This document shows, piece by piece, positions 1 to 64,000 of a stretch of DNA of 64,000 nucleotides (its first letter is position 1; every line of letters begins with the position of its first letter). The translations under genes were made by a program, and so were the position numbers. Under the pieces are notes generated by a model. That model made no database searches. It was not told the DNA's origin and saw only the letters and a list, made by a program, of their open reading frames with translations. Origin of the DNA: Actinomyces timonensis DSM 23838 (lineage in GTDB: Bacteria; Actinomycetota; Actinomycetes; Actinomycetales; Actinomycetaceae); contig NZ_JH806633.1 in NCBI RefSeq assembly GCF_000295095.1, forward strand, positions 62,001 to 126,000. The letters run 5' to 3'.

Positions 1-2
1 TC

Positions 3-104
3 GTCGACGGCCCACCCATCGAAGCGGCCATGGAGGCCTTCACCAGCGTCCTGGCCGTCTCCCGCCTCATCCCCACCATCGATTCCTGGGCCCCCGCCCA
101 CTGA
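3..104 (+). CDS. C-terminal end of a truncated phage ORF
   Basis: An open frame runs from the window edge to a TGA at 102-104, encoding the last 33 residues of a protein (ending TIDSWAPAH). Nothing in it is diagnostic. It ends 14 nt before recT in the same direction, so it is probably part of the same recombination operon, where an exonuclease partner of RecT would be expected. That function cannot be shown from this fragment. Confidence 0.5.
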   Translation, partial: VDGPPIEAAMEAFTSVLAVSRLIPTIDSWAPAH

Positions 105-118
105 CCAAGGACCTACAA

Positions 119-841
119 ATGACCGACCTGATCAACACCCACCCCACCAGCCTGCGCGAGGACCTGGATACCGCAGCCTCCACCGGGGCCGGCCCCGTCG
201 CCCTCGCCGACAGCGCCCGACGCAGCCTGTCCGCATGGGCCGACTCCATGCAATTCGCTAAGGCCCTCGCCAACGCCCTGACCAGCACTGCGCAGTGCCC
301 CGAGGTCTTCAGGGGCAAGCCCGCAGACGCGGCCGCAGCGATCATGAGGGGCATCGCGCTCGGCCTGGACCCCACCACCGCCCTGGAATCCATCTACGTC
401 GTCGCTGGCAAGACCGGCCTGTACGCCCGCTCCATGGTCTCCATCGTCCTCGCCGCAGGCCACGAGATCTGGACCGAGGAATCCACCCCAGAATCAGTCA
501 CCGTCTGCGGACGGCGACGCGGCAGCGAGCACATCGAGCGCTGCACATGGACTATCCAGCGCGCCCAGCAGGCCGGCTACACCTCCAACAAGAAGTACTC
601 CTCCGACCCGCAGGCGATGCTCTACGCCAAGGGCGCCGCTGAGGCCTGCCGCCGCATCGCCCCGGACGCGCTCGCGGGCATGGCCTATTCGGTGGAGGAC
701 ATCGAGCTGGAGAGCACCGAGCCGGTGCGCATCAGCCGGAAGCGCAAGCCCAAGACCGCCGAACCGGCCCCCAAGACCGCCGAACCGGCCCCCGAGGCCG
801 TCGAGGTGGGCGAGGCCGTCGTCGAGGAGGCCCGGCCGTGA
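119..841 (+). CDS. recT: RecT-family single-strand DNA annealing protein
   Basis: A 240-residue protein with the RecT-type core: an N-terminal helical part, then RGIALGLDPTTALESIYVV and GKTGLYARSMVSIVLAAGHE, then a SDPQAMLYAKGAAEACRRIAPD segment. RecT proteins anneal complementary single strands and promote strand exchange during phage recombination. The C-terminus is a low-complexity tail with two copies of KTAEPAP (a 21-nt direct repeat at about 751-793), probably a flexible linker. The start ATG is preceded by an A-rich spacer with only a weak ribosome site. The stop overlaps the GTG of the next gene (GTGA), so the two are translationally coupled. The family call rests on the core motif; the subfamily is not determined. 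Confidence 0.8.
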   Translation: MTDLINTHPTSLREDLDTAASTGAGPVALADSARRSLSAWADSMQFAKALANALTSTAQCPEVFRGKPADAAAAIMRGIALGLDPTTALESIYVVAGKTGLYARSMVSIVLAAGHEIWTEESTPESVTVCGRRRGSEHIERCTWTIQRAQQAGYTSNKKYSSDPQAMLYAKGAAEACRRIAPDALAGMAYSVEDIELESTEPVRISRKRKPKTAEPAPKTAEPAPEAVEVGEAVVEEARP

Positions 842-1077
842 ACGCCGATCAGCGCGAGTGGACGTGGAGGATGCTCCAGAGCGTCCCCCTGACCCACCAG
901 AGGTGCGAGGCCATCGCCGACCTCATGGACGAGCTGCGGTCGGCGCGCATGGTGCTGACCAGCCAGGTCACCGCCGAGATCCGCCACGGGGAGCGCCCCG
1001 TCATGATCCTGCGGTTCACCGCGCGCCCCATGACCGAGAAGCAGGCGAAAGAACTCGGGATCGAGGCCCGGCAATGA
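838..1077 (+). CDS. Small hypothetical phage protein
   Basis: A 79-residue protein starting at GTG 838, which overlaps the recT stop as GTGA. It is charged and helical, with no cysteine pairs, signal peptide or membrane segment. Its stop overlaps the ATG of the next gene (ATGA at 1074). Its place between RecT and later recombination genes suggests an accessory role in the same module. No family is recognised. Confidence 0.65.
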   Translation: MNADQREWTWRMLQSVPLTHQRCEAIADLMDELRSARMVLTSQVTAEIRHGERPVMILRFTARPMTEKQAKELGIEARQ

Positions 1078-1571
1078 TTTTCCCCGAAAAGAAGAGGACG
1101 ACGCTGGAACGCACCACCGTCGAAGGCTTCGACACGTTGAGACTCTCACCACGACTTGGTTACCTTGACCTCATTGCAACTGACGCGTTGGATCACAATT
1201 ATGCAGTTCTACAGGGCGAAGATTTCAACCTCCTTCTCCCACCGGAAATACCCGGCGTTAAACCTTTCGAGCCGTCTGGGCGAGTCTCCCGCGTATTCTC
1301 GGGCACTCACGCGCCGTACAGCGCGTTCGAAATGAAGCGACTAGTGGCGAGAGTACTCGCTCTCTTCAAATGCCCCGTGATACAGCGCAATGACGTGGTC
1401 ATAGAGGTGGCGGACAACCGGTGCTGCTATATCGCTGAGGAACCTGACGACGTCGTCTACGTGCTCTTCAACGGGGATGGCATGGCAGATGTGTTTGACA
1501 CCTTCTTGCCGCGCACATTCGAAGGCGTGGCGTCAATCGTCTGCACACTGATCGACGGGGACAGTCTGTGA
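1074..1571 (+). CDS. Hypothetical protein of lower GC than its neighbours
   Basis: A 165-residue protein starting MIFPEKKRTTLER at an ATG overlapping the upstream stop. Mixed alpha/beta composition, no membrane segment or signal. Codon use is noticeably less GC-biased at the third position than in recT or the methylase genes, and the next gene (1622-2326) shares this, so the two look like one acquired cassette. No catalytic motif is recognised. Candidates for such phage morons include anti-defence or host-takeover proteins, but nothing in the sequence decides it. Confidence 0.65.
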   Translation: MIFPEKKRTTLERTTVEGFDTLRLSPRLGYLDLIATDALDHNYAVLQGEDFNLLLPPEIPGVKPFEPSGRVSRVFSGTHAPYSAFEMKRLVARVLALFKCPVIQRNDVVIEVADNRCCYIAEEPDDVVYVLFNGDGMADVFDTFLPRTFEGVASIVCTLIDGDSL

Positions 1572-1621
1572 CGAACATTAGCCTGAGTCTCCACACCACT
1601 GACTAGTAGCAAGGAAAGATC

Positions 1622-2326
1622 ATGATATTCGTGAGAAGTATCTTCGAGAATGGGCGTCCGTTCGTGATCGCCGAGAACGGAGGCGCCGCCTGGGTCGCAG
1701 ACCCAGTGTTCGACAAGGTGATCATGAGCCCGTCCTCCCGCATCGAGCGAGTCCTGCACGAGCGCGTCCTCCTCGCCGAGGCTTACAACGGGACCAAGAC
1801 GCTGGAAATCGGTGACGACACAGCTATTTACATGCGAGACAGCCTCGTCCGGAAGAGGATCGTTAGCGTCGCCGCCCTGACGTCAGTCAAAGCCGAACCA
1901 TACGCTCTCGGTGTCACTGTCGGCTGCGATACGGCCACCGTCATCAGTTTATCGGGACGCAATAGATGGTACGCGCCGTGGTTACCCTGCTCGTACAGCA
2001 CCGAGGAAGCCATTGATAAAATTGTCGAGCGAGTCTCGCAGGCCGAACCGGCCCCGAGCGCTTACCGTGCCATATTGGAGACCAATGGCATCCTGAAAGC
2101 CCTGCACCTCAACATGTGCCTCAATTATGTCGTCTCCAACGACCAGCATCGCATCGGATGGGGCATTTACAAGCACGGCATAGAGATCATCGCCGGCCCA
2201 TATCCCAGCGATCTGGTCGTCTACCGCCATATCAACAGAGACGGGATTACCCTCACCCCCGTCCAGGCCGCAGAAATGGCCGCCGCCTCCATCCTCACGG
2301 ACTTGGCCGACGAATGGGATGCGTGA
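1622..2326 (+). CDS. Hypothetical protein, second gene of the lower-GC cassette
   Basis: A 234-residue protein (MIFVRSIFENGRPF...), ATG preceded by AAGGAAAG. It shares the less GC-biased composition of the preceding gene but shows no clear sequence similarity to it apart from the MIF start. Soluble, no recognised motif. Its TGA (2324-2326) overlaps the ATG of the C5 methylase, so expression is coupled to the methylase genes, which makes a DNA-modification or protection role thinkable but unproven. Confidence 0.65.
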   Translation: MIFVRSIFENGRPFVIAENGGAAWVADPVFDKVIMSPSSRIERVLHERVLLAEAYNGTKTLEIGDDTAIYMRDSLVRKRIVSVAALTSVKAEPYALGVTVGCDTATVISLSGRNRWYAPWLPCSYSTEEAIDKIVERVSQAEPAPSAYRAILETNGILKALHLNMCLNYVVSNDQHRIGWGIYKHGIEIIAGPYPSDLVVYRHINRDGITLTPVQAAEMAAASILTDLADEWDA

Positions 2327-3429
2327 TGACCACCGTCGGATCATTGTTCGCCGGATACGGGGGCTTGGACCTCGCCCTCGGCATGCTCGGCCCCGTGCGC
2401 ACCGCATGGGTGGCTGACATCGAGCCCGGCCCCCGCGCGGTGCTCGCCCACCGGTACCCGGACACCCCGAATCTGGGTGACGTCACCCGCGTGGACTGGG
2501 CGCGCGTGGAGCCCGTGGACGTCATCACCGGCGGGTCGCCCTGCCAGGACCTGTCAACTGCGGGGCGCCGGGCGGGCATGCGCCCCGGCACGAGGTCGGG
2601 GCTCTGGGAGTCCATGGTCACCGCCATCCACCGGCTCGCCCCGCTGGTGGTCATCTGGGAGAACGTCGCCGGGGCCTTGTCGGCCCCGGCATGGAGTAGG
2701 AGTGACGATGACGATTTCGTGGGAGCCCGAGGCTGGACTGTGGACCAGGAGCAGCCCCTATGCCGGGCGCTCGGCCGTGTGGCAGGAGACCTGGCCGACC
2801 TCGGGTATGACGCGCAGTGGACGACTGTGCGCGCCTCCGACGTCGGCGCCCCCCACCGGCGAGCCAGACTCTTCCTGCTCGCCACGCGGCGGGAGGCTGC
2901 TGCCGACGCCCTCCGCATCATCAGCGACTGGCCCCGGCACCCACGGGACGGGCGCCCCGAACCTCCAGACCGTGATCGCTCGGCTGTGAGGCTCCTGCCG
3001 ACCCCGAAGGCGCAGCCCGAGCAGCGGCAGTCCCCAGGGTACGGGCTCTCGCTCGGAGACCTGGCCGTCAGCACCGCTGAGCGCGGCGGCATCGACTACG
3101 GCACCTACCTGCCGGCCATCATCCAGTGGGAGACTCTGACCCGCCCGAGCCCGCCCCCCACCGAACCCACCCCCACCGGGCGACGCCTGTCCGCCCGGTT
3201 CGTGGAGTGGATGATGGGCCTCCCCGAGGGGTGGGTCACCGACGTGCCGGGCGTGTCCCGCACCGCGCAGCTGCGCCTGCTCGGCAACGGCGTCGTCCCC
3301 CAGCAGGCCGCCCACGCCCTGAGCATCCTCGCCGGCTGGGCCGCCATGGGGGGGCACGCCCCCGAGGAGACGGATGAGCTCGGCACACCGGACATGCTCG
3401 CATCCCTCATCGCGAGGGAGGCCTGCTGA
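2326..3429 (+). CDS. Phage C5-cytosine DNA methyltransferase
   Basis: A 367-residue DNA (cytosine-5) methyltransferase. Motif I (SAM binding) is at residues 4-14 (GSLFAGYGGLD), motif IV with the catalytic cysteine is GGSPCQDLS near residue 71, motif VI is the ENV of WENVAG, motif VIII is HRRARLFLLA, and motif X is LGNGVVPQQA near the C-terminus. All core residues are present, so it should be active. The ATG at 2326 is preferred; a GTG lies one codon upstream. No restriction endonuclease is adjacent, which points to an orphan methylase protecting phage DNA from host restriction. The gene overlaps its neighbours by 1 nt on both sides. Confidence 0.92.
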   Translation: MTTVGSLFAGYGGLDLALGMLGPVRTAWVADIEPGPRAVLAHRYPDTPNLGDVTRVDWARVEPVDVITGGSPCQDLSTAGRRAGMRPGTRSGLWESMVTAIHRLAPLVVIWENVAGALSAPAWSRSDDDDFVGARGWTVDQEQPLCRALGRVAGDLADLGYDAQWTTVRASDVGAPHRRARLFLLATRREAAADALRIISDWPRHPRDGRPEPPDRDRSAVRLLPTPKAQPEQRQSPGYGLSLGDLAVSTAERGGIDYGTYLPAIIQWETLTRPSPPPTEPTPTGRRLSARFVEWMMGLPEGWVTDVPGVSRTAQLRLLGNGVVPQQAAHALSILAGWAAMGGHAPEETDELGTPDMLASLIAREAC

Positions 3430-3995
3430 TGAGACTGGCGATCGCCGACCCGCCGTACCTGGGACGCGCCACCCTCTGGTACGGCGGCGGACAGCACCCG
3501 CACTACGGCACTCCCGGGAGAGCCAAAGGACGCAGGCGCGAGGATAGAGAGTGGCATCCTGATGCCGGCCTGTGGGATGACCCCGAGCAGCACATGGAGC
3601 TCATGACCGACCTCGACCTCCACTGGGACGGGTGGGCGATGGCGGCGTCCGCCAAGACCCTCGGCGAGCTCCTGCCGCACGCGGACCTGCTGGGCGCCAG
3701 ATGCGGCATTTGGCATGTCACCAACGCCATCCCCGACGGCGCCAGGGTCAGATCCACCTGGGAGGCGCTCATCTTCCGCGTGCCCGACTCGCGTCGCGCC
3801 GCCAGCACCGGCATGAGCGTCCCCGACACGCTCCAGGCCCCCCACCCCCAGGCCGGGCTCGTCGGAGCCAAGCCTGACCAGTGGGTCACCTGGGTGCTGG
3901 ATCTCCTGGGCTACGACCCCGCCGAGGACACTGTGGACGATCTCTTCCCGGGGTCCGGCGCGGTCTCCAGGGTCATCGCGGGGAGGCTGCTGTGA
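3429..3995 (+). CDS. Small DPPY-type DNA methyltransferase-like protein
   Basis: A 188-residue protein that begins MRLAIADPPYLG, a DPPY catalytic motif of amino-methyltransferases (N6-adenine or N4-cytosine) within ten residues of the start. Near the C-terminus is DDLFPGSGAVSRVI, matching the FxGxG SAM-binding motif. DPPY before FxGxG is the order of the beta class. At 188 residues it is shorter than most such enzymes and has little room for a target-recognition domain. It overlaps the C5 methylase stop (TGATG), so the phage makes two modification enzymes from coupled genes. Specificity cannot be read from the sequence. Confidence 0.75.
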   Translation: MRLAIADPPYLGRATLWYGGGQHPHYGTPGRAKGRRREDREWHPDAGLWDDPEQHMELMTDLDLHWDGWAMAASAKTLGELLPHADLLGARCGIWHVTNAIPDGARVRSTWEALIFRVPDSRRAASTGMSVPDTLQAPHPQAGLVGAKPDQWVTWVLDLLGYDPAEDTVDDLFPGSGAVSRVIAGRLL

Positions 3996-4381
3996 CCTCA
4001 CCCATGATCCTCACCCTCGACGTGCCCGCGTCCCTGTGGCTCACCTCCAATGGCCGCTACCACTGGGCCGAGAAAGCGAGGCGCGTGCGGGACCTGCGGG
4101 CCATCGCCCGCATGCAGGCACGCCGCGCCCACCTCCCCAAGCACCTGGCCCGGGCCCGCATCGAGGTCTTCGTGCACGGCCGCACACGCCGACGCACAGA
4201 CCCCGCCAACGCCTACCCCACCATCAAGGCCGCCGTGGACGGGCTCATCGACTACGAGTTCCTCCCCGACGACGATGCCACGCACCTGATCGGCCCCGAT
4301 ATGCGCATCGGGGCGGCCATCCCCGACCTGCCCACCGGCGCCCACCGACTCACCCTGCACATCACTGAGGAGACACCATGA
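3992..4381 (+). CDS. RusA-like Holliday junction resolvase
   Basis: A 129-residue protein from GTG 3992, overlapping the upstream stop as GTGA. It has the RusA-family signature: a basic region followed by RTDPANAYPTIKAAVDGLIDY (DPxN, K, DGL) and then LPDDDAT, where the acidic residues coordinate Mg2+ for junction cleavage. RusA-type enzymes resolve branched recombination and replication intermediates, which fits a neighbour of RecT. The length matches the family. The ATGA overlap with the following gene continues the coupled operon. Confidence 0.8.
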   Translation: MTSPMILTLDVPASLWLTSNGRYHWAEKARRVRDLRAIARMQARRAHLPKHLARARIEVFVHGRTRRRTDPANAYPTIKAAVDGLIDYEFLPDDDATHLIGPDMRIGAAIPDLPTGAHRLTLHITEETP

Positions 4382-4854
4382 ACCGCGTCATCCGAGAATC
4401 CCGCCCCATCTCCCGAGGCCGCGCCCACTGCGACGTCTGCGGACGCCGCATCGCCCCGGGAACTCGATATGGCTCCGACACTGTGGCCGACGAGGGCAGC
4501 ATCTGGCGATTCAACGAGTGCCCCGCCTGCCTCGACGTCCGCTCCTACGTCATCGACTGGGCCGAAGAGCTCTGGGAGGAGAACCCAAGGGGCATGACCT
4601 ACGAGTGGCACAGCGAAATGCTGGGCCACTCCAGCGACGCGGACTATCTGCCCCGTGTCCTGTCAGGACAGATCCGCCTCACTGAGGACGCGGCGCGCGA
4701 GGCCATCGCCGCGCACCTCCACGGCCTCAACCAGGACGCCAGCGACGCCGAGGCGAAGGACAGAATGAACCCGTGGTCTGAGGAGGAGTGGGCAGCGTTC
4801 ACGTGGCGCATGCGCACCAGCCGGGCACTCCACCCCGAGGGGGTCGCAGCATGA
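4378..4854 (+). CDS. Zinc-ribbon hypothetical protein
   Basis: A 158-residue protein with an N-terminal zinc ribbon: CDVCGRR near residues 18-24 and CPAC near 48-51. The rest is acidic and helical with many tryptophans and no other motif. Such ribbons in phage early genes usually bind nucleic acid or protein partners. Coupled by ATGA overlaps to the RusA-like gene upstream and the DUF4326 gene downstream. Function unknown. Confidence 0.7.
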   Translation: MNRVIRESRPISRGRAHCDVCGRRIAPGTRYGSDTVADEGSIWRFNECPACLDVRSYVIDWAEELWEENPRGMTYEWHSEMLGHSSDADYLPRVLSGQIRLTEDAAREAIAAHLHGLNQDASDAEAKDRMNPWSEEEWAAFTWRMRTSRALHPEGVAA

Positions 4855-5231
4855 CACCCAAGCGGGTCCAGAGGAAGCGCGCCACGGGGTGGCGGGCACC
4901 CATGTGCTCCTGCGGATGCGGCAAGCCCGCCATCTATGTCGGGCGCGGCACCAAGTGGGGCAACCCCTACAAGGTCGTGCGCGACACCAACGACTGGAAG
5001 GTCATAGACCTCGCCTGCCACGGCTACCTCGACGTCCTCGACACGCACCTGGACTACGAGGCGGCGCAGGCGTCCGCCGTCTGCTACTTCCGGGACATCT
5101 TCGCTGACGACCTGCTCGGGCAGGTCTACGCCGAGGAGGAGCTCGGCGGGCACGACCTCATGTGCTGGTGCCCGCTCGACGCCCCCTGCCACGCCGACGT
5201 CCTACTGGAGTACGCCAACGTTGGGAGCTGA
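4851..5231 (+). CDS. DUF4326 domain protein
   Basis: A 126-residue protein from ATG 4851 (overlapping the upstream stop). It has the features of DUF4326: a start PKRVQRKRATGW, then YVGRGTKWGNPY, and a C-terminal LMCWCPLDAPCHADVLLE with conserved Cys and His. DUF4326 occurs widely in phages and its function is not established; the Cys/His cluster suggests metal or nucleotide binding. Six bases upstream of the start are GTCGCAGC, a poor ribosome site, so coupling is probably important. Confidence 0.8.
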   Translation: MTPKRVQRKRATGWRAPMCSCGCGKPAIYVGRGTKWGNPYKVVRDTNDWKVIDLACHGYLDVLDTHLDYEAAQASAVCYFRDIFADDLLGQVYAEEELGGHDLMCWCPLDAPCHADVLLEYANVGS

Positions 5232-5233
5232 GC

Positions 5234-6196
5234 ATGAGGATCCGGACCATTAAGCCAGACTTCTGGACGAGCGACGACATCGCCGCCCTCACCTACTTCG
5301 AGCGCTTGCTCTTCATAGGCCTGTGGTCCTATGTGGACGACAACGGCGTGGGGCGCGACAGTGAGCAGCTCATCCTGTGCTCACTGTTCCCTCTCGACGC
5401 ACTCACTGAGGGCTCAGTGAGTGTTCACGGAGGCCTCATGACGCTCTCAAACAGGGGGTTGATCACCCGATTCCGGGGCCCCGACGGGGGGAGTTATCTA
5501 CAGGTCAATGCGTGGGACAAACATCAGCGCGTGAATCGCCCGTCGAAGCCGAGATATCCGCGCTATGACGCCGAAACCTGCACACTCACTGAGGGCTCAG
5601 TGAGTACTCATGACACCCTCACTGAGGGCTCACTCCCGGAACAGGGAACAGGGAACAGGGAACAGGGAACAGGGAAATTCTTCGTCGGCGATGAGATCGC
5701 CGACCCCGATTCGCCGCAGCCCTCGCCCCCGGCCTCCGACGGCTACGTCGAGCCGCCGGGGCTGGGCGTCGCCCTGGTCTCCAGCGAGCGCGAAGAGCTC
5801 GCCCGGGACAAGCGCGCCGTCGGTGGAGTCGACGACGAGGACCGCCCGGACGTCGAGCGGGTCTGCGACGCCATGGCCGACTCCGTCCAGCGCCGCACCG
5901 GCAAGCGCCCCCGCATCACCAGGGCCTGGCGCACCAGCGCCCGGCTCATGATCGACCGCGACCAGGTCACCGTCGACAGCGCCCTCGCCGCCATCGATTG
6001 GGTCGAGGGCGACGACTTCTGGCGCGCCAACGTCCTGTCCATGCCGACGCTGCGCAAACAATTCGACCGGCTCCGCCTGTCCGCCCAGCGCGATCGGGCG
6101 CCGCGACTGTCCCAGGCCGAGCAGATCTTCCTGGACTCCCAGCGCCCGTCCGAGGAACCGGCGCCGCTCCCGATGATGATCGGGGGCGCGGCATGA
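5234..6196 (+). CDS. Phage replication initiator (replisome organiser-like)
   Basis: A 320-residue protein starting MRIRTIKPDFWTSDDIAALTYFERLLFIGLWSYVDDNGVG, the typical N-terminal winged-helix start of phage replication initiators in Gram-positive hosts. A low-complexity middle (residues about 117-147, with repeated TEGS and REQGTGN) is encoded by DNA repeats (see the repeat entry). The C-terminal half is helical and resembles DnaD/O-type C-termini. By analogy to lambda O, it should bind repeats inside its own gene and recruit the helicase machinery. Start 5234 is the first ATG after the DUF4326 stop. The call is by N-terminal motif, context and internal repeats. Confidence 0.75.
   Translation: MRIRTIKPDFWTSDDIAALTYFERLLFIGLWSYVDDNGVGRDSEQLILCSLFPLDALTEGSVSVHGGLMTLSNRGLITRFRGPDGGSYLQVNAWDKHQRVNRPSKPRYPRYDAETCTLTEGSVSTHDTLTEGSLPEQGTGNREQGTGKFFVGDEIADPDSPQPSPPASDGYVEPPGLGVALVSSEREELARDKRAVGGVDDEDRPDVERVCDAMADSVQRRTGKRPRITRAWRTSARLMIDRDQVTVDSALAAIDWVEGDDFWRANVLSMPTLRKQFDRLRLSAQRDRAPRLSQAEQIFLDSQRPSEEPAPLPMMIGGAA
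5400..5672. repeat. Candidate replication origin: palindromic iterons plus GGAACAG tandem array
   Basis: Inside the initiator gene are two copies of a palindrome with 10-11-bp arms, CACTCACTGAG-GG-CTCAGTGAGTG at 5400-5423 and the 22-bp core again at 5584-5605. A third partial copy (CTCACTGAGGGCTCA) is at 5618-5632. It is followed directly by five tandem heptamers GGAACAG at 5638-5672. Iterons within the initiator gene are the arrangement of the lambda origin, so this is probably where the initiator binds. The palindromes and repeat counts are seen directly; origin function is inferred. Confidence 0.65.
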
Positions 6197-6837
6197 TCAC
6201 CACCCAGGCGATGGGCCGCGTCCTGTACGCGCTGACCCTGGCGAACCTGAACTTCGCGATGCGGGGCCAGGACGCCTTCTGGGCCCAGGCCATCAACGCC
6301 GCCGCCCCGGACGCCACCGAGTCCGGGCTCATGGCCGGCGCCGCCTGGCTCGCCACGCGCCGCGAGACATCCGAGAGGGCGCCCAAGGTCACTCCCGGGG
6401 ACCTCCTGGAGGCGATGCGGTCCGCGCCCTCGGGCTCCTACGCCGAGCGCCGGGCCAGGCTGCGCGACGAGATCGCCGCCCACGGCGAGTTCATCCCCGC
6501 CGGGCTCGGCCGTGAGCCGGCCGTCGAGATCGCCTGGCGCCGGATCGCCCAGGAGCGGTTCATGGACGGCCTGGACCGCGACTCGGCCGAGGACGCCGCG
6601 TGGGACGCGATCGGGCGGACCCCGCCGCCGGCGATCGAGGGGCCGGACGTCCTCGGCGGACTCACCGGCCCGGAGCGCGCCCGGGAAGTCCTCCGCAGGC
6701 TCAGAACCCCCCCGGATCATCCACCGCTGCCGCCTAGAACGCGACAGAATGCGTCGGATGCACCCCGGGAAGGGTGGGGTGGAAAAAGTTCCTCAGATCG
6801 GCTCACAGGAAATGCACGGAACAGGACGGGACAATGA
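6193..6837 (+). CDS. Hypothetical replication-module protein
   Basis: A 214-residue protein from ATG 6193, overlapping the initiator stop as ATGA. It is helical and Ala/Arg-rich, with a basic, disordered C-terminus. Its place directly after the initiator is where helicase loaders or primase-associated factors sit in phages, but there is no P-loop or other ATPase motif, so a DnaC-type loader is not supported. It overlaps the next gene by 4 nt. Confidence 0.6.
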   Translation: MITTQAMGRVLYALTLANLNFAMRGQDAFWAQAINAAAPDATESGLMAGAAWLATRRETSERAPKVTPGDLLEAMRSAPSGSYAERRARLRDEIAAHGEFIPAGLGREPAVEIAWRRIAQERFMDGLDRDSAEDAAWDAIGRTPPPAIEGPDVLGGLTGPERAREVLRRLRTPPDHPPLPPRTRQNASDAPREGWGGKSSSDRLTGNARNRTGQ

Positions 6838-7358
6838 GTGAGTGGGTGGACTGGATCCAGTGGGGCGCCCCGGAGGTCGCCCGCCGCATCGCCGCGCTCG
6901 ACCCGACCCCCGGCAGGAGCGGGCACGGCCCGGCCGCCGGGAGGTTCGCCGGGAGGTTCGCCGGGCGCGCGCCCGCCAGGCACGCCGTCATCGCCCTGGC
7001 CCAGGACGCCGCCCGCATCGTCCGCGAGCGCGAGGCCATGCACCGGGGCGTTCTCAGGGCGGGGCTCGCCCGCCTCGGGCTGGCCGAGGGGTGCGCGTTC
7101 CTGGCGGCCACGGCGGCCGAGGTCGAGCGCACCGACTTCGAGGTGCTGTGGGGCACCGGGCGGGCGCTGACGCTCCTACTGGCGCGCTGCGATCAGGTCG
7201 AGGGGCTGGCCGAGCCGGTGCGCGTCCTGCGGGACTGCGACCCGCCGTGCCCCGAGTGCGGGCACGGCGTCGTGCTGTTCGACGGGGAGAGGGCGGCGTG
7301 CCTGCGGTGCCGGGCGTCCTGGGTGCCGGCGCTGCCGCCGCTCCGCCAACCAGAATGA
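6834..7358 (+). CDS. Hypothetical protein with C-terminal zinc ribbon
   Basis: A 174-residue protein from ATG 6834 (ATGA overlap). It has a short duplicated stretch GRFAGRFAGR near residue 39, a helical middle, and a C-terminal zinc ribbon CPECG...CLRC (residues about 139-160). It is the last gene of the rightward recombination/replication operon and is followed by the strong terminator at 7441-7482. Nucleic-acid binding is likely; a specific role is not evident. Confidence 0.65.
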   Translation: MSEWVDWIQWGAPEVARRIAALDPTPGRSGHGPAAGRFAGRFAGRAPARHAVIALAQDAARIVREREAMHRGVLRAGLARLGLAEGCAFLAATAAEVERTDFEVLWGTGRALTLLLARCDQVEGLAEPVRVLRDCDPPCPECGHGVVLFDGERAACLRCRASWVPALPPLRQPE

Positions 7359-7440
7359 ATGCTGAAGATCACTCTTAGGGGGTTCCTTTCGGCGCGACGA
7401 GATGTAACCGGCGACGACCGGCCCCGCCGGTCCAAGACGA

Positions 7441-7482
7441 TTAGGGGGCCGTCCCCACCCAGTGGTGGGGACGGCCCCCTAA
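7441..7482. terminator. Bidirectional terminator between convergent operons
   Basis: A perfect 19-bp inverted repeat (7441-7459 with 7464-7482) around a 4-nt CAGT loop, with AT-rich stem ends so that either strand gives a short U run. It sits between the rightward replication operon and the leftward repressor operon and should stop both. Confidence 0.9.
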
Positions 7483-7493
7483 TTCGCGCGCTG

Positions 7494-7682
7494 CTAGGCG
7501 ATGGGCGCCCGGCCCTTGTACTTCGGGTTGGGGCGCCGCAGCACCGCACGGTAGTCCGACCCCCAGAACCAGTTCTCCTTCCCCGACGTCGAGACCACCT
7601 CCCATCCCTGCGCGACCAGCTTGCTGGTCTCCTTCGACTTGCGCACCGTCACGGTCTCGTACGGCTGCTTCGACTTCCTCAT
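7494..7682 (-). CDS. Small basic hypothetical protein in the repressor operon
   Basis: A 62-residue protein starting MRKSKQPYETV. The ATG at 7682 has a good GGAG eight bases upstream. A longer version from ATG 7730 would overlap the repressor stop as ATGA, adding 16 residues, and cannot be excluded. The sequence contains LVAQGWEVVSTSG, reminiscent of small GWE-containing phage proteins. It is co-transcribed with the repressor, so it should be expressed in the lysogen. Function unknown. Confidence 0.6.
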   Translation of the reverse strand: MRKSKQPYETVTVRKSKETSKLVAQGWEVVSTSGKENWFWGSDYRAVLRRPNPKYKGRAPIA

Positions 7683-7726
7683 GATCCCGTCTCCAATCAT
7701 CATCTCGTGAGGTGGCGCGCCCCGTG

Positions 7727-8080
7727 TCATCGGCGCCCCGTGCCGGACTGGCCGGCCAGGGCCCCGACGTCATCGACGCGTCTGAGCAGCTCTCGCAGGA
7801 GATCGGCGTCGGACGCCCGTCGCAGCGCGTCGCGCGTGCCGACCGCGACCTCGCGCGTGTCCGCCTCGCCCTCGGTCAGGAGCCCCGACGCCACCAGCGC
7901 GGGCAGCGGGTTGGCCCCGTAGGCGCGGGCGAGCTTGACGGCGAACTCCGGGGCCGCCCCCGCTCCGCGCGCCCACCGGGTGAACGCGGACTTGTCGAAG
8001 CCGGCCCGGTCGGCGGCGGTGCTGTAGGCGTCGTCTCCGATGAGGGACCGAACGTAGCCCCACCAGGTCGTGTTGCTCAT
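7727..8080 (-). CDS. Prophage repressor (HTH, CI-like)
   Basis: A 117-residue protein starting MSNTTWWGYVRSLIG. An HTH is seen at about residues 19-40 (STAADRAGFDKSAFTRWARG), as in XRE-type immunity repressors of actinobacterial phages; the C-terminal part is helical and lacks the LexA-type Ser/Lys protease. It is divergent from the Cro-like gene at 8231. A promoter with a 17-bp spacer places transcription start at or within a base or two of the ATG, so the mRNA is probably leaderless, as for lambda cI from PRM. Confidence 0.75.
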   Translation of the reverse strand: MSNTTWWGYVRSLIGDDAYSTAADRAGFDKSAFTRWARGAGAAPEFAVKLARAYGANPLPALVASGLLTEGEADTREVAVGTRDALRRASDADLLRELLRRVDDVGALAGQSGTGRR

Positions 8081-8087
8081 ACGCGCA

Positions 8088-8116
8088 AGCATAGTTGCGT
8101 TGTTGCAAAATCGCAA
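8088..8116 (-). promoter_or_regulatory. Repressor promoter (leaderless)
   Basis: Read leftward: -35 TTGCGA (8116-8111), 17-bp spacer, -10 TATGCT (8093-8088), putting the start near 8081, beside the repressor ATG at 8080. The spacer holds TTGCAA and flanking TTGCG/CGCAA half-sites, plausible repressor contacts. Confidence 0.6.
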
Positions 8117-8163
8117 TATGGGTTGACGCAACATTCGAGTTGTGGCGCACCAACGATGGGTGT

Positions 8164-8206
8164 ACGGTCGGACCGTGACGGGCCAACCCAACCAGCGAGT
8201 TGGCCC
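8164..8206. promoter_or_regulatory. Candidate operators between repressor and Cro-like gene
   Basis: Two inverted repeats lie upstream of the Cro-like gene: ACGGTC-G-GACCGT at 8164-8176 and GGGCCAAC...GTTGGCCC at 8180-8206 with an 11-bp centre. A TTGACG at 8123-8128 could be a rightward -35, but no convincing -10 is seen at the right distance. These palindromes are the obvious operator candidates for lysogeny control. Confidence 0.45.
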
Positions 8207-8230
8207 AACCCAACACCAAGGAGGTCCGAC

Positions 8231-8452
8231 ATGGCGCACACAGTGCGCGCCCGCACTGAGTGGGTCCAGCGGGCATGCAAGGACGCCGGGGGAGTGACCG
8301 CCTGGGCCCACGCCATCGGCGTCGACAAGAGCACCGCCTCACGGCAGCTGCGGGGCGACGCCAACGCCGGCTCCGCCTTCATCGGCGCGATCCTCGCCCA
8401 CCACCCCGTCAAATTCGAGACCGCCTTCGAGGTCATCGAAACACCCGCCTGA
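8231..8452 (+). CDS. Cro-like HTH protein
   Basis: A 73-residue protein starting MAHTVRARTEWVQ, with AAGGAGG eight bases upstream of the ATG. It contains a helix-turn-helix (GGVTAWAHAIGVDKSTASRQLRGD, residues about 20-43). It is the first rightward gene, divergent from the repressor, so it is probably the lytic-side regulator, although a role as a second repressor is possible. Confidence 0.65.
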   Translation: MAHTVRARTEWVQRACKDAGGVTAWAHAIGVDKSTASRQLRGDANAGSAFIGAILAHHPVKFETAFEVIETPA

Positions 8453-8521
8453 CAACCCGGACAACACAAGAAGAGCCCCCGCCCGGGATGCAGCCGGGCG
8501 AGGGCCGAGGAAGGAGAAGCA

Positions 8522-8818
8522 ATGCACACCCCCTTCAACAACGAGCCTAGCAACGACGCGGGCTTCATCCCAGACGGCAAGGGCTGGATGGTCAACCCCG
8601 ACGAAGGCGTCGCCGTCGGCCCCACCATCCCCATCGCCGGCTTCACCATCACCCCCCTCGCCGAGATCACCACCAACAAGGCCGGGATGAGTGGGACCGT
8701 CCTCAGCTTCGACATCACCGCCGCCGGCGTGCGCGGCGACAACATCGACGCCATCCGCGACCTCCTCACCCTGCTCCGCCAGAACCTCGACAACCCCGAC
8801 TGGGAGGCGCACCGGTGA
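8522..8818 (+). CDS. Hypothetical early phage protein
   Basis: A 98-residue soluble protein, ATG preceded by GGAAGGAGAA. It is hydrophilic at the N-terminus and beta-rich in the middle, with no recognised motif. The 69-nt leader after the Cro-like gene contains a GC-rich imperfect hairpin. It ends in a GTGA overlap with a small membrane protein gene. Confidence 0.6.
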   Translation: MHTPFNNEPSNDAGFIPDGKGWMVNPDEGVAVGPTIPIAGFTITPLAEITTNKAGMSGTVLSFDITAAGVRGDNIDAIRDLLTLLRQNLDNPDWEAHR

Positions 8819-8994
8819 ACCCCAAGCGCATCGAGGCGACCGCCATCACCATCGCCCTGACCGGACTGGTCGCCGCCATCATCACCAGGGCCCCCCACAT
8901 CCTCCTGCCCACCGTGGCACTCCTCCTCATCACCACACTCCCCCCACTCCTCGCCACCACACGCCAGCCCAACAACACAACGGAGGTCCACTAG
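8815..8994 (+). CDS. Small membrane protein with two hydrophobic segments
   Basis: A 59-residue ORF from GTG 8815, which overlaps the upstream stop as GTGA. Residues about 8-25 and 29-47 are hydrophobic, separated by a short basic TRAPH turn, giving a hairpin-like two-pass membrane protein. Proteins of this kind among phage early genes sometimes act in superinfection exclusion; here that is only a possibility. Confidence 0.5.
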   Translation: MNPKRIEATAITIALTGLVAAIITRAPHILLPTVALLLITTLPPLLATTRQPNNTTEVH

Positions 8995-8997
8995 CCC

Positions 8998-9846
8998 ATG
9001 CTCGCCACCAGCCAATGGCACCGAATCGCCGCCATCATCACCAGCATCCAAGGCCCCCACTGGGGACCCTTCGACCTCACCGCCGGCAACAACGAACCCC
9101 TCGTGACCCTCTACGGCCCCGCCATGGAAGCCGAGATCACGTACAGCGCTGAGGAGGACTTCTGGAACCTCAACTACTCCGACCTCACCACCGACCGAGA
9201 GTTCAACCTCCTCCGCTGCCTCGCCCCGTCCACCCTCGCTGAGGAGATCCGCAAACTCATCAAGACCAGCCTCCCCGACGACAACCCCACCACGGCAACC
9301 GGAGTCCTGCGCAAAGCGCTCGCGGACAACCACCTCCTCGGACTCGGGCACATGCGCTGCCATGGCGACGACGACCTCGCCGTCTGGCAGATCGGCGGCG
9401 AGCGGATCCGCATCGTCCTACACGGCGGCCCCACCCCCTGGCGCATCACCCGCGACTTCCTCACCGCCACAGGGGCCGTCGATCGCACGGCAAGTTGGGA
9501 CCAGGACACCGGCGCGGACGCGGCGTCCCTCGCGACGACGTGCATCCAGTTGATGTACCGGCACTTCCTGGAAGACGAGGGCGTCAGCGCCGACATGGGC
9601 TGGGCCGCCCACCTCATCCGGGCCATGGCCCCCGACGCCGGCCAGAGCGTCTCCTTCGATAACGGCATCCGCCGCGCCCACCTCTCCAAGACCCGCAGCG
9701 ACTCATGGATGCTCCTCCTCTTCGAGACCGGCTCCACCACGAAGACCCGGAGCTTCCACGGCACCGTCCCCTACCCCCTGACCAGTGAGGCCGCCGACTG
9801 GCTCCGCAACACCCCACGCCCCTCGGAGAAGGAGGTGGAGGCATGA
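8998..9846 (+). CDS. Hypothetical protein, 282 residues
   Basis: The largest product of the early small-ORF block, starting MLATSQWHRIAAI at an ATG three bases after the upstream stop, with GGAGG nine bases before it. It is soluble, mixed alpha/beta, with about eight tryptophans. Its size relative to neighbours suggests an enzyme or host-interaction factor, but no catalytic motif is recognised. The ATGA overlap leads into a 38-codon ORF. Confidence 0.6.
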   Translation: MLATSQWHRIAAIITSIQGPHWGPFDLTAGNNEPLVTLYGPAMEAEITYSAEEDFWNLNYSDLTTDREFNLLRCLAPSTLAEEIRKLIKTSLPDDNPTTATGVLRKALADNHLLGLGHMRCHGDDDLAVWQIGGERIRIVLHGGPTPWRITRDFLTATGAVDRTASWDQDTGADAASLATTCIQLMYRHFLEDEGVSADMGWAAHLIRAMAPDAGQSVSFDNGIRRAHLSKTRSDSWMLLLFETGSTTKTRSFHGTVPYPLTSEAADWLRNTPRPSEKEVEA

Positions 9847-9959
9847 GGCTCGGCGACGCCACCGACCGGGACCTTCCGGCCTGGTGCGAGACCTGTTCCC
9901 AGCACCTCGACAACAACCACGACAACGACGACGTGCAGGAGGACGACGATGAGCGTTGA
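9843..9959 (+). CDS. Acidic mini-protein with a CxxC pair
   Basis: A 38-residue ORF coupled by ATGA to the gene before and overlapping the SSB start. It contains WCETC and a very acidic tail (DNDDVQEDDDER). It may be a real small protein or may serve only to couple SSB translation. Confidence 0.4.
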   Translation: MRLGDATDRDLPAWCETCSQHLDNNHDNDDVQEDDDER

Positions 9960-10398
9960 GGCCACCATCACCGGCAACCTCGGGCAGGACCCCGAGACCC
10001 GCTTCACCCCGCAGGGCAAACAGGTCACCGACCTCAGCATCGCCGCGACCATGACCCGCCTCAACCGGCAGACCGGCGAGTTCGAGCAGCAGGGCGACCC
10101 ACTGTGGATCCGCTGCGCCCTCTGGGACCACGACGCCCAGACCGCCGAAACCCTGACCAAGGGCGACCGCGTCACCGTCACCGGCACCCTCATCCGCCGC
10201 ACCTACACGCGCCGCGACGGCACCCCCGGCGAATCCCTCGAACTCGCCCACCCCAGATTCCGAGGCGTCATCCCCCGCCGCCCACAAACCCACAACCCCA
10301 ACCCCGCCGCCCACCAGACCAGCGGATGGGACACCCCGGCCCCCCACCCCCCGGCCAACGACCCATGGGGCCCCGGCAACAGCGAGCCCGCCTTCTGA
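9949..10398 (+). CDS. ssb: Phage single-stranded DNA-binding protein
   Basis: A 149-residue SSB with an OB fold over residues 1-105 (GNLGQDPETRFTPQGKQVTDLSIA, DPLWIRCALWDHDAQTAETLTKGDRVTVTGTL) followed by a Pro/Asn-rich linker and a terminal EPAF resembling the DxxPF interaction tip. It coats single-stranded DNA during replication and recombination. It lies downstream of the Cro-like gene rather than with RecT and the initiator, so it should be under lytic control. The host has its own SSB-like gene at 41909-42520. Confidence 0.9.
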   Translation: MSVEATITGNLGQDPETRFTPQGKQVTDLSIAATMTRLNRQTGEFEQQGDPLWIRCALWDHDAQTAETLTKGDRVTVTGTLIRRTYTRRDGTPGESLELAHPRFRGVIPRRPQTHNPNPAAHQTSGWDTPAPHPPANDPWGPGNSEPAF

Positions 10399-10411
10399 CA
10401 GGAGCAGACCA

Positions 10412-10540
10412 ATGATCCCCGAAGACGACTACGACGACGCCGGCCCCGACATCGGCTACTGCCCGCACTGCGGAACCGACATGACCGGCGAACCCCCGGC
10501 CGCCCTCATCTGCCACAACTGCGACCAGGACCAACCATGA
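10412..10540 (+). CDS. Zinc-ribbon mini-protein
   Basis: A 42-residue ORF, ATG preceded by GGAGCAGACCA. It has an acidic N-terminus and two cysteine pairs, CPHC and CHNC, 20 residues apart, a complete rubredoxin-like zinc ribbon. It overlaps the next gene by ATGA. It is a plausible small regulator or adaptor. Confidence 0.55.
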   Translation: MIPEDDYDDAGPDIGYCPHCGTDMTGEPPAALICHNCDQDQP

Positions 10541-10734
10541 CCGCCCCCACCACCACAGGACTCATCACGGCCCTCATCCTGACCGCCCTCGCGATCCTCA
10601 CCGCCAGACGAGCCGCCCACCTCCACGCCGCCGAACTCGACGCCCGCGCCTCGAACACCATCACCCTCACCTTCGCCACCGGCATGAGCGCCGTCCTCCT
10701 CCTCGTCATCCTCGGCCAAACCACCCTCACCTAA
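10537..10734 (+). CDS. Small membrane protein
   Basis: A 65-residue ORF with two hydrophobic segments (about residues 7-23 and 43-62) around a charged RRAAHLHAAELDAR middle. Start ATG overlaps the upstream stop. It is one of several tiny membrane proteins in this block. Function unknown. Confidence 0.5.
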   Translation: MTAPTTTGLITALILTALAILTARRAAHLHAAELDARASNTITLTFATGMSAVLLLVILGQTTLT

Positions 10735-10754
10735 CCCCAGGAAACCAACCCCTC

Positions 10755-10991
10755 ATGAACACCCTCACCACCCTCGCCAACCTCCCGCAATGGGCCTACG
10801 CCGCCACCCTCCTCACCGTCGCGGCCACGATGACCACCACCACGCTCGCCCTCGCCATCCCACTGCGCCTCTACCACCACGGCGCCCACTGGGACACCAA
10901 GACCCAGGACACCTGCGCCTCCATCATCACCGCCGCCACCGCCCTCACCGCGACCGCCCTCACCACCCTCACCATCACAACCACCCTCTGA
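10755..10991 (+). CDS. Small membrane protein
   Basis: A 78-residue Thr/Ala-rich ORF with two hydrophobic segments (about residues 15-37 and 55-78). Preceded by CCAGGAAACC. No family is recognised. The Thr-rich, repetitive codon use (ACC, CTC) is shared with neighbouring small ORFs. Confidence 0.45.
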   Translation: MNTLTTLANLPQWAYAATLLTVAATMTTTTLALAIPLRLYHHGAHWDTKTQDTCASIITAATALTATALTTLTITTTL

Positions 10992-10995
10992 ACCG

Positions 10996-11259
10996 ATGAC
11001 CACCACCACTACGCCATGGCAGATCCTCATCAACGCCATGCGCCGCACCACCGGCCCCACCGAACCAATCACCGTCCTCTGCCGACCCACCTGGATACGC
11101 GTCATCACCTCAAGCCTGCGCACCTACACCCTCACCATCGACGACGACACCGGGAAGATCAACGCCACGCGCACCACCCCATACGCCACCACCAACCACC
11201 ACTTAACAGACCCCGCCCAGGCCGTGCTCGACCTCACCCACTTCCTCGAAGGAGACTGA
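10996..11259 (+). CDS. Hypothetical early protein
   Basis: An 87-residue soluble ORF with a beta-rich middle (WIRVITSSLRTYTLTIDDDTG). It begins four bases after the upstream stop. No recognised domain. Confidence 0.5.
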   Translation: MTTTTTPWQILINAMRRTTGPTEPITVLCRPTWIRVITSSLRTYTLTIDDDTGKINATRTTPYATTNHHLTDPAQAVLDLTHFLEGD

Positions 11260-11262
11260 CCA

Positions 11263-11736
11263 ATGACCCGCATCGACATCAAAACCCTCATCATCAATGG
11301 CAGCGACCTGAAACCGGGAGACAAATACCTCACCATCGAGGACTACGACCCCAACGAACAGACACTCCCCATCCGCACCCACGGCGAAGACGAGGCCACC
11401 AGCGCATCAACCGTCCTCCTCCTCGCGCACAAGCCCGAACCGACAGCGCCAATAATCCGCATCCTCAAGGGGAAGGTCGACGGCAACCCGATCGAGCCCG
11501 GGACCCTCGCCTTCTTCACAGGCTACAGGTGCCTCGACAGTAGCAAACGCAAGTACCAGCTGTATGGGACCGACACCGTCGTCATCGCCGGCGCGTTCGA
11601 CTGCGACAGCATCGACGAGTGGGAGGACATGACCGCCGTCCCGTCAAGCGACCACCCCGACATCCCCCACGAAGAAAAAGACTGCCCACTCTGCTGCCTC
11701 ATCAGCTTCCTCAGCACCGTGGGTGATCAGGCATGA
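11263..11736 (+). CDS. Hypothetical early protein, 157 residues
   Basis: A soluble 157-residue protein, ATG preceded by GAAGGAGACTGACC. It has a C-terminal CPLCC cluster after an acidic stretch and no other motif. It is coupled by ATGA to a short 18-codon frame. Confidence 0.55.
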   Translation: MTRIDIKTLIINGSDLKPGDKYLTIEDYDPNEQTLPIRTHGEDEATSASTVLLLAHKPEPTAPIIRILKGKVDGNPIEPGTLAFFTGYRCLDSSKRKYQLYGTDTVVIAGAFDCDSIDEWEDMTAVPSSDHPDIPHEEKDCPLCCLISFLSTVGDQA

Positions 11737-11789
11737 GCGCCAGCATCGCCATCCACGCGCACTGCGACCAGGAGAAGAAGACATGCTGA
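11733..11789 (+). CDS. 18-codon coupling ORF
   Basis: ATG 11733 overlaps the upstream stop (ATGA) and runs 18 codons to a TGA that overlaps the next gene's ATG region (11783). The peptide, MSASIAIHAHCDQEKKTC, has no domain. It contains the GGAG that serves as ribosome site for the next gene, so its translation may deliver ribosomes rather than make a functional peptide. Confidence 0.3.
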   Translation: MSASIAIHAHCDQEKKTC

Positions 11790-11947
11790 CAGAAGACCAA
11801 CTCGACCAGATCACCGACCACTTCAACGACGTCGCCCTCACCTTCCAACAAGAAGACCCCCTCACCTGGGACCAAACCGCCCAACTCCTCCTCGACGCCG
11901 CAGACCTCATCGCCCACGCACGACAGACCCAGGAGAACCACCGATGA
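11783..11947 (+). CDS. Small acidic helical protein
   Basis: A 54-residue ORF (MLTEDQLDQITDHF...), ATG preceded by GGAGAAGAAGAC. Wholly helical and acidic. ATGA overlap with the next small membrane protein. Function unknown. Confidence 0.5.
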   Translation: MLTEDQLDQITDHFNDVALTFQQEDPLTWDQTAQLLLDAADLIAHARQTQENHR

Positions 11948-12108
11948 TCACCACCGCCTCCATCACCACCCTCGCCATCGCCGTCGCCTACCTCGCCTGG
12001 CAGCAGCACCGCAACCTCCGCAGGTTCACCGACCTCTTCCTCGCAGTCACCTTGACATCCAAGATCCTGAAGATCATCGTCGAGGAGCAGGACGAGCCCA
12101 GCGAGTGA
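11944..12108 (+). CDS. Single-pass small membrane protein
   Basis: A 54-residue ORF with one N-terminal hydrophobic segment (residues about 3-18) followed by a basic-amphipathic tail ending in acidic residues. It is coupled on both sides (ATGA upstream, GTGA downstream). Confidence 0.45.
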   Translation: MITTASITTLAIAVAYLAWQQHRNLRRFTDLFLAVTLTSKILKIIVEEQDEPSE

Positions 12109-12326
12109 CCACCCCCCTCGTCGACACCAACGCCGCAGCCCTCGCCGCCGGGGTCACCCCCTCCACCATCCGCACCTGGGCCCACCGAGGACACCTCACC
12201 CCCCAAGGCAAGGACCCCCAGGGACGCACCCTCTACCCCCTCCACCAGGTCCTCAACCGCATCCACCCACCACACCCACCCACCAACGACACGCCCAAAA
12301 CCAACCGTCAACTAGACACGAGCTAG
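12105..12326 (+). CDS. Excisionase/MerR-like HTH protein
   Basis: A 73-residue protein from GTG 12105. The HTH AAALAAGVTPSTIRTWAHRGHLTPQG (residues about 10-35), followed by GRTLYPLHQVLN, is the compact winged helix found in excisionases and small MerR-like regulators. It could be the phage recombination directionality factor or a late-gene regulator; the distance from any integrase leaves this open. Confidence 0.6.
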   Translation: MTTPLVDTNAAALAAGVTPSTIRTWAHRGHLTPQGKDPQGRTLYPLHQVLNRIHPPHPPTNDTPKTNRQLDTS

Positions 12327-12415
12327 ACACCCTGCAACACTCAACCCCAGCGGGACCAGTCCGCCCAAGGACAACCCGCAGTCGCAGATGCGTCAGGGAT
12401 GCGACGGGATCAAGA

Positions 12416-12469
12416 CGAACCCCGCGAACCACACGGCCGCCACCAACCCGGCCAGGTTCGCGGGGTTCG
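12416..12469. repeat. 15-bp perfect inverted repeat upstream of the HNH gene
   Basis: CGAACCCCGCGAACC at 12416-12430 is exactly reverse-complemented at 12455-12469 across a 24-nt loop. It has no U tail and sits 25 nt before the HNH start, so it could be a protein-binding site, an attenuator, or part of a packaging site. Confidence 0.6.
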
Positions 12470-12494
12470 CCGCACCCAACCAAAGGACACGCCC

Positions 12495-12809
12495 ATGACC
12501 ACACGACGCGACAGCCGAGCATGGAAGACCCTCCGAACACGCATCACCAACGACGCCAAGCAACACAACCTTCCATGCGCAATATGCGGCTTGCCCATCC
12601 ACTACGGCGCGCGACCCAACCAGCCCAACGCGCCCGAAGTCGACCACATCAAGCCATGGCGCGACGCACCGCACCTCAGACTCGACCCAGCCAACCTCCG
12701 CATCACCCACTCCGCCTGCAACCGATCCCGAGGCGCCACCACCAGCACCCCCGACCTCGGCACCACCAGCCAACAGTGGGGCAGACCACACCTCAGACGT
12801 CTGACATGA
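12495..12809 (+). CDS. HNH endonuclease next to terminase
   Basis: A 104-residue HNH nuclease: CAICG (zinc knuckle), VDHIKPW (the catalytic HNH histidine), DPANLRITHSACNRSRG. HNH proteins directly upstream of terminase genes cooperate with the large subunit in cutting genome ends in HK97-like phages. Start ATG 12495 has AAAGGA upstream. Its position and size match that role. Confidence 0.85.
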   Translation: MTTRRDSRAWKTLRTRITNDAKQHNLPCAICGLPIHYGARPNQPNAPEVDHIKPWRDAPHLRLDPANLRITHSACNRSRGATTSTPDLGTTSQQWGRPHLRRLT

Positions 12810-12926
12810 GAGGGGGGTCACAATCACGGGGGTGCTGAGCGGGGCCCCGAGAGGGGCGGGCAGTGGACTCCCCCTCCCCGAGGCGATGCCCGGGGTCGCG
12901 CGGAAAAACAGTCTTAGGAGTCACTT

Positions 12927-13238
12927 ATGACCCTCCCCGCCGACGTCTCCATGCTCGCGACCCTCGACGAGGCCCTCCAGGCCGCCGAGTGGATCACCGA
13001 CGCCGACGCCGGCACGGTCGAACTGCTCCGCCGGCTCGCCGCCCGCCTGGACGACCCCGACTTCCCGGTGATCGACGGGCGCTTCGACAACGTCAGCGAG
13101 TCCCTCTTCCTCAAGACCTCGGCAGCACTCGGGCTCACGCCCGAGATGCGGGCCGTGTGGGAGAAGAAGGAGAAGAAGAACGATGCCGACGCGCTCGCGA
13201 AGTTCCGCAAGGGCACGAAGAAGCTCCACGCCGTCTGA
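12927..13238 (+). CDS. Terminase small subunit
   Basis: A 103-residue helical protein, ATG preceded by TAGGAG. The C-terminus is highly basic (KKEKKNDADALAKFRKGTKK). Its position directly before the large terminase, with a 56-bp overlap, and its size mark it as the DNA-recognition subunit, although sequence motifs in this family are weak. A 117-nt noncoding gap precedes it and may hold the cos or pac site. Confidence 0.75.
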   Translation: MTLPADVSMLATLDEALQAAEWITDADAGTVELLRRLAARLDDPDFPVIDGRFDNVSESLFLKTSAALGLTPEMRAVWEKKEKKNDADALAKFRKGTKKLHAV

Positions 13239-14823
13239 CGCGGGCGCCTACTACGACCGGTTCATCCGCAAAGCGGAGCGGGAGTGCCCCCTGGTGGAGG
13301 ACGCGAGCCGGCGCGGGTTGTCCGAGCCGCGCGTGCACACTCCTCCGCTGCGCCCCCTGACGCCGTCGAGGTCGCTGGGCTACCAGGTGATCGAGTTCGC
13401 GCACGAGATCCTGGGGATCGATCTGCTGCCGTGGCAGCAGGCCCTGCTGATCCGGGCGCTGGAGCTCGCTAAGTCCGGGGATCGGCTCCGCTACCGCACG
13501 ATCGTGCTGCTGGTCGGCCGGCAGAATGGCAAGTCGACGGTCGTGCAGGTGCTCACGATCTGGGCGCTGTACGCGCTCCAGGTGGGGCTGGTGATCGGCA
13601 CGGCGCAGGACCTCGACGTCGCTGAGACCGTGTGGTCGGAGTGCGTGGAGATCGTCGAGTCGGTCGACGCCCTGAATGAGCAGGTCAAGGGCGTCGTGAA
13701 GGTCAACGGCAAGAAGAGCCTGGATCTCAAGGGCGGGCAGAAGTACAAGGTGAAGGCCGCGAACCGCAAGGCGGGGCGCGGGCTCTCCGGTGACCTGGTC
13801 GTCCTCGATGAGCTGCGGGAGCACACCAACTGGGATTCCTGGGGCGCGGTGACGAAGACGACGATGGCCCGTCCCAAGGCGCAGATCTGGGGCATGAGCA
13901 ATGCCGGCGACGACTCGTCCGTGGTGCTGATGTCCCTGCGCAAGAAGGCGCATCTGGCGGTCGGTGACCCTGACGGGATCTGCTCGGGTGAGGCGCTGAC
14001 GGCGGCGGACGGGACCCTCGGGCTGTTCGAGTGGTCGGCGCGTCCGGGGCTCCCGGTGGCGGACCGCGCCGGTTGGGCCGAGGCGAATCCCTCACTGGGG
14101 TACACGATGGCCGAGTCGACCCTGGCGTCGGCGTGCGCGACGGATCCGGAGCCGGTGTTCCGCACCGAGTGCCTGTGCCAGTGGGTCACCGGCATGGTCG
14201 AGGGCCCGTTCGGCAGTGAGGCGTGGGGTCTGTGCGAGGACGTCAACGGCGTGATCCCCGAGGGGGCACCGGTGACGTTCGGCGTGGACGTGAACTGGGA
14301 CCGGGGGAGCGCATACATCGGGGTCGCCGGGTTCCGTGAGGATGGGCGCCCGCAGGTCGAGGTCGCCGCTGGTCGTCCCGGCGGGGACTGGATCGAGTGG
14401 GTGCCCGACTGGTTCGCGAGCATTGCGGATGAGGATCATCCGGTGCGCGTCGTGGTGCAGGGCAGGGGATGCCCGGCGGCGACGCTCATCCAGGCCCTGT
14501 CCGACGTCGAGGGCGTGACCGTGGTCCCGTGGCAGGGCACGGACCTGACCGTCGGCTGCGGACTGATCTACGACCGCGTCATGGCGGCCGCCGACCCGGG
14601 CGGGGCGCTGGCGCCTCTGTCCCATCGCGGGCAGGAGGTGCTGGATCTGCCGGCCAGGACCGGCGCGCAGCGCGTTTACGGGGACGGCTGGTCATGGGAC
14701 CGCCGCAACTCTCCGCACAACGCGGCGCCGCTCGTGGCGGTGACCGCAGCCCTCTGGGACGTGCTGACGACCGTCCCCGAGGAGAAATCGATCTACGAGG
14801 ACGGTCCAGTGGACCTCTGGTGA
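13183..14823 (+). CDS. Terminase large subunit
   Basis: A 546-residue packaging motor. Walker A is VGRQNGKS (residues about 110-117), Walker B with catalytic Glu is DLVVLDELRE (about 205), and the C-terminal nuclease has the acidic DVNWDRGSAY segment near residue 369. It cuts concatemers and translocates DNA into the prohead. The ATG at 13183 lies inside the small-subunit gene with GGAGAAGAAG just upstream; the N-terminus before residue 20 is low complexity, so a slightly later start is possible. Confidence 0.92.
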   Translation: MPTRSRSSARARRSSTPSDAGAYYDRFIRKAERECPLVEDASRRGLSEPRVHTPPLRPLTPSRSLGYQVIEFAHEILGIDLLPWQQALLIRALELAKSGDRLRYRTIVLLVGRQNGKSTVVQVLTIWALYALQVGLVIGTAQDLDVAETVWSECVEIVESVDALNEQVKGVVKVNGKKSLDLKGGQKYKVKAANRKAGRGLSGDLVVLDELREHTNWDSWGAVTKTTMARPKAQIWGMSNAGDDSSVVLMSLRKKAHLAVGDPDGICSGEALTAADGTLGLFEWSARPGLPVADRAGWAEANPSLGYTMAESTLASACATDPEPVFRTECLCQWVTGMVEGPFGSEAWGLCEDVNGVIPEGAPVTFGVDVNWDRGSAYIGVAGFREDGRPQVEVAAGRPGGDWIEWVPDWFASIADEDHPVRVVVQGRGCPAATLIQALSDVEGVTVVPWQGTDLTVGCGLIYDRVMAAADPGGALAPLSHRGQEVLDLPARTGAQRVYGDGWSWDRRNSPHNAAPLVAVTAALWDVLTTVPEEKSIYEDGPVDLW

Positions 14824-14826
14824 CGA

Positions 14827-15030
14827 ATGGAGTGCGTGATGCGCAAGGCCCTCAGGCCCTATGTGGGGCACCGCGTCGTCGTCGCCGTCGACGGGCAGAC
14901 CGTCCGGGCGACCCTCCGCCAGGTCGGGCGCGACTGGATCATCCTCGCCGACTGCGAGCAGGCCGGCGGCTCCGTGCTCGACGGGCTCCTCATCGTCCCG
15001 CTCCCGTGTCCTGTGCAGGTGGTCTCGTGA
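14827..15030 (+). CDS. Small conserved-position protein between terminase and portal
   Basis: A 67-residue beta-rich protein (GHRVVVAVDGQTVRATLRQVGRDWIILAD), resembling an SH3/Sm-like barrel. It starts four bases after the terminase stop and its TGA overlaps the portal GTG. Function unknown; perhaps a head assembly accessory. Confidence 0.6.
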   Translation: MECVMRKALRPYVGHRVVVAVDGQTVRATLRQVGRDWIILADCEQAGGSVLDGLLIVPLPCPVQVVS

Positions 15031-16955
15031 TCTTCCAGTCTCTTGGGGAGCTCGGTGCCTTCGCCGAGGAGCGCGGCGTGGTGAGCCTCGACGTCGCGGA
15101 CCCCGGCGTCCCGCTCGTGGACTACGACGGCGGGGAGTCGATCCTCGCCTCGGCGTGGAGGACACAGCCGTCGATCCGCAAGGTCACCAGCTTCATCGCC
15201 GCCAACATCGCCAGCATTCCGCTGCACGTCTACCGGCTCGACGGCGACAACGACCGCGCCCGCGTGCGCGACGGCGCTCTCGCCGAGCTCATCGCGCGCC
15301 CCACGGACGCTCCCGGGCAGACGCAGATGCGGTTCTGGGAGCGCGTCATCCTCGACGGCCTCCTCAACGACCGCTGGGCCGTCGCCGTCGAGCAGGACAA
15401 GAGCGGGACTCGCCTGGTGCGGATCCCCCCGCGCCGCTTCCGGCTCGTCACCGACGGCCTGGACCGCATCACCGCCGTCCGTGTCACCGGCTCCGATGGG
15501 CAGGCCCGCGACCTCGACCCGGCGGGGTTCCTCCTCGACGTCGGCTACTCCCAGTCCCACGGGCGCGGCACCTCCCCGGTGGACACCCTGGCGGCGCTCC
15601 TGCGGGAGTCCGCCGAATCAGTGTCCTACCGCCGCGAGGTCATGCGCCGCGCCGCCCTGCACACAGGATGGGTGGAGCGCGAGACCCCCTGGCCGAAGAG
15701 AGAGGCCCGCGACAACTTCCTCACGAGCCTGCGCTCCTTCGAGGCGCACGCCGAGCGGGCCGGCGGCGTGATGGTCCTCGACGAGGGCATGAAGTGGCAT
15801 GACCGCGAATGGCGCCCCGCCGACCTCAACGACCTTGAGGCCCGGCGCCTGACCGACGTCGAGGTCGCCACCGCCTACCACATCGCCCCCGAGATCCTCG
15901 GCGTCCGCGAAGGCACCTACTCCAACGTCGACGCCTTCCGCCAGTCCCTCTACCGCGACAACCTGGGCCCCTACATCGAGGCCTGGGAGCAGGCCCTGGC
16001 ACCACTCGTGGACATCCTGGAGCCCAACTCCGGCCTCTACGTCGAGGCCCACCTCGACGCCAAGCTCCGCGGCTCCTTCGAGGACCAGGCGCGGATCCTC
16101 CAGACCTCGACCGGCGCCCCATGGCTCACCCGCAATGAGGCCCGCGCCCGCCAGAACCTGCCGGCCATCGACGGCGGGGACGACCTCATCACCCCGCTCA
16201 ACGTCCTCGTGGGCGGGCAGGCCTCACCCACCGACTCCGGCACCCAGAACCAGAGCACGGCCCCCGCACCGGCCTCGAAGGCCCCCAACGGGGCCCCACT
16301 GGTCAAATCAGCCGACCTCACCGGCGGATGGGACGAGAAGGCCCAGGAGATCCTGCGCCGCTTCTTCGCCCGCCAGGCCCGCTCCGTGACCGCCTCCATC
16401 GGCCCGAAGGCCGACTGGTGGGACCAGGACCGATGGGACCGCGAACTCGGCGCCGACCTGTACCGACTCGCCGCCGCCTGCGTCGAGCAGATGGGACGCG
16501 ACGCCGTCCGCTCCCTGGGCCTCGACCCCGACCAGGACTGGGACCAGGACCGCACCCTGAACTACCTCAAGGCCGTCACGGCGTCACGGGCCCGATGGGT
16601 CAACGAGACCACCCGACGACAGATCGAGGCAGCCCTCGCCGCCGAAGGCGACATCGCACAGGTGTTCACCAACGCCGAGAACCAGCGCTCGACATCGGCC
16701 GGGCGCGCGCTCGCGGCCGCCATGGCCGGATTCGCCGTCGTCGAGGCGGCCAAGCAGGCCGCCCCGGGCCGGTGCGTCAAGGAGTGGGTCACCTACGCGG
16801 ACAACCCGCGCCCCTCGCATGTCGCGATGAACGGGGACATCGCCCCGGCGCACGCCCCGTTCTCCAACGGCATGCAGTGGCCCGGGGACCCCGTCGGCGG
16901 CGCCGACGAGGTCGCCGGATGCACCTGCTCCGTGAACCTCTACTACGCCCACTGA
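15027..16955 (+). CDS. Portal protein fused to a MuF-like head morphogenesis domain
   Basis: A 642-residue protein from GTG 15027 (GTGA overlap). Residues 1 to about 390 are an HK97-type portal: SIRKVTSFIAANIASIPLHVY, FWERVILDGLLNDRWAVAVE, and AYHIAPEILGVREGTYSNVDAFRQSLYRDNLGPYIEAWE. A Ser/Thr/Pro-rich linker (about 393-430) leads to a C-terminal MuF-like domain (about 440-642) ending CVKEWVTYADNPRPSHVAMNG and DEVAGCTCSVNLY. In most relatives the portal and the MuF minor head protein are separate genes. The fusion would deliver one MuF domain per portal subunit. There is no frameshift or internal start between the parts. Confidence 0.88.
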   Translation: MIFQSLGELGAFAEERGVVSLDVADPGVPLVDYDGGESILASAWRTQPSIRKVTSFIAANIASIPLHVYRLDGDNDRARVRDGALAELIARPTDAPGQTQMRFWERVILDGLLNDRWAVAVEQDKSGTRLVRIPPRRFRLVTDGLDRITAVRVTGSDGQARDLDPAGFLLDVGYSQSHGRGTSPVDTLAALLRESAESVSYRREVMRRAALHTGWVERETPWPKREARDNFLTSLRSFEAHAERAGGVMVLDEGMKWHDREWRPADLNDLEARRLTDVEVATAYHIAPEILGVREGTYSNVDAFRQSLYRDNLGPYIEAWEQALAPLVDILEPNSGLYVEAHLDAKLRGSFEDQARILQTSTGAPWLTRNEARARQNLPAIDGGDDLITPLNVLVGGQASPTDSGTQNQSTAPAPASKAPNGAPLVKSADLTGGWDEKAQEILRRFFARQARSVTASIGPKADWWDQDRWDRELGADLYRLAAACVEQMGRDAVRSLGLDPDQDWDQDRTLNYLKAVTASRARWVNETTRRQIEAALAAEGDIAQVFTNAENQRSTSAGRALAAAMAGFAVVEAAKQAAPGRCVKEWVTYADNPRPSHVAMNGDIAPAHAPFSNGMQWPGDPVGGADEVAGCTCSVNLYYAH

Positions 16956-16963
16956 AAGGACCC

Positions 16964-17665
16964 ATGATGCTGCGCAAGAGCATCGCCGTCGAGGTCAAGG
17001 CCACGAACGACGGGGCCGGGTTCACCGGCTACGCCTCCACCTGGACACGCGAGCCCGACGCCTACGGCGACATCGTCGCCAAGGGCGCCTTCACCCGCAC
17101 CCTCAAGGAGTGGAAGGAGAAGGGCCTGCCGATCCCCGTCCTGTGGAGGCACAGGCTGGACCAGCCCGAAATGTTCATCGGCGTCGTCATCGAGGCCATC
17201 GAGGACGACCACGGGCTCAAGGTCACATGCTCCCTCGACCTCGACAACCCCACCGGCGCGCAGGTCCACCGGCTCCTCAAGGCGGGCGCCGTCGCCCAGA
17301 TGAGCTTCGCCTACGACGTCGTCGAGGACGCCGTCGTCACGCTCGACGACAAGACCAAGGCACGCGAGCTGCGCGATCTCACCCTCTACGAGGTGAGCGT
17401 CGTCCCGATCGGCGCGAACCAGGACACCAGCATCGAGGACGTCAAGCACGCGCCCACCGCGCTGACCGACGACGAGATCAACACCCTGCGGGCCATCGCC
17501 GCCGAGCGGATGGCCACCACCAAGACCGCCCCCGAGGAGGGGGAAGGCGACGACAACACCCATGGCTCCGAGGCCGCCCCCGATGGCGGTAAGGCGGCAC
17601 GGGTGGAGGCCGTCGCGCGACTCAACCAGCAGATCAACGCCCTCACCGGGCAGAAAGGAGCGTGA
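16964..17665 (+). CDS. HK97-type prohead protease (S78 family)
   Basis: A 233-residue maturation protease, ATG 16964 with GAAAGGA upstream. Recognisable parts are AVEVKATNDGAGFTGYAST, the catalytic-His region PVLWRHRLDQPEMFIG, and the catalytic-Ser region AGAVAQMSFAYDV; the C-terminal tail is acidic and probably scaffold-like. It cleaves the N-terminal delta domain of the capsid protein encoded next. Confidence 0.88.
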   Translation: MMLRKSIAVEVKATNDGAGFTGYASTWTREPDAYGDIVAKGAFTRTLKEWKEKGLPIPVLWRHRLDQPEMFIGVVIEAIEDDHGLKVTCSLDLDNPTGAQVHRLLKAGAVAQMSFAYDVVEDAVVTLDDKTKARELRDLTLYEVSVVPIGANQDTSIEDVKHAPTALTDDEINTLRAIAAERMATTKTAPEEGEGDDNTHGSEAAPDGGKAARVEAVARLNQQINALTGQKGA

Positions 17666-17668
17666 CCG

Positions 17669-18919
17669 TTGTCCACGCTCACCGAGGCGCGCGAGGCCGC
17701 TGCTAAGGCCGCCATCGACGCCCAGAACATCATGAACGCCGCCGGCGGCGACGTCACCGACGAGCAGATCAAGGCCGTCGAGGACGCCGTCAACGAGGTC
17801 AAGGCCCTCGATGAGAAGATCGCCAAGGCCAAGGGCCTGACCGCCGCCCTCATCGGCATCGCCAAGACCCCCGAGGAGGACGCCTACGACGCCGGTGACG
17901 ACTCCGGCTTCAAGAACGCCACCACGCTCGGCGACCGGTACATCAAGTCCGACGCCTACACCGAGTTCCAGAAGGCCAACCCCACCGGCCTGGGAGAGGG
18001 CACGCCCCTGTCCATGCCGCGCGTGAAGATCGGCGACATGGCCGACTTCATGGCCAACCGCAAGGCCGATGGCGACGTGCTCGGCACCCCGGTCAGCCGC
18101 CCGGCGACGCTGCGCATGCCGACCGTGGACATGGTGGACCGCCGCCCCCTGACCCTGCTCGACGTCATCGGGCGCGGGCGCATGGCCGGCGCCTTCGACT
18201 ACGTGCAGATCACCAGCGTCACGAACAACGCGGCGATCGTCGCCGAGGCCACCAGCCCCAACGACGGCCTCAAGCCGACCTCGGACATGGAGACCTCGCT
18301 CGCCACCGCGTCCCCCTACACCTTCGCCGACGGCTTCACCGTCACGAACCAGCTCCTCTCCGACGCCCCCGCCTTCGCGTCCTACATGCAGACCTCCCTG
18401 GCCTACAACCTGGACACGGTCATCGAGGACAAGATCCTCAACGGCACCGGCGCCCAGGAGCCCAAGGGCATCCTGAAGACCAGCGGCGTGCAGGAGCAGA
18501 CCTACACCTCCGCCGAGGGCGTCATGGACATCATCAAGGCCGTCCGCCGGGCCAAGACGAAGATCGCGCGCGTCGGCGGCACCGTCCAGGCGATCCTCCT
18601 CAACCCCGAGGACCAGGAGGAGATTGACCTCCTCCAGGACGCCGAGAAGCGCTTCTACGGGCAGGGGCCCTTCGGCATCGGCCCGAACACCCTGTGGGGC
18701 GTCCCGGTCATCACCAGCGAGAAGATCACCAAGGGCCAGGCGCTCATGGGTGACTTCAAGCAGGTCCAGCTCCTCGACCGCGAGGGCCTGTCCGTGACCG
18801 CGTTCAACCAGCACAAGGACTACGCGCAGCGCAACCTCGTGTACGTGCGCGCCGAGCTGCGGGCCGGCGTCGTCATCTGGCGCCCGAACCGCCTGGCACT
18901 GGTGAAGGCGGCCGGCTGA
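17669..18919 (+). CDS. Major capsid protein (HK97 fold)
   Basis: A 416-residue capsid protein starting at TTG 17669, with AAAGGAG nine bases upstream; no in-frame ATG fits before residue 22. Residues 1 to about 60 are a helical delta (scaffold) domain. The HK97 body follows, with TASPYTFADGFTVTNQLLSD and GTGAQEPKGILKT in the P-domain/A-domain, and a C-terminal GDFKQVQLLDREGL...VYVRAELRAGVVIWRP typical of the family. The 1-nt overlap with the next gene continues the late operon. Confidence 0.93.
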   Translation: MSTLTEAREAAAKAAIDAQNIMNAAGGDVTDEQIKAVEDAVNEVKALDEKIAKAKGLTAALIGIAKTPEEDAYDAGDDSGFKNATTLGDRYIKSDAYTEFQKANPTGLGEGTPLSMPRVKIGDMADFMANRKADGDVLGTPVSRPATLRMPTVDMVDRRPLTLLDVIGRGRMAGAFDYVQITSVTNNAAIVAEATSPNDGLKPTSDMETSLATASPYTFADGFTVTNQLLSDAPAFASYMQTSLAYNLDTVIEDKILNGTGAQEPKGILKTSGVQEQTYTSAEGVMDIIKAVRRAKTKIARVGGTVQAILLNPEDQEEIDLLQDAEKRFYGQGPFGIGPNTLWGVPVITSEKITKGQALMGDFKQVQLLDREGLSVTAFNQHKDYAQRNLVYVRAELRAGVVIWRPNRLALVKAAG

Positions 18920-19233
18920 TGAGCGACATGGTGACGATCCGGGGCATCCGGTACCGCGTCGACGAGCTCGACAAGTTCGGGCTCCGCCTCGCCGACACGG
19001 AGGAGCCCGCCGAGGACGCCGCTCCCGACACGGAGGAGCCCGCCGAGGACGCCGCTCCCGACACGGAGGAGCCCGCCGAGGACGCCGCTCCCGACACGGA
19101 GGAGCCCGCCGAGGACGCCGCTCCCGACACGGAGGAGCCCGCCGAGGACGCCGCTCCCGACACGGAGGAGCCCGCCGAGGCGAAGGACGCACCCGCCCGC
19201 GCCAACAAGGCACGTCACGCATCCAACAAGTGA
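18919..19233 (+). CDS. Acidic repeat protein after the capsid gene
   Basis: A 104-residue protein with a 25-residue N-terminal head (MSDMVTIRGIRYRVDELDKFG), then 5.6 tandem copies of the 11-residue unit DTEEPAEDAAP, and a basic tail (ARANKARHASNK). The repeats are exact at the DNA level (33 bp). Small proteins at this position are often head or connector accessories. The repeat region probably acts as a flexible, length-variable spacer. Confidence 0.7.
   Translation: MSDMVTIRGIRYRVDELDKFGLRLADTEEPAEDAAPDTEEPAEDAAPDTEEPAEDAAPDTEEPAEDAAPDTEEPAEDAAPDTEEPAEAKDAPARANKARHASNK
18994..19179 (+). repeat. 33-bp tandem repeat array
   Basis: Five complete 33-bp units (18994-19158) plus a 21-bp partial unit, apparently identical throughout, in frame within the acidic repeat protein. 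Perfect identity implies recent slippage or recombination and predicts copy-number variation between strains. Confidence 0.95.
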
Positions 19234-19255
19234 GGGAACGAGGGGAGGCAGGCCG

Positions 19256-19801
19256 ATGCCCGGCATGCTCCACGCAATGGTGACCGCCGCCGACGTGGCG
19301 ATCGCCTCCGGCGGCAAGATCCGCCAGGCAGACGCCCGCCTCCCCTCCCTCATCAGGGCCGCCCAGAACGCCGTCCAGGAGTGGTGCGGCTGGCACATCG
19401 CCCCCATCATCCGGGAGACCGTCACCCTGGACGGAACCGGCGGCCACGCCCTCCAACTGCCATCGGGGCGGGTCGTCGACGTCGAGACCGTCAAGGTCAA
19501 CGGCATCGAGTGGGCTCCAACCCAGTGGGGATGGAGCCGGGCCGGGATGCTGGAGTCCTACGGGCCCCCATTCCCGCGACGATTCCGGGCCGTGGAGGTC
19601 ACCATGCGGCACGGATACGAGGAGGCCCCCGCAGTCGCCTCAGTCATCACGCAGGCCGTCCTGGGCGCCTGCGCATCCCCGATGGGCGCCACCAGGGAGC
19701 AGGCCGGGCAGGTCTCCGTGTCCTGGGCCCGCACCGGCCTCAAGCTCGACGGCGACGACATGACCGCGCTCGCCCCCTACCGACTCCAATCCTGGGCCTG
19801 A
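19256..19801 (+). CDS. Head-tail connector (adaptor) protein
   Basis: A 181-residue protein. DVAIASGGKIRQADARLPSLIRAAQNAVQEWCGWHIAPIIRETVTLDG is the helical N-terminus seen in gp6/gp15-type adaptors that dock under the portal. It is the first of the four connector genes in standard order (adaptor, stopper, gp10-like, terminator). ATG 19256 follows a GGGGAGG. Confidence 0.75.
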   Translation: MPGMLHAMVTAADVAIASGGKIRQADARLPSLIRAAQNAVQEWCGWHIAPIIRETVTLDGTGGHALQLPSGRVVDVETVKVNGIEWAPTQWGWSRAGMLESYGPPFPRRFRAVEVTMRHGYEEAPAVASVITQAVLGACASPMGATREQAGQVSVSWARTGLKLDGDDMTALAPYRLQSWA

Positions 19802-19821
19802 AGAAGGAGGGTGAGGCGTCC

Positions 19822-20166
19822 ATGCTGCCGTCGTTCGCGTCGCAGACCGTCACCATCCTCAACCCCGGCACCCGCGTCGAGTGGGGGCAGCAGGTCGAGG
19901 ACTGGACCAGCCCGGTCGAGACCGTCGAGACCTGCGTGTGGTACTCGCTGTCCGGCATCGAGACCACCGGCGGCCGCGACGTGGCCGCCGGCGGCCGCCA
20001 GGTCTTCCTGGACCCCGCCTCGACGTGCACCGCCCGCTCCCGGATCCGGTTCCCCGACGGCGGCCGCGACTGGGAGGTCATCGGCGAGCCCAGCGTCTTC
20101 GAGTCCCCACTGGGAGGACTGGACCACCTTGAGGTCCTGTGCAAGCGATGGGAGGGCAACCAATGA
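19822..20166 (+). CDS. Head closure (stopper) protein
   Basis: A 114-residue beta-rich protein (MLPSFASQTVTILNPGTRVEWGQQVEDWTSP...DWEVIGEPSVFESPLGGLDHLEVLCKRWEG), the usual pattern for the phage head-tail stopper family. Start ATG 19822 has AAGGAGG about 13 bases upstream; position after the adaptor supports the call. ATGA overlap with the next gene. Confidence 0.7.
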   Translation: MLPSFASQTVTILNPGTRVEWGQQVEDWTSPVETVETCVWYSLSGIETTGGRDVAAGGRQVFLDPASTCTARSRIRFPDGGRDWEVIGEPSVFESPLGGLDHLEVLCKRWEGNQ

Positions 20167-20417
20167 GCAGCACCGTGCGAGTCAGGATCAACTCCAAGGG
20201 CGCCCGCGAACTCCTCACCTCGCCGGGCGTGCAGGCGCTCCTCGACCGCAAGGCCCAGCAGATCGCCGACGCCGCCGGCACCGGCTTCGAGGTCCGCCGC
20301 CGCGACAAGCGCATCCGCCGCTACAGCGTGCAGATCCGCACCTCCACCCACGAGAGCATCGTCCGGCAGGCGGACGACAACGTCCTCATCAAGGCCCTCG
20401 ACGCGGGAAGGGCCTGA
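20163..20417 (+). CDS. HK97 gp10-like tail completion protein
   Basis: An 84-residue protein from ATG 20163, with GGAGG upstream and an ATGA overlap. It starts STVRVRINSKGARELLTSPGVQALLDRKAQQIADAA, the compact helical form of the gp10-like family in actinophages. Position between stopper and terminator genes supports it. Confidence 0.65.
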   Translation: MSSTVRVRINSKGARELLTSPGVQALLDRKAQQIADAAGTGFEVRRRDKRIRRYSVQIRTSTHESIVRQADDNVLIKALDAGRA

Positions 20418-20422
20418 CAGAC

Positions 20423-20800
20423 ATGGACATCATCGACTCTCTCGTCGAGGCCCTGGCCCCGATCCTCCACGTCCCCGTCGTCGGGCAGACCTCCAACCCC
20501 CGCCCACCGAAGTGGGTGCTCATCGAGCGATCCGGCGGCATCGGCACCCTGTCCTCCGACGAGCCCATGCTCACCTTCGAGGCCTGGTCCGACATCTCCA
20601 AGAAGGACGCCAGCGACCTGGCCCAGCAGGCCCGCGACTGGGTCACCCTCACCATGCCGCCCGTCCTGCCCGGCGGCATCCGCGTCACCAGGCGCCGCGA
20701 GATCGGCGGCCCCTCCTACCAGCCGCCCACCGCATCCGGCTCCTACCGCTACCGGTGGACGGCCCTCATCAAGCACCAGCGGATCAGGGAGAACACATGA
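20423..20800 (+). CDS. Tail terminator protein
   Basis: A 125-residue protein. It begins MDIIDSLVEALAPILHVPVV and contains LTFEAWSDISKKDASDLAQQARDWV, matching the tail terminator fold that caps the tail tube. Its slot right before the tube genes fits. ATGA overlap with the following small gene. Confidence 0.65.
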   Translation: MDIIDSLVEALAPILHVPVVGQTSNPRPPKWVLIERSGGIGTLSSDEPMLTFEAWSDISKKDASDLAQQARDWVTLTMPPVLPGGIRVTRRREIGGPSYQPPTASGSYRYRWTALIKHQRIRENT

Positions 20801-21021
20801 GGATGCGCATCACCGCGCCCGCCGTCGTCGACGGCGAGCCCAGAAGCATCAAGGACGTCGTGGACGTCACCGAGCCGGGCGAGATCGCCCGGCTCATTCA
20901 TTACGGGCAGGCCGTCCAGGACGAGCCCGCCACCGAGACCACCGCCGGCCCCGGCGGATGGAAGCAGGAGGCCGACCCCGCAAGCGGCGAGGCCAGCGAC
21001 ACCACCAAGGAGACCGCATGA
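20797..21021 (+). CDS. Small hypothetical tail protein
   Basis: A 74-residue protein from ATG 20797 with an N-terminal RMRITAPAVVDGEPRSIKDVVDVTEPGEIARLIHYGQA and an acidic low-complexity tail. It may be a head-tail joining accessory. Coupled on both sides by ATGA. Confidence 0.55.
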   Translation: MRMRITAPAVVDGEPRSIKDVVDVTEPGEIARLIHYGQAVQDEPATETTAGPGGWKQEADPASGEASDTTKETA

Positions 21022-21572
21022 CCTACGCCAAGCTCGACGCGACCCAGATCCTCCAGTTCGGATCCGACGACGACGCCGTCGCACTCGCACCCCTCGGCAC
21101 CCAGCTGCCCACGGACCTCAGCGCGCTGACCGACCCGTGGAAAGAGGTCGGTTGGATCAACGAGGACGGGATGAAGTTCAGCCCTGACGACTCCGTCGAC
21201 AAGCGCAAGGCCCACCAGGGCCACCGCGTCTACCGGACCGTCATGACCGACTCCTCGACGGACTTCGAGTTCATCGCCCTCCAGTCGAACTACCAGACCC
21301 TGTCCCTCCAGTGGAAGATCAAGAACACCGATACGCAGGGCGGGATCACGACCCACACGATGTCGAACGCACGCGACATCGACGCCTGCGCCATCGCCGT
21401 CACGGTCAAGGCCAACGGGCACACCTACGTCTACGCGTGCTCGCGGTTCGAGGTCGGTGAGCGCTCCGAGTTCACGATCAACGCCACCGACGACGCCGCC
21501 TACTCCATCAAGGGCACCTTCGCATCCGACATCATCCTCATCACGGATGACCCGAACATGAAGAAGTCCTGA
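21018..21572 (+). CDS. Major tail (tube) protein
   Basis: A 184-residue beta-sandwich-type protein (MTYAKLDATQILQFGSDDD...). Features fitting the tube family are the long beta-rich middle (DFEFIALQSNYQTLSLQWKIKNT) and YVYACSRFEVGERSEFTINATDDAAYSIKG. A strong hairpin directly follows it, as expected for an abundantly made structural protein. ATG 21018 overlaps the upstream stop. Confidence 0.8.
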   Translation: MTYAKLDATQILQFGSDDDAVALAPLGTQLPTDLSALTDPWKEVGWINEDGMKFSPDDSVDKRKAHQGHRVYRTVMTDSSTDFEFIALQSNYQTLSLQWKIKNTDTQGGITTHTMSNARDIDACAIAVTVKANGHTYVYACSRFEVGERSEFTINATDDAAYSIKGTFASDIILITDDPNMKKS

Positions 21573-21581
21573 CAGCGATCT

Positions 21582-21621
21582 CCTGGCCCCCGCAGCGTGT
21601 CGGTCCGCTGCGGGGGCCAGG
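21582..21621 (+). terminator. Hairpin after the tube gene
   Basis: Perfect 16-bp inverted repeat (21582-21597 with 21606-21621) with an 8-nt loop and no U run. It lies between the tube gene and the tail chaperones and may stabilise upstream mRNA or partly terminate transcription. Confidence 0.8.
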
Positions 21622-21666
21622 TCACCACACCCAGTCGACCGACGACTGACCGACAGGAGAGAAACC

Positions 21667-22017
21667 GTGGCCACTACCAAGAAGACCACCGCCAAGAAGA
21701 CCGCCACCAGGGCGAAAGCCGCCGGCGCGAAGGCCCCCCAGGACCGACTTCCCAAGGCCGAGGCGCAGGGCACGCCGATCAGCATCCGATTCCGGGACGT
21801 CGATCTGCTGATCGACCCCGACGACATCGACGACTACGAGGCCGTCACCCTGCTCACCAGGGGCGTCCCCGACCGATTCCTTGAGGCCGTGATCCATGAC
21901 GATGACAAGCGCGACGCCCTGATCGAGTCATGCCGCAGCGATGACGGACGACTCCGCGTCTCCACCGTCCACGCCATGGCGACCGAGCTCCTCAACGCGG
22001 TCGGCGCGGGAAACTGA
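21667..22017 (+). CDS. Tail assembly chaperone (gpG-like)
   Basis: A 116-residue protein from GTG 21667. A Lys/Ala-rich N-terminal tail precedes the chaperone part (ISIRFRDVDLLIDPDDIDDYEAVTLLTRGVPDRFLEAVI). It precedes the tape measure gene and ends in a slippery heptamer immediately before the stop, as expected for the short form of the G/GT pair that wraps the tape measure during tail assembly. Confidence 0.85.
   Translation: MATTKKTTAKKTATRAKAAGAKAPQDRLPKAEAQGTPISIRFRDVDLLIDPDDIDDYEAVTLLTRGVPDRFLEAVIHDDDKRDALIESCRSDDGRLRVSTVHAMATELLNAVGAGN
22008..22014 (+). promoter_or_regulatory. Programmed -1 frameshift site GGGAAAC
   Basis: The heptamer fits X-XXY-YYZ in the gpG frame (G GGA AAC) and is followed directly by the TGA stop. 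Slipping back one base continues into an open frame of 129 codons that lacks its own plausible start. The equivalent lambda site is GGGAAAG. Confidence 0.9.
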
Positions 22018-22403
22018 CCGACCTCCCCGCGCTCCTGGCCGAGCACGGGGAGGTCATCGAGGCCGACCTCCAGCGCTACTACGGCGTCGACCTGGCGGAC
22101 CTGTGGCGCGGCCGCATGACCTGCCGCCGCTGCCTGACCCTCATCAAGGGACTCCCACCGGGAGCGGGCCTTCACCGCGTCAACGGCGGCGATATGGCCT
22201 GGAGCGACGAGACCGCCGCGATCCTGCGCGGCCTGTGGCACCTGGAGACCGTCGTCCTCTCCCTGTTCGCGAAGAAGGGCACGAAGCCGCCTGCCGCGCC
22301 CGCCCCACCGGAGGTCGGGTGGAAGGCCAAGCAGGAGCGGGACGACGAGAGGATGCGGCGCAAGGTCGCCCGTCTCAAGGCCCGCACACAACGAGCTCAA
22401 TAG
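22014..22403 (+). CDS. Tail assembly chaperone, frameshift extension (gpT part of gpGT)
   Basis: The -1 frame entered at 22014 encodes 129 residues (LTDLPALLAEHGEVIEADLQ...) to the TGA ending at 22403. Fused to gpG it gives a product of about 245 residues. The T part has DLQRYYGVDLADLWRGRMTCRRCLTLIKGLP and a basic tail, matching actinophage GT extensions. An in-frame ATG at 22116 lies inside the conserved part and has no ribosome site, which supports frameshift expression over independent initiation. Confidence 0.85.
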   Translation: MTDLPALLAEHGEVIEADLQRYYGVDLADLWRGRMTCRRCLTLIKGLPPGAGLHRVNGGDMAWSDETAAILRGLWHLETVVLSLFAKKGTKPPAAPAPPEVGWKAKQERDDERMRRKVARLKARTQRAQ

Positions 22404-22422
22404 CGCTGAGGGAGGGGATGGC

Positions 22423-25400
22423 ATGGCCACCGAGACCGTCGAGCTCGCCGCCGCGTACGTGCAGATCATCCCCTCCCTCAAGGGCGTTGAGGGCGCGATC
22501 GCGAAGGCGCTCGGCGGCTCCCAGGCCGTCACCACGAGGGCGGGGCAGAGCCTCGGCGCGAGCCTCGTCGCCGGGATGACGAAGGCCATCGGATCCGCTC
22601 CCTCCATCGGCAAGGCCATCGCCGCCCAGACCCGCTCCGCCGCCGACTCCATTCGCCTGCTCGGCGCGTACGCGCGGGAAGCATCCTCGACGACGATCAA
22701 GGAGCTCGCCCCCATCGGGCGGGCCCTCGCCTCGATCACCAGCCACATCACCGGGCCGCTCCGGACGGCGCTCGGCAGCGTGGGGCGCGTGGCGTCCACC
22801 GCGCTCGCCCCACTGTCCGGCATCGTCGGCAAGGCCGCTGGATCTCTCGGCGGCATCGGCACGGCGATCAGCGGGCGCATCGGCTCCAGCCTGTCAGGGC
22901 TCGGGTCAGCGATCACGTCGCGCCTCGCCCCGGCAGCAGGTGTCGTCGCGCAGACGGCCGCGAAGTGGGCCTTCGTCGGCGACGCCATCAAGGCCCGTGT
23001 CTCGTCCAGCCTGTCCGGGCTCGGGACGGCCATCAGCTCCCGGCTCGCCCCCGTCGGCGGCGCCCTGTCCCGGATCGGCTCCGCATGGGCCCCCGTCGGC
23101 CAGTTCATCTCCTCCAAGGTCGGCGGCGCCCTGGACGGCATAGGCGGGCGCATCGGCTCCGCCCTCTCAAGCGGGGCGAGCGCCGCCATCAGCACCGCCG
23201 GGCGCATCGGCTCCAGCATCGGCGGCGCCCTCTCCGGGGCGGTGCAGACCGGCGTCAACGCCGCCGGGCTCGCCATCGCCGGGCTCTCCGCGACCATCGC
23301 CGGGAACCTCGGCGGCGCCATCCAGCGCGCCGACCTGCTCAACAACTTCCCCAAGGTCATGGGGAACATCGGCTACTCCTCCGAGGAGGCCACCCAGCAG
23401 ATCAAGCGCATCAGCGGCGCCCTCGACGGCCTACCCACCAGCACCGACGCACTGGTGCAGACAGCGAAGGGCCTGGCGCCCCTGACCGGGTCCCTGACCA
23501 AGGCCACGGACGTGTCCCTGGCCCTGAACAACGCGCTCCTCGCCGGCGGCGCCTCCACCGCCCTGGTGGAGAACGCCATGGAGCAGTACCGGCAGATGCT
23601 CGCCAACGGCACCGTCGACATGCAGGCTTGGCGGTCCATGACCATGGCCATGCCCGGCCAGATGGACATGATCAGCAAGTCCATCCTCGGAGCCTCCGGC
23701 AACACATCCGCCCTCTACGATGCGATGAAGAACGGCGAGGTCTCCTTCGACCAGTTCAACAACGCCCTCCTGTCCCTCAACGAGCAGGGCCTGGACGGCA
23801 TGGCGTCCTTCGCCGAGCAGGCCAAGACCGCCACCGGCGGCATCGGCACCGCCTTCACCAACGCTGGCAACCGCGTCAAGAAGGCTCTTGCCTCCATCAT
23901 CGAGGCCATCGGCGTTGACGCGATCGCCGCGAAGATCAACGAGCTCACCTCCGGGATCACCGGCATGGGGCAGCGCGTCGCCGACGCCATCACCGCGATC
24001 AAGGCCAGCGGCGGCGAGGGACTGTCCTCCATGCTCGGGCCCCTGGCCGGGCTCGCCCCGATCATCGGCGCCGTCGTCGGGGCCCTGGGCGGCCTGGCCA
24101 CGAACCTCCCGGTCATCGGCGGCCTGTTCAGCGGACTGTCCGGCCCGGTCGGGCTCGTCATCGGCCTGTTCGCCTCCATGTGGACGCAGTCGGAGGCACT
24201 GCGCTCCGCCGTCGGCACCGCGTTCTCCTCCCTGGGCCTGATCTTCCAGTCCATGCAGCCCACGATCGCCGCCCTCGGCGGGGCCTTCGCATCCATCGCC
24301 GGGGCCCTGGGCAACCAGCTCGGCGCCGCCTTGATGGCGGTAACGCCCGGCCTGGTGCAGATCGGTCAGATCGTCTTCCCGATCCTGACCCAGACCATCA
24401 ACCAGCTCGCCCCGATCCTCTCCGGGCTCGTGGTCACGATCGGGCAGGCGCTGACCACCGCGCTCGCCGCCGTGATGCCGGCGCTGACCAGCCTCGCCCA
24501 GTCAGTGTTCCCCGTGCTCTCACAGGTACTGACGGCGATCGCCCCGGTCTTCGCCCAGCTCGTCGGCGTGATCGCAGGCCTGTTCGCGCAGGTGATCCAG
24601 CTCCTGGCGCCGATCCTGGCGAACCTGGCGCAGACCCTCATGCCGGCGATCCTCGCCGTCGTGCAGAACCTCATGCCGCCGCTCCAGTCGGTCATCAACG
24701 CGATCGTCCCGATCGTGCAGGCGGTCCTGCCGGTGCTCGCATCGGTCCTGGGGACCCTGGTCAGCGTCCTGGGCAACATCATCGCGGCCGTCCTGCCGCC
24801 CCTGTCCACGGTGCTCGGCACGATCATCAGCGTCCTGGGGACCCTCATCAGCACCATCGGCGTGGTCCTCGTCCCGACGTTCCGGCTCATGGGGTCCGTC
24901 GCCGACGTCGTGATCCGCGCCGTCGGCAGCATCGTCATGTGGCTCTGGAACAACGCGGTCAGCCCCGCGTTCAACTTCATCAACCAGAAGCTGACCTCGT
25001 TCAAGGACTTCCTGAACAACACGCTCAAGCCCACGGTGACCACCGTCGCCACGAAGATGGGTGAGGCGTTCACGAAGTTCAAGGACACGCTCAAGACCGC
25101 CTTCGACGCCATCAAGGGGATCGCGGCGAAGCCCATCAACTTCGTCATTAACACGGTCTACACCGGCGGAATCAAAAAAGCGTTTGACAAAATCGCTGAG
25201 ACCATCGGCCTCGACACCCGCCTCCCGACCGTGGCGCCGATCGCCGGATACGCATCCGGAGGCGTCCTCCCGGGCTATTCGCCGGGGCGGGACATCTACC
25301 ATTTCGTGTCCAACGACGGCGGCGGGCGCCTCGCCCTGTCCGGGGGAGAGGCCATCATGCGCCCCGAGTGGGTGCGCGCCGTCGGCGGCCCGGCCGCCGT

Positions 25401-26328
25401 GCACGCCATGAACCGGGCCGCCGCCTCCGGCTCCCCGGTCCCCGGCGGCGACCGGGGCTACCGGCCGTTCACCCAGCACTTCTGGGACGGCGGCATCTTC
25501 AAGAAGGCGTGGGATAAGACCCGCCACGGCGTCGCCTCGACCATCGATGGCGCCATCAACTGGATGAGCGACGCGGCCGAGGCCGCCAAGTCCATCATCC
25601 AGGACCCCCTCGGCGCCCTTGAGGAGCTGATGCTCAAGCCGGTCAAGGCGCTCATCGGGCAGATCCCCGGCTCCGGGTTCCTCACCAAGCTCGGCGGGCA
25701 TATCCCCTCCATGCTCTGGGAGGGGATCAAGAGCTTCATCAAGTCGTTCACGGACAAGGTCTCACCGGCCGCGTCCAGCGACCTGGTGGGGCAGGCCCTC
25801 CAAGCACTCGGCACGCCCTACGTGTGGGGCGGTGTGAGCGTGCCCGGGGGAGTGGACTGCTCGGGCCTGATCGTCTGGGCGCTGCGCGCCATGGGCTACA
25901 ACGTGCCCCGGCACACGGCGGCCTCCTTCCAGGCCAACTCCGAGCCGGTCTCGTCCCCGGCGGCCGGCGACCTGGTCTTCTGGGGACGCCCCGCCTATCA
26001 CGTCGCCATCAGCGAGGGCAACGGCAACATCGTTGAGGCCCCCACATTCGGGATCCCCGTCCGCGAGTACCCCGAATACGGCGCGATCAGCGGATACGGG
26101 CGCTTCCGGTACGACTCCGGCGGGTTCCTCCAGCCCGGGTTCACGCTGGTCGAGAACGCCACGGGCAAGCCCGAGCCAGTGTTCACGTCCAGCCAGTGGG
26201 ACCTGCTGGAGAACCGCCCTGGGGCGTTCCCCGAGACAGTGATCCTCAAGGTCGGCGACCGCGAGTTCACCGCCTACGTCGACGAGCGGGCCACGGACGT
26301 GGCCGTGCAGGCCATCAACGCGATCTGA
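22423..26328 (+). CDS. Tape measure protein with C-terminal NlpC/P60 peptidase
   Basis: A 1301-residue protein, the longest in the window. It sets tail length. An Ala/Gly/Ser-rich N-terminus (with repeated GRIGSSLSGLG and SRLAP elements at residues about 145-270) is followed by hydrophobic tape-measure segments around 540-860. The C-terminus has an NlpC/P60 domain (about 1115-1235): GTPYVWGG, the catalytic Cys in GGVDCSGLIVWAL (about 1146) and the His in YHVAIS (about 1192). That domain probably cuts host peptidoglycan peptides during DNA entry. The ATG is preceded by GAGGGAGGGGATGGC. Confidence 0.92.
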   Translation: MATETVELAAAYVQIIPSLKGVEGAIAKALGGSQAVTTRAGQSLGASLVAGMTKAIGSAPSIGKAIAAQTRSAADSIRLLGAYAREASSTTIKELAPIGRALASITSHITGPLRTALGSVGRVASTALAPLSGIVGKAAGSLGGIGTAISGRIGSSLSGLGSAITSRLAPAAGVVAQTAAKWAFVGDAIKARVSSSLSGLGTAISSRLAPVGGALSRIGSAWAPVGQFISSKVGGALDGIGGRIGSALSSGASAAISTAGRIGSSIGGALSGAVQTGVNAAGLAIAGLSATIAGNLGGAIQRADLLNNFPKVMGNIGYSSEEATQQIKRISGALDGLPTSTDALVQTAKGLAPLTGSLTKATDVSLALNNALLAGGASTALVENAMEQYRQMLANGTVDMQAWRSMTMAMPGQMDMISKSILGASGNTSALYDAMKNGEVSFDQFNNALLSLNEQGLDGMASFAEQAKTATGGIGTAFTNAGNRVKKALASIIEAIGVDAIAAKINELTSGITGMGQRVADAITAIKASGGEGLSSMLGPLAGLAPIIGAVVGALGGLATNLPVIGGLFSGLSGPVGLVIGLFASMWTQSEALRSAVGTAFSSLGLIFQSMQPTIAALGGAFASIAGALGNQLGAALMAVTPGLVQIGQIVFPILTQTINQLAPILSGLVVTIGQALTTALAAVMPALTSLAQSVFPVLSQVLTAIAPVFAQLVGVIAGLFAQVIQLLAPILANLAQTLMPAILAVVQNLMPPLQSVINAIVPIVQAVLPVLASVLGTLVSVLGNIIAAVLPPLSTVLGTIISVLGTLISTIGVVLVPTFRLMGSVADVVIRAVGSIVMWLWNNAVSPAFNFINQKLTSFKDFLNNTLKPTVTTVATKMGEAFTKFKDTLKTAFDAIKGIAAKPINFVINTVYTGGIKKAFDKIAETIGLDTRLPTVAPIAGYASGGVLPGYSPGRDIYHFVSNDGGGRLALSGGEAIMRPEWVRAVGGPAAVHAMNRAAASGSPVPGGDRGYRPFTQHFWDGGIFKKAWDKTRHGVASTIDGAINWMSDAAEAAKSIIQDPLGALEELMLKPVKALIGQIPGSGFLTKLGGHIPSMLWEGIKSFIKSFTDKVSPAASSDLVGQALQALGTPYVWGGVSVPGGVDCSGLIVWALRAMGYNVPRHTAASFQANSEPVSSPAAGDLVFWGRPAYHVAISEGNGNIVEAPTFGIPVREYPEYGAISGYGRFRYDSGGFLQPGFTLVENATGKPEPVFTSSQWDLLENRPGAFPETVILKVGDREFTAYVDERATDVAVQAINAI

Positions 26329-26345
26329 CAGAAGGGGGCCCCGTC

Positions 26346-27071
26346 ATGGCGCTCAAAGGATGGGTCGGCACCGTCTCACGGCTGCCGTCCCTGTTCCTGA
26401 GCACGACGGCGCTCACGACCCTCGTGCTCGCCGACGAGCGGGTGCTCGCCGTCGTCGGCCCGGGGGAGCACCTGATCGCCGACGCCCTGGCCGAGCCAGG
26501 CGTACCCACCACCTACCGGGCGGGCCTGGAGTCAGTGACCCTGGTCCGCCCCGAGGGCGACTGGTGGGGAGTCCACGTCTGCGACGCCTCCGGGCGCTCC
26601 GTGCCCTGGCTCGCCTACGAGAGCAACGACGACCCGGTCTCCTGGGCGTCCACGGTCAAACAGTTCAACGCGCGCGTGGCGCGCTGGGCGATCGAGGACG
26701 ACCCTGTGACGGGGGAGGGGCAGATCGCCCTGGACGACCCCGCCCGCGAGGCGGACGTCTGGGCGACCCTGCGCTCCCACTCGCCGATCCTCCTCGTGCC
26801 CGCCGCCCAGACACCGGGCGTGCCACCCAGGTGCGTCACCGTCAACACCGTCAAGCGCACGCGAGTCACCGACAGCCTCATCGTCTTCAAGGTCGCCTGG
26901 ACGCAGGCGCTGCCCGAGACCACCGGGCACGGCCTGGGCACCGCCATGGGCGCGTGCCCCGTGACCACGTGGGGCGAGTGGCAGGCCTACGCCGACGCCC
27001 ACCGAGAGGGCGGCTGGCAGCACTACAGCGCCTTCAGGATCGCCCAGCTCGTGCAGGGGATGCCGGTATGA
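26346..27071 (+). CDS. Distal tail / minor tail protein
   Basis: A 241-residue protein (MALKGWVGTVSRLPSLFLSTT...), preceded by AGAAGGGGG. Located between the tape measure and the tail-tip genes, where Dit-like proteins sit in siphophages. Contains WWGVHVCDASGRSVPWLAYESNDDP. The call is mostly positional. Confidence 0.65.
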   Translation: MALKGWVGTVSRLPSLFLSTTALTTLVLADERVLAVVGPGEHLIADALAEPGVPTTYRAGLESVTLVRPEGDWWGVHVCDASGRSVPWLAYESNDDPVSWASTVKQFNARVARWAIEDDPVTGEGQIALDDPAREADVWATLRSHSPILLVPAAQTPGVPPRCVTVNTVKRTRVTDSLIVFKVAWTQALPETTGHGLGTAMGACPVTTWGEWQAYADAHREGGWQHYSAFRIAQLVQGMPV

Positions 27072-28141
27072 GGCCCGGACCGCCCCTGGATGTCCTGTCC
27101 GGCGCCGTCGCCGTCGGCGTGGAGGTCTCCTCGATCCGTGGCCGCCGCGTCCTGGCCACCAGTATCCCCGTCCGAGCGGTCAAGCTGGAGGTCACCACGT
27201 CGAGGACGGTGCCCGGGCAGGTCACCTTCGAGGCCCCCAGGGACTGGGCCCCCACCCACGACGACTCCCCGCTGGGCAACTTCGGGCAGCGCGTCCAGGT
27301 GGTCGCCCTGATCGACCACCACGGGAGCGTCGGGCGCGTCGAGCTCGGCTGGTTCCAGATCAATGACTGGAAGGAGGGCGCCGAGGCCGTCTCGGTGACC
27401 GCCCTGGATCTCATGCAGACCCTGGAGGAGGACCCCTTCGCGTGGGGCTCCTCCCCGGCGGCGGGCGCGACCCTGAGATCCGAGGCGCAGCGCCTCGCCG
27501 GATCCCTGCCCGTCATCCTCGACGACGGCGTGCCCGACAGCCCCATCTCATCGCTGACGCAGTGGGGCACGTCCCGCACCGAGGCGATCCGCGACCTGTG
27601 CGCCGCGCAGGGCGTCGCCTACCGCGTCGGCGCCGACGCCGCCCTACACATCCACCCCATCCGCGACGCCCGGGAACCGCAGGCGACCTACACGGCCCGC
27701 GACCTGCTCGTCGGCGCGCCCCGCTCCAGCGTGAAGCGCCGCCCGAACCGGGTCTACGTCACCGGATCCCGCACGGAGGGATCCGGTGAGGAGGAGTCCG
27801 TGACCCGGTGGACCGGCGAATCCACCGCCACCATGGACCCCTACCACCCCAGCGAGTACGGGTGGGTCACGGACCACCGGGAGTTCAACGCCGCGACCGG
27901 CGGCGAGCAGGTCCAGAAGGCCGCCGACACCTACATGAGGGACGCCCTGGCGAAAGCGTCCTCCCGGTCCCTGGAGATCATCCCGGACCCCAGGATCGAG
28001 ACGGGGGATGTCATCGCCGCCGTCATCGAGCACGACGACGGCGCCACCGAGCACCTGGTCGGCCGGGTGACCGCCTACAGCCTGCCCGTCGGAGACCCCG
28101 ACGGCACGATGAGAGTCGACATGGAGGAGCTGGCATGGTGA
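27068..28141 (+). CDS. Minor tail protein (Tal-like position)
   Basis: A 357-residue beta-rich protein from ATG 27068, coupled by ATGA to the Dit-like gene. It has an N-terminal tail-tip-like region (VRAVKLEVTTSRTVPGQVTFEAPRDW) and GWFQINDWKEG, then a region (RDLLVGAPRSSVKRRPNRVYVTGSR) common in actinophage baseplate proteins. No protease or lysozyme motif is seen. The role as baseplate hub is inferred from order. Confidence 0.65.
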   Translation: MRPGPPLDVLSGAVAVGVEVSSIRGRRVLATSIPVRAVKLEVTTSRTVPGQVTFEAPRDWAPTHDDSPLGNFGQRVQVVALIDHHGSVGRVELGWFQINDWKEGAEAVSVTALDLMQTLEEDPFAWGSSPAAGATLRSEAQRLAGSLPVILDDGVPDSPISSLTQWGTSRTEAIRDLCAAQGVAYRVGADAALHIHPIRDAREPQATYTARDLLVGAPRSSVKRRPNRVYVTGSRTEGSGEEESVTRWTGESTATMDPYHPSEYGWVTDHREFNAATGGEQVQKAADTYMRDALAKASSRSLEIIPDPRIETGDVIAAVIEHDDGATEHLVGRVTAYSLPVGDPDGTMRVDMEELAW

Positions 28142-29922
28142 GGAGCCTGTGGCTGGACGCCATCCCCAGCTCATCGGGGAAGGCGACGGCGTCACTGAAC
28201 GCGGCCGCGTCCGCCGGCAACCGGTCCGGGTCGATCGTCACCGCCCGCGTGATCGCCATCGACCCCACGGCGGGAATGGTGCGCGTGCGCATCCCGCACA
28301 CCGCCGCCGAGGGCGAGGGCCTGGAACAGGTCGGGCCCGCCGCCGGCACCTACGAGCTCGACGCCGTTGTCATCGTCCTCATGGACGGCTCCGGCCGCAT
28401 CCTCCAGATCATGGAGCCCCCCACGGTGAAGGGCGACGGCACCGGCGTGGGCGCCACCGCCGGGAAGATGCTCCTCGCCCAGGGCCAGCTCAAGGACGCC
28501 GAGAAGAAGCTCGCGGACTCCGCCGAGCGCGTCAAGGCCGAGCTGGAGAAGTTCTCCAAGGCGCCGATCGGAACCTCCCGGCTCACGAACGACGGGACGC
28601 CGATCCCCGGGCCGATGATCGCGGACGGGGCGATCGGCGTGGAGAAGCTCGTCGTCACGAAGGAGATGGTCGCCGCCATCGGCCAGTACCTTGAGGTGAC
28701 CACGCAGATGCTCACCGCCGGGAACGCCACCATCGCCGGGGAAGCCGTGGTCGGCGACCTCATCGGCAACACCCTCATGGGTGGGATGATCGCGATGCCA
28801 GAGCTCGCGGACGGCGAGATCGCCTGGAAGCGCGTCGGGCTCAACACCACAGCGGCGGCCCACTTCAGGGCGTTCAAGAGGACGCCGACGACCGCCGACC
28901 CGACGCCGTACGCCGACGTAACGACGGAGTACATCACCGACGGCTCCTACACGAAGCCACGATTCACGTTCAACAAGGCGCTCGTCAAGACGGCTGCGGA
29001 TAAGACTTACCCGCAGATCGACTACACCGAGTCGATCAGGGACTGGGGGATCACGCCGGGAACCGAGCAGCTGCTGCGAGTGACAGCCACCATCGAGAAC
29101 ACTAAGTGGACTCATGTGGAAGAGGGTGCGCAGGCGTGGATTTGGGACGCTGACGCGCAGCGGAGCATTAAGGCTCAGGCATTCGCGACTGAAGTCGATT
29201 CCACGACGACTCGACTCGTGCACGTATTCACGATCCCCAAAGAGTCCACCTTCCCCTACGAAAATGTTCTCTGGAAGCACCAGATGTATCTGGACTGGTC
29301 TGTCATCCCGAAGGGAGCACGGATCACCATCGACTCCATCGAGACGGCGCCGATCACCGCCAATGGAGGCGGCCTGTACATCGAGCGAAACGCCAATGGG
29401 CTCCCAACCGTCCGGTTCCAGTCCAAGAGCGTTCAGACTGTCATGACGCCGAAGGAGATCGGCGTCGCCGCGAACGGGGCCCCCATGCGGCACCAGTCAT
29501 GGGTGACGTTCGTGGACAGGCCGTACGGGCTCCTCCACTACCAGCAGGTCGTCCAGCTCTCCTCAGGGATATGGCACACGATGCCCGTCTCCAACGCCAC
29601 CGGCGACCTCGGCGGCGGGGTCATCAAATCCGGCGGCGGACTGTCCGTCCCCGTCGGCGGGCTCTACAACGTCACCGGGATGATCGGATTCGGGGCGTCC
29701 ACATCCACCCCCAGGGGGGTCGCCTACAAGATCGGCGGCGAATGGGGCTCCGCCTCGACCGTCATCTCGGCGGCCCACAACAGGGCCTCATGGATCACCT
29801 TCTCCGACGTCGTGCGCCTCAAAGCCCACGACGTCGTCACACTGTGGGGCCTCCAGGAGACCGGGGCGAACCTCGGCACCAACGCGTGCTCACTGGCGAT
29901 CAGCCTCATCTCGGCACTCTAG
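28135..29922 (+). CDS. Minor tail / tail-tip protein
   Basis: A 595-residue protein from ATG 28135; the GTG one codon later overlaps the upstream stop and could be used. Residues about 35-105 form an OB-like domain (ARVIAIDPTAGMVRVRIPH...GRILQIMEPP), then a coiled coil (GQLKDAEKKLADSAERVKAELEKF), then beta-rich C-terminal domains. From about 28970 to 29450 the DNA is less GC-rich than its surroundings, suggesting a replaced receptor-facing domain. Confidence 0.65.
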   Translation: MVRSLWLDAIPSSSGKATASLNAAASAGNRSGSIVTARVIAIDPTAGMVRVRIPHTAAEGEGLEQVGPAAGTYELDAVVIVLMDGSGRILQIMEPPTVKGDGTGVGATAGKMLLAQGQLKDAEKKLADSAERVKAELEKFSKAPIGTSRLTNDGTPIPGPMIADGAIGVEKLVVTKEMVAAIGQYLEVTTQMLTAGNATIAGEAVVGDLIGNTLMGGMIAMPELADGEIAWKRVGLNTTAAAHFRAFKRTPTTADPTPYADVTTEYITDGSYTKPRFTFNKALVKTAADKTYPQIDYTESIRDWGITPGTEQLLRVTATIENTKWTHVEEGAQAWIWDADAQRSIKAQAFATEVDSTTTRLVHVFTIPKESTFPYENVLWKHQMYLDWSVIPKGARITIDSIETAPITANGGGLYIERNANGLPTVRFQSKSVQTVMTPKEIGVAANGAPMRHQSWVTFVDRPYGLLHYQQVVQLSSGIWHTMPVSNATGDLGGGVIKSGGGLSVPVGGLYNVTGMIGFGASTSTPRGVAYKIGGEWGSASTVISAAHNRASWITFSDVVRLKAHDVVTLWGLQETGANLGTNACSLAISLISAL

Positions 29923-29934
29923 AAAGGACACGTG

Positions 29935-30582
29935 ATGGCGACAACGCACTGGAAGGGCGCCCCCATCCCGGAAGCCGGCGACGACCTGCTCACCGCGTGG
30001 CCGAACGCGCTCGACGCCCTCGGGACGATCATGGCCGCATCCTCCGTCCCCGCAGCCCGACTCGCCCTCGCCCGGGCCGAGACCGAGGGGCACCCGGCGA
30101 CAAGCGCCCACCCCGCCTACATCGACATCGACGGCGTCATGTACCGGTCGATCGGCGCCAGGGGAGGGGACGAGACCATCGACCTGGTGCCGATCAACCA
30201 GATCGAATCGGCCCGCGACTACTACGGGCACTCATGGAAGAACACCCTCAACTCCGGCGTCTACTCCGGGATGATCATCTCATCCCTGCAAATGCGCCCC
30301 TACAACCGGAAGATCATCGCCTTCGGCGCCGCCTGGATGAGCAACATCAGCGGGCACATGGACCTTGAGATCAACGCCCAGGGAATCGTCGGGAAGGCCC
30401 GATTCAGCGTCGGGACCGACTCCACCCAGAACATCATCGTCGTCGCCAACGTGCCCGCAGGAACCGCCCCCAAAATCCAGATGGGGGTGAGAGGCGGGCA
30501 GCCATCCGGCACCGGCGAACTCGCCCCGCACGCCGAGTGGACCTACCTGGACGTCGTCGCGTTCCCGATCTCCATGGGCTGA
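29935..30582 (+). CDS. Hypothetical tail-associated protein
   Basis: A 215-residue protein, ATG 29935 with AAAGGA upstream (a GTG one codon earlier is also possible). Its C-terminal half (KIIAFGAAWMSNISGHMDLEINAQGIVGKARFSVG) is beta-rich like a small jelly-roll. It lies between tail-tip and lysis genes and is followed by a terminator, so it is probably the last structural gene of that unit. Confidence 0.55.
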   Translation: MATTHWKGAPIPEAGDDLLTAWPNALDALGTIMAASSVPAARLALARAETEGHPATSAHPAYIDIDGVMYRSIGARGGDETIDLVPINQIESARDYYGHSWKNTLNSGVYSGMIISSLQMRPYNRKIIAFGAAWMSNISGHMDLEINAQGIVGKARFSVGTDSTQNIIVVANVPAGTAPKIQMGVRGGQPSGTGELAPHAEWTYLDVVAFPISMG

Positions 30583-30606
30583 CCCCACGACACCCACCAC
30601 CCATCC

Positions 30607-30636
30607 GGGCCCTGGCAGTCGTCTCTGCCAGGGCCC
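30607..30636 (+). terminator. Hairpin before the lysis genes
   Basis: Perfect 12-bp inverted repeat (30607-30618 with 30625-30636), 6-nt loop, no U run, located between the tail gene and the endolysin start. It probably reduces read-through into the lysis genes. Confidence 0.75.
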
Positions 30637-30659
30637 GACCCATGAGAAAGGACAGAGGC

Positions 30660-32129
30660 ATGGACATCAACGCGTATGTGGGAGCCGTGTGGACCGTCTG
30701 CGATAAGTGGTCCACGGGCTACGGGCAGGGCGATGGGACCGGGGGGAGGTGGGATATCCGCGACGGCGGTGCCGGTGACTGCTCCAGCGTCACGATCTGG
30801 GGCGCCCAGATGGGCGGCTACCCCACGGCCGGCGCGTCGAGCACCCACGACATGATCGACGAGCTGACCAGTGTCGGCTGGTCTCTGGTGCCCGCCGGCT
30901 ACCCCTCGAAGGGCGACATCCTGTGGAAGCCGGGGCACGTGTCCGTGGCCATCGCCGACGGCACCCTGGCCGAGGCCTGGATCAACGAGCTCGGCGAGAT
31001 CGTCGGCGGTGAGCCGGGCGACCAGACCAACCAGGAGACCCGCGTCGTCAATTTCTGGGAGCACCCGTTCACCGGGCAGTGGGAGTGGATCATCCGGCCC
31101 CCGGCCGCCTACCCGGCTGGTGGCTGGTCGATGGAGCTGCCCCTGACCGACGGCGCGGTGCGGCCCCCGGCCCAGCCACGCCGCCCCGGCGGGTCCGTCG
31201 CCGAGGCCGCCGCCTGGCAGGCCTCCCAGACCGCCCCCGCCCCGAGCGCGCCGCAAGGAGCGGATACCCGCACCACTCTGCTCGGAATCGACATCGCCAA
31301 CTACCAGGCCGGCATCGACCTGGCCGCCGTCAACCCCGACTTCGTGATCGTCCAGGTCACCCGGGGCACCACCGGCCTCAACACGCACTGGCACGACCAA
31401 GCCATGCAGGCCTGGAACCAGGGACGCCCCCTCGGCCTCTACCACTACATCCAGGGCGAGGTCAGCGCTGAGGCCGAGGCCGACCTCTTCGCCGCCACGA
31501 TCAGCTCGTGGCTCGGCTACGCGATGATCTGCGTCGACTGGGAGGAGCCGGACAACGCGGCATGGGGCGACGAGGGCTACCTGCGGCGCTTCCTCACCCG
31601 CCTGAGCGAGCGCGTCGACAGCAGGTGGCTCATGCTCTACGCCCCTGCCGATTCCTACCCGTGGGGCGTGGCCACGCAGTTCGACACGGGCCGCTGGGTC
31701 GCCCAGTACGCCGACAGTAAGCCCACCGGGTGGGACGCCGACCCGTGGCACGGCCAGTGGCCGATGAGCGCTCACATCCACCAGTACACCGGCACCGGCC
31801 GCGTCAATGGCTATCCGCGTGACCTGGACCTCGACGTCTTCCACGGCTCCGCCGCCGACTGGCGCCGCTACTACACGACCGATCACACCGACCCCGGCGC
31901 TGGGGCCTCCGGCGCCGCCAACACACAGGAGGACGAATTGTCCGCAGCAACCGACACCGTCAACACGATCAGCTCTCTCCTGCACGACCACCTGGCCCCC
32001 GCCATCGGCCAGATGGCCCGCGAGAGCTTCGCGACCAACGCCCGCACCGAGAAGATGGCCGCCAACATCGCCGCCATGCGCGCATCCATCGAGAAGCTCA
32101 CCGACACCCTGACCAAGAAGGAGGGCTGA
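30660..32129 (+). CDS. Two-domain endolysin (Cys peptidase/amidase + GH25 muramidase)
   Basis: A 489-residue endolysin, ATG 30660. The N-terminal domain (1 to about 160) has a Cys/His pair, GDCSSVTIWGAQMGG (Cys41) and KPGHVSVAIAD (His93), as in NlpC/P60 or CHAP-type peptidases. After a Pro/Ala linker, a GH25 muramidase domain (about 205-425) shows GIDIANYQAGIDLAAV, GLYHYIQG, CVDWEEPDN with catalytic acids and HQYTGTGRV...DLDVFHG. The last 64 residues are a helical segment with a strong internal ribosome site ahead of it. No signal peptide, so export needs the holins. Confidence 0.9.
   Translation: MDINAYVGAVWTVCDKWSTGYGQGDGTGGRWDIRDGGAGDCSSVTIWGAQMGGYPTAGASSTHDMIDELTSVGWSLVPAGYPSKGDILWKPGHVSVAIADGTLAEAWINELGEIVGGEPGDQTNQETRVVNFWEHPFTGQWEWIIRPPAAYPAGGWSMELPLTDGAVRPPAQPRRPGGSVAEAAAWQASQTAPAPSAPQGADTRTTLLGIDIANYQAGIDLAAVNPDFVIVQVTRGTTGLNTHWHDQAMQAWNQGRPLGLYHYIQGEVSAEAEADLFAATISSWLGYAMICVDWEEPDNAAWGDEGYLRRFLTRLSERVDSRWLMLYAPADSYPWGVATQFDTGRWVAQYADSKPTGWDADPWHGQWPMSAHIHQYTGTGRVNGYPRDLDLDVFHGSAADWRRYYTTDHTDPGAGASGAANTQEDELSAATDTVNTISSLLHDHLAPAIGQMARESFATNARTEKMAANIAAMRASIEKLTDTLTKKEG
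31927..31940 (+). promoter_or_regulatory. Internal ribosome site and TTG start within the endolysin gene
   Basis: AGGAGGA at 31927-31933 is followed after 4 nt by in-frame TTG 31938. Initiation there would make a separate 63-residue C-terminal subunit (SAATDTVNTISSLLHDHLA...). The site lies exactly at the hinge after the GH25 domain. Internal starts that make extra C-terminal subunits are known in some endolysins; use here is inferred. Confidence 0.5.
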
Positions 32130-32132
32130 CCC

Positions 32133-32420
32133 ATGGCAGACGCCGCTACCACCCTCGCCACCCCCTTCGCCGTCATCGCCCTGGTGACCTTCGCGAAGGA
32201 CCTGGGCCTGCCCACGAAGTTCGCCGGCGCCCTCGCCGTCGTCTTCGGCATCGGCCTGTCCCTCGCCGACCACTACCTCGCGGGCACCGACGTCTACGGC
32301 GCGATCGTCACCGGGGCGTTCCTCGCCGCCGGCGGCGCCGGCGTCTACGACACCTCCCGCGCCGTCGGCAAGGCTATCGGCGGCGGCGCCACTGGCGAGC
32401 ACGAGGCCCCCGCCACCTGA
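32133..32420 (+). CDS. Holin
   Basis: A 95-residue protein with hydrophobic segments at about residues 10-45 and 52-72 (ALVTFAKDLGLPTKFAGALAVVFGIGLSLADHYL; GAIVTGAFLAAGGAGVY) and a short hydrophilic tail. Starts four bases after the endolysin stop. Size, topology and position fit a phage holin that permeabilises the membrane for endolysin release. Confidence 0.8.
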   Translation: MADAATTLATPFAVIALVTFAKDLGLPTKFAGALAVVFGIGLSLADHYLAGTDVYGAIVTGAFLAAGGAGVYDTSRAVGKAIGGGATGEHEAPAT

Positions 32421-32992
32421 TGACAGGGATCCTCCTGACGGAGGCGGCCACTCCGGGATCCCCACTGCGGGACCCGGAGTGGCTGCAAGCCGTCTCAGTG
32501 CTCATCACCGCCCTCGTCGGTGCCGTCAGCGGACTCATCGCCGCATGGGTCCCCCAGCGCCGCGCGAACAAGCGCATCGAGGAGAAAGTCGAGCGGGCGG
32601 GTCGGTCGGCGGACATCGCCGGGCGCGCCGCCGAGGACGCCCACTACGCGATCACCAATGATCACAGCTCCCCTCTGCGGGAGGACCTGGACAGGCAGTT
32701 CTCCGAGCTCCTGGAGGACCAGCGCCAGACGCGCCTGGCTGTCACGCAGGTCGCCGAGGCGCAGCGCTCCGCCGAGATCACCATCGGTGAGGCCCTCTAC
32801 GGCCTCCGGGCCGGGATCGACAAGCTCGCGTCCCGCTCCAAGGCCGAGGAGGCCTCCATCCGGCAGGAGGGCGCTCGCATCGCCGCCGAGGTCGAGAACC
32901 GCCTCGACGCCCTCGAATCGGCCCGATGCGACTCCTGCCCACCGGGCGCCACCGCCAAGGGCGGGCGCCACGCCGCACCACCAATCCTCTGA
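32420..32992 (+). CDS. Second membrane lysis protein (holin/DUF2746-like)
   Basis: A 190-residue protein with one membrane segment (about residues 24-43, AVSVLITALVGAVSGLIAAWV) followed by a long helical, probably coiled-coil region (EEKVERAGRSADIAGRAAEDAHY...LDALESAR) and a CDSCPPG near the end. Single-pass plus coiled coil next to a holin resembles DUF2746-type actinophage lysis proteins. It could be an antiholin or spanin-like partner. It overlaps the holin stop by 1 nt. Confidence 0.65.
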   Translation: MTGILLTEAATPGSPLRDPEWLQAVSVLITALVGAVSGLIAAWVPQRRANKRIEEKVERAGRSADIAGRAAEDAHYAITNDHSSPLREDLDRQFSELLEDQRQTRLAVTQVAEAQRSAEITIGEALYGLRAGIDKLASRSKAEEASIRQEGARIAAEVENRLDALESARCDSCPPGATAKGGRHAAPPIL

Positions 32993-33009
32993 CCAGAAAG
33001 GGGCCCCGC

Positions 33010-33384
33010 ATGGCGCTCGGCCGCATCCAGGGGAAGTTCATCCTCCCCGACAACACGGGGGTAGCGACCTCCGTCCGAATCACCCCGACCCGGCTCCTGG
33101 AATCCACCCCGCTGGGCGTCGTCGTCTCAACGGCGACCTGCATGCTGACCGACGGCGCCCTCGACGTCGAGGTCGTGCCGGGCACCTACCGGCTGGAGCT
33201 GCGCATCCCCGGCTCGGAGGAGCTGGCGATGACCGTGACCGTCCCCGACGGGGGCACCGTCAACATCGCGAGCGCCCTGAACCAGCCGCCCCCGTCCCCG
33301 CAGCCCCCATCGCCGGGCGGCGGCGGGGCATCCCCCGGCGCAAACATCCGTGACAACGGCGACGGCACCCTCACCCTCGGCTGA
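33010..33384 (+). CDS. Small beta-sandwich protein before the tail spike
   Basis: A 124-residue protein, ATG 33010 with AAAGGGG upstream. Residues 1-95 look like a transthyretin-like beta sandwich (RIQGKFILPDNTGVATSVRITPTRLL...LDVEVVPGTYRLELRIPGSEE), followed by a Pro/Gly linker and NGDGTLTLG. Such modules occur in phage appendage proteins. It probably belongs to the receptor-binding assembly. Confidence 0.6.
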   Translation: MALGRIQGKFILPDNTGVATSVRITPTRLLESTPLGVVVSTATCMLTDGALDVEVVPGTYRLELRIPGSEELAMTVTVPDGGTVNIASALNQPPPSPQPPSPGGGGASPGANIRDNGDGTLTLG

Positions 33385-33398
33385 CCAGGAGAACCCCC

Positions 33399-36215
33399 AT
33401 GGCATTCACCCTCTACTCCAAGGCCGGGGCGGACGCCGCCATCAAGGCGGCCATCGCCCCACTCGGCGCCCGCGTCAAGAAGATCGAGGACCACCCCGGC
33501 GGCGGCGACGTCGACCTGAGCGGCTACGCCCGCACAAGCGACCTCGACACCAAGGCGAGCATGAAGGACGTCGAGGCGCTGGCCGAGCGCATCGGCGCCG
33601 TCGAGAAGCGCCCCACTGCGCCGGCCAAGGGCGGCCGCGCGTGGTTCTCCGTGTCCTACCCCCGCCCGGACGACGACCTCTCGGCATGGCGCGCGTGGCT
33701 GGCCCCCGCGCCCCTGGGCACCGCTGTCATGGACCACTCCGACCATGACTGGTCCGTCGAGGTCCCCGCCTACGCCAAGGCCGCCAAGGCCGCCAAAGCA
33801 GCAGGCGCCCGCGTCCTGTGGTACGTGCCCACGCACAAGGGCATGGCCGGTGCCCCAGCCAAGTGGGGCGAGGGACGCCCGGACGCCGCCAAATGGAGCC
33901 ACGACGAGATCATCCGCCAACTCGGCTACGCCAGGACCTTCTACGGCGCCGACGTCTTCGACGGCGTCTTCCTCGACGAGGTCTCCTCCGGACTCGACTC
34001 CCACGCCGAGCGCGTCCCCTGGTACACCGAGCTCATCACCAAGATCCGTGAGCGCTTCGGGGCTGGCTTCTACGTCTTCGGCAATCCCGGTGTGGCGGTC
34101 TCCGACGCCATGCTGGACGCCGGGTTCGACGGCCTGTGCACCTTCGAGGACACGGCCGTGGAGTACCTGAAGGCGAGCGGGGAGCGCAAGGCGTGGCTGC
34201 GGGTCACTCCTGCGATGGTGTCCACCGGTGTGGACATCGTCCACATGGTCCGTGACGTCACCGCCGGCAACGTCCGGGCTGTCTATGAGCGGGCCGAGGC
34301 CGAGGGGCCCGATGGGCTGTTCCTCACGGACCGTGGGCTCACTCCCGGGGCGGATCCGCTCGGCGTGCCCGCCTCGTCCCCCTACGCGGCGCCCCCGGCC
34401 GCGTTCGTCACGGCTCCGCTGAGCGCGTGGGCCGCCAGGATGCTGCCCACCTACTGGGCCGCCCAGGCGGGGGGCGAGACGGCGCCGACAGTGCTCGTGG
34501 GATCCCTTGAGGGCGGCAAGGTCTACGATTCCAAGACGATCCGCCTCGACGGTGGTACCGCGTCCGTCATCGCCACCCCGACGGACACGTGGCGCGGTGA
34601 CGTGTCCACTCGGGTGTTCGAGGTGCCCGGCGGCAGGGACCTCGTCCTGGGGCTGCACGTGGTGCATACCGGGGCGGTTCCCGCAAGCCTTCAGGTGAAG
34701 GTGTCCTATGGGACCGCGAGTGAGCAGCCTCGCGCCGTGTGGACCAAGGGCGGCTCGTTCACTGTGGACCCGACGGGGGAGGCGGGTAAGGACCTGTCCC
34801 TGGTGATCCCGGCGTCGGACACGCAGGGCAACACGCATGCCCGCGTGGATCTGCGGTTCAACGGGACCCGGTGGGAGCCGGGCAAGGGGTCCGTCAGTGG
34901 CGTCACCGTCACTGTGCCCGGGGACAAGGCTCCTGAGGCTGATCTGAGCGCGTTCGCGAAGAAGGACGAGGTCGCCGCTGAGGCGCAGAAGGCCGCGCAG
35001 CAGGAGGTGCGGTCGGCGGTTCAGGGACTGGCCACGAAGCAGGAGCTGAGCGGGCTCATGTCGCGTGAGGCCGTCGAGGCCTACGTGCGCGAGGCGATCG
35101 CGCAGGCCCTGAAGGTGGCGCCGGGGGCTCCCGAGGGCGATCTCCTCGTCCCCAAGCCCGACCCCGGCTGGAACAACCAGGCGCCGTACCTGGCGAAGTT
35201 CCGGGCTGGTGAGGGCAAGACCTCGACGATGCCGATCACGATCCTGGGCGACTCCTGGTCCGGCGGCAACGTCACCGAGCGCGGCGGCGCCAACAAGACG
35301 TCGGAGCGGTGGGACGCGATCGCGAAGCGGGACCTGAACAATTTCGCGTTCCAGAACCAGGCGATCAGTGGCCAGCTGACGAGTGATTTCCTGATCTACT
35401 CGGGTGTTCACCCGTTCATCGTGTCCTCGATCGACGGGGACCAGATCCCGGCCGGCAAGAACGTCGAGAAGCGGGTCACCCTGTCGAGCCCGCCGCTCGA
35501 CGTCATGAACGGCAAGCTGCTCCGCAACAACGTGAAGGATGTCAACACGTACATCACGTACTGGCAGGTCACCCTGGACGGTGTGCCCGGGTACATGCGG
35601 CTTCGCTGGGACCAGGCGCAGGGCAAGAACTACTTCGTGTTCGCCAGGAACACCGATGGGCAGGCTCACCCCCTGCCGCCCGGGACGTACCGGTGCTCGA
35701 CGCAGATCGAGTCCACGGTGACCAAGGGCGCCCAGTTCATCATCGAGCTGGGCATCAACGACCTCTTCCAGCACTACGGCGACGCCCAGTTCGTCGAGAA
35801 GTACATGCAGAATCTGCGGGACATCATCTCTCGGCTGGGGACCGATTACGCGGGCGCCCAGCCGAGCCACCTGATGGTCCTGACCATCCCGCCGATGAGC
35901 GGCGAGAACCGGGACGCGCCGCGCCGCAAGATGATGGACAAGGCCAACGCCGCGCTCGTCAACGAGTTCGGGCCGATGGTCCTGGACATCTCCAGCTACC
36001 TCACGAGCGAGCAGGCCCTTGTCGACGCCGGACTGCCTGTCACCAGCGGGGATCGGGAAGACCTGGCGCAGCGGTCCCTGCCGAGGTCCCTGATGGGCGA
36101 CGTCTGGCAGAAGCCCGGCACGTTCGACGCCACGCACATGAACGCGGCCGGCCACAAGGTCCTGGGCGAGTTCATCGCCCGGGAGATCAAACGCCGGGGG
36201 TGGGTTCAAGGCTGA
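33399..36215 (+). CDS. Tail spike/fibre with Spherulin4-like and SGNH hydrolase domains
   Basis: A 938-residue protein. A short trimerisation-like N-terminus (1-75) is followed by a TIM-barrel domain (about 80-305) resembling spherulation-specific family 4 / GH114-type enzymes: VLWYVPTHKGM, DVFDGVFLDEVSSG (about 186-199), VFGNPGVAVSDAML, LCTFEDTAVEYL. A beta-sandwich region and a helical stretch (to about 570) lead to an SGNH hydrolase domain (about 605-938): ILGDSWSGG with the Ser near 618, ELGINDLF, and GTFDATHMNAAGH (Asp/His near 909-912). It could both cleave and deacetylate a host surface glycan. Preceded by CAGGAG. Confidence 0.8.
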   Translation: MAFTLYSKAGADAAIKAAIAPLGARVKKIEDHPGGGDVDLSGYARTSDLDTKASMKDVEALAERIGAVEKRPTAPAKGGRAWFSVSYPRPDDDLSAWRAWLAPAPLGTAVMDHSDHDWSVEVPAYAKAAKAAKAAGARVLWYVPTHKGMAGAPAKWGEGRPDAAKWSHDEIIRQLGYARTFYGADVFDGVFLDEVSSGLDSHAERVPWYTELITKIRERFGAGFYVFGNPGVAVSDAMLDAGFDGLCTFEDTAVEYLKASGERKAWLRVTPAMVSTGVDIVHMVRDVTAGNVRAVYERAEAEGPDGLFLTDRGLTPGADPLGVPASSPYAAPPAAFVTAPLSAWAARMLPTYWAAQAGGETAPTVLVGSLEGGKVYDSKTIRLDGGTASVIATPTDTWRGDVSTRVFEVPGGRDLVLGLHVVHTGAVPASLQVKVSYGTASEQPRAVWTKGGSFTVDPTGEAGKDLSLVIPASDTQGNTHARVDLRFNGTRWEPGKGSVSGVTVTVPGDKAPEADLSAFAKKDEVAAEAQKAAQQEVRSAVQGLATKQELSGLMSREAVEAYVREAIAQALKVAPGAPEGDLLVPKPDPGWNNQAPYLAKFRAGEGKTSTMPITILGDSWSGGNVTERGGANKTSERWDAIAKRDLNNFAFQNQAISGQLTSDFLIYSGVHPFIVSSIDGDQIPAGKNVEKRVTLSSPPLDVMNGKLLRNNVKDVNTYITYWQVTLDGVPGYMRLRWDQAQGKNYFVFARNTDGQAHPLPPGTYRCSTQIESTVTKGAQFIIELGINDLFQHYGDAQFVEKYMQNLRDIISRLGTDYAGAQPSHLMVLTIPPMSGENRDAPRRKMMDKANAALVNEFGPMVLDISSYLTSEQALVDAGLPVTSGDREDLAQRSLPRSLMGDVWQKPGTFDATHMNAAGHKVLGEFIAREIKRRGWVQG

Positions 36216-36249
36216 CCCGCCTTCGCCCGCGCCGGCCGTCTCCACGACC

Positions 36250-37386
36250 ATGGTGGGGGCTGCCGGCGACGGCAGGACCGATGACACAGCAGCGCTCCAG
36301 GCCGCCTTCGGGCGCCTGGAGCGCTCTGGTGGGGGCACCCTCCACCTCGACCCAGGGCGCGTCTACCGCATCGATGGGTGGGTCCAGGGCATCGGCTCCG
36401 GGATCACCATCGAGGGCCACGGCGCCACCATCACGCGGGGACCGACGTCCGGCGGCATCCTCTTCGCCTCCAAGGCCGAGAACAACCGGAGGATCCCGGA
36501 CGGCGGAGAGCGCTTCACCGTCCGGGACCTGAGGATCGTGGGGGACTACGCCAGCGGGAAGGGCCTGTGCGTCGCCTCCCTGCACCACGCCCGGGACATC
36601 GCCTTCGAGCGGTGCATCTTCGAGCAGGTCGCCGGCGGCGGCGGGCACGTCGTCGACGCCGTCGCCGTCGACGGACTGCGGTTCACCGACTGCGAGTGGC
36701 GCGGCCGCCTCGTCGTCGGCGACGGCGCCCTCCAGGAGAACATCCAGGTCGGCGCCTCGCTCCAGGGGACGCTCTCCCACAACCAGGCCACGGGCTACGA
36801 CGGCGTCGCGTGCTCACGCGTCATCGTCGAGGACTGCCGCTTCCTGCCGCTCACGGTCGGAGGACGCACCTACCCAGCGCCGAACATCATCGGCAACCAC
36901 GACAAGCTGGAGCACGGCGAGCACTGGGACGTGACCATCCGGGGCTGCCGCGTCGTCGACCCCCACGAGAACAAGGGGCTCTACGACACGTCCGTGATCA
37001 AGCTGCGAGGCATCAAGGGCTTGACCGTCCAGGGCTGTGAGTTCGTCTCCACCACGGGGGCGGACACGATCCTCATCCACGCCTCCGGGCGTGGGACGGG
37101 CATCCCCGCCGACGGGGACCTGAACGCGGCGCAGGACTGGGGCCACGAGGTCCCCATCGACCCACTGCGATGCCAGGACGTGACGATCAGCGACAACCGC
37201 ATCACCGGGTTCAGCCTGCCCGGGGGGCGCGCCTACATGGAGATCGCGGGCGCGGCCGCCGCCCCGGCCGAGCGCGTCACCGTATCGGGGACGCGCCTCA
37301 CGCGCGGGCCCGGTGACGCGGGGGACCTCGTCAAGATGGCGAGTGCCCACGTCACTGTCTCCGGGACCGAGGAGACCAGGGCCTGA
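36250..37386 (+). CDS. Pectate-lyase-like beta-helix tail protein
   Basis: A 378-residue right-handed beta-helix protein. It begins with the classical motif of phage spikes, MVGAAGDGRTDDTAALQAAFGRL, then regularly spaced coils (HGATITRG, VRDLRIVGDY, IAFERCIFEQV, LRFTDCEWRG, VIVEDCRFLP, VTIRGCRVVD, LTVQGCEF, VTISDNRITGF). Likely a polysaccharide depolymerase or adhesin. No ribosome site precedes the ATG, and the frame is open with Pro-rich sequence back to the stop of the upstream spike, so it may be translated as a +1-frame extension of that protein. Confidence 0.75.
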   Translation: MVGAAGDGRTDDTAALQAAFGRLERSGGGTLHLDPGRVYRIDGWVQGIGSGITIEGHGATITRGPTSGGILFASKAENNRRIPDGGERFTVRDLRIVGDYASGKGLCVASLHHARDIAFERCIFEQVAGGGGHVVDAVAVDGLRFTDCEWRGRLVVGDGALQENIQVGASLQGTLSHNQATGYDGVACSRVIVEDCRFLPLTVGGRTYPAPNIIGNHDKLEHGEHWDVTIRGCRVVDPHENKGLYDTSVIKLRGIKGLTVQGCEFVSTTGADTILIHASGRGTGIPADGDLNAAQDWGHEVPIDPLRCQDVTISDNRITGFSLPGGRAYMEIAGAAAAPAERVTVSGTRLTRGPGDAGDLVKMASAHVTVSGTEETRA

Positions 37387-37455
37387 CCACCTTTCATCTG
37401 TAGGGAAAATTTTCTCGTCCGGCCCAGCCGGGGACAGAATCTCCTACGTTTGTAA

Positions 37456-37504
37456 CACTGAACCGCCCCCTCACCACTGCGCGTGGTGAGGGGGCGGTTC
37501 AGTG
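37456..37504. terminator. Very strong bidirectional terminator at the end of the late operon
   Basis: A perfect 22-bp inverted repeat (37456-37477 with 37483-37504) with a TGCGC loop, between the rightward beta-helix gene and the leftward right-end genes. Confidence 0.93.
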
Positions 37505-37508
37505 CGTT

Positions 37509-37670
37509 CTACCGGCGGGCGCGCCTGCGCGCCAGGACGGCGGTCGCCAGGGCCGCCGCCCAGGCGCTCCACGCCGCGAGCGCGACATTCGGTGCGCTGC
37601 GCGTCGTCGTCCACACGAGGACCGCGCCGAGGGCGAGGACGGCCGCGAGCGCGGCGGTGGTCGTCCTCAC
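37509..37670 (-). CDS. Small membrane protein at the prophage right end
   Basis: A 53-residue ORF from GTG 37670, one base after the stop of the upstream leftward gene. Two hydrophobic segments (about residues 5-20 and 29-46) and a basic C-terminus (ARRRARR), giving a two-pass membrane protein. It is last in a three-gene leftward unit that is probably expressed from the lysogen. Confidence 0.5.
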   Translation of the reverse strand: MRTTTAALAAVLALGAVLVWTTTRSAPNVALAAWSAWAAALATAVLARRRARR

Positions 37671-37671
37671 C

Positions 37672-37899
37672 CTACTCCTCGGCCTCGCGTCGGCGGCGGG
37701 CGCGCTCGACGGCGATGTAGGCGCTCTTGTGCGACGCGAACTTCATGGGCTCGCGCAGCGAGTAGACGGATGCGCCGGCCTCGACGGCGCGCAGCATCGC
37801 CTCGTCCCGCTGGGCCAGGAGATCATCCGCCGCGTCGCGCGCGGCGCGCTCCTTCGACGCGAGGCGCACCGCCTCGGCGATCAGCTTCTCCTTGTCCAC
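37672..37899 (-). CDS. Small basic helical protein
   Basis: A 75-residue protein (MDKEKLIAEAVRLASKERAARDAADDLLAQ...). The middle (AMLRAVEAGASVYSLREPMKFASHKSAYIAVE) resembles a compact HTH, and the C-terminus is very basic. ATG preceded by AAGGGAGAG. It could be a regulator of the promoter upstream of its operon; not proven. Confidence 0.6.
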   Translation of the reverse strand: MDKEKLIAEAVRLASKERAARDAADDLLAQRDEAMLRAVEAGASVYSLREPMKFASHKSAYIAVERARRRREAEE

Positions 37900-37971
37900 G
37901 ATCCTCTCCCTTCCTCTTGCCGCTTGTCGTCGCGGGCGGGGCGCCCGCGCGGGGTGCCCCGCCCGCAGTGG

Positions 37972-38271
37972 TCACCAGTCCTCGCAGTCCGGGTCGGTGA
38001 GGTCCGCCTCGGTGAGGCCGGCCTTGGCCAGGAGTCGCGCCTTGGCGTCGTCATAGGGGTCCGGCGACTCCCAGTCGTCGCCCTCGCGCAGGGCATCGAT
38101 GGCGTCCCGGACGCGGTCGTCGTCGGCGGCGATCCAGTCGGCGCCCTCGTCGCTCCACTGCTCGATGATGCACGTGCAGGTGGACGTGGCCCGCTCCTCG
38201 GGCGACCCCACGTCGACGAGGACGTCGTGCTCGGTGATCCAGTGGACGCGGTAGCGGATGTTGGTGCTCAT
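37972..38271 (-). CDS. Acidic hypothetical protein, first gene of the right-end leftward unit
   Basis: A 99-residue protein from ATG 38271 with GAGGAGGA nine bases upstream. Very acidic, with a beta-rich N-terminus (NIRYRVHWITEHDVLVDVGS) and helical C-terminus. It is the first gene behind a sigma70-like promoter wrapped in palindromes, so its expression is regulated. No homologous family is recognised; it is a candidate lysogenic-conversion gene. Confidence 0.6.
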   Translation of the reverse strand: MSTNIRYRVHWITEHDVLVDVGSPEERATSTCTCIIEQWSDEGADWIAADDDRVRDAIDALREGDDWESPDPYDDAKARLLAKAGLTEADLTDPDCEDW

Positions 38272-38303
38272 GGTGGGTTCCTCCTCATTGGTCGCTCCCG
38301 ATG

Positions 38304-38337
38304 GCACTACTGTAGTGCACTACAGCATGTAGTGCAA
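38304..38337 (-). promoter_or_regulatory. Leftward promoter embedded in palindromic operator
   Basis: Read leftward: -35 TTGCAC (38337-38332), 17-bp spacer, -10 TACAGT (38314-38309). The same stretch is built from GCACTAC/GTAGTGC half-sites: a GCACTAC-T-GTAGTGC palindrome at 38304-38318, CTGTAGTG-CACTACAG at 38310-38325, and another GTAGTGC at 38330-38336. A repressor dimer bound here would cover both promoter boxes. Confidence 0.7.
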
Positions 38338-38385
38338 GACATGGGTGCGTGACCGTGGGGCGGCACGTTTACGCACCGCTTTCCC

Positions 38386-38450
38386 ACGCGAAATTGACGC
38401 ACCGTCGCCGCTGCCCGCTGGACGCAACGCGAAATGACCGCACGTTGCCG
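38386..38450 (+). repeat. Direct repeats beside the attachment site
   Basis: Two related copies of ACGCGAAAT-(T)GACxGCAC...GCCG at 38386-38410 and 38427-38450. In the 370-nt noncoding right end, 60-150 bp from the attachment site, they are candidate arm-type integrase or excisionase sites. The rest of 38338-38498 shows no gene. Confidence 0.4.
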
Positions 38451-38504
38451 CCAGTTGCACCACTCAGCCGTCAATCGCCGCTACCAGCCGTCCAATAGAC
38501 GTCT

Positions 38505-38543
38505 ATTCCGCAGGTTCCCGGTTCGAGTCCGGGTGGGGGCACC
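38505..38543 (+). other. attR: 3' fragment of a tRNA gene
   Basis: The sequence ends with a canonical tRNA 3' half: T-stem CCCGG (38517-38521), loop TTCGAGT, CCGGG (38529-38533), acceptor strand TGGGGGC, discriminator A and CC (38541-38543). No matching GCCCCCA 5' half, D-arm or anticodon arm is found at the required distance upstream. A 3' tRNA piece where phage sequence stops and host genes start is the usual scar of integration into a tRNA gene. The parent tRNA must begin GCCCCCA (Leu or Arg type is likely). Confidence 0.75.
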
Positions 38544-38644
38544 GTTGGAATGACGCCGTTTTCCGAGCCACCGGGCCCAGGGAGTGGAGTCGCCGCGCCG
38601 GATTGATGAAGCGCGATCAGCCCTTAAGCCCATATTGTTGGATC

Positions 38645-40249
38645 ATGCCCCCTACCGCCCCGTCGGCATCCCCAGCACCCCATGGGGACGGCCTGCCCTC
38701 CTCGGCGCTCAGCCGCGCCCAGCTCATCGAGGTGCTCAACAGCACTGTCGGAGACCTCCAGCGGCTCGATCTGGCGCTGGGCGCTTCCGAGACGGAGGCC
38801 GCTCGCCGCCTGCGCCACAGCCTCGTCTGCCAGATCCGTGACCACGTCCTGCCCCGCATCGCCGACGCCGAGGTCCCGGCGATCGTCGTCGTCGGCGGGT
38901 CCACCGGTGCTGGCAAATCCACCCTCGTGAACTCAGTGCTCGGCGCGGAGGTCTCCGTCGCCGGGGTCCTGCGCCCGACGACGCGCACCCCCGTCCTCGT
39001 GGTCAACCCAGAGGACCGCGCGTCACTCAGCGGCCACTCGCTGGCCAGCGTGTGCACGATCCAGGAGTCGGCGGCGGTGCCCGCGGGCCTGGCCCTCGTG
39101 GACGCCTCGGACCTCGACTCGGTCCACGAGTCCAACAGGATCCTGGCCGCGCGCCTTCTGGAATCGGCGGACCTGTGGCTCTTCGTCACCACCGCCGCCC
39201 GCTACGGTGACCAGACGCCGTGGACCACGCTGGAGGCCGCCGCGGAGCGGAAGATGCCCATCGCGATCGTCCTCAACCGCGTGCGCGCCGACGTCCTGCC
39301 CGAGGTTCGCAGGGACCTCATGACGCGCCTGGACCAGATCGAGCTGGCCGATGCCCCCTTCTTCGTCATCCCCGACGCCGGCCCGCACGAGGGCCTCCTG
39401 CCGGGAGACGCCGTCGGCGAGATCCGGGACTGGCTGCAGCTCCTGGCCGGGCGCCACCGCGCCGCTGGCCTCGTGCGCCGCGGTGGGCGGGGCCTGTGGT
39501 CCGCCCTCAAGAACGATCTGGCCGCCCTGGCCGACGCCGTCGACGTCCAGGACGAGGCGGCCAAGCGCCTGGAAGAGGCCACCGCCGCCCTGCTCGTCGA
39601 CCCGGGCGCCGAGATCCGCTCCGACCTGGAGCGCGGGGAGATCGGTGAGGGAGCACCCGCCACCCGGTGGGTCACTCTGGCCTCCTCAGGCGCCCCGCTC
39701 GCCCCCCTGGCCACGGGATCGCGCCTGCCATGGGGCCTGTTCGCGCGCGCGGCCAAGGCGCGCACCGCGGCACTGGCCAAGCTCGCCGCCGACGCGCAGG
39801 CGGCCCTCGCCTCGCGCCTCGAGGCTGCCCTCGTCGCCCTGGCCGACGACGTCCAGCGGATCTGGACGGAGGCCGGGGCGGAGGAGTCGGCCGGGCGCCT
39901 CCTGCCGGCCGTTCCCGACTCCGAGGCGATCATCGCGCAGTGGGCCGACGACGTGCGCGCCAATCCCGGCGCCTCCGCCCGTGGCCTGCGGGGGACGGCG
40001 ATCGGCGACCTCATCATCGCGGCCGCCGCCGGGGTCGAGGGCGCCCGGACCGCCACGGACAGGCTGCGCCTGGCCGACGCCGTCGCCTCCGCGCGCGCCT
40101 CCCTGACCGCCACGTTCGACGCCGCCCTGGCCCGCGTGGCTCCCCCCGGGACAGCCCTCAAGCTCGCCCCCGACCCCGCGCTCGCCGCTGCCCTGCGCCT
40201 GCGCTCGGGCGAGCTCACTCCCTTCACCCGCCCTGGAGCGACCGCATGA
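38645..40249 (+). CDS. Dynamin-like GTPase, first of a pair
   Basis: A 534-residue GTPase with P-loop GGSTGAGKST (residues about 84-93) after a helical N-terminus, a switch region LRPTTRTPVLVV, LALVDASDLDS (DxxG-like), and NRVRADVL (NKxD-like). A long helical C-terminus follows. ATG 38645 is taken as start; an alternative at 38606 adds 13 residues, and neither has a clear ribosome site. Coupled by ATGA to a second GTPase. It is the first host gene after the prophage. Confidence 0.75.
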   Translation: MPPTAPSASPAPHGDGLPSSALSRAQLIEVLNSTVGDLQRLDLALGASETEAARRLRHSLVCQIRDHVLPRIADAEVPAIVVVGGSTGAGKSTLVNSVLGAEVSVAGVLRPTTRTPVLVVNPEDRASLSGHSLASVCTIQESAAVPAGLALVDASDLDSVHESNRILAARLLESADLWLFVTTAARYGDQTPWTTLEAAAERKMPIAIVLNRVRADVLPEVRRDLMTRLDQIELADAPFFVIPDAGPHEGLLPGDAVGEIRDWLQLLAGRHRAAGLVRRGGRGLWSALKNDLAALADAVDVQDEAAKRLEEATAALLVDPGAEIRSDLERGEIGEGAPATRWVTLASSGAPLAPLATGSRLPWGLFARAAKARTAALAKLAADAQAALASRLEAALVALADDVQRIWTEAGAEESAGRLLPAVPDSEAIIAQWADDVRANPGASARGLRGTAIGDLIIAAAAGVEGARTATDRLRLADAVASARASLTATFDAALARVAPPGTALKLAPDPALAAALRLRSGELTPFTRPGATA

Positions 40250-41742
40250 CCACCTCTCCCAAGCCCGATCAGTCCTGGACCACCGCCTCGACCGCCAAGG
40301 AGGAGGCCCCGATGGTGCTCGACGCCGCGCACCTCGACGCCCGGCTCAACCGCCTGCGGGCCGCCATCGACTCCTGCCCGACGGAGGTCCCCGCCTCCCT
40401 CGCCCTGCCCGCGCGCACCAGTCTGGAGGAGGTCGGCGAGCGCCTGGTCCTGGGCGTGGACCACACTGTCGTGGCTCTCCTGGGAGGAACCGGCTCGGGG
40501 AAGTCCTCGCTCTTCAACGCCCTGTCGGGCCTGCAGTTCGCCGATGTGGGCGCCCGCCGCCCCACCACCTCGGAGTCCGCTGCCTGCACCTGGGGCGATG
40601 ACGCCGTCGCCCTGCTGGACTTCCTGGGGGTCAACGACGAGCGCCGCATCCGCCGCGAGTCCCTCCTCGACGCCGACGACGAGGACGAGCTCGCCGGGCT
40701 CGTTCTCCTCGACGTCCCCGACTACGACTCGGTGACCACTGAGCACGCCCTCCAGGTGGACCGGCTCGTGCCCCTGGCCGATGTGCTCGTATGGGTGGTC
40801 GACCCGCAGAAGTACGCCGACGCCGCCCTCCACGAGGGCTATCTGCGCGGACTTGGCGCCCGCCAGGAGGACATGCTGCTGCTCGTCAACCAGGTCGACA
40901 CCCTGCCCCCCGGTGGGCAGGAGCGGCTCCTTCGCGACATCCGCTCCCTGCTGGACTCCGACGGGCTCCACGAGGTCCGGGTCATCCCCGTCTCCGCGGT
41001 CCGGGGCGACAACCTCACCGAGGTCCGCGACATCCTCATCGAGCGGGTTTCGCGCGAGTCCAACGCCGCGCGCACCGCCTCCGCCGAGCTCGACGCCATC
41101 TGCCTGCGACTGCGACCCGCCGCCGCGGCGCACCCCGTGGGCACCTCGCCCGAGCACGAGGCCGCCGCCGTCGAGGCCCTCATCCACGCCTCGGGCGCGC
41201 GCGCCGTGGAGGCCTCTATCCGCGAGGGGCTGGCGCGGCCGCTGCCGCGCGCCCTGGCCCGCCCGGAGACCCCCTCCCGCCCGGCCGTGACCGCCATCCG
41301 CACCACCTGGATGCGCCGCACCACAGAGGGATTGCCCGCCGCGTGGCTGAGCAGCGTCGACGCCGAGGTCATGAGCCCGGAGACCCTGGCCGCCCAGACC
41401 GCTGAGGCCGTCGGCTCGATCCGCCTGCCCGGGCACCGGTCGCCGATCATCGAGCTCGGCTGGTGGGGCGGGCTCGTGGCCACCCTCCTGGGACTCGCCT
41501 GGGGAGGCCTCATGATCGCGCAGGGCGGCAACTTCCTCCTCCCCATCGCGCTGCTCGTCCTGGGTGCCCTGCTCTTCCTGTGGTCCGGCGCCCGGCGCAT
41601 CGCCCGCGCCGACCAGGAGGCCAACGACTACGCGGACCGGGTGCGCGAGAGACTGGCCGTCGTCGCCGCTCGGGGCCTGACCACGCCCGCGCAGGGAGTG
41701 CTCGCCCGCCACAGGGAGCTGCGCGAGGCGCTGCGCGTCTGA
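40246..41742 (+). CDS. Membrane-anchored dynamin-like/YfjP-type GTPase
   Basis: A 498-residue GTPase from ATG 40246: P-loop GGTGSGKSSLFNAL (about residues 83-96), switch RRPTTSE, DVPDYDSV (G3), NQVDTL (G4). Two C-terminal membrane segments lie near residues 405-445 (WWGGLVATLLGLAWGGLMIAQ; FLLPIALLVLGALLFLW). It pairs with the previous GTPase; tandem bacterial dynamin-like proteins act on membranes, as in sporulation septation in Streptomyces. Here a membrane-remodelling or envelope role is inferred. Confidence 0.8.
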   Translation: MTTSPKPDQSWTTASTAKEEAPMVLDAAHLDARLNRLRAAIDSCPTEVPASLALPARTSLEEVGERLVLGVDHTVVALLGGTGSGKSSLFNALSGLQFADVGARRPTTSESAACTWGDDAVALLDFLGVNDERRIRRESLLDADDEDELAGLVLLDVPDYDSVTTEHALQVDRLVPLADVLVWVVDPQKYADAALHEGYLRGLGARQEDMLLLVNQVDTLPPGGQERLLRDIRSLLDSDGLHEVRVIPVSAVRGDNLTEVRDILIERVSRESNAARTASAELDAICLRLRPAAAAHPVGTSPEHEAAAVEALIHASGARAVEASIREGLARPLPRALARPETPSRPAVTAIRTTWMRRTTEGLPAAWLSSVDAEVMSPETLAAQTAEAVGSIRLPGHRSPIIELGWWGGLVATLLGLAWGGLMIAQGGNFLLPIALLVLGALLFLWSGARRIARADQEANDYADRVRERLAVVAARGLTTPAQGVLARHRELREALRV

Positions 41743-41863
41743 GCGCTGGCTGCTGGCGCGCCCGCTGCCGGGGCACCCGGGAACCACAGGCGCCGCCGCG
41801 CTCATCGCGCGCGCACGTCTGGGGGCGCATGGTCCACGGGGCTGGGGGTCTGCGGCACCGTGG

Positions 41864-41892
41864 GAGGGAACCGGCGCTCGGCCGGCTCCCTC
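41864..41892 (+). terminator. Hairpin between the GTPase pair and the SSB-like gene
   Basis: GAGGGAaCCGGC (41864-41875) pairs with GCCGGcTCCCTC (41881-41892) with one central mismatch and a 5-nt loop. It ends 16 nt before the SSB-like ATG, so it could terminate the GTPase transcript or act in the 5' leader. Confidence 0.45.
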
Positions 41893-41908
41893 ACCCACAG
41901 GAGTCATC

Positions 41909-42520
41909 ATGACGCACCAGCTCGACCTCACCATCCAGGGCACCCTGGGCACCAACCCCGTCCTCAGCTTCTCCGGGACCGATGAGCGGCGCCTGGCCTA
42001 CTGCCGCTTCCGGGTCGCGACCACCACCCGCCACCGCACGCGAACGGGCCAGTGGGTCGACGACCCGACGGTGTGGTTCACCGCCAAGTGCTGGGGGAGC
42101 CTGGCCCAGAACACCGCCGAGTCCCTGCGCAAGGGTGATCCCGTCCTCCTCACCGGCCGCATGACCCAGGAGGCGTGGGACTCGGGCAAGGGCGTCGTCA
42201 TCACCAATGTGCTCAGCCTCACCGCCGCCGGCCACGACCTCAGCCGCGGCTTCACCCGCTTCGCCCGGGTCCGCCGCGATGAGAACGGCAACGAGCTCCC
42301 CGACGCCCAGGCGACTCCTGCCACCCCTGCGAGCCCGACGAGCGCGACCACGCCCGGCGCCGCCAGCGCCGGATCGGCCGACGCCGTGGAGCCGGGCGCG
42401 CTCCCGGAGGCCCCGCTGCCGGCCGACCACTGGGAGGCGCCGGTCGAGCAGGAGGCCCCGGCCCAGCAGTCGGAGCCGCCCTACATCGTCGTCGACGACG
42501 AGGCCGCGCGGGAGGAGTAG
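41909..42520 (+). CDS. Chromosomal single-stranded DNA-binding protein paralogue
   Basis: A 203-residue SSB-family protein: OB fold over about residues 1-110 (TIQGTLGTNPVLSFSGTDERRLAYCRFRVATTTRHR, VWFTAKCWGSLAQNTAESLRKGDPVLLTGRM), then an Ala/Pro/Glu-rich tail that lacks the DxxPF tip. Actinobacteria often carry a second SSB for special roles. It stands alone after the GTPases with its own AGGAG. Because the acidic tip is missing, it is probably not the replicative SSB. Confidence 0.8.
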   Translation: MTHQLDLTIQGTLGTNPVLSFSGTDERRLAYCRFRVATTTRHRTRTGQWVDDPTVWFTAKCWGSLAQNTAESLRKGDPVLLTGRMTQEAWDSGKGVVITNVLSLTAAGHDLSRGFTRFARVRRDENGNELPDAQATPATPASPTSATTPGAASAGSADAVEPGALPEAPLPADHWEAPVEQEAPAQQSEPPYIVVDDEAAREE

Positions 42521-42523
42521 TGG

Positions 42524-42540
42524 CCCGGCGATCCGCCGGG
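42524..42540 (+). terminator. Terminator after the SSB-like gene
   Basis: CCCGGCG-ATC-CGCCGGG, a perfect 7-bp stem followed by ATTT, directly after the stop at 42520 and before a convergent gene. Confidence 0.6.
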
Positions 42541-42569
42541 ATTTCCCGCGCCGCTCAGGCCCGAGCCAC

Positions 42570-43106
42570 TCAGACCTGAGTGACGAGGGGGTCGAGGTCA
42601 GCGGGGTGCGCCACCCGCAGCACCTCGATGAGCGCGCGCGTCATCATCTCAGCGGCCCGGGCGGCGTCGTCGAAGGCCTGGCGCATGACCTCGCCGTCGC
42701 TGGCCCACCCCAGGGCGCCGAGTGCCTGCCGCATCGCGTCGTCGAGGAGGAACCTGCCCGCCTCGTCGAGGATCGGCAGGTCCACCTCGACCCCGCCGCC
42801 GCGCCCGAGCACGATCATCCCCGGCACCTCGGGGGAGGCCTCCGGGCGGTGCCGTGCGCCGAGAATCGCGCGCAGCCCCCGGCGCCGGCCGAGGGCCTCC
42901 TGGTCGGCCACGGGAGCCGGCGCGGTGATGAGGATCATCGTCCCCGCGGGGAAGAGGGGGCCCGGTGACGAGGGGGTGACCGGGGCCCCGCCGCCCAGGG
43001 CCGCCAGGAAGTCGGCCAGCGACGGCGTGAAACGGGCCCATGACCCCTGATCCACCATCGAGGTGAAGGGGTCGTTCGCGGCGGTCGGCGCCTCCTGGTC
43101 ATTCAT
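42570..43106 (-). CDS. Hypothetical protein, convergent with SSB
   Basis: A 178-residue soluble protein from ATG 43106 ([14 protein letters not shown]). The N-terminal part ([19 protein letters not shown]) and the compact C-terminal helices suggest a small chaperone-like or binding protein; no family is recognised with confidence. Divergent from ftsE across about 160 bp. Confidence 0.6.
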
Positions 43107-43269
43107 GGCGCCCAGGCTAGCGGGCGGGCGGTCCTGTGGGCCGGGCGGATCACAGGGATGTCGCCTTGCTCGCGCCGGGCGTGTCATGGGCCGGATTCGT
43201 CCTCACCCTGCGTACCGTGGCGGTGACCGGCGCGCATTGGCGCCTGTGCCAGCCAGGAGCGATCCACCG

Positions 43270-43959
43270 ATGATCCGATTCGACCATGTCTCCAAGGTCT
43301 ACAAACGAGGAGCCCGTCCCGCGCTCGACGATGTCGACATCGAGATCGAGCGCGGCGAGTTCGTGTTCCTCGTGGGCGCCTCCGGCTCCGGGAAGTCGAC
43401 CTTCCTGCGCCTGACCCTGCGCGAGGAGCGCCCCACCTCGGGGAAGGTCCACGCCCTGGGCAGGGACCTGTCGCAGATCTCCACCTGGAAGGTCCCCCAG
43501 CTGCGCCGCGAGATGGGCTTCGTCTTCCAGGACTTCCGCCTGCTGGAGACCAAGCCGGTCGCCGAGAACGTCGCCCTGGCCGCCCAGGTCATCGGCAAGC
43601 CGAGCCACTACATCCGCACGGCCGTGCCCGAGGCCCTCAAGCTCGTCGGCCTGTCCGGCAAGGAGAAGCGCCTCCCGCACGAGCTCTCCGGCGGCGAGCA
43701 GCAGCGCGTCGCCATCGCCCGGGCCATGGTCAACCGCCCCAAGCTGCTCCTGGCCGATGAGCCCACCGGCAACCTCGACCCCTCGACCTCCGTGGGCATC
43801 ATGCGCCTCCTGGACCGGATCAACCGCCAGGGGACCACGGTGGTCATGGCCACCCACGATGACGAGATCGTCGATCAGATGCGCAAGCGGGTGATCGAGC
43901 TCAAGAGCGGCAAGGTCGTTCGCGACCAGGACCGCGGCGTCTACGGCTCGGACCGCTGA
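43270..43959 (+). CDS. ftsE: Cell division ATP-binding protein FtsE
   Basis: A 229-residue ABC ATPase: Walker A GASGSGKS (about residues 35-42), Q-loop FVFQDFRLL, signature LSGGEQQR, Walker [13 protein letters not shown], switch His in ATHDDE. Length and the FtsE-specific start [11 protein letters not shown] match. With FtsX it forms the complex that drives peptidoglycan hydrolase activity at the septum. It is 12 nt upstream of ftsX. Confidence 0.95.
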
Positions 43960-43971
43960 GGAGAACCACTG

Positions 43972-44889
43972 ATGAGATTCCGCCTGATCACCGCCGAGAC
44001 CTTCAAAGGGCTGTCCCGGAACGTCGCCATGACGATCTCGGTCATCCTCGTGTCCTTCGTCTCCCTGCTCTTCGTCGGCTCCGCCGCCCTCCTGCAGTCC
44101 CAGATCTCCACCATGAAGGGGGACTGGTACGACAAGGTCGAGGTGACGGTCTACATGTGCCCGCCGTCGTCCGCCCGCGCCGAGTGCGCCGCCGGCGAGG
44201 CCACGCAGGCGCAGATCGACGCCGTCGAGCAGCTCGTCAGCTCCGAGGCGCTGGCTCCCTACGTCAAGGAGTACACGATCGAGTCGAAGGCCGAGGCCTA
44301 CGCCAGGTTCATGAAGGCCTACGGCAACTCCTCCATCGGGCGCACCGCCACGGAGGAGATGATGCCGGTCTCCTTCCGCATCAAGCTCAACGACCCCGAG
44401 AAGTACCAGGTGGTCGACGAGCAGTTCACGGGGCGCGACGGCGTCGAGCGCGTCGTCGACCAGCGCTCCACCCTCGACCCCCTCTTCCTGGTCATGAACC
44501 GCGCCACCTGGATCACCGGGGGCCTGGCGGCGATCATGGCGCTGGCGGCGGTCCTCCTCATCTCGACGACGATCCGCCTGTCCGCGATGAGCCGCTCCAA
44601 GGAGACGAGCATCATGCGGCTGGTGGGCGCCTCGAACCTGTTCATACAGCTGCCCTTCATCCTGGAGGGCGTCATCGCGGCGCTCATCGGGGCGCTGATG
44701 GCCATCGGCGCGCTGTGGCTCGGCGTGTACTACATCGTCGAGCACTGGCTGGGCCGCTCGGTGACCTTCACCACCGCCTTCATCCGGACCAGTGAGGTGC
44801 TCTACATCGCTCCCTGGCTCATCCTGGCCGCCGTCGCGCTGGCCGCGATCTCCTCGGCCGCCTCCCTGTCGAAGTACACGAGGGTGTGA
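43972..44889 (+). CDS. ftsX: Cell division protein FtsX
   Basis: A 305-residue four-pass membrane protein. TM1 is at about residues 22-45 (VAMTISVILVSFVSLLFVGSAALL); a large extracytoplasmic loop (about 50-175) contains a CPPSSARAEC cysteine pair; TM2-4 lie in the C-terminal half. The extracellular loop normally binds the hydrolase partner, here probably the M23 protein encoded next. Confidence 0.95.
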   Translation: MRFRLITAETFKGLSRNVAMTISVILVSFVSLLFVGSAALLQSQISTMKGDWYDKVEVTVYMCPPSSARAECAAGEATQAQIDAVEQLVSSEALAPYVKEYTIESKAEAYARFMKAYGNSSIGRTATEEMMPVSFRIKLNDPEKYQVVDEQFTGRDGVERVVDQRSTLDPLFLVMNRATWITGGLAAIMALAAVLLISTTIRLSAMSRSKETSIMRLVGASNLFIQLPFILEGVIAALIGALMAIGALWLGVYYIVEHWLGRSVTFTTAFIRTSEVLYIAPWLILAAVALAAISSAASLSKYTRV

Positions 44890-44892
44890 ACC

Positions 44893-46173
44893 ATGTCCCG
44901 CCGGAGCCTCCCCATCCTTCTCGCGGCAGCCCTGTGCCTGACTCCCATCTCCTCCGCCCTGGCGGACGACCGATCCGACGCCGTCGATGAGCAGAACGAG
45001 GCGCAGCGTAAGCAGGCCGAGCTGGCCTCCTCCCTGGAGGGGGTCTCCGCGGACCTGGGGCAGGCGTACATCGACTTGCAGAACGCCCAGACCAGCCTGT
45101 CGAACGCCGAGACGGAACTGAAGACCGCCGAGACGACCCTCAAGGAGAAGGAACGCGAGCAGAAGACCGCCGCCGACCGCCTCACGATCGCCCAGGACTC
45201 CCTGGACCAGATCACCGCGGAGGCCTCCTCCTCGCAGGCGACCGCTGACGAGACCTCCGGCTCCGTGGCCCAGCTCGTCGTGTCCACCTACCAGGGCGAC
45301 ACCTCGGTGACCTCCCTGACCTACGTGCTGGAGTCGGGCTCGGCCGAGGAGCTGAGCTCGCGCGCCGAGACCATGCAGATCGCCTCCGGTGTCCAGGAGT
45401 CGGTGCTCTCGGCTGCGGAGGCCAAGCGCGCCCAGGACGCCAACCGCAAGGCCCGCCAGGACGCGGCCACCAGCCGGGTCGCCACCCTCAAGGCCGACGC
45501 CGACGCCGCCGCCACCGCCGCCCAGACCGCGCGCGACGACGCCAAGACCAAGCGGGACAACGTCTCCACCCTCACCACCCAGAAGGCCAAGGCCGCCTCC
45601 GACTTGGAGGCCCGCAAGAGCGACCTCGAGTCCCAGCAGGCCCAGGCCGCCAAGGACGCCGACGCCGCCGCGGCCAAGATCGCGGAGATCGACGCCAAGA
45701 ACCGCGCCGCCTACGCGGCCGGGCAGACGGGGGTCTCCTCGGACTCCATCGCCGCGGACTCCCTGGGCTCGGGCTACATCGGCCACCCGATCTCCGGGCC
45801 GCTCACCGTCACCTCGCCCTTCGGTTTCCGCATCCACCCCGTCACCGGGGTCGGCGTGGGCCACCAGGGCACCGACTTCGCCGCCTCCGAGGGCACCCCG
45901 CAGTACGCGGCGGTCTCCGGCACGGCCACCTACTGGGACTCCCCGTCCTGCGGTATCGGCATCGACATCAACGCCGGGTACATCGACGGGCACTCCTACG
46001 TCATCACCCTGTGCCACCTCTCCGGGCGGGCGATCGCGGACGGCCAGTACGTCAACCGCGGCGACGTCGTCGGGTATACCGGCTCGACGGGCTACGCGAC
46101 AGGCCCGCACGTCCACTTCCAGGTCGCGCAGGACGGCGTCTACATCGACCCCATGACCCTGCCCGGCTTCTGA
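44893..46173 (+). CDS. Secreted coiled-coil M23 peptidase (FtsEX partner)
   Basis: A 426-residue protein with a signal peptide (cleavage after LADD region, about residue 24), a long coiled coil (about 27-270, rich in Ala/Asp/Glu/Lys), and a C-terminal LytM/M23 domain (about 295-426): GVGHQGTDFAA with zinc ligands H and D, and TGPHVHFQV with the HxH pair, all present. Resembles EnvC/PcsB-type partners activated by FtsEX, but here with an intact metal site, so it should itself cut peptidoglycan crosslinks. It begins four bases after ftsX. Confidence 0.9.
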   Translation: MSRRSLPILLAAALCLTPISSALADDRSDAVDEQNEAQRKQAELASSLEGVSADLGQAYIDLQNAQTSLSNAETELKTAETTLKEKEREQKTAADRLTIAQDSLDQITAEASSSQATADETSGSVAQLVVSTYQGDTSVTSLTYVLESGSAEELSSRAETMQIASGVQESVLSAAEAKRAQDANRKARQDAATSRVATLKADADAAATAAQTARDDAKTKRDNVSTLTTQKAKAASDLEARKSDLESQQAQAAKDADAAAAKIAEIDAKNRAAYAAGQTGVSSDSIAADSLGSGYIGHPISGPLTVTSPFGFRIHPVTGVGVGHQGTDFAASEGTPQYAAVSGTATYWDSPSCGIGIDINAGYIDGHSYVITLCHLSGRAIADGQYVNRGDVVGYTGSTGYATGPHVHFQVAQDGVYIDPMTLPGF

Positions 46174-46341
46174 GCCGAGGGCGGAGCGCCCAGCGCGCGA
46201 AGGGGCTCCTGCACGAATGGCGCGCGCGAAGGGGCCCGCGCGGCGCGTAGACTCTCCAGTCCGCGCGCCGCGCCCGCCTCCGGCACCAACCGGGGCCACT
46301 CGGCGCGGCGAGCGCATCGGATGAACCGGAGGGAGACGACC

Positions 46342-46884
46342 ATGGCCGCATCAGGCAGGGCGGGGCAGGGCAAGCCCAAGAAGCCGACACCCGGCGAGCG
46401 CGCCAAGGCCGCCTCGGACGCCCACAAGACGATCGCCCGCAACAAGAAGGCGAGCCACGACTACTTCATCGAGGACCGCTACGAGGCGGGCCTGGCGCTC
46501 ACCGGCACGGAGGTCAAGGCCCTGCGCATGGGACGGGCGTCGCTCACCGAGGCGTGGATCGAGATCGACCGCAATGGCGAGGCCTGGCTGCAGGGCGCCT
46601 ATATCCCCGAGTACCTCCAGGGCACGTGGAACAACCACGCCCCGCGCCGCAAGCGCAAGCTCCTCCTGCACCGCGCCGAGCTCGCCAAGCTCGCCATGCG
46701 CGTGTCCGCCAAGGGCTACACCATCGTCCCCCTTGAGCTCTACTTCATCGGCGGGCGGGCGAAGCTCGAGATCGCCCTGGCGCGCGGCAAGCAGGACTGG
46801 GACAAGCGCCAGGCGCTGCGGGAGGCCCAGGACAACCGCGAGGCGCACCGCGCCATGGCGGCCGCCAACCGCCGTCGGGGCTGA
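46342..46884 (+). CDS. smpB: SsrA-binding protein SmpB
   Basis: A 180-residue protein: [55 protein letters not shown], and a basic C-terminal tail ([25 protein letters not shown]). It binds tmRNA and takes part in trans-translation to rescue stalled ribosomes. ATG 46342 with GGAGGGAG upstream is chosen over an ATG seven codons earlier. ssrA lies about 150 bp downstream. Confidence 0.96.
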
Positions 46885-46954
46885 GGGCCGGGCGGGCTGG
46901 GGCCCGGGCCACTGGGCTGCCCGGAGGCTGCCTGGAGACGGCTTGGAGGCTGCC

Positions 46955-46984
46955 TGGACCGCCTCGCGGGCCGACTGCTATGAT
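46955..46984 (+). promoter_or_regulatory. Possible ssrA promoter
   Basis: A good -10, TATGAT (46979-46984), with a weak -35 (TGGACC, 46955-46960, 18-bp spacing) about 50 nt before the tmRNA 5' end; the leader would be removed by RNase P. Confidence 0.35.
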
Positions 46985-47036
46985 GAGCAGCCGCCCGGGG
47001 CCCGCTCGTCGAGCCGGCTCGCGGTACAACTCCATA

Positions 47037-47404
47037 GGGGATGATCGGTTTCGACGACGGTCATGGGTTCAGGAGAAGCGGGCCGAGGATGCGCAGTCAT
47101 CTCGTCAACGCTCTGCGCGAACCTATAGGTGCCGATAACACTCGCACCGACTTCGCCCTCGCCGCCTGAGCGAGCCTCGAAGTCCGTCAGCCCGGGGATC
47201 GCTTCCGCCCCGGTTCCTGGCGTCATCTAGGGAGCCACTGCTGAGGAACCGTGTCGGTAGGTTCCTCGGGACTCCTCATCGACTGAGCCCGTCGGCGTCC
47301 TTGCTCGCGTGAGACGCCGGGGCTGAGAAACTCAAAAGCGAGCTGCGCCCGGAGAAGTCCTGTTGCATGCCCGTCGGACCGGGGTTCGATTCCCCGCATC
47401 TCCA
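47037..47404 (+). ncRNA. ssrA: tmRNA (ssrA)
   Basis: The 5' end GGGGATGATCGGTTTCGAC and the 3' end GGGGTTCGATTCCCCGCATCTCC-A fold into the tRNA-like domain: acceptor GGGGATG pairs with CATCTCC, and the T-arm has a 4-5-bp stem. The tag frame is at 47131-47169, ADNTRTDFALAA then TGA. CCA is not encoded. Length about 368 nt is normal. It works with the SmpB encoded just upstream. Confidence 0.96.
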
Positions 47405-47411
47405 CTCACCT

Positions 47412-47448
47412 CTGAGGGCCCCGCACCACTCTGGTGCGGGGCCCTCAG
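47412..47448 (+). terminator. ssrA terminator (copy 1)
   Basis: A perfect 17-bp inverted repeat CTGAGGGCCCCGCACCA / TGGTGCGGGGCCCTCAG around CTC, 8 nt after tmRNA. An almost identical copy is at 48865-48900. The stretch 47449-47954 shows no convincing gene; it holds only GC-rich sequence with CCCGAACCC-type short repeats. Confidence 0.85.
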
Positions 47449-47954
47449 CGCGCTCGCGCCCGTCAGTCGAGGCGGGCACCGTGTGTTGGTTGGATACCGG
47501 GTTGTCGTTGCGATGGTGCCGGAATCGGCTTGATGGAGTCGGGGCTGGAGGGTCCCGCCCGCGCCTGCCCATGGGGCGCGGCCCGTCGTCGCCGCTGCGC
47601 GGGATTCGCTTCGTTGTGGACGTGTCTTGGGGTTGCCGACGCGCCCCGGGGGCACGTCCGCAACCCTGGCGCGCGTCCGCAAGTGTGGGGGGCGGGGTGT
47701 GAACCGTGTGAGCCCTGGTGAATCACTCTCCGATGGGTGGCCGCCGTGGCACTCTGGACGGGGTTTTGCCTGTCTGACCGGGGTCTTGCCCGTCACGACG
47801 GGGGCTGTGACCCCGTCCTGTGCCCCGAACCCCCGGCATGATCCCCGAACCCGCGTCGTGTCGCCCGAACCCCCGTACAGGCGGGCCGGACGGAACGCGC
47901 CCTGGGAGTTGCTGGCGACGCCGCGCCGTTGAAAGCAGCGCATGACCGTTGTGG

Positions 47955-48013
47955 GCAGCACTGGGCAGTCGAGAGCAGCGTTCCCCGTGCTGCTCTCAAC
48001 GGCCCAGTGCTGC
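47955..48013. repeat. Nested two-tier hairpin in noncoding DNA
   Basis: GCAGCACTGGGC (47955-47966) pairs with GCCCAGTGCTGC (48002-48013), and inside it GAGAGCAGC (47971-47979) pairs with GCTGCTCTC (47989-47997), separated by a symmetric 4x4 internal loop and capped by 9 nt. More GCTGCTC-type motifs follow to about 48055. Possibly a folded RNA or a recombination-site remnant. Confidence 0.7.
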
Positions 48014-48140
48014 TTTGAACGTCCCGCCGCTGCTCAAGATCTCCCGCCGCTGCTCTCGATGGGCGGCCGAGCGGACACGGCCGCGAGCACGACGGCGAGG
48101 CCGCTGCTTGGCGCGCCCCAACCCGGCGCGCGCCCACCGA

Positions 48141-48290
48141 ATGGCCATAGGCGCGGTGTCCTATCGTCGTCCTGACAGCACCACCCTCCATACTGTCGTT
48201 CCGCAGCACACTGGCGATATCCCAGCCGGAACTCTCGCCGCAATCGCTCGTGGTCTTGAGCCCGCACTCGGGAAAGGATGGCTCCGATGA
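48141..48290 (+). pseudogene. HicA toxin remnant lacking its N-terminus
   Basis: A 49-codon frame whose product, AVSYRRPDSTTLHTVVPQH followed by TGDIPAGTLAAIARGL, matches the C-terminal two thirds of HicA mRNA interferases (the P-H-x(2-4)-I-P-x-GTL motif). The N-terminal helix and the G-S-H segment with the catalytic His are missing; the frame upstream continues into unrelated Arg-rich sequence. It overlaps hicB by ATGA, the normal toxin-antitoxin layout. Truncation probably inactivates it. Confidence 0.6.
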
Positions 48291-48667
48291 CTGCCACCTA
48301 CAATGCCACCGTTACTCGCGAGGGCACCGCCTGGCTCGCCCAGGCTGACAATCTGCCCGAGGCCCACACCTGGGCCCCCACACTCGCGGCCCTGCGCACC
48401 GCCATCGCGGACGCCATTGCCCTTGCCGACGACCTGGACGACGCCGTCACCCCCCTCGTCCTCCTGTCCGCTGATCCCAGTCTTCCGTCCGAGGTCGCCA
48501 ATGCCATCGAGGTCGGCAACCGCCGCGCCCGACTCCGCGCCGCGGAGGCTGAGTTGAGGGCCGATACCCTCGCCACCGTCCACGACCTCCTCCAGGCCGG
48601 CTGCACCGTGCGAGACACCGCCGGCGCCGTCGGCCTCACCCCCGGTCGCATCACCCAGATCGCCTGA
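48287..48667 (+). CDS. HicB-like antitoxin with C-terminal HTH
   Basis: A 126-residue protein from ATG 48287 (ATGA overlap). Residues 1-50 are a HicB fold (TATYNATVTREGTAWLAQ, LPEAHTWAPTLAALRTAIADAIALA); residues about 95-126 are an HTH (LLQAGCTVRDTAGAVGLTPGRITQIA). HicB binds and neutralises HicA and represses its own operon. It appears intact although its toxin is truncated, so it may now be an orphan regulator. Confidence 0.7.
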   Translation: MTATYNATVTREGTAWLAQADNLPEAHTWAPTLAALRTAIADAIALADDLDDAVTPLVLLSADPSLPSEVANAIEVGNRRARLRAAEAELRADTLATVHDLLQAGCTVRDTAGAVGLTPGRITQIA

Positions 48668-48735
48668 CCGCCGTCGCACTCGCCGCCTGATCGAGCCTTG
48701 AGGTCGCTGGCGCTGGGGCTCGATTCCCCACCATT
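48668..48735 (+). pseudogene. tmRNA-derived fragment
   Basis: CGCACTCGCCGCCTGA-TCGAGCC (48675-48697) parallels the tag end and following bases of the nearby ssrA (CGCCCTCGCCGCCTGA-GCGAGCC, 47154-47176), and the next 15 nt continue with few changes. A T-arm-like GGGG-CTCGATT-CCCC (48715-48729) follows almost at once, so the intervening pseudoknots are deleted. It looks like a decayed, internally deleted tmRNA copy. Confidence 0.55.
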
Positions 48736-48767
48736 CCCGCGCCCTCGGCCCGCAGAAACCGTCTCGG

Positions 48768-48814
48768 CCCGCTCCCGCGCCCTCAAACTGCGAGAATGAG
48801 GGCGCGGGAGCGGG
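48768..48814. terminator. 18-bp perfect hairpin
   Basis: Arms 48768-48785 and 48797-48814 are exact reverse complements around an 11-nt loop, about 100 nt after hicB. No U run; likely a bidirectional terminator for hicB. Confidence 0.65.
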
Positions 48815-48832
48815 ATGAGGGCGCAAACGCGT

Positions 48833-48860
48833 GCCGGGGCTCGATTCCCCACGTTCCACC
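48833..48860 (+). repeat. tRNA/tmRNA 3'-end-like fragment
   Basis: CCGGGG-CTCGATT-CCCC then ACGTTCCACC resembles a T-arm followed by an acceptor strand, matching the ssrA 3' end in the T-arm but not in the acceptor. Together with the terminator copy that follows, it forms the right-hand repeat of the segment downstream of ssrA. Confidence 0.5.
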
Positions 48861-48864
48861 AACG

Positions 48865-48900
48865 CTGAGGGCCCCGCACCACATGGTGCGGGGCCCTCAG
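48865..48900. terminator. Second copy of the ssrA-type terminator
   Basis: The same 17-bp arms as at 47412-47448, with a CA instead of CTC between them. The 20-odd bases after it (CGCGCTCACGCCCGGTCAGTCGAG) also match those after copy 1 with two differences. It terminates the leftward permease gene, whose stop lies in the shared stretch. Confidence 0.8.
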
Positions 48901-48915
48901 CGCGCTCACGCCCGG

Positions 48916-50898
48916 TCAGTCGAGCTGCTCGAACTTGCGGGCCCAGGCGGAGCGCACGGGGTTGGCGTCGGCGATCATGGCGTCGAAGCGCTCGTCGGCG
49001 ATGTCGACGATCTCCCCGATCGTGGTGCGGGCTTCGCGCGCGGGGGAGGCCTGGGCGCGGCTCCAGCCCCGGGCGATGAGCTGGGAGCGGTCGGCCAGGC
49101 GCTCCACGCACATGACCAGCGGGCGGTCGAAGCGCTCGTGGTAGGCCTCGGCGAGCGCCCGCAGCTCGGCGGCCTCGGCGTCGTTGAACTCGCCCAGGGC
49201 CAGCGAGGCGGTGTCGAGGCCGGCCTGGGGGTCATCCTCGGCGCCCTGGCCGAGCATGAGGTCGACGATGTCCCGGTAGCCAGCGGTCAGGGCGGCCTGC
49301 TCCACGCCGTCGGCGGACAGGACGACGTCCTGGAAGGCCTCCCGCAGCTCGGCGGTCGACTCGAAGGGAATCCGCTCCCACACGCGCTCGGCGGGCCAGG
49401 TGGCCCCGGCATGCATGGGGGAGAGGGCCGCGACGAACTGCTCGCGGTCCATGGCGTTGACCTCCTCCAGGCTGACCGCCCGGCCGTCCACGCGCGCCAC
49501 ATCCGGGCCGGACTGGCGCCCCACGTGGAAGAACATCAGGTTGAGGACGACGGCGGTGATCGAGCCGATCGTCACGCCCGATCCGAAGAGGATCGCGAGC
49601 CAGGACGGCATCATGCCCGCCAGGTCCGGCTTGAAGGTCACCAGCAGGGCCAGGCCGATCGAGGAGGAGACGATGACCGCGTTGCGGTTGTCATGCATGT
49701 CGACCTTGGCCAGGGTCTGGATGCCCACCACCGCCACGGAGGCGAACATGGCCAGCGACGCCCCGCCGATGACGGGGGAGGGGATCGCGGCGACGACGGC
49801 GCCCGCCTTGGGCAGCAGGCCCAGGAGGATCATGAGGCCGCCCGCTGCGGTGACCACCCACCGGGACTTCACCTGGGTGAGGCGCACGAGCCCGACATTC
49901 TGCGCGAAGCAGGTGTAGGGGAAGGAGTTGAAGACCCCGCCCAGGAGGGTCGACAGCCCATCAGCGCGCAGCGCGTTGGCGATATGGCGCGGCGTGATCC
50001 TCTTGCCGACGACCTCGCCGGTGGCGAAGACATCGCCGGTGGTCTCCACGGCGGTCACCGCCATGACGATGGCCATGGACACGATGCCCGCCAGGGAGAA
50101 CTGCGGGATGCCGAAGAAGAACGGCGTGGTGACGCCCACCGGCGCCGCCGCCGCGACCCCGGAGAAGTCCGCGTCGCCCAGCGCCAGCGCCACCGCCGTG
50201 GCGACGACGAGGCCCACGAGGACCGCGATCGTGGACATGAAGCCCTTGAAGACGCGCTGCACGAGGACGATGACGCCCAGCGTGCCCAGGGCGTAGAGCA
50301 GCCCCTTGATCGTCAGGGCGGCGACCTGCGCGTCGGTGGAGCCCTCCGGGGCGTTCGTGCCCCAGGAGACGATGTCTCCCGCGGACACGCTCATGAGGGT
50401 CGTGCCCATGACGGTCAGCAGCGTGCCGGTGACCACCGGGGGGAAGAAGCGCAGCAGCCGGGCGAACCACGGCGCCGCGAGGAAGGTGAGGATGCCGGCG
50501 GCGATGATCGAGCCGTACATCGTGGCCAGGCCCGCGGTCCCTCCCTGGCCCCCGGAGGCCGCCATGCCGATGGCGATGAGGGGCGAGACCGCGGTGAAGG
50601 TCACTCCCTGGATGAGGGGCAGGCGCACGCCGATCTTGGGGCCGAGCCCGGCCGACTGGATGATCGTGGCGATGCCGCAGGTGAACAGGTCGGCGTTGAT
50701 GAGGTGGATGGTGGTCTTCGCATCCAGGTTGAGCCCGGAGGAGATGACCAGCGGGACGACGACGGCGCCCGCGTAGAAGGCGAGCACGTGCTGGATGGAG
50801 AGGATCGAGAGCCTGCCGATCGGGGGCACGGCGTCGACCGGGTCGAGGCGCCGGGCAGGAGCGGCTGGGGTGGTGCTGAGGGCGGTGCCCTGTGTCAT
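48916..50898 (-). CDS. NCS2 purine permease fused to OHCU decarboxylase
   Basis: A 660-residue protein. Residues 1 to about 470 are an NCS2 nucleobase transporter with about 12-14 membrane segments (RLSILSIQHVLAFYAGAVVVPLVIS, QGVTFTAVSPL, AVTAVETTGDVFATGEVVGK, GGVFNSFPYTCFAQNVGLV), closest in style to urate/xanthine permeases. Residues about 490-660 are an OHCU decarboxylase (UraD) domain (EEVNAMDREQFVAALSPM, FDRPLVMCVERL, ARTTIGEIVDIADERFDAMI). OHCU decarboxylase makes S-allantoin late in urate breakdown. GGGAGA precedes ATG 50898. Confidence 0.88.
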   Translation of the reverse strand: MTQGTALSTTPAAPARRLDPVDAVPPIGRLSILSIQHVLAFYAGAVVVPLVISSGLNLDAKTTIHLINADLFTCGIATIIQSAGLGPKIGVRLPLIQGVTFTAVSPLIAIGMAASGGQGGTAGLATMYGSIIAAGILTFLAAPWFARLLRFFPPVVTGTLLTVMGTTLMSVSAGDIVSWGTNAPEGSTDAQVAALTIKGLLYALGTLGVIVLVQRVFKGFMSTIAVLVGLVVATAVALALGDADFSGVAAAAPVGVTTPFFFGIPQFSLAGIVSMAIVMAVTAVETTGDVFATGEVVGKRITPRHIANALRADGLSTLLGGVFNSFPYTCFAQNVGLVRLTQVKSRWVVTAAGGLMILLGLLPKAGAVVAAIPSPVIGGASLAMFASVAVVGIQTLAKVDMHDNRNAVIVSSSIGLALLVTFKPDLAGMMPSWLAILFGSGVTIGSITAVVLNLMFFHVGRQSGPDVARVDGRAVSLEEVNAMDREQFVAALSPMHAGATWPAERVWERIPFESTAELREAFQDVVLSADGVEQAALTAGYRDIVDLMLGQGAEDDPQAGLDTASLALGEFNDAEAAELRALAEAYHERFDRPLVMCVERLADRSQLIARGWSRAQASPAREARTTIGEIVDIADERFDAMIADANPVRSAWARKFEQLD

Positions 50899-51035
50899 GC
50901 GGTCTCCCGGGAGTGCGGAGAGGGACAAGAACAGCGACATTGTGGCCCGCCCCGGCCTGTGGAGAGAAACCGGCCCCGCCGGCGCCAGGGCGCGGGCAGG
51001 GCCAGGCGGCGGCGTCCCGACGGACGCCCGGGCGC

Positions 51036-51767
51036 TCAGGCGCTCAGAGCGGAGACCAGCGGGGCGTAGTGCTTGCGGGTCGCCGCGCGGTAGGCCTCGG
51101 CGTCGCCCTTCCTGGCGGCCTCGAGCATCTCGCGGTGCGCCTTGGCCGTGATGATGATGTCCTCGGCCGCCGGGGCGTCCATGAGCGGGACGGTCAGGGT
51201 GTGGACCGCCCAGAAGGCGTCGATGAGGTGGGCCCACAGATGGTTGGGCAGGGGCTCCAGGATGCGCGCGTGGAAGGCCCGGTCCTGCTCGGAGAAGGTC
51301 TTGCCCTCCCCGGCGAGCTCCTCCATGTCCTCGATGTAGCCGTCGAGGACGGGGTCGGGGCGGTCCTTCCAGGCCTCGACGACCTGGTCGGCCAGGGCGA
51401 TGTCCAGGGTGGTGCGCACCTCGACGACGTCGCGCAGGCTCGCGTAGTCATCGCCCGGGGTCAGCAGGCCACGGAAGACGAGCGACTCGACCATCGGGCG
51501 CATGGAGACCTGCCCGACGAACATGCCGTGGCCATGGCGGACCTCGACGATGTCCAGCGCGACGAGCGTGCGCACCGCCTCGCGCACGGAGGAGCGCGAC
51601 ACGCCGAGGTCCGCGCACAGCCTGGACTCCGTGGGCAGCGGGTCGCCTGGTCGGAGGTGGTGGGAGAGTATGTAGTCCTTAATCGTGCTCATCGCGGTGG
51701 ACGCTTGGGTCATCGGCGCCGGGGACAATGCGGCATAGGTGTTGCGCGGGGCTTCTCCAGGGGCCAT
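51036..51767 (-). CDS. GntR/FadR-family regulator
   Basis: A 243-residue regulator. The winged HTH (STIKDYILSHHLRPGDPLPTESRLCADLGVSRSSVREAVRTLVALDIVEVRHGHGMFV) is followed by an FCD-type all-helical effector domain (DDYASLRDVVEVRTTLDIALADQV...FHARILEPL...HREMLEAARKGDAEAYRAATRKH), including His/Asp metal-binding positions. ATG 51767 has GAGGTG upstream. It lies between the nan operon (divergent) and the purine permease (same strand), so it could control either; GTCAGAC repeats before the nan genes favour the nan operon. Confidence 0.85.
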   Translation of the reverse strand: MAPGEAPRNTYAALSPAPMTQASTAMSTIKDYILSHHLRPGDPLPTESRLCADLGVSRSSVREAVRTLVALDIVEVRHGHGMFVGQVSMRPMVESLVFRGLLTPGDDYASLRDVVEVRTTLDIALADQVVEAWKDRPDPVLDGYIEDMEELAGEGKTFSEQDRAFHARILEPLPNHLWAHLIDAFWAVHTLTVPLMDAPAAEDIIITAKAHREMLEAARKGDAEAYRAATRKHYAPLVSALSA

Positions 51768-51827
51768 TGTGGCGCACCTCACTCTCTCACTCTTCTGCTC
51801 GATGATCGGGCCTTCGTCGGCCAAGGT

Positions 51828-51857
51828 CCTATAGAGATTCTGACACGGTTCTGTCAA
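51828..51857 (-). promoter_or_regulatory. Promoter of the GntR-type gene
   Basis: Read leftward: consensus -35 TTGACA (51857-51852), 18-bp spacer, -10 TATAGG (51833-51828). An inverted repeat TGACA-n6-TGTCA (51841-51856) overlaps the -35, a likely autoregulatory site. Confidence 0.65.
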
Positions 51858-51860
51858 CGG

Positions 51861-51924
51861 TTGGCTAGGAGTGGGTCGAACCTGATACAGTCATCCTACC
51901 AACGTCGGACATAAGACGTCAGAT
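51861..51924 (+). promoter_or_regulatory. Promoter and operator of the nan operon
   Basis: A possible promoter, -35 TTGGCT (51861-51866) and -10 TACAGT (51886-51891), spacing 19. Downstream of it are GTCGGAC (51904-51910) and GTCAGAT (51918-51924), 14 bp apart. GACGTCAGA (51915-51923) recurs exactly in front of the permease gene at 53686-53694. Confidence 0.5.
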
Positions 51925-51940
51925 CTTCAGGAGTCCATCA

Positions 51941-53575
51941 ATGGCGATTTCAGTTCCCCGCGCATCCCGGCGCGACTTCATCAAGATCAGCTCCACCATG
52001 GGCCTGGCCGCAGGCATCGCCGCAACCCTTGCCGCCTGCGGTGGCGGGAGCACCAAGAAGTCCAGCACTGGCGCTGGCTCCTCGGCGGCCCCCGATGTCG
52101 AGGTGACCAACAAGGACGGCGTCATCACCGCCGGCATCTCCTACGAGCTCGGCACCAACGGCTATGACCCGATGACGACGACGTCGGCCCTGACCGTCGC
52201 CGCCAACTGGCACACCATGGAGGGCCTGACCGAGATCCACCCCGCCACCCGCGAGTGCTACCCCGCCCTCGGCGCCGCGCTGCCCACGAAGGTCAGCGAC
52301 ACGAGCTACGAGGTCGCCCTGCGCGACGGCGCGGTCTTCTCCGACGGCACCGCCGTCACCGTCGAGGACGTCGTCTTCTCCTTCGAGCGCGTCCTCAACC
52401 CGGACAACAAGTCCCTCTACGCCTCCTTCCTCCCCTTCCTGGACAAGGTGGAGAAGAAGGACGACAAGACCGTCACCCTCACGCTCAAGTACGCCTTCTC
52501 GCTGGTCGCCGAACGCATCGCCGTGGTCAAGATCGTCCCGAAGGCGGTCGTCGAGGCCGATGCGAAGGCCTTCGACCAGATGCCCGTGGGCACCGGCCCC
52601 TACGTCATGAAGGACAACGGCGCCGCCTCCAAGACCGTCGTCTTCGAGCGCAACGACAAGTACAACGGCCCCAAGCCCGCCCTGGCCAAGTCCATGACCT
52701 GGCAGGTCCTGCCCGATGACACCACGCGCACCAACGCGATGAGCAACGGCACCGTCCAGGCGATCGACGCCGTCCCGGCCGCCCAGCTCACCACCATGTC
52801 CGCCCCGATCAAGGTCAGCGCGGAGCAGGGCTTCGGCCTCCTGTTCGCGATGTTCAACTGCGGCTCCGAGCCCATGAAGGAGGTCAAGAACCGCCAGGCG
52901 ATCCTCTACGCCCTCGACTACGCCTCGATCTGCAAGAACGGCATGGCCGGCCTGGCCACCCCGGCCACCTGCTTCGTCCAGAAGGAGCACCCCGCCTACC
53001 GCGCCGCCAAGGTCGACTACTCCACCGGCGGCGTCGAGAAGGCCAAGGCCCTCCTGGCCGAGACCGGCCTGACGACCGTGCGCCTGCTGTGCTCCGACCA
53101 CGGCTGGTTCTCCTCGGTCCGCCCGATCATCAAGGAGAACCTCGAGGCCGCGGGCCTGACGGTCACCTACGAGGAGAAGAAGTCCGCCGACGTCTACAAC
53201 ACCATCGACGGCAACCCCGAGGCCTACGACATCGTCGTGGCCCCCGGCGACCCCTCGGTGTTCGGCAATGACGCGGACCTGCTCCTGCGCTGGTGGTACG
53301 CCGGTGACACCTGGATCGACAAGCGCATGCACTGGAAGGGCCAGGAGTCGCAGACCAAGGTCCAGGAGCTGCTCGACGCCGCCGTGCAGAAGACCGGCGA
53401 TGAGCAGGTGACCGCCTGGCAGGAGATCTTCGACACCATCTCCGAGGTCGTTCCGCTCTACCCGATCTTCCACCGCAAGACCCCGACCGCCTGGAACGGC
53501 GACACCCTGGTCAACTTCAAGCCGATCACACTGACCGGCCTGTCCTTCACCGGGGTCGGCTCCAACAACAACTGA
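51941..53575 (+). CDS. Sialic-acid-type ABC transporter lipoprotein SBP (family 5)
   Basis: A 544-residue substrate-binding protein. The signal has a Tat motif (SRRDFIKIS, residues about 9-17) and a lipobox LAAC (Cys33), so it is a folded-export lipoprotein. The body is a family 5 (peptide/nickel/oligosaccharide) SBP: LRDGAVFSDGTAVTVEDVVFSFERVL, VGTGPYVMKD, YDIVVAPGD. Family 5 SBPs serve sialic acid uptake in actinobacteria such as Corynebacterium, and the downstream nanA-nanE genes support that substrate. AGGAG precedes the ATG. Confidence 0.85.
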   Translation: MAISVPRASRRDFIKISSTMGLAAGIAATLAACGGGSTKKSSTGAGSSAAPDVEVTNKDGVITAGISYELGTNGYDPMTTTSALTVAANWHTMEGLTEIHPATRECYPALGAALPTKVSDTSYEVALRDGAVFSDGTAVTVEDVVFSFERVLNPDNKSLYASFLPFLDKVEKKDDKTVTLTLKYAFSLVAERIAVVKIVPKAVVEADAKAFDQMPVGTGPYVMKDNGAASKTVVFERNDKYNGPKPALAKSMTWQVLPDDTTRTNAMSNGTVQAIDAVPAAQLTTMSAPIKVSAEQGFGLLFAMFNCGSEPMKEVKNRQAILYALDYASICKNGMAGLATPATCFVQKEHPAYRAAKVDYSTGGVEKAKALLAETGLTTVRLLCSDHGWFSSVRPIIKENLEAAGLTVTYEEKKSADVYNTIDGNPEAYDIVVAPGDPSVFGNDADLLLRWWYAGDTWIDKRMHWKGQESQTKVQELLDAAVQKTGDEQVTAWQEIFDTISEVVPLYPIFHRKTPTAWNGDTLVNFKPITLTGLSFTGVGSNNN

Positions 53576-53598
53576 GGCTCATGGCCTCGTCCGCCTGA

Positions 53599-53645
53599 GG
53601 CGCGCGCGGCGCTCCTCCGTTCGTCGGGGGAGCGCCGCGCGCGCC
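53599..53645 (+). terminator. 17-bp hairpin after the SBP gene
   Basis: Arms 53599-53615 and 53629-53645 are exact reverse complements with a 13-nt loop. It should protect SBP mRNA and reduce read-through, so the binding protein is made in excess over the membrane components. Confidence 0.75.
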
Positions 53646-53669
53646 GCGGTTGGTGTGATGGGCACCGAC

Positions 53670-53699
53670 TTGCCATTACTTGTCAGACGTCAGACAATA
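53670..53699 (+). promoter_or_regulatory. Internal promoter with operator before the permease genes
   Basis: TTGCCA (53670-53675), 18-bp spacer, ACAATA (53694-53699). The spacer contains the direct repeat GTCAGAC-GTCAGAC (53682-53695), which also forms an imperfect inverted repeat TTGTC...GACAA. It shares GACGTCAGA with the site upstream of the SBP gene. Confidence 0.5.
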
Positions 53700-53808
53700 G
53701 ACCTGAGGCCGACCGCCAGGCCTCCGCGCCTCCCATGGGCGCCGGAGGCGGGCCAGTAGGCCGACCACCGCCCTCCCGGGCGGGACACCGAAGCAAAGGA
53801 GCACTCCA

Positions 53809-54774
53809 GTGTCCAACCTCATCCGCCTGATCGGACGGCGCCTCCTGGCGCTGCCCGTCATGGTGCTGGGTGTGACGCTGCTCGTCTTCGTCGTCATGTC
53901 ATTCTCCTCGGCAGACCCCGCGCGCCTGGCGCTGGGCGAGGCGGCATCGGCGGAGGCCCTCGAGCAGTACCGGATCGACCACCACCTCAACGACCCCCTC
54001 CTGACCAGGTTCTGGGACTACCTCGTCGGCCTCGTCCACGGTGACCTCGGGCAGAGCTTCACCGGCGTCGACATCAGCCGGCTCATCTCAGACGCCTTCC
54101 CCATCACCCTCCAGCTCACCCTCATCGGCCTGGCCGTGGCGATCATCGTCGCCGCGATCCTCGGCGTCGTCGCGGCGCTGTACCGCGACCGCTGGCCCGA
54201 CCAGGTCATCCGCGTCGTCTCCATCGCCTGCCTGGCCACCCCCTCGTTCTGGCTGGCGCTCCTGCTCATCCAGTGGCTCACCGACGTGCCCGGGGGCGCG
54301 GGGATCTTCCCCGCCCTCATCACCGACTGGGTCCACTTCTCCGACGACCCCGGCGAGTATGTCCGCCAGGTCTTCCTGCCGGCGCTTGCCATCGCCGTGC
54401 CCAACATCGGCTCGCTCACCCGTGTCGTGCGCACCGCCATGGTCGAGGAGCTCGACCGCGACTACGTGCGCACCGCCATCGGCGCCGGCATCCCCAAGCG
54501 CGTCGTCGTGGCCCGCAACGTCCTGCGCAACGCGCTCATCACCCCGCTGACGGTCCTGGGCCTGCGCGTGGGCTACTCGATGGGTGGCGCCGTCGTCATC
54601 GAGATCATCTTCAACATCAAGGGCATGGGCCAGCTCATCCTCGATGGCATCACCCGCAACGAGGTCAACATCGTTCAGGGCGTCTCGATCACTGTCGCGC
54701 TGGCGTTCATCGTCATCAACATCATCGTCGACATGCTCTACGTCCTCGTCAACCCGCGAATCAGGAGCGTCTGA
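53809..54774 (+). CDS. ABC transporter permease (DppB-like)
   Basis: A 321-residue permease from GTG 53809 with AAAGGAG upstream. Six membrane segments and the DppB-type N-terminus (IRLIGRRLLALPVMVLGVTLLVFVVMSFSS), DHHLNDPLLTRFWDYL, and the EAA-type loop ELDRDYVRTAIGAGIPKRVV. It forms half of the inner-membrane channel for the sialic-acid-type uptake system and overlaps the next gene by 1 nt. Confidence 0.9.
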   Translation: MSNLIRLIGRRLLALPVMVLGVTLLVFVVMSFSSADPARLALGEAASAEALEQYRIDHHLNDPLLTRFWDYLVGLVHGDLGQSFTGVDISRLISDAFPITLQLTLIGLAVAIIVAAILGVVAALYRDRWPDQVIRVVSIACLATPSFWLALLLIQWLTDVPGGAGIFPALITDWVHFSDDPGEYVRQVFLPALAIAVPNIGSLTRVVRTAMVEELDRDYVRTAIGAGIPKRVVVARNVLRNALITPLTVLGLRVGYSMGGAVVIEIIFNIKGMGQLILDGITRNEVNIVQGVSITVALAFIVINIIVDMLYVLVNPRIRSV

Positions 54775-56912
54775 TGCTGCACCGCCGCACACTCGAGAAG
54801 GCCGCCAAGCCCGGCCTGCGCTTCCAGGGCTGGAAGGCCCTGCCGCTCGGCTCCAAGATCGCCGTCATCGTCCTGCTCGCGATCGTGCTCATGGGGCTCC
54901 TCGCCCCGCTCATCGCCACCTACAACCCCTCCACCACGGGCCTCGCCGAGGGCACCACCTACCAGGAGGGCATCGGCGAGATCACCACGGTGACCGTCGA
55001 GCCCAATGGCGAGCAGCTCTTCGGCACTGACAAGACCGGGCGCGACGTCTTCTCCCGCGTCGTCTACGGCTCGCGCGTCTCCATCGTCGTCGGCCTGTCC
55101 GCCACGGCCCTCGCCCTGGCCGTCGCCGTGGTCCTGGGCGCGATCGCCGCCACCGCGCGCAAGTGGGTCTCCGAGGTCCTCATGCGCGTGCTCGACATCG
55201 TCATGTCCTTCCCGGGCATCGCCCTGGCGGCCGTGCTCGTGTCGGCCCTGTCCCAGAGCCTGCCGATGCTCCCGGTGATCATCGTGTCGATCGCCATCCT
55301 CTACATCCCGCAGCTCACCCGCGTCGTGCGCGCCAACATCCTGTCCCAGTTCGGGGAGGACTACGTGGCGGCCTCGAAGGTCATGGGGGCCTCCGTGCCC
55401 TGGATCCTCGCCAAGCACGTCGCCCGCAACTGCATCGCCCCGATCATGGTCTTCGCGACCGTCCTGGTGGCAGACGCGATCGTCTTCGAGGCCTCGCTGT
55501 CCTTCATCGGCGCGGGCATCAAGTCCGTCAACACCCCCACCTGGGGCAACATGCTCTCCGAGGGCAAGGAGCTCCTCCTGCAGGGGGCCTGGTGGCCGAC
55601 CTTCTTCCCCGGCCTCATGATCCTCATCACCACCCTGTGCCTCAACGTCCTGTCCGAGGGCCTCACCGACGCCATGGCCTCGCCGCGCATCCGCCGCAAG
55701 GTCGACGTCCAGGCCGATGAGGAGGCCATGGAGGCCGTCGAGACCGCCAAGGCCTGGGACGAGGCCGGCGCCGCCGTCGAGGCCCACGCCTCGGTCCCCG
55801 CGGGCGCCGCCAAGGGCGGGGAGATGAGCAGCCTCACCGGGCTGGCCGAGCCCGCCGCCGAGGACGTGCCGCTGGCCGAGCGCCTCCAGCAGCTGGCCGT
55901 GGCCGAGCGCCAGCGCGGCGACCGCCTCGTCTACACCGACACCGGCGCCGAGCCGGTCCTGGAGGTCAAGAACCTGTCCATCGCCTTCCCCGCCCAGCAC
56001 GGCGAGGTCAACATCGTCGACGACGTCTCCTTCTCGGTGCGCCCCGGCGAGACGATGGGCCTGGTCGGCGAGTCCGGCTGCGGAAAGTCGATCTCCTCGA
56101 TGGCCGTCATGGGCCTCCTGCCGCCCACCGCCCGCATCACCGGCGAGATCCTGTTCAAGGGCAAGAACATCCTCGAGATGACCCCCGAGCAGCACAACGC
56201 CCTGCGCGGGCACGAGATGAGCATGATCTACCAGGACGCGCTGTCGTCCCTCAACCCCTCCATGCTCATCAGCGCCCAGATGAAGCAGCTGACCTCCCGC
56301 GGGGGCAAGCGCACCGCCGCCGAGCTCCTCGAGCTCGTGGGCCTCGACCCCGAGCGCACCCTCAAGAGCTACCCGCACGAGCTCTCCGGCGGCCAGCGCC
56401 AGCGCGTCCTCATCGCCATGGCCCTGACCCGCGACCCCAGCCTCGTCATGGCCGACGAGCCCACCACCGCCCTGGACGTCACCGTCCAGAAGCAGGTCGT
56501 CGACCTCCTCAACGACCTGCGCGAGAAGCTCGGCTTCGCGATGGTGTTCGTCTCCCACGACCTGGCGCTCGTCGCCAAGCTCGCCCACCGGATCACCGTC
56601 ATGTACGCCGGCCAGGTGGTCGAGCAGGCCGAGACCACCGAGCTCCTGGTCAACCCGACCCACGAGTACACCCGGGGCCTGCTTGGCGCCGTGCTCTCCA
56701 TCGAGGCGGGCTCCAACCGCCTCCACCAGGTCCGCGGCACCGTGCCCAGCCCCTCCGAGTTCGTCTCCGGGGACCGCTTCGCTCCGCGCTCCTCCCACCC
56801 CACCGTGGGCCTCGAGACCCGCCCCACCCTCAAGCCGGTCGATGGCAACCCGGATCACGTCTTCGCCATCACCCCCGAGCTCGAGGCGATCCTCGCGAAG
56901 GAGGCCCACTGA
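54774..56912 (+). CDS. ABC transporter permease-ATPase fusion
   Basis: A 712-residue fusion. Residues 1 to about 310 are a DppC-like permease (LGSKIAVIVLLAIVLMGLLAPLIATY, LFGTDKTGRDVFSRVVYGSRVS, FGEDYVAASKVMGASVPWI). A charged linker (about 310-395) follows, then a DppD-like ATPase: Walker [10 protein letters not shown]-loop IYQDALSSLNP, LSGGQRQR, Walker B LVMADEPTTALD, and a C-terminal oligopeptide-transporter extension lacking the usual Cys cluster. The same fused layout is reported for some sialic-acid ABC systems. Overlaps both neighbours by 1 nt. Confidence 0.9.
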   Translation: MLHRRTLEKAAKPGLRFQGWKALPLGSKIAVIVLLAIVLMGLLAPLIATYNPSTTGLAEGTTYQEGIGEITTVTVEPNGEQLFGTDKTGRDVFSRVVYGSRVSIVVGLSATALALAVAVVLGAIAATARKWVSEVLMRVLDIVMSFPGIALAAVLVSALSQSLPMLPVIIVSIAILYIPQLTRVVRANILSQFGEDYVAASKVMGASVPWILAKHVARNCIAPIMVFATVLVADAIVFEASLSFIGAGIKSVNTPTWGNMLSEGKELLLQGAWWPTFFPGLMILITTLCLNVLSEGLTDAMASPRIRRKVDVQADEEAMEAVETAKAWDEAGAAVEAHASVPAGAAKGGEMSSLTGLAEPAAEDVPLAERLQQLAVAERQRGDRLVYTDTGAEPVLEVKNLSIAFPAQHGEVNIVDDVSFSVRPGETMGLVGESGCGKSISSMAVMGLLPPTARITGEILFKGKNILEMTPEQHNALRGHEMSMIYQDALSSLNPSMLISAQMKQLTSRGGKRTAAELLELVGLDPERTLKSYPHELSGGQRQRVLIAMALTRDPSLVMADEPTTALDVTVQKQVVDLLNDLREKLGFAMVFVSHDLALVAKLAHRITVMYAGQVVEQAETTELLVNPTHEYTRGLLGAVLSIEAGSNRLHQVRGTVPSPSEFVSGDRFAPRSSHPTVGLETRPTLKPVDGNPDHVFAITPELEAILAKEAH

Positions 56913-57760
56913 TGGCCGCACGCACATCCTCTCGTGGCACCGGCAGCACCGCTTCCGGCGCCTGGACCGAGGCCGATCCCGTCATTGAGCTGAAGAACGC
57001 TCACGTCATCCACACCTCGCGCACTGGCAGCCTGTTCAAGCCCGACACCGTCCACGCCGTCAATGACGTCTCCCTGACGGTGCGCCGCGGCGAGACCCTC
57101 GGCCTCGTGGGCGAGTCCGGGTGCGGCAAGTCGACGACGGCGCGCGTCATGGTGGGCCTCCAGCCCCTGACCAAGGGCGAGGTCTACTTCAAGGGCAAGA
57201 GGATCGGCCACTCCGCGGCCGACCGCAAGGCCCTCGGGCGCTCGGTGTCCGTGGTCTTCCAGGACCCCGCCACCGCGCTCAACCCGCGCATGATCGTGCA
57301 CGACACGCTCATCGACCCGCTCAACGTCCACGGCGTCGGCAGCCCCAAGGAGAGGGAGGCGCGCGTGCGCGACCTCCTCCACCTCGTGGGCCTGCCGCCC
57401 TCCGCCCTGGACGTCCTGCCCCGCCAGATCTCCGGCGGTCAGCGCCAGCGCGTGGCCATCGCCCGCGCCCTGGCCCTGGACCCGGACATCATCGTGGCCG
57501 ACGAGCCCACCTCCGCCCTCGACGTCTCCGTGCGGGCCCAGGTGCTCAACCTCCTCCAGGACCTCAAGGCCACCCTCGGCCTGGGATTGGTGTTCATCAG
57601 CCACGACATCAACACCGTCCGCTACGTCTCGGACAAGATCGCCGTCATGTACTACGGCCGGATCCTCGAGATGAACACGACGGCGGAGATCTTCAACAAC
57701 CCCCAGGAGAACTACACGAAGACGCTGCTGTCCGCCGTGCCCTCCCTCCTCGAGGGCTGA
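56912..57760 (+). CDS. ABC transporter ATPase (DppF-like)
   Basis: A 282-residue ATPase: Walker [23 protein letters not shown], signature ISGGQRQR, Walker [21 protein letters not shown]. It pairs with the ATPase half of the previous fusion. The SBP, permease, fused permease-ATPase and this ATPase form a complete importer. Confidence 0.92.
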
Positions 57761-57823
57761 GCGCCGCCGCTGCCGGCGCTCGGCCTTCCCCAACCCATCC
57801 CAGCAATCAGGAAGAACATCCTC

Positions 57824-58744
57824 ATGGACACCCGCTTCACCGGCGTCATCCCGCCGGTCATCACCCCCTTCACCGCCAGCGGCGACGTCGACTACGACGA
57901 CCTCGACAAGATCATCGACCACCTCATCGATGGCGGCATGCACGGCCTGTTCGTGCTCGGCTCCTCCGGCGAGGTCGCCTACCTCACCGACGCCGAGCGC
58001 GACGAGATCGTCAAGCGGACCGTCGCCCGCGCCGCCGGCCGCGTGCCGGTCCTCGCCGGCGCCATCGACACCACCGCCAAGCGCGTCATCGAGCACGCCA
58101 AGCGCGCCGAGGCCCTGGGCGCCGGCGGCATCGTGGCGACCTGCCCCTTCTACGCCATCAACGACGAGGAGGAGTTCGCCGCCCACTTCCGCGCCATCGC
58201 CGCCGCGGTGTCGATCCCCGTCTTCGCCTACGACGTCCCCGTGCGCCTGGGGGGCAGGAAGCTGTCCCGCGACCTCCTCGTGCGCCTGGGCACCGAGGGC
58301 GTCATCGCCGGCGTCAAGGACTCCTCCGGTGACGACGTCGGCTTCCGCCGCCTCGTGGCCGCCAACAAGAAGGCCGGCCACCCCCTGGCCCTCCTGTCCG
58401 GGCACGAGCTCATGGTCGACGGGATGCTCCTGCTGGGCGCCGACGGCTTCGTCCCCGGCTACGGCAACGTCGAGCCGCGCCCCTACCGCGAGATGTGGGA
58501 CGCCTCCCGCGAGGGAGACTGGGCCCGCGTGCGCGACATCCAGGACAAGATCGCCGCCGACTTCGAGACCGTCTTCGCCGTCAAGGGCCGCTCAGGCGAC
58601 GCCACCGGCATCGGCGCCTTCAAGACCGCCATGGTCGAGCTCGGCATCATCAAGTCCAACAACATGGCCTTCCCGATCAAGCCCCTCGAGGGCGCCAACA
58701 AGGAGGCCGTCGTGGCCATCATGAAGGAGGAGGGCCTCATCTAA
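57824..58744 (+). CDS. nanA: N-acetylneuraminate lyase
   Basis: A 306-residue DHDPS/NAL-family aldolase: GLFVLGSSGEVAYLT (the GSSGE loop), FAYDVPVRLGG with the Tyr, and IAGVKDSSGDD with the Schiff-base Lys. NAL splits sialic acid into ManNAc and pyruvate. The family also contains DHDPS and other lyases, but the neighbouring ROK kinase and NanE make NAL the best call. Preceded by AGGAAGAAC. Lies 63 nt after the transporter ATPase. Confidence 0.88.
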   Translation: MDTRFTGVIPPVITPFTASGDVDYDDLDKIIDHLIDGGMHGLFVLGSSGEVAYLTDAERDEIVKRTVARAAGRVPVLAGAIDTTAKRVIEHAKRAEALGAGGIVATCPFYAINDEEEFAAHFRAIAAAVSIPVFAYDVPVRLGGRKLSRDLLVRLGTEGVIAGVKDSSGDDVGFRRLVAANKKAGHPLALLSGHELMVDGMLLLGADGFVPGYGNVEPRPYREMWDASREGDWARVRDIQDKIAADFETVFAVKGRSGDATGIGAFKTAMVELGIIKSNNMAFPIKPLEGANKEAVVAIMKEEGLI

Positions 58745-58752
58745 ATGCCCAT

Positions 58753-58790
58753 GGGGCTCGGGTCCGGGCGCGCGCCCGGACCCGAGCCCC
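58753..58790 (+). terminator. 38-bp perfect palindrome after nanA
   Basis: Two 19-bp exactly complementary arms with no spacer, centred at 58771/58772, followed by a C-rich tract. In RNA it forms a long stem with a small loop. Probably an attenuator that lowers kinase and epimerase expression relative to nanA. Confidence 0.75.
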
Positions 58791-58881
58791 CACCCTCCCT
58801 CTCCTCTTCCCCGAACGACTGCCCCGCTTCTCCGCCCGCTTCTCCACCGCGCCCGCCCGGGCCGACGACGAAAGGACTCCC

Positions 58882-59919
58882 ATGGCCCCCACCGATGCGT
58901 CCGGCCAGGCGCCCGCCCCGGGCGCGCCCAGGGCCAGCGGCGAGGCTGGCTCCCCGGTCGTCGTCGGGCTCGACCTGGGCGGCACCAAGATGGCGGCCGC
59001 CCTCGTGGGAGCCGACGGCGCCCTGCTCGGCCCCATCGCCTCCATCCCCACCCCCGCCCACGACGGCCCGGGCGCCATGCTCGACGCCATCGCCTCCCTC
59101 GTCATGGAGGCGGCGCGCGCGGGCGCTGCCAGCGCGGGGGAGGGGCCTGGCGGGCCCGTGGCCATCAGCGCGGTGGGCATCGGCACCGCCGGCGTCGTCG
59201 ACGTCGAGCGCGGGGAGATCGTCTCGGCCACCGACGCCATCACCGCCTGGGCCGGCACGCGCGTCGCCGAGGGCGTCCAGGCCCGCCTGGAGGCAGGGGG
59301 CCTGGGCCGCCTGCCCATCCACGTCGAGAACGACGTCGACGCCTACGCGGCGGGGGAGGCCTGGCTCGGCGCCGGGCGCGGCACGCGCTGCGCCCTCATG
59401 GTCGCCGTGGGCACCGGTGTGGGCGGCTCCGTCCTGCTCGACGGCGCCCCCCTGCGCGGCGCCCACCACGTCGCCGGGGAGATCGGGCACATGCCCTCCG
59501 GCCTCGCCGCGGCCGAGACCTGCACCTGCGGGCGCCGAGGCCACCTCGAGCCCATCGCCGCGGGCCCCCAGATCCACCGCCGCTACCTCGCCGCCGGCGG
59601 GGACCCCTCCGCCGCCAACGCCTACGACGTCGAGCAGCGCGCCCAGGCGGGCGACGAGCTCGCCGCGCGCGTCTACCGGGAGGCCGCCGTCGCCCTGGCC
59701 CAGGCCATCGCCGGAGTGGCCACCGTCCTCGACCCCGAGCGCGTCATCATCTCCGGCGGCCTGGCCAGGGCCGGCGAGCTGTGGTGGGGCCCTCTGCGCG
59801 AGACCTTCGCCTCGGAGATCATCGAGCCCCTGGCCGGCATCGGGATCGTCCCCGCCGAGCTCGGCACCACCGCCCCCATCATCGGCGCCGCCAGGGGCGC
59901 CCTCGCCCTCCTCGACTGA
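58882..59919 (+). CDS. nanK: ROK-family kinase, probable N-acetylmannosamine kinase
   Basis: A 345-residue ROK sugar kinase: phosphate motif VVGLDLGGTKMAAALV (about residues 26-41), VENDVDAYAAGEAWLGAG, VAVGTGVGGSVLLDG, and GEIGHMPSG. The zinc motif reads TCTCGRRGHLE instead of CxCGxxGCxE, with His in place of the third Cys. Between nanA and nanE the substrate is most likely ManNAc. The N-terminus has an extra Pro/Ala-rich stretch of about 20 residues. AAAGGA precedes ATG 58882. Confidence 0.85.
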   Translation: MAPTDASGQAPAPGAPRASGEAGSPVVVGLDLGGTKMAAALVGADGALLGPIASIPTPAHDGPGAMLDAIASLVMEAARAGAASAGEGPGGPVAISAVGIGTAGVVDVERGEIVSATDAITAWAGTRVAEGVQARLEAGGLGRLPIHVENDVDAYAAGEAWLGAGRGTRCALMVAVGTGVGGSVLLDGAPLRGAHHVAGEIGHMPSGLAAAETCTCGRRGHLEPIAAGPQIHRRYLAAGGDPSAANAYDVEQRAQAGDELAARVYREAAVALAQAIAGVATVLDPERVIISGGLARAGELWWGPLRETFASEIIEPLAGIGIVPAELGTTAPIIGAARGALALLD

Positions 59920-60001
59920 GCCGCCAGCGCCCCGCGGCGCCCGGCCCCCGACCGCATCCCACGTCCCGCCCCATGAACGCCCCACGAAAGAAGGCCACGC
60001 C

Positions 60002-60733
60002 ATGACCGCCACGAACGAGACCGAGCCCGGCCAGGCCCTCCTCGACCGCCTCAAGGGGGGCCTCATCGCCTCCGCCCAGGCCTACCCCGGCGAGCCCATG
60101 CGCGACCCCCGCACCATGGACGAGGTCGCCCAGGCCTGCGTGGCCGGCGGCGCCGTCGGGATCCGCGCCCAGGGCCTGGCGGACCTCGCCCTCATCTGCC
60201 AGCACGTCGACGTCCCCGTCATCGGTCTGTGGAAGGACGGGCACGACGGCGTCTTCATCACCCCAACCCTCACCCACGCCATCGCCGTGGCCGCCACCGG
60301 CAGCCAGATCGTCGCCCTCGACGGCACCCGGCGCCCCCGACCCGACGGGCTCACCCTCGCCCAGACCGTCGAGGGGCTGCGCGCCGCCCGCCCGGGCACC
60401 CTCATCATGGCCGACTGCGGATCGGCCGACGACGCCCGCGCCGCGCAGGACGCCGGCGTAGACATCCTGGGCACCACCCTGGCCGGGTACACCGGCGAGC
60501 GGCCCAAGACCGACGGGCCCGACCTCGAGCTCGTCGACGAGATCGTCGGCTTCGCCTGTCTGCCGCTCGTCGTCGAGGGGCGGGTCCACACCCCCGCACA
60601 GGCCGCCTCCGCCATGGAGCATGGCGCCTTCGCCGTCGTCGTGGGCACCGCGATCACCCACCCCACGACCATCGCCTCCTGGTTCGTCAGCGCCGTGGGG
60701 GGAGCCGGCAGGGGCAGTGAGGGCGCCGCCTGA
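60002..60733 (+). CDS. nanE: ManNAc-6-phosphate 2-epimerase
   Basis: A 243-residue TIM-barrel epimerase: LKGGLIASAQAYPGEPM, GGAVGIRAQG, PVIGLWKDG, IVALDGTRRPRP, IMADCGSADDA, DILGTTLAGYTGERPKTDGPDLEL, LPLVVEGRVHTP. It converts ManNAc-6-P to GlcNAc-6-P. GIRAQG and LDGTRRPRP carry the usual active-site residues. Last gene of the operon; nagA and nagB are not in the window. Confidence 0.93.
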   Translation: MTATNETEPGQALLDRLKGGLIASAQAYPGEPMRDPRTMDEVAQACVAGGAVGIRAQGLADLALICQHVDVPVIGLWKDGHDGVFITPTLTHAIAVAATGSQIVALDGTRRPRPDGLTLAQTVEGLRAARPGTLIMADCGSADDARAAQDAGVDILGTTLAGYTGERPKTDGPDLELVDEIVGFACLPLVVEGRVHTPAQAASAMEHGAFAVVVGTAITHPTTIASWFVSAVGGAGRGSEGAA

Positions 60734-60935
60734 GCGCTCATTGCGGATTCCCAGGTGGGAGGCCATGCCGGGACGCGTGGGGCTCATGGGGCTCGCGGGG
60801 CGATTGAGGCGCTGATCTGGTGTGTCATACGCCGAAAATCGGCTCAGCAACTGACAAAACGCCTCACTTGTGCATAGCGTTGCGGCCAGTGGCACCACCC
60901 AACCGAGGTGCCGCTCCACGACCGAGAGGCAAGAC

Positions 60936-61220
60936 ATGTCCGTCAACCGCACCGAGCTCATCGCAGCCATCGCCGCCAAGACCGATCTGAAGAAGACCGA
61001 GGCCGACGCGTTCCTCGCCGCCTTCCAGGACGTCCTCGTCGAGAGTGTCTCGAAGGGCGAGGCTGTCAAGATCACGGGCCTGATGGGTGTGGAGCGCGTC
61101 AAGCGCGCTGCCCGCACTGGCCGCAACCCCCGCACCGGTGAGGAGATCCAGATCCCCGCGGGCTACGGCGTCAAGCTGACCGTGGGCTCGGCCCTCAAGA
61201 AGGCCGTCGCCGACAAGTGA
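60936..61220 (+). CDS. hup: HU-family DNA-binding protein
   Basis: A 94-residue HU: MSVNRTELIAAIAAKTDLKKTEADAFLAAFQDVL, VKITGLMGVERVKRAARTGRNPRTGEEIQIPA with the RNP-containing DNA-binding arm, and VGSALKKAVADK. It compacts the nucleoid. ATG 60936 follows GAGAGGCAAGAC. Single gene with its own terminator. Confidence 0.95.
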   Translation: MSVNRTELIAAIAAKTDLKKTEADAFLAAFQDVLVESVSKGEAVKITGLMGVERVKRAARTGRNPRTGEEIQIPAGYGVKLTVGSALKKAVADK

Positions 61221-61278
61221 GTCCGGCCGAGAGGGCTGCGGGACGCGAGAGGCGTCCCTGAGCCGTCCAGATGACCTC

Positions 61279-61313
61279 AAGGGGTGCGCCACCGAGACGG
61301 TGGCGCACCCCTT
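61279..61313 (+). terminator. hup terminator
   Basis: A 16-bp perfect stem (61279-61294 with 61298-61313), AGA loop, then CTCGTC. About 60 nt after the hup stop. Confidence 0.85.
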
Positions 61314-61400
61314 CTCGTCGCTCCGCGGGAGGAGGCATCATGGGCGACATCGTCCACGCGGACGAGGACCGGTTCGTCGCGCCCCTCGTAGCCTGGTGAT

Positions 61401-62183
61401 ATGAGCCAGACAACATCCGGGATCCCCCCGGCCCTTCTCATGGAGGGGCTGTGCAAGGCCTTCGGCCAGAAGATCGCCGTCAACATGCTCAGCCTGTCAG
61501 TCCGCACGGGCTCCATCTACGGCGTCGTCGGCCCCAATGGGGCGGGCAAGACGACGACGCTGTCCATGTGCACCGGCCTCCTGCGCCCCGACGCCGGCCG
61601 CGCCCTCGTCCACGGCGTCGACGTGTGGGCGGACCCCGCCGGGGCGAAGACGCTCCTCGGCGTCCTGCCCGACGGTCTGCGCACCTTCGACCGCCTCAAC
61701 GGCCTCGAGCTCGTCACCTACTCGGGGCTGCTGCGCGGCATGGACCGCGACGTCGTCACCGAGCGGGCCACCGAGCTGCTCCACGTCCTGGAGCTGTGGG
61801 ACGCGGGCAAGACCCTCGTGGCCGACTACTCCGCGGGAATGCGCAAGAAGGTCCACCTGGCCTGCGCGCTCGTCCACTCGCCCTCCGTGCTCGTCCTCGA
61901 CGAGCCCTTCGAGGCCGTCGACCCCGTCGCGGCGAGGTCCATCCAGACGATCCTGCGCGACTTCGCTCAGGCCGGCGGCACGGTCATCATCTCCAGCCAC
62001 GTCATGGCCACGGTCCAGCGCTTCTGCACACACGTGGGCGTCATCGGCGCCGGACGGGTCCTGGCCGCGGGCACCACCGACGAGGTCGCCGCGGGGGAGG
62101 ACCTCGATACCCGGTTCGCCCAGCTCGTGGGCGGCCCGACGACGACGGAGGGGCTGTCATGGCTGCGACCCTCATCCGACTGA
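61401..62183 (+). CDS. ABC transporter ATPase
   Basis: A 260-residue ATPase: Walker A GPNGAGKTTT (about residues 44-53), GVLPDGLRTFDRL, signature YSAGMRKKV, Walker B VLVLDEPFEAVD, SSHVMATV. The degenerate signature YSAGM is common in drug or multi-substrate exporter ATPases of this type. Overlaps the permease gene by 25 bp. Confidence 0.9.
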   Translation: MSQTTSGIPPALLMEGLCKAFGQKIAVNMLSLSVRTGSIYGVVGPNGAGKTTTLSMCTGLLRPDAGRALVHGVDVWADPAGAKTLLGVLPDGLRTFDRLNGLELVTYSGLLRGMDRDVVTERATELLHVLELWDAGKTLVADYSAGMRKKVHLACALVHSPSVLVLDEPFEAVDPVAARSIQTILRDFAQAGGTVIISSHVMATVQRFCTHVGVIGAGRVLAAGTTDEVAAGEDLDTRFAQLVGGPTTTEGLSWLRPSSD

Positions 62184-63859
62184 GGTGGAGGCTCACCCTC
62201 AACGCCATCACGCGGAACGCCTGGACGACGGTCGCCGCCGTCCTCGGCGCGCTGTGGGGGCTCTCGGTCCTGGGCGGGGTGATCCCGGGCTCCGTGCTCC
62301 TCGGCGCCAGGGCGGGAACCGGCGACGCCGCCCTCGTCCTCGGCGCTGTCGGCGCCCTGCTGGTGCTGGGCTGGGCGCTCGTCCCCCTGCTCGTCGTGGG
62401 AGTCGACTCGACTCTCGACCCGCGGGCCATGGCCGCGTGGATCGCGCCCTCGCGCCCCCTCGCCGTCGGCCTGGCCGTCGCCGGGGCCCTCGGGATCCCG
62501 GGGATCGTCACCAGTGTCGTCGTCCTGCTGCCCGCGATCACCTGGATGGTCGCCGGCCACTGGCTCGCGGCCCTGCTCGCGCTGCTCATGGCGCCGGTGG
62601 CGCTGGCCACCTGCGTGCTCCTGTCGCGGATCGTGGTCATCGGACTCGGGGTCTCGACGACGCGGCGCGGCCGGGACGCCAGTGGTGTCATCGCCGCCGT
62701 GCTCGTCATCGGGGGAGTGCTCCTCATCAACGCGTTCAACGCGCTCGCGAATCGCGCGCAGGGCGTGTCCCTCGAGGGCCTGCGCGCGGCGGCGCGGGCC
62801 CTCGGCGCGAGCCCCCTGGGGTGGACGCTCGCGGCCCCCGGGGAGCTGGCGCAGGGCAGGCCCGGGGTCGCCCTGGGCGAGGCGATCGGGTCGGTCGCGC
62901 TCGTCGCGCTCCTCATCCCCCTCTGGGAGCGGGTCATGGCCCGCGTCATGACAGGGCCCGCCCGGAGCGCCGGACGCGCTGACGCCTACGCCTCGGCGAG
63001 GGCCGCGCGCGGAGGGGCTTCAGCGGTGGACGCGCTGGCCTGGCACAAGCGCCTGTCACGGCTCATGCCCTCTCCCGCGGCCGCCGTCGCCGCGAGGTGC
63101 CTGAGGTACTGGCGCGCGGATCCCCGCTATCTCACGCAGGCGCTCGGCGTGGTCCTCGTGCCCGTCATGCTGGCGGTCGTCGGAAGCCTCCACGCCGCCA
63201 CGGCGGCATCGAGCTCCGGGCGCGACGCCTCTCCATCGGATGTGGTGACCATGGCCATCGGGCCCGCGTTCATGGCGATCATCGCCGGCTGGTCCCTCCT
63301 GAACGACCTCGGCTACGACTCGACGGCGCTGTGGTCGCATATCAGCGCTGGCCTGCGGGGGCGCGATGACCGCCTCGGCCGCGTGGTGGCGGCGCTCCTG
63401 TGGCAGGTCCCCGTCCTGACGGGGACGCTCCTCGCCCTCGCCGGGTGGACGGGGCGCTGGGCCATGGTGCCGCTCATACTCGGCGCGATGGCGGCGATTC
63501 ACGGCACGGCGCTGGCATGGTCCTGCGTCGTGAGCACGCTCGTCCTCTGCGAGGTCAACGCCCCTGGGGAGAGCCCTTTGAAGTCGAGGACCTCGGGCAC
63601 CGTTTTCGTCGCGGGGCTCCAGCAGGCAGTGGGCTTTCTCGTGATCCCGCTCATCAGCGCGCCGGTCTGGGGTCCCGCGATCGCGGTGGCCTCGGCGGGC
63701 GCGTGGGCCTGGGGCTGGGCCGTGCTCGTGGGCGGGGTGCTCTGGGGCGTCGCCGGCGTCGCGGTGGGCGTCGCCGCCGGCGGGAGGGCGCTGGATCGGC
63801 GCGAGGTTGCGGTTCTCGCCACTATCTCGTCCTGGCCGGGGCATATGGAGGTGCGCTGA
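62159..63859 (+). CDS. ABC exporter membrane protein
   Basis: A 566-residue polytopic protein (about 12 hydrophobic segments) from ATG 62159, within the ATPase gene. No binding domain. The two genes make a complete ABC-2-like exporter of unknown substrate. An RRGRDASG loop and a large central hydrophilic part (about residues 265-320) separate two halves, suggesting an internally duplicated permease. Confidence 0.8.
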   Translation: MAATLIRLRWRLTLNAITRNAWTTVAAVLGALWGLSVLGGVIPGSVLLGARAGTGDAALVLGAVGALLVLGWALVPLLVVGVDSTLDPRAMAAWIAPSRPLAVGLAVAGALGIPGIVTSVVVLLPAITWMVAGHWLAALLALLMAPVALATCVLLSRIVVIGLGVSTTRRGRDASGVIAAVLVIGGVLLINAFNALANRAQGVSLEGLRAAARALGASPLGWTLAAPGELAQGRPGVALGEAIGSVALVALLIPLWERVMARVMTGPARSAGRADAYASARAARGGASAVDALAWHKRLSRLMPSPAAAVAARCLRYWRADPRYLTQALGVVLVPVMLAVVGSLHAATAASSSGRDASPSDVVTMAIGPAFMAIIAGWSLLNDLGYDSTALWSHISAGLRGRDDRLGRVVAALLWQVPVLTGTLLALAGWTGRWAMVPLILGAMAAIHGTALAWSCVVSTLVLCEVNAPGESPLKSRTSGTVFVAGLQQAVGFLVIPLISAPVWGPAIAVASAGAWAWGWAVLVGGVLWGVAGVAVGVAAGGRALDRREVAVLATISSWPGHMEVR

Positions 63860-64000
63860 GACGGAGGCCCGGGCCTGTGACATGCGCGGATGCGGCATGC
63901 CGGCGTCCGGGTGATGGAAGGGGCGGACGGTCTTCACGACATGACGTCTGGTGATCGAACATCCTACAATTCAATCAGGAGCGCGCAGGCGCCCATCCCG
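63860..64000. other. No gene seen at the right edge
   Basis: The last 141 bases contain no ORF with coding character and no clear terminator. The final 60 bases turn less GC-rich (CCTACAATTCAATCAGGAG), which may be the promoter and ribosome site of a gene beyond the window. Confidence 0.5.

What the first reader, a model, noticed from the sequence alone, without database searches (positions are those of the whole stretch)
33399..37386. Receptor-binding cassette with three distinct carbohydrate-active folds
Spherulin4/GH114-like barrel, SGNH esterase and beta-helix lyase-like domains are encoded side by side after the lysis genes. Together they could hydrolyse, deacetylate and bind a host surface polysaccharide or coaggregation glycan. 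A Spherulin4-like domain in a phage tail protein is uncommon as far as I know.
Basis: partly seen in the sequence, partly recalled or inferred. Interest (0 to 1): 0.7.

Follow-up and report, generated by a model that had tools for sequence, protein, structure and literature searches.

The report
Prophage tail fibre with two sugar-enzymes
A virus resident in a bacterial genome encodes a tail fibre that appears to carry two enzymes for trimming surface sugars, one of them from a sugar-cutting family best known from fungi.

Summary
ORF938 (33399-36215) carries a Spherulin4 domain (PF12138, 4.8e-10) and a C-terminal SGNH/GDSL esterase domain; ORF378 (36250-37386) is a beta-helix of tail-spike type. 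They lie at the right end of a ~41-kb prophage bounded by a 37-bp repeat at a tRNA-Arg gene.

Relatives point to a virion role: Rothia phage Spartoi has an unfused Spherulin4 gene in its tail region; a same-genus prophage has a GDPD enzyme in the same slot; 16 IMG/VR contigs encode Spherulin4. A signal-like N-terminus is seen in 1 of 17 phage and 49 of 53 cellular proteins.

Best reading: a receptor-binding fibre that hydrolyses a HexNAc/GalNAc-type glycan and removes O-acetyl groups. Virion presence, activity and substrate are unproven; the host lacks PelF/PelG.

The parts
33399..36215 (+). ORF938: putative receptor-binding tail fibre with GH135-like and SGNH domains
   Evidence: Pfam and PHROG tail-fibre matches; ribosome-binding site AGGAG
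33399..33629 (+). N-terminal part (residues 1-77), predicted attachment/helical part
   Evidence: read by eye; no significant match to the G042 collagen-like protein (14-residue similarity, E 14)
33630..34388 (+). Spherulin4/GH135-like barrel (residues 78-330); aligned active-site residues D193/E194 at 33975-33980 and E250 at 34146-34148
34389..34943 (+). unassigned region (residues 331-515), possibly a beta-sandwich binding domain
   Evidence: no curated-level Pfam match; nature is a guess by eye
34944..35159 (+). presumed coiled-coil shaft (residues 516-587)
   Evidence: read by eye only
35160..36212 (+). SGNH/GDSL esterase domain (residues 588-938): S619 at 35253-35255, D910 at 36126-36128, H913 at 36135-36137
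36250..37386 (+). ORF378: beta-helix, tail-spike type, without anchor and without a recognisable ribosome-binding site
33010..33384 (+). small PEGA-like protein, candidate carrier for the fibre
   Evidence: relatives in G042 (4.3e-7) and G087 (8.1e-4) and Spartoi gp20 (8e-5)
30660..32129 (+). endolysin with GH25 domain
32133..32420 (+). holin
   Evidence: phrog_1299, 3.5e-13
38507..38543 (+). right copy of the 37-bp attachment repeat, prophage end
   Evidence: left copy overlaps tRNA-Arg

Best explanation
ORF938 is a receptor-binding tail fibre of a temperate phage, held to the virion through its N-terminus and probably the small protein encoded just upstream. Its GH135-like barrel hydrolyses a HexNAc (likely GalNAc-containing) polymer of the host surface or matrix, and its C-terminal SGNH domain removes O-acetyl groups from the same or a nearby glycan; together they let the phage work through the glycan and anchor. 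ORF378 is a neighbouring beta-helix spike or binding part, if it is made. Shown by computation: folds, conserved catalytic residues, prophage setting, a different enzyme in the same slot of a relative. Inferred: presence in the virion, catalysis, joint action, substrate.
For: GH135-like fold and residues; SGNH residues and fold; PHROG tail-fibre match 4e-28 over the SGNH part; intact-looking prophage; Spartoi gp21 in the tail region; G042 slot with GDPD; structural neighbours in 7 of 10 phage loci scanned; no signal-like N-terminus in ORF938 and in 16 of 17 other phage proteins; SGNH fibres shown to be esterases elsewhere (passages of PMC13123978 and PMC9569702).
Against: No virion proteomics. 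The fibre lies after the lysis genes and next to the attachment site, where non-virion cargo genes also sit. No close relative of the whole protein was found. One phage Spherulin4 protein (Rctr41k) looks exported. The SGNH model is only moderate and Foldseek gave no match at E <= 0.001. Host lacks PelF and PelG.
Confidence: 0.7

Rival explanations
1. Lysogenic-conversion (moron) genes: ORF938 and ORF378 are expressed from the prophage and change the lysogen's own surface or biofilm rather than sitting in the virion.
For: Position between the lysis genes and the attachment site; Rctr41k shows that exported phage-borne Spherulin4 exists.
Against: ORF938 has no hydrophobic N-terminus (1.45 against a threshold of 1.8); tail-fibre PHROG match; Spartoi and VA460 place their Spherulin4 genes among tail/lysis genes.
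Confidence: 0.13
2. Lytic accessory enzymes: released with the endolysin at lysis to loosen wall or matrix glycan, not part of the tail.
For: Adjacent to endolysin and holin; in VA460 the Spherulin4 gene lies between holin and lysin.
Against: Tail-fibre type SGNH match; metagenomic relatives beside tail, baseplate and tape-measure genes.
Confidence: 0.08
3. Binding only: the barrel and the SGNH domain are retained as lectin-like receptor binders without catalysis.
For: Neither activity was tested; specificity loops are unusual, e.g. an insertion modelled with low confidence.
Against: All aligned catalytic residues are kept in both domains.
Confidence: 0.07
4. A sporulation/stress auxiliary gene of the lysogen, as proposed for viral spherulation-specific proteins.
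For: Proposed for other viruses in PMC8269230 (section 8 read).
Against: Here the domain is a GH135-like glycosidase by fold and residues within a tail-fibre protein. The Atacama proteins themselves were not examined.
Confidence: 0.02

Closest known systems
GH135, Sph3 of Aspergillus (PDB 5c5g, 5d6t)
   Different: 18% identity; phage protein fused to an SGNH domain, no signal-like N-terminus; substrate unknown
Rothia phage Spartoi gp20-gp21
   Same: Carrier-like gene followed by a Spherulin4 gene in the tail region
   Different: Spherulin4 is a separate 362-aa protein; an SGNH gene was not supported by Pfam there
SGNH tail deacetylases (G7C gp63.1, Possum gp66, Klebsiella prophage fibres)
   Same: SGNH domain in a tail fibre (passages of PMC13123978 and PMC9569702)
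   Different: In the passages seen no GH135 barrel in the same protein; 'spherul' and 'GH135' occur 0 times in PMC13123978
Brevibacterium phage AGM tailspike (AGM7 gp21)
   Same: Beta-helix, 28% identity over 81% of ORF378
   Different: AGM7 gp21 has an N-terminal part of over 100 residues before the helix; ORF378 as called has none

Membership tests
GH135 (Spherulin4, PF12138) | Sequence match above the curated cut-off | tested here: met
   39.8 bits against 30.2
GH135 (Spherulin4, PF12138) | Barrel fold closest to Sph3 | tested here: met
GH135 (Spherulin4, PF12138) | Active-site acidic residues | tested here: met
   D193, E194, E250 invariant in 37 of 37 rows of A6, some rows found by patterns containing DE; aligned with the Sph3 residues by profile
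GH135 (Spherulin4, PF12138) | Hydrolysis of an alpha-GalNAc polymer | not testable with these tools
   needs an assay
GH114 | Closer to GH114 than to other galactosaminidase families | tested here: inconclusive
   no GH114 chain among the 50 rows and no GH114 family, but absence from these lists excludes nothing; Sph3 stands clearly first
SGNH/GDSL hydrolase | Conserved blocks with Ser, Asp and His | tested here: met
   S619, D910, H913; D and H in 11 of 11 rows, GDS in the 7 rows that reach it; GDS and His 5 of 5, Asp 4 of 5 in A7
SGNH/GDSL hydrolase | SGNH fold | tested here: met
Tail fibre / receptor-binding protein | Present in the virion | not testable with these tools
   inferred from context and relatives only
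Beta-helix tail spike (ORF378) | Right-handed beta-helix of tail-spike type | tested here: met
   PHROG tail spike 1.9e-31
Beta-helix tail spike (ORF378) | N-terminal virion anchor | tested here: inconclusive
   none in the ORF as called; its frame is open upstream to 36142
Polysaccharide lyase (ORF378) | Identifiable lyase active site | tested here: inconclusive
   PDB sequence matches cover only the first ~50 residues; no site was found and no structure was predicted

The most novel reading that the evidence does not exclude
GH135-type endo-galactosaminidase barrels are a recurrent, uncatalogued class of phage tail depolymerase, swapped among unrelated tail adaptors and aimed at GalNAc-rich surface or matrix glycans; viral 'spherulation' genes read as sporulation or stress genes would then be receptor-binding enzymes. 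ORF938 would be a form in which the hydrolase is fused to an O-acetylesterase.
Probability: 0.45. Interest if true: 0.65.

Novelty: new variant of a known kind. Interest (0 to 1): 0.5.

Why it matters
Tail depolymerases are known largely as beta-helix spikes and SGNH esterases (passages of PMC13123978). A GH135-like barrel in the tail would add a glycosidase family aimed, by analogy, at GalNAc polymers such as galactosaminogalactan and Pel, which build biofilm matrices. It predicts that phages carrying it recognise such glycans, gives a source of matrix-cutting enzymes, and offers another explanation for viral 'spherulation' genes reported as auxiliary genes. At E <= 0.001 no PHROG family covered the Spherulin4 segment in ORF938 or in 10 of 10 other phage proteins scanned, so annotation that relies on that library would miss it.

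Tried and rejected
Pel as target: PelF (PF11997) and PelG (PF16933) gave no match in the host genome, so a canonical Pel polymer of this host is unlikely. Close relatives of ORF938: none in viral contigs or genome contigs with the single protein; none in viral contigs with Spartoi gp21, with ORF378 or with the SGNH part alone; in the genus 1 of 49 genomes, the own one; in the family 1 of 213, the own one. PF12138 in the genus: 1 of 49, the own genome. DNA near-matches of window 10000-34000 among phages: 3 records with pieces of 48-54 bp. NCBIfam: 0 families for 5 proteins at E <= 0.01. GH114 chains are not in the 50 rows; this excludes nothing.

Results against or limiting my reading. Three same-family prophage regions were fetched; only G042 is used for the slot argument; G038 and G079 were read by eye only, not scanned, and count neither way. 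The G042 endolysin and holin were recognised by eye. The N-terminal likeness between ORF938 and the G042 collagen-like protein is not significant (E 14). Spartoi gp24 looked SGNH-like to me but Pfam did not support it. L015 looks by eye as if it had a beta-helix, unsupported by Pfam; of 9 phage Spherulin4 ORFs scanned there 1 (L008) has a beta-helix in the same polypeptide. PF25692 (phage depolymerase C-terminal domain) matched L008 and L009 below its cut-off. Neighbours: 7 of 10 scanned are structural, 3 had no match; one neighbour per locus was chosen by me. The IMG/VR loci were found with patterns that contain the DE motif, so its conservation there is partly by selection. End of ORF938: of 12 SGNH relatives with a readable stop, 9 end within 9 residues of the same aromatic (Trp) position and 3 continue (L098, L100, L102); 2 run off their contigs (L102 has the record length of phage CN1A).

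Papers: spherulin + phage, 6 papers; GH135 + phage, 6 (for PMC13233415 the match was to GH13 subfamily text); spherulation + virus, 6; galactosaminidase + phage + tail, 6; mixed terms, 12 of 1,213 listed; 'spherulation-specific family 4', 5; SGNH tail fibres, 8; GH135 Sph3 galactosaminogalactan, 11. From titles and abstracts listed, PMC8269230 is the one I took to concern viral Spherulin4. Of it passages and section 8 were read; of PMC12054363, PMC13123978, PMC9569702 and PMC13233415 passages; the rest were seen in listings only. PMC12054363 prints Asp196/Glu222 for Sph3; the aligned aspartate lies 56 residues before the glutamate, which fits 166, the number I recall. Sph3 + E222 found nothing useful.

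Full report
What is there. The window lies in contig C2 of a 2.93-Mb genome. RecT, a replication initiator, large terminase, head protease and major head protein are present, so this is a prophage. A 37-bp repeat links the 3' part of a tRNA-Arg gene upstream of the window (C2:59456) with window 38507-38543, which gives a prophage of about 41 kb ending at 38543; an ORF that looks by eye like a tyrosine integrase lies beside the tRNA. ORF938 holds Spherulin4 and SGNH/GDSL domains above the curated Pfam cut-offs; ORF378 is a beta-helix matching PHROG tail-spike families.

The beta-helix. ORF378 begins at the first turn of the helix, without the N-terminal part seen in Brevibacterium AGM7 gp21. 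Among the 12 late genes whose listed position is a start codon (ORF378 included; two other entries were not start codons and are dropped) it alone has no exact piece of the ribosome-site consensus. Its reading frame is open upstream of its first start codon to 36142, overlapping the end of ORF938 in another frame, and the third-base G+C signal moves from one frame to the other around 36200. Whether it is made by re-initiation, in another way or not at all is open; I describe it only. No catalytic site is claimed and no structure of it was predicted.

Relatives and setting. Rothia phage Spartoi (oral cavity) has, in order, a carrier-like gp20 (8e-5 to the window's 33010-33384 protein, mainly in a Pro-rich stretch), Spherulin4 gp21 (1.7e-35), a collagen-like gp22 (6.5e-6, just below its cut-off) and, further on, lysin. 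Streptococcus phage VA460 has a Spherulin4 protein between holin and lysin, and virus Rctr41k one with a lipoprotein-like start. IMG/VR gave 4 loci and 16; the 4 contigs recur among the 16, so 16 contigs in all. By eye many of their ORFs have a short phage-type N-terminal part before the barrel: L023 matches a PHROG tail-fibre family there at 2.2e-4, and the N-terminus of L011 resembles that of the Brevibacterium AGM7 tailspike (1e-7). In 7 of 10 loci the neighbour scanned is a phage structural gene. L008 has Spherulin4 and a beta-helix in one protein. In a same-genus genome, G042, a carrier relative (4.3e-7) is followed by a collagen-like protein and a GDPD protein (2.1e-13), after genes that look by eye like endolysin and holin: a different enzyme in what appears to be the same slot. 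Six rows of the viral structure library bear the Spherulation-specific family 4 name; Spartoi gp21 and a tip-attachment protein J entry also match.

Compartment test. I scored N-terminal hydropathy in 17 phage and 53 cellular Spherulin4 ORFs (L010, L013, L017 and L018 are the contigs of L006-L009, L019 a fragment like L015, L025 identical to L024, and were left out). A stretch above 1.8, in the first 45 residues or within 120 residues upstream of the domain, is found in 1 of 17 phage proteins (Rctr41k) and 49 of 53 cellular ones; ORF938, not among the 17, has none (1.45). By the first measure alone it is 1 of 17 and 36 of 53, by the second 0 of 17 and 44 of 53. This is a crude measure, not a signal-peptide predictor; it fits export in cells and virion assembly in phages.

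Mechanism. Most likely the fibre brings two activities to the cell surface: the barrel cuts a HexNAc polymer, probably with GalNAc, and the SGNH domain takes off O-acetyl groups; the beta-helix protein may add binding. Catalysis is inferred from residues and fold, action on one glycan from the fusion. The host lacks PelF and PelG, so the target is probably not canonical Pel.

Known and new. Tail esterases and beta-helix spikes are known kinds. In the searches made (open-licence papers only, listings read) I saw no paper that describes Spherulin4/GH135 as a tail enzyme. PMC8269230 reports three viral spherulation-specific family 4 proteins, mean length 1,265 aa, among putative extremotolerance genes and says that their function needs experiment (section 8). 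That size suits tail proteins, but those sequences were not examined here. I file this as a new variant of a known kind.

Noticed in passing
window 36142-36250: The frame of ORF378 is open upstream of its first start codon and overlaps the end of ORF938 in another frame; no ribosome-binding site was found.
   Followed up: partly
L008 7644-10469: A metagenomic phage protein with Spherulin4 and a beta-helix in one 941-aa polypeptide.
   Followed up: partly
L004 6863-8152: Streptococcus thermophilus phage VA460 carries an unannotated Spherulin4 protein between holin and lysin.
   Followed up: partly
L005 3747-5726: Virus Rctr41k has a Spherulin4 protein with a lipoprotein-like start: possibly an exported, non-virion form.
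   Followed up: no
window 34389-34943: Unassigned region between barrel and shaft of ORF938, perhaps a glycan-binding domain; not modelled.
   Followed up: no
window 47037-47405: tmRNA gene about 8.5 kb beyond the prophage end; the attachment site is at tRNA-Arg instead.
   Followed up: yes
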